From contig JACCXN010000089.1 in assembly GCA_013696965.1 (NCBI GenBank), forward strand, positions 1 to 12,325: DNA of 12,325 nt, read 5' to 3'. A program made the translations under genes and the position numbers. The notes beneath the pieces are model-generated. The model did no database searches, had not been told where the DNA came from, and worked only from the letters and a program-made list of their open reading frames with translations. Numbering within the stretch: position 1 is the stretch's first letter; each line of letters begins with the position of its first letter. The DNA comes from Bacteroidota bacterium (GTDB lineage Bacteria > Bacteroidota > Bacteroidia > JACCXN01). This document shows positions 1 through 12,325 of the stretch, one piece after another.

Positions 1-40
1 ACTTCCATAAAAAAAACAAGCAACTAAAAGTCAGTCATAA

Positions 41-85
41 AAAAAGCGATTAAGCTAAAGATTTCTTTAAACTTAATCGCTTTTT
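41..85. terminator. Strong bidirectional intrinsic terminator
   Basis: A perfect 14-bp inverted repeat (41-54 with 72-85) has the core GCGATTAAG/CTTAATCGC. It is flanked by A residues on the left and T residues on the right, so it can terminate transcription in either direction. The 17-base loop contains a further 5-bp stem (56-60 with 65-69). It lies about 210 bases downstream of the lipoprotein gene and would end transcripts from the Rhs/lipoprotein pair. A second hairpin follows at 94-120. Confidence 0.8.
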
Positions 86-93
86 AAAAAATT

Positions 94-120
94 ACTGAAA
101 AAACGAGATGCTTTTTCAGT
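94..120. repeat. 9-bp inverted repeat next to the terminator
   Basis: ACTGAAAAA (94-102) pairs perfectly with TTTTTCAGT (112-120) around a 9-base loop. It sits only 8 bases from the terminator at 41-85 and may be a backup terminator. The loop base run ACGAG (103-107) could instead pair with CTCGT (124-128), so two folds compete. No function is assigned. Confidence 0.5.
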
Positions 121-130
121 GGCCTCGTTA

Positions 131-252
131 AGCCTGGGCGGCTGTTTAAAAAGTTAAAATTCTTCTTACGGCAGGGATGCCGGCTCTATTTCAGGCGTAG
201 GCAGAGTCTACGCCTAACGGGGCTTAATAAAGTTAATTCAGAACCAAAGCCC
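131..252. other. GC-richer intergenic stretch with four consecutive hairpins
   Basis: Four perfect short stems lie one after another: AGCC/GGCT (131-134 with 140-143), CGGCA/TGCCG (169-173 with 178-182), AGGCGTAG/CTACGCCT (193-200 with 208-215) and GGGCTT/AAGCCC (220-225 with 247-252). The stretch looks clearly richer in G and C than the AT-rich genes beside it, and no coding frame is evident. It lies downstream of the Rhs/lipoprotein pair. It could be a structured RNA, a folded recombination or repeat site, or debris of a mobile element. I do not recognise the family. Confidence 0.4.
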
Positions 253-298
253 TTACCCGCATTGCCTACCATTTAGCTTAGCTCCTACGGGGGAAACT

Positions 299-1024
299 TT
301 ATTCTAAAACGTTATATTTAATTTCAAATGGAACCCTCAATTGATCCCCAAAATTATTTATTTCTATATACGCTTTATGATAATTCGGCCCAATTTTTTT
401 GGCCTTTAGATGTGCAATCGGATAATTAATTATATCTAATTCATAATCTGTTACTGTATCTCCTTCGATAACTACTTTATAATCTTTACCTGTGTGTGCA
501 CCAATAATATATATATGTGCACTATACTCTTCATTTAAGCGTACATTTTCCTTTTTAGGAACAACTAATATTTTATATGAATCAAAATCAAGACTAGCTC
601 GTAAAACATAATTTATTATCATTTTTGAAATTAACACCTCTAAATTCAAAATTTTATATTTTATTAAACCCCTGTTTAAAAAGTTGAATGGCTCATCAAA
701 TTCTGTAGAAAAAAAATTATTATCCTCATATTGATTAATATTATAGTGCAAAAAATTCACATAATCTATAATATTTTTCTCAGGCAAATCATTTATATTT
801 TCTGCAATTGAGTTGTTTTTAATAAAATTAAGAATTGAATCTTCAAGATAAAAAATCTTTTCATTGTTAGTCATTATATAATAATACTCCTGATAATTTT
901 TTTCAAAAATATCCTTTAATATTTTTTCCTCTTTATTAAGATACTGAATATCTTTATTTTCGTTATTACACGAAAAAATTAAAAGGAAAAGAAAAGCTAC
1001 TACTAAATGATGAATAAATTTCAT
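299..1024 (-). CDS. Putative lipoprotein, possible partner of the Rhs protein
   Basis: This 241-residue protein begins with a typical lipoprotein signal: Lys2, a hydrophobic segment at about residues 7-17, and a lipobox ending IFSC with Cys19 as the lipidation site. It should be exported and membrane-anchored. Residues 20-150 are rich in Asn, Glu and Lys and look helical. Residues 150-241 read as beta strands, and the run from VPKKENVRLNEEYSAHIYI onward is loosely reminiscent of the beta domains of GldM-type gliding/T9SS proteins; that resemblance is from memory and weak. The ATG is 7 bases after the Rhs stop, so the two genes are almost certainly co-transcribed. Rhs-type toxins are commonly followed by an immunity gene, so an immunity role is a reasonable guess, but nothing in the sequence proves it. 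The family is not recognised. Confidence 0.75.
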   Translation of the reverse strand: MKFIHHLVVAFLFLLIFSCNNENKDIQYLNKEEKILKDIFEKNYQEYYYIMTNNEKIFYLEDSILNFIKNNSIAENINDLPEKNIIDYVNFLHYNINQYEDNNFFSTEFDEPFNFLNRGLIKYKILNLEVLISKMIINYVLRASLDFDSYKILVVPKKENVRLNEEYSAHIYIIGAHTGKDYKVVIEGDTVTDYELDIINYPIAHLKAKKIGPNYHKAYIEINNFGDQLRVPFEIKYNVLE

Positions 1025-1031
1025 ATTATTA

Positions 1032-1967
1032 TTATTTTTTATCTTCAGTCCAAACTTCGTGTTCTCTACCTTTCCTTGCCCTAACTGAGTCCCCCTTTGT
1101 TGGTGCCATCACTCCACCATAAGAACCTGTCGTGGGGTCATAAGTATTTATATGTGAATTACTCCTCTTTTCTCCAGATTCTTGAGGCTGATTAGCTGAT
1201 TTCTCTTTTATCATATCCTGCACTTCATTTACTATTCCAGTGACTGCATTTATTAAATCTGGCCCAACATTTACTAAACCAGCTAAATCTCCATTAATAT
1301 TTTTCGAGGCACCTAATGCATCCAGGAATCCTCCAATATTGATCTTCATTTCGTCTTCCGATGACCTGTTTTTCGTAGTGTTTGATCCACCTTCATCACT
1401 CACAAAATGAAACCCTCCTTGTTCACTGCCAGATCCTTCAAGATCAATATTTGATGGCAAATAGGTATCTGCCCACGAATATATTTTGGTTATATTTTCA
1501 TTATAATTTTCAATCTTTCCAGTTTCTACATTGTAGGTCATCTCAAATCCAATATCTACAGCTCTTGTGTTAGTTGTAAACCTATTATGAGCTGATAAAT
1601 AATCTCTTCCTATTACATCTCTTTTAACAGAGCGATCAGAGTCTACCTTTAATATACCCACTACCTTTCCTTGATTGTTAACAAGTGTAACATATCCTTT
1701 AACATCTCTTCCATCAGGATCAATAAAATAAACAGGATTATTTTTTACAAAATTATAGGGACTATGTGATGGATATTTGGCTTGTAAAGGATCCAAAGAC
1801 AACCACCTACCAATTCTCGGATCAAGAATCCTTGCCCCAAAATCATAGCTATTCCCGCTTCCCTTCAATTCATCGTCTTTTTCCATTGAGTTAAACCCGT
1901 ACCTGTATGTGTTTATGTATCCTGACAGGAAACTTTTATTTTCAGATGTACAGGTTGTCAAAAACAT
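1032..1967 (-). CDS. Orphan Rhs C-terminal protein (Rhs core plus variable tail)
   Basis: This 311-residue protein consists of the last part of an Rhs/YD-repeat protein. Residues 21-88 are the Rhs-associated core, with YRYGFN, MEKDDE, SYDFGARILDPRIGRWLSLDPL-type text, YNFVKNNP and the closing DPDGRD. After the core comes a variable tail (89-311) that I cannot match to a known toxin; it contains an amphipathic stretch near 210-255. Intact Rhs proteins are usually far longer, and here the YD repeats are missing. An in-frame TGA lies three codons before the ATG, so the short form is not an artefact of the start choice. Residues 1-20 look like unrelated junction sequence. A TAnnTTTG box 35 bases upstream could drive it. 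Either it is a displaced tip cassette, as seen at Rhs loci that swap C-termini, or a remnant. The lipoprotein gene follows directly. Confidence 0.8.
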   Translation of the reverse strand: MFLTTCTSENKSFLSGYINTYRYGFNSMEKDDELKGSGNSYDFGARILDPRIGRWLSLDPLQAKYPSHSPYNFVKNNPVYFIDPDGRDVKGYVTLVNNQGKVVGILKVDSDRSVKRDVIGRDYLSAHNRFTTNTRAVDIGFEMTYNVETGKIENYNENITKIYSWADTYLPSNIDLEGSGSEQGGFHFVSDEGGSNTTKNRSSEDEMKINIGGFLDALGASKNINGDLAGLVNVGPDLINAVTGIVNEVQDMIKEKSANQPQESGEKRSNSHINTYDPTTGSYGGVMAPTKGDSVRARKGREHEVWTEDKK

Positions 1968-2002
1968 TTTATGTCAAAGAGCCGTTAAAAAAAATATATA
2001 GG

Positions 2003-2010
2003 CAAATGTA
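2003..2010 (-). promoter_or_regulatory. Possible Bacteroidota -7 box for the Rhs gene
   Basis: On the minus strand this reads TACATTTG, a perfect match to TAnnTTTG. It lies right after the terminator of the recombinase operon and would give a short 5' leader before the Rhs ATG at 1967. No convincing -33 TTG was seen at the expected distance. Confidence 0.4.
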
Positions 2011-2011
2011 T

Positions 2012-2051
2012 AAAAAAAATAGAGGAAACCTATTTAGTTTTCCTCTATTTT
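2012..2051 (-). terminator. Intrinsic terminator of the recombinase operon
   Basis: A perfect 13-bp inverted repeat (2016-2028 with 2039-2051) has the core ATAGAGGAAA/TTTCCTCTAT and a 10-base loop. On the minus strand the stem runs into an uninterrupted T tract (complement of the A run 2012-2019). It lies about 75 bases after the stop of the 118-residue gene and would end the five-gene operon. T residues on the other side could also allow plus-strand termination. Confidence 0.85.
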
Positions 2052-2123
2052 ACAATCAATTATTAACTGGATTATTTAAGCATATTAATTCAGGCTTTCC
2101 GGGCAAATTAGGGTAATTATATC

Positions 2124-2480
2124 TTATGGCTTCTCATCAAGGATTGTATAAATATCAAATAAATTCCCTTCCGGTAGAATAAACTGAACCTTTGTTTTTG
2201 ACTTTTGAGTTGACCCTTCATTTAAAACTTCTTTGAAAAGAGCCGTAATTCTATTAGCAAGATTGCTAATTTCTTCCATGTTTTTAGGAGTTGGAAGTTT
2301 ATAGAGAGATTCATTCTGCTCTGTGGACTTGAAATCATCTACTAATAATTTCCTCATTCTTTCTCTAAAGGGATCGTGCTTATTTGAACAATCGTAAGAA
2401 ACTAAAAGTTCGAATCGTTTATTATCCTTTTCAAATTTTTTAAAGTTTTCGATTGATGTTCTTATTTCTCCTAATGGCAT
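2124..2480 (-). CDS. Small protein of the recombinase operon, possible ferredoxin-like fold
   Basis: This 118-residue hypothetical protein is the last gene of the operon, starting 28 bases after the second recombinase. The family is not recognised. The order of predicted elements is strand (FELLVSYD, 23-30), helix (36-50), strand (ESLYKL, 57-62), helix (68-86), strand (KVQFILP, 96-102). That beta-alpha-beta-alpha-beta order, with an Asp at the end of the first strand followed by a basic helix, is reminiscent of Cas2/VapD-type small proteins. This is inference from reading the sequence only, and there are no cas genes or repeats here. By position it could be an accessory factor for the recombinases, comparable to the small third protein of Tn554-like elements. 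AGGAG lies only one base before the ATG, closer than usual, so the true start may differ slightly. Confidence 0.7.
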   Translation of the reverse strand: MPLGEIRTSIENFKKFEKDNKRFELLVSYDCSNKHDPFRERMRKLLVDDFKSTEQNESLYKLPTPKNMEEISNLANRITALFKEVLNEGSTQKSKTKVQFILPEGNLFDIYTILDEKP

Positions 2481-2508
2481 ACTCCTGTTTTTTTTCCAAA
2501 GATAACAA

Positions 2509-3384
2509 TTATCCCAAAGGGTGAAATCGATTCATAAGTTCCCGCTGTTCCTCAATATTTATTTGCCTGTATTTAACTGTAGTAGAAATCCACTTTTGCC
2601 CTGAAATCATTTGTACCTGCTCTAATGGTAGCTTCTTTTCATTGAGCCAATTTGAAATCACGCTCTGTCGGATGGTACTTGGAGTTAAATTCCTGTCCGG
2701 GAATAACGGTTTGTAAGTAGATACCAAATAATGGATGTCATCTACAGTAAGCCGAGTACCAAGCTTCCCTAAAATTAAAGCATTGGTTTCTTCACGCATC
2801 AAAGACTTTCTGCCCTCCTGGAGATAGTGGTCAATCAACCGGAATTGCTTATTGTGAAGTTCAATGTGTCGCTGGCCTATCTTCCTGCTGGCTTTTATAA
2901 AAATAGTTCCGTTGTCAAAATCAATGTTGCTTAAATTCAGGTTTTGGATCTCCCCTGAATTTAATCCCTGATAAATAAGCAAAGACATGACCACCTGATT
3001 GCGCTGTTTCAAATCAGCATAACGCTCCTCTCTTTCCAAAAGCAGTTCCAGTTCACTTGAACTAAATAAATCCTGATGGATTACTTGGCGATTTCTAACG
3101 TTCCTGATAAAAAAGTTCCGGCAAGGGTGATCGTTGCGCCTTCCAATGTCAATTAAATAATCGTAATATTTTTTGATGCCATTCAAAATATAAAGCTTGG
3201 TATTTTGGTTAGCGTAATCCTTCACCTTTTGATTCAGGTACTCCACAATGTCTTTGTACTTGTAATCATCAGGCTGAGGATTATCAGTCATAAAAACTTT
3301 GTTAGCAAACAAGTAGCTTTTCACCGTTTGAGGGGTGTGCTTGATCTGATGAAGATAATGTTCAAATGTGATTGGTTCTTTCAT
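2509..3384 (-). CDS. Tyrosine recombinase-like protein with degenerate active site
   Basis: This 291-residue protein has the phage-integrase/Xer layout: a helical core-binding N-terminal domain (about 5-95) and a C-terminal catalytic domain (about 105-285). Lined up with the family, several catalytic positions are changed. The first Arg (usually GLRxSE) is Asn142 in GLNSGE. The HxLRH box reads STIRQ, so His is replaced by Ser236 while Arg239 stays. The later GH reads GQ (Gln263). The nucleophile candidate Tyr272 in VKYRQ is kept. Loss of the first Arg and both His argues against independent strand cleavage in the usual way. The ATG is 2 bases after the stop of the intact recombinase, so the two are translationally linked. 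It may act as an architectural or regulatory partner in a heteromeric recombinase complex, though it could also be a decaying copy. Confidence 0.88.
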   Translation of the reverse strand: MKEPITFEHYLHQIKHTPQTVKSYLFANKVFMTDNPQPDDYKYKDIVEYLNQKVKDYANQNTKLYILNGIKKYYDYLIDIGRRNDHPCRNFFIRNVRNRQVIHQDLFSSSELELLLEREERYADLKQRNQVVMSLLIYQGLNSGEIQNLNLSNIDFDNGTIFIKASRKIGQRHIELHNKQFRLIDHYLQEGRKSLMREETNALILGKLGTRLTVDDIHYLVSTYKPLFPDRNLTPSTIRQSVISNWLNEKKLPLEQVQMISGQKWISTTVKYRQINIEEQRELMNRFHPLG

Positions 3385-3386
3385 GG

Positions 3387-4319
3387 TTATCTGACTTGAC
3401 TTAAAATTTTCATTTGCTGTTTTCTTCGTTTTGAATAAAGGTGAGCGGTATCTATTTCCGCATGACCAAGTAGTTGCTGCACAAACTCGATGTTTGCCCC
3501 GTTGTCGAGCAAATGTGTAGCGATGCTATGACGCAGACAATGCAGGGTAATTTCTTTTCTTAACAGTTCAATATTTTGTGTGCGCTCAATAATTGCCTTT
3601 AAAGTATTTCCTAAATATTGTCCTCCCATTCTTTTGCCTTTATTATTAAGAAAGAAAGCAGGTGTTTCTTCATAATTGGTAGCAGGGAAATAAGTGCTGC
3701 GTTCGAAAATAATATACTCCTTTAAATCCCTTACTACGTTGTTAGAAAGAGGCACTGTGCGTGATTTACTACCTTTTCCTTCCCTTACCAGCAGCATTCC
3801 TTTATGAAGCAGCACATCGGTAGTATTAAGGTTTTCAAGTTCACTTCTTCTCAGGCCACAACCATAAGCAATTCCCAATAGTGCCTTTTCCCTTTTGTTT
3901 TGACAGGATGAATACAACAATTTGATTTCTTCAATCGTACAAATATTGCGTTCCTTATACTTTCCAAATTGAAATTTTGGAAGCCTTGCAGGGGAACTGT
4001 CTATTTCTTCCCTCTCTACCAAATCATCAAAAAACAAGCGAAGCGCATAAAGGTGATGCCTTATCATTGATTCGCTTAAACCACCGCCTGTCTTCTGATT
4101 GGGACGTTCCCGCAGATATTCGTAATAACTTATGATTTCCGTGGCTTTCACAACCTGAATGGTAGTAAACCCCTTGATCTCTATAAAGAATAAAAACTCC
4201 CTGACACAGCTTTGAATCTGGCAGCCTTTTCCCTGACGATAACCTTTGGTGATTATCATATTATTAAAATCCTTATACAAGGCTTGAAAGTGCGGGCTAT
4301 TTATGGGTAAGTGTTTCAT
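3387..4319 (-). CDS. Tyrosine recombinase/integrase, intact active site
   Basis: This 310-residue site-specific recombinase of the XerC/D-like tyrosine family has all expected catalytic residues: Arg157 in GCGLRRSE, the beta-hairpin Lys185 in GKGSKSR, His260 and Arg263 in HCLRH, His286 in LLGH, and the nucleophile Tyr295 in AHLYSKRR. The N-terminal domain (about 10-105) is the SAM-like core-binding domain. The length is normal for the family. The enzyme would cut and rejoin DNA at attachment sites to move its element. It is the third gene of a five-gene operon, 73 bases after the ATPase gene and 2 bases before the degenerate second recombinase. The close pairing with a divergent paralogue and with primase/ATPase genes argues against a housekeeping Xer role. 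Confidence 0.95.
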   Translation of the reverse strand: MKHLPINSPHFQALYKDFNNMIITKGYRQGKGCQIQSCVREFLFFIEIKGFTTIQVVKATEIISYYEYLRERPNQKTGGGLSESMIRHHLYALRLFFDDLVEREEIDSSPARLPKFQFGKYKERNICTIEEIKLLYSSCQNKREKALLGIAYGCGLRRSELENLNTTDVLLHKGMLLVREGKGSKSRTVPLSNNVVRDLKEYIIFERSTYFPATNYEETPAFFLNNKGKRMGGQYLGNTLKAIIERTQNIELLRKEITLHCLRHSIATHLLDNGANIEFVQQLLGHAEIDTAHLYSKRRKQQMKILSQVR

Positions 4320-4352
4320 TTCTTTTTATGGTTTCTTTACGATACTTTTTTT

Positions 4353-4369
4353 TGCTTACTATGCTTACT
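4353..4369. repeat. Tandem 8-base direct repeat before the recombinase genes
   Basis: TGCTTACT occurs twice (4353-4360 and 4362-4369), one base apart, in the 73-base gap between the ATPase stop and the first recombinase ATG. The 9-bp period is close to one helical turn. It could be a binding site, but it may be chance in AT-rich DNA. Confidence 0.3.
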
Positions 4370-4392
4370 CTTGGAATTCTGAACCGCTACGC

Positions 4393-6267
4393 TCATTCCT
4401 TTTGCTGTTGCGGGTTTTGGTGTTCCAAGCTTTCTGAACCAATAGGAACCAATGCTGATAATTGCTTTAGGAGTTCGGTCTTGATGCGATCTCTAATTTT
4501 CTCCATATCGTCCCAAAACACAATCTTGTATTTAAATCCCCTATTGGCATAACCTCCTGTTCTTTGAATGTACTCCAGCAGTTCCAAGTCTTCCATAAAC
4601 CTAAAGCATTGAGTTTTGCTTACATTCAGGGCAAGCCTCACATCTCTCTGAGTAAACTGGTACTCGTTTTGTTTTCCGGCTGCCTGTTTTTTAATAAACT
4701 CTTTCATGCGGTCAAAGAAGAGTCGCAGGGAAGAATCCAGATCATCCACCTTCAGCATAATCGCATCGAATAAAATATCACAGGCCACTATCAGGTCTTC
4801 AGGTTGGGCAATCAGCCTTCCCTGTTCGTCACGTTTTCGCTGGTACTGATGCAGAATAGTTATTTGCTTTACAAAAGCTTGGTAATGGCTGTTTAACCTT
4901 CTGAGCATTTTTGCTTCAATGGGCAGAATGATTTTATCAGCGTAGCAGTTCACCACTTCAATGGGCTTAACGCACCTCATGCAATTTTGAAAAAACTCTT
5001 TTGTTTTCTGCTCTTCTTTCACATCAATAAGCCCCGCTAATCTTCTGTTCTGATATTCTATGATGCGCATGGTCTGCTCGTCTGTTTCATCTACTCCGAT
5101 AATCACCGAGCGACTCATGTTGTCATAATATATCTCCGCTTTGGTTGTGGCCAAAAGCGAAGCAAAATGGCTGCGTACATGCTTTATGGTTGAGACAATG
5201 TTTCCGCTGCGGTCTTTATAGGTTGTCGAGGAGCTGATGTTTCCGGCACTTTGCAGTTCCCTGAAAGCGTACTGTGCTTCCTCATCCAAACCATCATAAT
5301 CCTGAATCAGCATTACCTTGTCCACCAGTTCATCTTTATTGTAATGATAGAAGGACTTGCTGGTCACCCTTGTCATGGAAAGCACGTCTTCAGGAGGTAA
5401 ACATTGTCCGATAATATTTATCAGGTGGGACTTACCGCTTCCCGAACTGCCCTGCACCAAAGCATGCAGGGGGTGAGACATTTTATAAGTAGAGGCTATC
5501 ACAAATAAAAGCTTGCGGGTATTATTTTCTCCAACAACTCCAGCCTTTTCAATCAGCCCATCAAATCGCTCCATCAGGTTGGGCTGTGATAAAAATTCAA
5601 TGCAGCTTTTTTGGTTTTCAGGAGAAACGCTGGCATATTGACGTTTGATTTGGTATTGGGATTTGGCTTGCTCAAATTGCCTTTCCCGAAATTGCTCCAA
5701 CAGATCAGTCAGCATCAGCAAATCGGACTCGATTATTTCTGCGTTCTGATAAAATTGCTCCGCCAGTTGAAGTGCAAAGTTCCTTACCGTTTCTCTTTCG
5801 TATAAATCAAGCTTTGTTCTTTCTTTTCTTCCGTAAGCCAAATCCTCCACCATTAAGGTAATTCGCATGCTGCTTAAATCCTGAGTAAGCATCCCAAGTA
5901 TATAATAATGGTTGGAAGAGGTGCGCATCAGGATTTTATTTTCATGGATCACTTCCAGCTTTGCTTGCTCTGGTTCCGGTTCTGATTCCTCCTCTTTTAT
6001 TTCCTTCTTTCTTGTTGCAGCTTTAATTATTGGAGTGGTAATGTTTTCGATTTCCGGTTTGAGCTGCACAATTAATGGGGCAGCCACATTCGTCACAGCT
6101 ACCTCTTCTACCTCCTCAAGTTCTTCTGCATTCTGAATGATCTGCATAACCCCCGCACTTCCATACTGCCGATAAACCGAATTCAGGTTTTCATTTTCCC
6201 CAAGCGTTGCCTTCTTGATTGGAACACTTGTTATAATGTCCCTAAGTTCCTTTACTGAATTTCCCAT
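4393..6267 (-). CDS. P-loop ATPase with C-terminal winged helix, mobile-element type
   Basis: This 624-residue protein has an N-terminal region (1-110) rich in Glu, Val and Pro that is probably disordered, including acidic stretches at 48-56 and 90-100. A nucleotide-binding domain follows, with Walker A GSSGSGKSH (273-281) and a Walker B-like strand VMLIQDYDGLDEE (318-330). A C-terminal helix-turn-helix or winged-helix segment (about 536-583) has QRDVRLALNVSKTQ as its recognition region. The layout resembles the helicase or ATPase half of phage and plasmid primase-helicase proteins, so it may remodel or unwind DNA during movement of the element. Its ATG lies one base after the stop of the DnaG/TOPRIM-like gene, suggesting the two proteins work together as a split primase-ATPase. 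I cannot name an exact family. No clear sensor or arginine finger was assigned. Confidence 0.85.
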   Translation of the reverse strand: MGNSVKELRDIITSVPIKKATLGENENLNSVYRQYGSAGVMQIIQNAEELEEVEEVAVTNVAAPLIVQLKPEIENITTPIIKAATRKKEIKEEESEPEPEQAKLEVIHENKILMRTSSNHYYILGMLTQDLSSMRITLMVEDLAYGRKERTKLDLYERETVRNFALQLAEQFYQNAEIIESDLLMLTDLLEQFRERQFEQAKSQYQIKRQYASVSPENQKSCIEFLSQPNLMERFDGLIEKAGVVGENNTRKLLFVIASTYKMSHPLHALVQGSSGSGKSHLINIIGQCLPPEDVLSMTRVTSKSFYHYNKDELVDKVMLIQDYDGLDEEAQYAFRELQSAGNISSSTTYKDRSGNIVSTIKHVRSHFASLLATTKAEIYYDNMSRSVIIGVDETDEQTMRIIEYQNRRLAGLIDVKEEQKTKEFFQNCMRCVKPIEVVNCYADKIILPIEAKMLRRLNSHYQAFVKQITILHQYQRKRDEQGRLIAQPEDLIVACDILFDAIMLKVDDLDSSLRLFFDRMKEFIKKQAAGKQNEYQFTQRDVRLALNVSKTQCFRFMEDLELLEYIQRTGGYANRGFKYKIVFWDDMEKIRDRIKTELLKQLSALVPIGSESLEHQNPQQQKE

Positions 6268-6268
6268 G

Positions 6269-6880
6269 TTACTTTTTGATTTTAATTTGTATTACTTCAC
6301 TTAGGTGCTTCAGGCTTTTTATTGCTTTTACATGCTGATCTAAAAAAACACCGTTATTTAATGCAATCACCGCTTCCCTGTTATCTAAAACTTTTGATTC
6401 GAGCATCGTTGCAGCATCCATTATGTTGTCCACCACAAACAACCTTCTGGTCTGCTCACTTGGATATCCCGGATACAAGCCTTCTAAATTCATATAATCG
6501 GTTTTGTCATTTTTTATTCCCATTGAATAAAAGTTGACGATTTCATTTTTTTCGTTTCTGAGCGGAAACATAATTGAGAAGCTTCCAAACACTGTATAAG
6601 GAATCGAATGGCAATTTGATGCGAAATTTGAAACCTTCATAAATCCAATCCGCTCCAGCGATTCTTTAAACTCCCTTTCCTTGCGATGGTGTAACTGGCC
6701 GGAATTAAAACAAGCCATCGAATTTTCAACAGTCAGCATTTTGCTTTTCAACCAATCTTTTGCTTGCTTACTTTTTCCGTAGCGTAAACCATTGCTTGCA
6801 TAACTGTAAACCAATTCTAAAAGCTCAAGCTCTGTTTTTTCATTCCAGTTTACCGCTTCGCTTGTTTCCTTATTTTCCAT
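6269..6880 (-). CDS. DnaG-core/TOPRIM-like protein, short and probably non-catalytic
   Basis: This 203-residue protein resembles the middle of bacterial DnaG-type primases. AKDWLKSKMLTVENSMACF (40-58) parallels the DnaG segment in which the helix is followed by a turn, IMFPLRNEKNEIVNFYSMG parallels the 'FPI-D-G-V-FGGR' strand pair, and LFVVDNIMDAATML parallels the TOPRIM 'VVEGYMD'. Two things are odd. The conserved TOPRIM Glu is replaced by Asp-Asn, and the protein stops where the DxD metal-binding strand should follow. No CHC2 zinc finger is present at the N-terminus. It is therefore likely a binding or structural primase relative rather than an active primase, unless the following ATPase supplies missing parts. 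It is the first gene of the five-gene operon. No Bacteroidota -7 box was found upstream. Confidence 0.7.
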   Translation of the reverse strand: MENKETSEAVNWNEKTELELLELVYSYASNGLRYGKSKQAKDWLKSKMLTVENSMACFNSGQLHHRKEREFKESLERIGFMKVSNFASNCHSIPYTVFGSFSIMFPLRNEKNEIVNFYSMGIKNDKTDYMNLEGLYPGYPSEQTRRLFVVDNIMDAATMLESKVLDNREAVIALNNGVFLDQHVKAIKSLKHLSEVIQIKIKK

Positions 6881-7229
6881 CGCATTATTTTTTGTTAGTT
6901 TCTAAAACCTAATACCAACAAGGTGTTTGGCCTCATTAACAACAAACATCAGTACACTCTTTGGAACACGCAAGTCTATACACCAGTATCTGCGAGGGTT
7001 TCAGATAAAGGGCATTTAACTTGCACGTCTCAAAAAGAAATGGCATGCAGGGATAAACCGCATTAGGAGTCATCAATTGCCGGGATTACTGCCAGTACAG
7101 CCGAATTATTAAAAAGTGCAGTTATCCTCATCATCGTTGACGAAGATAGGTCTGGGATTCAGGAAGGGAAGCGGGTTTGGTTAATGGTTGTCCAACAAGT
7201 GGATTATTATGCAGTGAAATGGATAAACA
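6881..7229. other. Gene-free 349-base region upstream of the recombinase operon
   Basis: No frame with a convincing start and protein-like content was found on either strand. On the plus strand a frame of about 60 codons stays open from 7068 into the HNH stop region, but it has no plausible start. The stretch looks somewhat richer in G and C than the flanking genes. It must hold the promoter of the minus-strand primase/ATPase/recombinase operon, although no TAnnTTTG box was seen, and the downstream end of the HNH transcript. It is also a candidate for one end of the mobile element. No terminator with a T tract was recognised. Confidence 0.5.
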
Positions 7230-8249
7230 TTACTTGGGTGGAATATTAATTACAGCGTCTTCGTAACTGAAAGAAATTTTATGGTTCTCTGTAATAGATG
7301 TTCCAATACTCAAATTAAAATATTTGATTTCTAGTGTCTGAGGTTCTTCTATTTTATCGTAAGCAACTCCAGGGAATAAATTTAAAACAAGTTGCCTCTT
7401 TCCATTGGTGACGTCCTTCAACTCATCAGAAAAGGGAAGGAAGATTTGAACGATTTGGTTCGCAAAACAAACAATGAGAATATACTCAGGGAATTCCTGC
7501 TTATCGGTAAAAATGTTTTTTGCTTTGTATAAGTCAGCAGATGGGGTAGTAAAACAACGTCTCTTAAGTGTTGAGACAAAAGCATGAGTAATGAAGCTTA
7601 AGTCATCCTGTCTATTCGTCAGCCATGCGAATGATTCTTTGTTGAACTTGTCAAATTCAGTCGGCAATAGTGAAAGTCCTATTTTTAAAAGTGATTTGTA
7701 AACTTTTAGAGGAATGAAAGGAGGTTTTCTGAAAACGATATCAACAGTTTTTGTATCTGTATTAATTGTATAGTCATCAAGTGTCTGAATATGTAACTCC
7801 TTTTGATTTCCTTCTCTATGTGCCAGAGTTGTTCGTGTTTTCTCATTTCGATCAACTGTCCGGGACTGAAATATAGGAACTTTCTTTTTTCCTTTAACTC
7901 CTAAAAGAGTAATATAAGGTCTAATAAAAATAGAAAAGCTACTTTCATAGTCACTAAATAATTTGTTGCAAATATCACATTCATCAAAAGTTAAAATGTC
8001 ATTTTCTCCAATAAGTTCAGGAAGTAAATGAGTGATTTGGTTGAAAGTTGTTTCTTTATCTGTCCTGTCACAATACCTACAAACTTTACTCTTGATTCTT
8101 GACGGCACATATGTTTTAGAGCTACTTATTAACTCATATTTATTCCAAAATTCAAGAGGGTCTGTTTGCATTTTTTTGTTTGTATTAGTTCTTTTTATCT
8201 CCGTCTTTTGGTTAGAGCCCTTTGCAGTTTTTCCGTTCTCTGTTGTCAC
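7230..8249 (-). CDS. HNH endonuclease-like protein
   Basis: This 339-residue protein has an HNH/zinc-type nuclease motif near its N-terminus: CRYC (Cys57, Cys60), then THLLPELIGEND with His74, then the second pair in DECDICNKLF (Cys91, Cys94) with Asn95. Spacing and wording match the HNH family in which two CxxC pairs hold a structural metal and a beta-beta-alpha site cuts DNA. The rest (about 110-339) is not recognised and could sense substrate or partner. The best start is GTG at 8249, which overlaps the TGA of the GIY-YIG gene as GTGA and implies translational coupling. A later ATG at residue 27 is an alternative that keeps the whole motif. The partnership with a GIY-YIG protein and a nearby ATPase suggests a restriction or defence role; this is inference. 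Confidence 0.8.
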   Translation of the reverse strand: MTTENGKTAKGSNQKTEIKRTNTNKKMQTDPLEFWNKYELISSSKTYVPSRIKSKVCRYCDRTDKETTFNQITHLLPELIGENDILTFDECDICNKLFSDYESSFSIFIRPYITLLGVKGKKKVPIFQSRTVDRNEKTRTTLAHREGNQKELHIQTLDDYTINTDTKTVDIVFRKPPFIPLKVYKSLLKIGLSLLPTEFDKFNKESFAWLTNRQDDLSFITHAFVSTLKRRCFTTPSADLYKAKNIFTDKQEFPEYILIVCFANQIVQIFLPFSDELKDVTNGKRQLVLNLFPGVAYDKIEEPQTLEIKYFNLSIGTSITENHKISFSYEDAVINIPPK

Positions 8250-9055
8250 TTGCTTTTTGAAATAATTGTCTGCATAAACAATTTAATTTCATCAATGTCA
8301 GTGCTTGTCAAGTCAAACCACTCCCCACGTTTTCTTTTCTCTTTATACTTTCTATGTAAAATTTTCTCAACCTCGGCTGAAGCAGCCCATTTTTCAATTA
8401 ATTCAACATCTGGCTCCTGTCCTTGTAAAGTTTTTTCTCTATGCTCTGGTTTTATGCTTCTCCCAATTTTGTGATAAAGATTTTGTTTGTTATACATAAT
8501 GTAAACGTATTGCAACTCTTGTTTTCCTAGTGTTTTAGAATTTACCTTCTTTTCCAAACCATTTTTAATATTTGGTTCTTTTGGTGGCTCGTCTGCAAGG
8601 GGAACAAACAGAATATCTCTATATCCTTTAAGGATCAAGTCACCGTTTTTTCCTTTTAACTCTTTAGCTAATTCGTTACCATAAGTCCAGTAGTCAAGTC
8701 TTTCAAATAAAGACCGTTGATGAGCTTGATAAGCATTAAAAACTTCATGAGGATTATTTCTGTTGTATGTCTCACATATAAAAGCAGAGAAGCAAGTTGT
8801 CAACTCATTTCTGTTCTTTGTGTGCGGTTGAAGTTTTAAGATAAACCCTTCTAATTTACCATTTACTTTTGTTACATAAGTGAGGTAATAGTCCAAATTT
8901 GGTTTGCTGTCATCCCAAACATATGCTCCAAATGCTTCATTGTGAAGATCACGAAGAACATTGAAAATTGAATTGTCGTTTTTCGATAAGTCGAGAATTT
9001 TTTGTTCAGTTAATTCTCCTAATCGTGTTTCAAAACTTTTTATTAATGCTTTCAT
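8246..9055 (-). CDS. GIY-YIG (T5orf172/MUG113-type) domain protein
   Basis: This 269-residue protein carries a C-terminal GIY-YIG-superfamily domain of the T5orf172/MUG113 type (about 181-260). The signature pieces are VYIMYNK (184-190), KIGRS (196-200), a conserved Arg206 before the TLQ turn, VELIEKW, EKILH with candidate metal-binding Glu230, and GEWFDL (244-249). Such domains occur in homing-type nucleases, phage proteins and defence genes and are expected to cut DNA. The N-terminal 180 residues are not recognised; they begin with a helical stretch and may bind a partner or target. The gene lies 138 bases after the ATPase and overlaps the HNH gene by 4 bases, so two predicted nucleases are made together. 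Nuclease activity is inferred from motifs only. Confidence 0.82.
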   Translation of the reverse strand: MKALIKSFETRLGELTEQKILDLSKNDNSIFNVLRDLHNEAFGAYVWDDSKPNLDYYLTYVTKVNGKLEGFILKLQPHTKNRNELTTCFSAFICETYNRNNPHEVFNAYQAHQRSLFERLDYWTYGNELAKELKGKNGDLILKGYRDILFVPLADEPPKEPNIKNGLEKKVNSKTLGKQELQYVYIMYNKQNLYHKIGRSIKPEHREKTLQGQEPDVELIEKWAASAEVEKILHRKYKEKRKRGEWFDLTSTDIDEIKLFMQTIISKSK

Positions 9056-9113
9056 TTACTCTTAATTTAAAGACCAGCCGTTGTCAGTTATCGTAAATTC
9101 CCACTTCCCCCGC

Positions 9114-9135
9114 CATAACGCAAAGGTACTGTTAG
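9114..9135. repeat. Intergenic repeat, copy A (contains a TAnnTTTG box)
   Basis: CATAACGCAAAGGTACTGTTAG matches the block at 11699-11721 at about 18 of 22 aligned positions with one gap. Both copies lie in gaps between genes of the same block, in the same orientation. The minus strand reads TACCTTTG (9121-9128), a perfect match to the Bacteroidota -7 element and a possible promoter for the GIY-YIG/HNH pair. Because the box is part of a repeat and is broken in the other copy, the promoter call is uncertain. Confidence 0.45.
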
Positions 9136-9193
9136 AGGTTCGTTGCTTTTTTTATTGTATGGTTCTCCATTTTACCATTTTCTTAACGTATTA

Positions 9194-11518
9194 CTAAATC
9201 AGTTGTATTAGTTTTAATGTTCTTTCACAATAATTTCTTAATTCAGCGTCGGTTACAGGCTCGCTATCTGAATTTGTATTATGTCGATGGTGGTATTTTT
9301 TTGAGTAATCATTAATGTCTGTTAGTTCAGCAACTTCAGGTAGGAGTCTATTGTATGCGTCAGTAGTTATTGAATTTCTTACTTTGTCTATGAAGTTACC
9401 AAGCCATTCGGAGGGCAATAGAAGGTCAAAAAACTTTAGATGAAAATAACTTTCTAAGGCAGGTCTTAAGCACCTTGCGATATTTCGTCTTTCTTGGTCT
9501 ATAAAACAGCCATTTGTTAGGTAGTTTTTAATTGCTGTACTGTCTTTTAAGACACTTGATAAAGTGTCATTGTCAATATGATATTCAACAATACAACCAG
9601 TATTCCCTACAAATTCAATTTTACTGCATTGATTTGTCAAGTTAATTTGATTTGTACTTTTCCAAAACTCTCCTGCAAAAATAATGTTGTGAGTTAATAC
9701 AAATAGCTGTTTTGCTTGTTGCGCGAAGTGTAATAATTTGGAAATAGTTGTTGATTTTCTATTAAGATCAAAGCTTGAAACTGGGTCGTCAAAAACAATT
9801 ATTTTGTCTTGGATATTTCCGTCAACTTCCAATTTGGTGAGGAAAAATGCCAAGGCAAGCGCACTTTTATCGCCTTCGCTCAAGGAGTATTTAAAGGTTG
9901 AAAAAAGCGGACTGTCTTCAAGTTTAATTTCATTTCCATTTATATGAAGAGCATATTTTATCATTGGCTCTTTACTGCTTCCTACATAAACGCTATCTAA
10001 TCCTCGGATTTCAAGATAGGGTGCGAACGCCTGTAGATATTGATTTATTTTTGTCGAATAGTTTGCGAAAATTGTCGTTGAATAATTGTCAAGCAATAAT
10101 TGTTTAGCGTCCTTGTCGGTTTTAAGAAGTGCAACAGAGGAATTGTATGATGTTAGGTTTGTACAAAACCCATCAATAGTTGGATCGCTTCGTTTCTTAA
10201 TTGCTTTTAACTTCCTTAAATCTATTTCAAGTTGAACTAGGTTAGGTTGAATCAAAGCCTTTGTTGCAGCGATAGAAGCTTTGTAAGCGGAAATGTGAAC
10301 ATTTAATTCGGTAATTTTCTTATTGAATGCTTCAACAATAGTATTAAAATGCGAAACGCTAGAAGGGTCATGAGATTTAATCGGGTTTTCTGACTTGAGC
10401 TTCAATACTTCCTTTATTGCTTCAAATGCAGAAACAAATGACTCTTTTTCTTGAATAACGGATACGAGAACAGGAGGATTTTGTATGTGGGGCTGCCAAA
10501 ATTCAATCAAATTAATATTTGCTGTAATCTTGTTTTCTATTTCTAAAAATTGTGCTTCAAGGTTAAAGTTTGAAATAGCTAGTCGCTGTTCTCCCAATTG
10601 TTCAAGCAAGCTATTATACTCTTCATTGAAGTATTGTTTATATGCTTCAATTATTTCAATCGTGTCCTCAAAAGGTCTTAAGCAAAAAGGACAGCCGTTA
10701 TTTTTTATCGCTTCATATCCTTGTTTAATCCACTGCTCTGACTTGCCACCCATTACAAGATGATCCTTGTGTTCATTGAATTTTGCAAGATATGTTTCTG
10801 AAATAGTGTCTATTGATTGGCTCAGCGCTGTTTCTAAAGCAACAGTATCGAATGGAAAAGTAAGTACTTGAATTAAATTTAAGTTAGCTTTGGATTGAAT
10901 AGTTTGAAAACTCTTAGCGGTTAAAATTTCTGCCTCTTTAAGTGATATTTTATTATCTACGTCCGTATCGATTTGAATATTTGTAAATGCTTCGGCAGTA
11001 TAGGCTCTCTCAATTGCCAGTTCAATTTTTTCAGTTGTTTCTTTGATGATTTTACCACCATTATGTATTCTGTCCTTAATGGATTGGATATCTAATTTTA
11101 AAGCTATTCCTTGTTGCCCGAATATTACTTCAAATAGATTTTTCTTATGCGAGGTTTGTATTTCTAATCCAGTGTAAATATTCTCATTTATAAAATGAAT
11201 ATCAAAAATTTCAATATTTTCATAGTGATTGTCCCAGGCAGTTGAAGTGAAAGTTAGTTTTGGATTGGTTGTATCGTCTGTTAATACCTCTACCGTCTGA
11301 GTTACGGTTCTGTCAAATGCTCTCTTTTTTGGAAGCAATGTATTATCCCCTTTTAACGAATTCAAAATTACTGCAATTGTAGTTTTCCCACTGCCGTTTT
11401 CACCGTATATGAGATTTATTCTTTCAAAATCAGTTGTCCTATGTCCACTAGGAATGGTGCTATGATTATAGTTCAGAAATTTTCCCGTCCCGTGTATTTT
11501 TATAAATTTCTTTATCAT
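9194..11518 (-). CDS. RloC/PrrC-like ABC-type ATPase (AAA_13 family) with CPFC motif
   Basis: This 774-residue protein has a split ABC-type nucleotide-binding head. Walker A is GENGSGKTT (39-47), the signature-like LSEGD is at 546-550, Walker B is IIVFDDPVSSFD (573-584) with catalytic Asp577-Asp578, and the H-loop His is 610 in LTHN. The middle (about 140-480) is helical/coiled and carries CPFC (276-279), a possible zinc-hook motif as in RloC and Rad50. This is the layout of the AAA_13 family, which includes the anticodon nucleases PrrC and RloC and other defence ATPases. The C-terminal part (660-774) has Arg685-x3-Glu689 and later His743/744/746, loosely like the Arg-Glu-His set of PrrC-type nucleases, but activity is not assured. 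No type I restriction genes are seen beside it, unlike classical prrC. GIY-YIG and HNH genes follow. Confidence 0.87.
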   Translation of the reverse strand: MIKKFIKIHGTGKFLNYNHSTIPSGHRTTDFERINLIYGENGSGKTTIAVILNSLKGDNTLLPKKRAFDRTVTQTVEVLTDDTTNPKLTFTSTAWDNHYENIEIFDIHFINENIYTGLEIQTSHKKNLFEVIFGQQGIALKLDIQSIKDRIHNGGKIIKETTEKIELAIERAYTAEAFTNIQIDTDVDNKISLKEAEILTAKSFQTIQSKANLNLIQVLTFPFDTVALETALSQSIDTISETYLAKFNEHKDHLVMGGKSEQWIKQGYEAIKNNGCPFCLRPFEDTIEIIEAYKQYFNEEYNSLLEQLGEQRLAISNFNLEAQFLEIENKITANINLIEFWQPHIQNPPVLVSVIQEKESFVSAFEAIKEVLKLKSENPIKSHDPSSVSHFNTIVEAFNKKITELNVHISAYKASIAATKALIQPNLVQLEIDLRKLKAIKKRSDPTIDGFCTNLTSYNSSVALLKTDKDAKQLLLDNYSTTIFANYSTKINQYLQAFAPYLEIRGLDSVYVGSSKEPMIKYALHINGNEIKLEDSPLFSTFKYSLSEGDKSALALAFFLTKLEVDGNIQDKIIVFDDPVSSFDLNRKSTTISKLLHFAQQAKQLFVLTHNIIFAGEFWKSTNQINLTNQCSKIEFVGNTGCIVEYHIDNDTLSSVLKDSTAIKNYLTNGCFIDQERRNIARCLRPALESYFHLKFFDLLLPSEWLGNFIDKVRNSITTDAYNRLLPEVAELTDINDYSKKYHHRHNTNSDSEPVTDAELRNYCERTLKLIQLI

Positions 11519-11521
11519 ATT

Positions 11522-11605
11522 CTATGAATTGTCGGCAAGAGATTTTGCGAAGGACAGCAGCCTTTCAATGTTCTGGTTTACTTGCACTTCACTGTCTGCT
11601 ACCAC
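11522..11605 (-). other. Possible mini-ORF or remnant in frame with the ATPase
   Basis: A 27-codon reading frame begins with GTG (11605-11603) and ends at TAG (11524-11522). It is in the same frame as the ATPase, with one codon (AAT) between the TAG and the ATPase ATG. The peptide (VVADSEVQVNQNIERL and so on) looks like real protein, and its NIERLLSFAKSLA part faintly recalls the central repeat of HsdS specificity subunits. It could be a leader peptide, the tail of a deleted upstream gene, an N-terminal extension interrupted by a stop, or chance. No ribosome binding site is visible. Confidence 0.25.
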
Positions 11606-11612
11606 AAATATA
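11605..11612 (-). promoter_or_regulatory. Possible -7 box for the ATPase gene
   Basis: The minus strand reads TATATTTG, matching TAnnTTTG, about 87 bases before the ATPase ATG. The nearest TTTG further upstream is 24 bases away, longer than the usual spacing of about 19-21. If it is used, transcription would begin inside the mini-ORF and that ORF would not be translated from its GTG. Confidence 0.35.
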
Positions 11613-11635
11613 AATTAAAAGCTCCTAAAGGTTAG

Positions 11636-11680
11636 GCAAATGTTTAGAAATAAATTTATACCGATTTAATAAACATTTGC
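11636..11680. repeat. 11-bp perfect inverted repeat between genes
   Basis: GCAAATGTTTA (11636-11646) pairs perfectly with TAAACATTTGC (11670-11680) around a 23-base loop. It lies 53 bases after the stop of the truncated gene at 11733 and upstream of the ATPase. There is no T tract at the stem foot, so it is a poor intrinsic terminator. It may be a folded recombination or repeat element; see also the repeat copy at 11699-11721. Confidence 0.55.
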
Positions 11681-11698
11681 AACTAGCACGAAACCTAG

Positions 11699-11721
11699 CA
11701 TATTCGCAAGGGTGGTGTTAG
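11699..11721. repeat. Intergenic repeat, copy B
   Basis: The 23 bases here match copy A at 9114-9135. The shared parts are CATA, CGCAA, GGT and TGTTAG. It lies 12 bases below the stop of the 11733 gene, adjacent to the inverted repeat at 11636-11680, and is flanked by AAGGG/CCCTT (11708-11712 with 11728-11732), which could form a small stem. Two copies at gene boundaries in the same orientation suggest a cassette-like or recombination-associated sequence. Confidence 0.4.
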
Positions 11722-11732
11722 CTGCTGCCCTT

Positions 11733-12170
11733 CTATTCTTTTGGAGTCGGTTTGTTTGATTTTTTATTCAATGTAAAATTAAGGTTGATCGCAAATTCTC
11801 TAGGTTTGTTGTTTGAGTAATTCATAAAAGTCCAACCCTTTGACTTTTTGTAATGTTGAAATGTCTCCCAATATTTTTCAAAATCAAGTTTATTTGTAAA
11901 ATCTTTATTGTCTTTGCTTGAGAGAGGAATTATAAAAACAAATAGTTTACAAGTAAAATATAATTCACCAACAGCAAACGGAAGGCCTGTGTCTTCATCC
12001 TTTCTGATATAAGTTACTATTCTAGGTTGTATTGCAAAAGAGTGATAAGAAATCATTTCGCCAATTTTGGGAAGATTTCCAATTTGAATATTACCATTAA
12101 TCCATTCTATTGTTTTTTTAAAATATGGCAAATGTTCTGCATCAATGACACTTAGAAAATATTTGCACAA
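11733..12170 (-). pseudogene. Hypothetical gene, probably 5'-truncated by IS66
   Basis: The open frame gives 145 residues of an unrecognised protein. It starts best at TTG (12170), with the first Met only at residue 39, and an in-frame TAG lies nine codons upstream inside the IS end. The apparent IS66 terminus is at 12172, two bases from the start, so the original N-terminus and promoter were probably removed and the present start is an artefact of the junction. What remains is rich in aromatic residues, has a strand-like hydrophobic piece GELYFTCKLFVFIIPL (88-103) and a basic tail NKKSNKPTPKE. It is not secreted by any visible signal. If the frame once continued into the IS, the intact protein would be longer. 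An intact gene with a genuine TTG start is less likely but possible. Confidence 0.55.
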
Positions 12171-12171
12171 A

Positions 12172-12325
12172 GTATCCCCCCGGGCAACTACACCCTAGCC
12201 ATAAAGCAACTAATCTAATTGAATTTATTCTCTGGTAATTGAAGGTTTTGCGGAAAGAGCTCATGTAATTTATTGACTTTATGATCAGCGATTTTGTTAA
12301 GCACCTCTGACAGCCATTCCATTGG
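12172..12325 (-). mobile_element. End of an IS66-family insertion sequence (partial)
   Basis: The window edge cuts the element. Its outer end is placed at 12172, where the sequence begins GTATCC and runs into CCGGGCAACTACACC. IS66 elements usually have terminal inverted repeats beginning GTAA and make 8-bp target duplications; here the fourth base differs and the other end is outside the window, so the boundary is inferred. The candidate duplicated target would be 12164-12171. The element's transposase is transcribed toward the truncated gene at 11733. Confidence 0.6.
12215..12325 (-). CDS. IS66-family transposase, C-terminal end (partial)
   Basis: The last 36 codons of a gene run in from beyond the right edge and stop at TAG (12217-12215). 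The peptide contains PMEWLSEVLNKIADHKVNKLHEL, which matches the conserved C-terminal element of IS66 TnpC transposases (WLxxVLxRIPxHPxxxLxELLPHNW). Here the closing PHNW reads PQNL and a short tail NKF follows. The transposase would catalyse movement of the IS. Only the tail is visible, so whether the copy is intact cannot be told. Confidence 0.8.
   Translation of the reverse strand, partial: PMEWLSEVLNKIADHKVNKLHELFPQNLQLPENKFN

Follow-up and report, generated by a model that had tools for sequence, protein, structure and literature searches.

Toxin tip exchange at RHS and CdiA genes by a probable tyrosine-recombinase integrative element with a primase and an MCM-like ATPase

P4-like satellites and tycheposons combine a tyrosine recombinase with a primase-helicase and are integrated at one specific site, RIT elements consist of three adjacent tyrosine recombinase genes, and Tn554-like transposons possess a TnpA/TnpB recombinase pair together with TnpC and have att554 as their target.

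The exchange of toxin tips is a subject of its own. Displacement of Rhs C-terminal regions was described by Jackson in 2009 (PMC2935791), with small circular intermediates being proposed and no integrase known beside rhs, while Poole in 2011 (PMC3150448) reported orphan cdiA-CT/cdiI modules, one of which spans from VENN to VENN, and called the exchange mechanism unknown. The motifs that mark the toxin border are VENN in CdiA and PxxxxDPxGL in Rhs (PMC3150448). Polymorphic toxin cassettes were treated by Zhang in 2012 (PMC3482391), where the accessible portion of the text mentions XerC/D only beside some polyimmunity loci. The way in which tips and immunity genes are exchanged with such precision has been an open question since 2009 and 2011.

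The DNA analyzed here, referred to as the window, is the complete 12,325-nucleotide contig JACCXN010000089.1 (C89) of a draft 3.86-Mb Bacteroidota genome. Its features are given below in the order in which the minus strand is read.

12215 to 12325, minus strand: C-terminal fragment of an IS66 transposase, located at the edge of the contig; the left end of the window's element lies beyond it.
7230 to 11518, minus strand: probable cargo, namely HNH, GIY-YIG/T5orf172 and AAA_13 ATPase genes, with an equivalent slot in the related locus L042.
6269 to 6880, minus strand: DnaG-like primase remnant of 203 aa that has neither the CHC2 zinc finger nor the TOPRIM DxD; kept in the window's clade.
4393 to 6267, minus strand: AAA+ ATPase of 624 aa, the AlphaFold model of which is MCM-like over residues ~208-602.
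3387 to 4319, minus strand: Y1 tyrosine recombinase with the full catalytic set R, K, H, R, H, Y.
2509 to 3384, minus strand: Y2 partner recombinase, without Arg I and with Arg II and Tyr kept, a family-wide state.
2124 to 2480, minus strand: ORF of 118 aa, variable cargo between Y2 and the right end of the element, with no relative in 74 loci.
2017 to 2060, minus strand: hairpin and T-tract resembling an intrinsic terminator, as read from the sequence, at the right end of the element; conserved.
1890 to 1915, minus strand: right junction between the element end and the displaced RHS core at the codons YRYGFN, with core homology from 1907.
1032 to 1967, minus strand: displaced RHS tip, i.e. 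a remnant of the RHS-associated core (TIGR03696) and a C-terminal toxin region.
299 to 1024, minus strand: gene right after the displaced tip, in the position of an immunity gene, with a lipoprotein-like start and a GldM_2nd match.

The five minus-strand ORFs from 6880 down to 2124, with intergenic gaps of 1, 73, 2 and 28 bases, exist as described in an initial annotation of the sequence, in which they were taken to form one mobility module closed by a strong terminator. The terminator is likewise real, as a hairpin near 2017-2060 (stem AATAGAGGAAA/TTTCCTCTATT, followed by T8) is kept in the nearest relatives; its loop, at more than 8 nt, kept an automatic scan from reporting it. The module itself proved to be only the engine of a larger element, and the displaced RHS tip immediately downstream (1032-1967) had been overlooked. 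This tip carries an RHS-associated core (TIGR03696, 48.2 bits against a cutoff of 32.5), and together with its relatives it displays the make-up of an RHS polymorphic toxin locus, in which a core precedes a variable C-terminal part and a small gene. The fifth member of the supposed module, the 118-residue ORF, was rejected as a part of the core and is counted as cargo, as it had no relative in any of the 74 loci surveyed below. In the nearest relatives of the window, the spacing from Y2 to the junction is only ~175-226 bp.

Two further observations concern the right-hand part of the window. The gene at 299-1024 matches the second domain of the gliding-motility motor GldM (GldM_2nd, 26.9 bits against a Pfam cutoff of 24.4), which is odd for an immunity protein. 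Positions 1-126 recur on contigs C9 (100%) and C20 (85%) of the draft assembly and contain an inverted repeat at 41-85, and are possibly a dispersed palindromic or terminator repeat. No relaxase match was found among the window ORFs scanned, the left end of the element being situated outside the contig.

By scanning 84,980 species genomes once, we obtained 379 confirmed relatives; 74 loci were kept, and profiles were built for each part. The conserved core consists of the primase, the AAA+ ATPase, Y1 and Y2. A CHC2 or primase segment was located upstream of the ATPase in 72 out of 72 cases, and Y1 followed by Y2 downstream of it in all 65 copies having enough downstream DNA, an order that is far beyond chance. 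A joint search thereby found the four core genes together in other genomes. Their surroundings were equally constant: in 74 further Bacteroidota loci, and also in Proteobacteria, the core sits within RHS or CdiA polymorphic-toxin genes. The first RHS core met downstream shared the strand of the module in 53 of 54 cases, and in 38 of 43 there was a same-strand RHS core at a distance of at most 7 kb. Each element carries a toxin tip and usually an immunity gene, with the old tip left downstream.

When plasmids were searched with the ATPase, fused CHC2-TOPRIM-ATPase proteins were retrieved, followed by one or two tyrosine recombinases, from Aureibacter, Aureispira, Pseudomonas, Enterobacter, Leptospira and others; an Enterobacter ATPase is ~22% identical to that of the window. 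Except in Leptospira, these share a plan that starts with a full-length RHS/CdiA gene, a small gene and a divergent HTH regulator and continues with the CHC2-ATPase, the recombinase(s) and then an RHS/CdiA tip or its small gene. On a Leptospira plasmid (L005, 6034-13840), a module of HTH, CHC2-ATPase and double recombinase lies next to ParA/ParB, without an annotated RHS tip, and it may serve as a plasmid replicon there.

The genome of the window harbors further ATPase copies on contigs C25, C51 and C8, all of them adjoining RHS tips, and the copy on C25 comes after an RHS ORF of 2,816 residues. The C25 and C51 elements (L030 and L031) have the ATPase and both recombinases and no primase. A fifth CHC2 fragment of this genome is found at the edge of contig C35. 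At E<=1e-20, the ATPase was present in 13 out of 395 Bacteroidota genomes, five of which had two copies 6-8.5 kb apart, and the locus is therefore patchy and often tandem. In E. coli, 55 out of 5,426 genomes carried the element, distributed over 199 places that were all chromosomal; it was situated at the rhsE locus in four genomes that were opened and elsewhere in a fifth. The ATPase had no match in phage records, and its gene was absent from two other genomes of the window's family, both incomplete.

Both the P-loop and the C-terminal winged-helix region ascribed to the ATPase (4393-6267) in the initial annotation were recovered, its P-loop family being otherwise unassigned in Pfam and NCBIfam. 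With the AlphaFold model of the protein (mean pLDDT 78), the top Foldseek matches were MCM helicase chains (E 7e-13), and the top VIA matches to MCM chains had Z values of ~22-24 over ~270-300 residues, among them one with Z ~23.8 and an rmsd of 3.1 over 294 residues. The model thus has an MCM-type AAA+ fold. The Pfam MCM profile matched none of the 27 ATPase members, and we therefore speak of an MCM-like fold instead of filing the protein as an MCM; a PDB profile search returned merely weak P-loop matches. It is in predicted structure only that the ATPase resembles MCM replicative helicases.

In many relatives the ATPase is fused to a CHC2-TOPRIM primase, and in the E. coli relative the CHC2 and TOPRIM domains are both there. 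The window's clade has instead a separate primase gene of 203 residues, so that the "split" arrangement first noted is a clade-specific relic of a fused CHC2-TOPRIM-ATPase protein. The gene (6269-6880), first described as a DnaG/TOPRIM-like fragment, matches DNAG_N at E=5e-4, under the Pfam cutoff, but the CHC2 zinc finger and the TOPRIM DxD are absent both from it and from its counterparts in the nearest relatives. Having neither CHC2 nor the TOPRIM acidic residues, the window gene does not classify as a DnaG-type primase. We read the whole as a primase-helicase replication protein with its primase part reduced in the window's clade. Judging from its residues, the remnant is apparently inactive, and the window copy is therefore probably dependent on the host primase, or less autonomous.

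Y1 and Y2 both match the Pfam domain Phage_integrase. Y1, first described as intact, has all six catalytic residues R-K-H-R-H-Y in every copy having the column. The IntI models gave it scores of 97 against a cutoff of 265 and 60 against 435, i.e. Y1 falls below the level of an integron integrase of this type. Y2 had been called degenerate, and Arg I is indeed lost in 78 out of 87 copies; Arg II is however kept in 87 of 87 and Tyr in 86 of 86, and because these residues persist family-wide, the state of Y2 is a conserved one and not decay. While two adjacent recombinases are the rule in Bacteroidota, the Proteobacteria examined have one, which is XerC-like. A third, short tyrosine-recombinase-like gene was seen upstream of the primase remnant in a Flavobacterium element (L061, 8357-8932), and weak matches to such a gene occur also in L055, L058 and L066.

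The junctions were counted in Bacteroidota, using the 62 distinct nearest displaced tips behind Y2. The RHS-core motif was missing ahead of the profile start in 60 of these, and 61 had an in-frame stop upstream. As read from the sequences, the codons Y[RK]Y(G/K)(F/Y)N are the exact start of most displaced tips, and what stands ahead of them is unrelated. The RHS genes ahead of elements, if long enough to judge, cross the junction point in frame with the core, and beyond the core the tips differ across loci. The tip in the window starts at the same YRYGFN-type codons, at 1907, without any RHS core ahead of them, and the sequence ahead of it aligns with the right ends of its nearest relatives, L042 and L043. 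In this small clade, the element end supplies the displaced tip with a start codon and a leader of ~20 residues, and the displaced tip may therefore be expressed. The YRYGFN site is not universal in Bacteroidota, since in Aureispira the crossover precedes this position by ~60 codons within the RHS core and falls in a perfect inverted repeat with 7-bp arms and a 7-bp spacer (TAGAACA-TTACGAG-TGTTCTA). In groups besides Aureispira no uniform repeat was apparent by eye, and a general inverted-repeat attachment site is not claimed.

Insertion could be followed at the base level in two natural pairs of sites. A search with the element end and the displaced tip found E. coli strains that match exactly from the tip onward. 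In Ec-U9-1 the tip is joined to RhsE with no element present, i.e. an empty allele, and when compared with the occupied rhsE of KW21 the flanks are 99.1% and 99.8% identical. The insert in KW21 consists of 7,789 bp between 15-bp direct repeats, GACCCGATAGGGCTG, which correspond to the codons DPIGL. The second pair is the Enterobacter cdiA gene, empty in the plasmid p3442-FRI-1 and occupied in pJBIWA003_2, where the flanks are 99.7% identical over 11,013 bp and 99.8% over 1,403 bp, and the VENN codons, GTTGAGAATAAC, have received an insert of two copies in tandem, each 7,685 bp long. The sequence common to both borders amounts to 12-15 bp in the two insertions. Empty and occupied sites with short direct repeats, as characterize a site-specific integrative element, are thus found in the rhsE and cdiA relatives. 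For the window copy no such empty site turned up; as both pairs, with their single XerC-like recombinase, are distant relatives of the window's element, the behavior we attribute to the window is that of its clade members.

Spread between species is visible in Flavobacterium, as an element in F. cupreum (L059) and one in F. circumlabens (L060) have 9,483 bp in common, with 99.95% identity. No difference is seen in the last 60 bp ahead of the junction, and identity continues for ~15 bp into the core codons, after which the tips differ. The locus is not a static one, an outcome that, with vertical inheritance, the initial annotation had named as speaking against its reading. Its proposal of a mobility module that joins recombination to replication or unwinding is consistent with the conserved gene order, the MCM-like ATPase and the site-specific insertion in relatives, but it fell short of the residence in RHS/CdiA genes and of the tip swapping, and it included a gene outside the core. 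Tandem identical copies of elements were also observed. The circular records L007, L008 and L009 were set aside as proof of excision, being possibly collapsed tandem arrays or products of homologous recombination; L007 corresponds to a single period of the rhsE array of E. coli, and the three are therefore no proof of a circle.

Our preferred explanation, to which we assign a probability of roughly 85%, is a tyrosine-recombinase integrative element that probably replicates as a circle and swaps polymorphic-toxin tips, the DNA at the border of constant and variable parts acting as its attachment site. As we infer it, the circle would carry the toxin tip, the immunity gene, a regulator, cargo, the primase-helicase and the recombinase(s). 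Y1, or XerC in Proteobacteria, would recombine this circle with the chromosomal site, and the partly inactive Y2 would assist in Bacteroidota as a structural or regulatory partner. The conserved 5' part of the toxin gene would then become fused in frame to the tip of the element, with the immunity gene coming along, while the old tip and its immunity gene would end up behind the element, where they would usually be silent. The MCM-like helicase, together with the DnaG-type primase where this is intact, would replicate the circle, and such replication would make tandem reinsertion and spread possible. A bolder version, to which we lend somewhat less than half of our belief, is that we are dealing with a novel class of integrative elements which replicate themselves and which serve as a general engine of polymorphic-toxin diversification across phyla, in which DPxGL, VENN and YRYGFN are conserved partly as the recombination site and the half-inactive partner, kept in Bacteroidota, controls the reaction.

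The alternative that fares best, although we consider it unlikely, is a plasmid-like or satellite replicon for which the toxin gene is just a secure place to integrate, comparable to the tRNA genes used by others, and in which the tip merely rebuilds the end of the gene. The MCM-like helicase fold agrees with this, as do the Leptospira plasmids in which the HTH, CHC2-ATPase and double-recombinase module stands beside ParA/ParB. Inserted and displaced tips differ in the pairs read, however, and the following gene in the immunity position comes along; since the tips differ, the insert changes the specificity of the weapon rather than restoring it. The main difference between such a replicon and the tip-swapping integrative element lies in what selection maintains.

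That the recombinases act merely as a local switch, deleting or shuffling tandem cassettes within a genome and thus loading a silent tip with little transfer between cells, appears improbable to us. A copy of the site stands at either border of each mapped element, so that excision would restore the previous tip, and multi-tip arrays at one locus are common, but the 99.95% identical element with different tips behind it in two Flavobacterium species and the patchy distribution argue against a switch of this kind, which moreover needs no helicase-primase. Local-switch and mobile uses are mutually compatible.

Chance movement of tips by RecA-dependent homologous recombination between RHS/cdiA cores, with the recombinase and primase genes as passengers (the model of Jackson 2009), is in our estimation highly doubtful. 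Some core sequence is common to tips, unequal crossing over can expand tandem arrays, and a record such as L007, equal to one array period, could arise in this manner. An identity of 12-15 bp, which is all that the borders of both natural insertions have in common, is nevertheless short for RecA-dependent homologous exchange. Scattered breakpoints would be expected from it, whereas 60 out of 62 displaced tips have no core ahead of the same codons, and the recombinase genes always accompany the ATPase.

The remaining genes of the window are the HNH, GIY-YIG/T5orf172 and AAA_13 genes, which form one run on the minus strand (7230-11518). In PADLOC, the AAA_13 ATPase matches the candidate defense family PDC-S06 (E 5e-55) and the HNH gene has a weak match to PtuB. 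The matching slot in L042, the closest relative, contains two cytosine-5 DNA methyltransferases and a 512-aa protein (4679-8980). Assigned by position alone, through this slot equivalence, the run probably belongs to the element as cargo, and it may be an undescribed three-gene defense arrangement. On contig C95 (L034, 3-10593), many genes of varied kinds come after an RHS tip, one of them related to the HNH gene of the window; this may be a further cargo-rich element or an array. An anti-phage defense system in a defense island, with the primase, ATPase and recombinases as defense genes, would fit the PDC-S06 and PtuB matches and the two methyltransferases in the same slot of L042, but is very improbable, as none of the four core genes has a convincing PADLOC match and RHS tips are the constant neighbors, while the defense-like genes vary among elements as cargo would.

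In the proposed tip-swapping integrative element, an integrase and a replication module come together with footprints of insertion, resolved to the base, at the motifs known to delimit the toxin, and the element could explain how toxins used in warfare change so precisely. The question can now be tested in laboratory E. coli, with tens of named strains in which to search for the circle.

We found no published description of such an element in the open-access literature, subscription papers being outside the scope of the search, and its novelty is provisional. With Rhs displacement and the orphan cdiA-CT modules it shares the displacement of old tips by new ones, the arrays of orphan tips and the border motifs; while homologous recombination or an open mechanism was invoked for these (PMC2935791, PMC3150448), here a dedicated recombinase and a helicase-primase travel with the tip. 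The cassettes of PMC3482391 are similar in that, according to the accessible portion of that text, toxin/immunity cassettes that stand alone become joined by recombination to a constant gene body, and different in that this portion nowhere uses the words primase, integrase or transposon. The rAID of gut Bacteroidales (PMC12247911), as far as the available part of its description goes, likewise has a tyrosine recombinase beside immunity genes in Bacteroidota, but is an array of orphan immunity genes, with no RHS tip insertion or helicase-primase mentioned there. In our loci, the recombinases are neighbored by RHS tips and the gene following them, and not by a toxin-less array of orphan immunity genes. 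The bcpAIOB composite transposon or megacircle of Burkholderia (PMC6350997) is also mobile, linked to a contact-dependent toxin and able to form a circle; it differs in its size of ~210 kb, in its IS2-like transposases and in that the whole locus moves, with no swap of tips at one codon.

Among elements with tyrosine recombinases, the presence of two adjacent recombinases in Bacteroidota and of one in the Proteobacteria examined separates ours from RIT elements, and from their description Tn554-like transposons look different in both gene set and target. P4-like satellites and tycheposons may be regarded as analogous, given their recombinase, primase-helicase and integration at a single site. 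They target tRNA or other housekeeping genes, whereas the target here is the border of a toxin gene, and here, unlike in those elements, the target gene is completed by the cargo, which lends it a new function.
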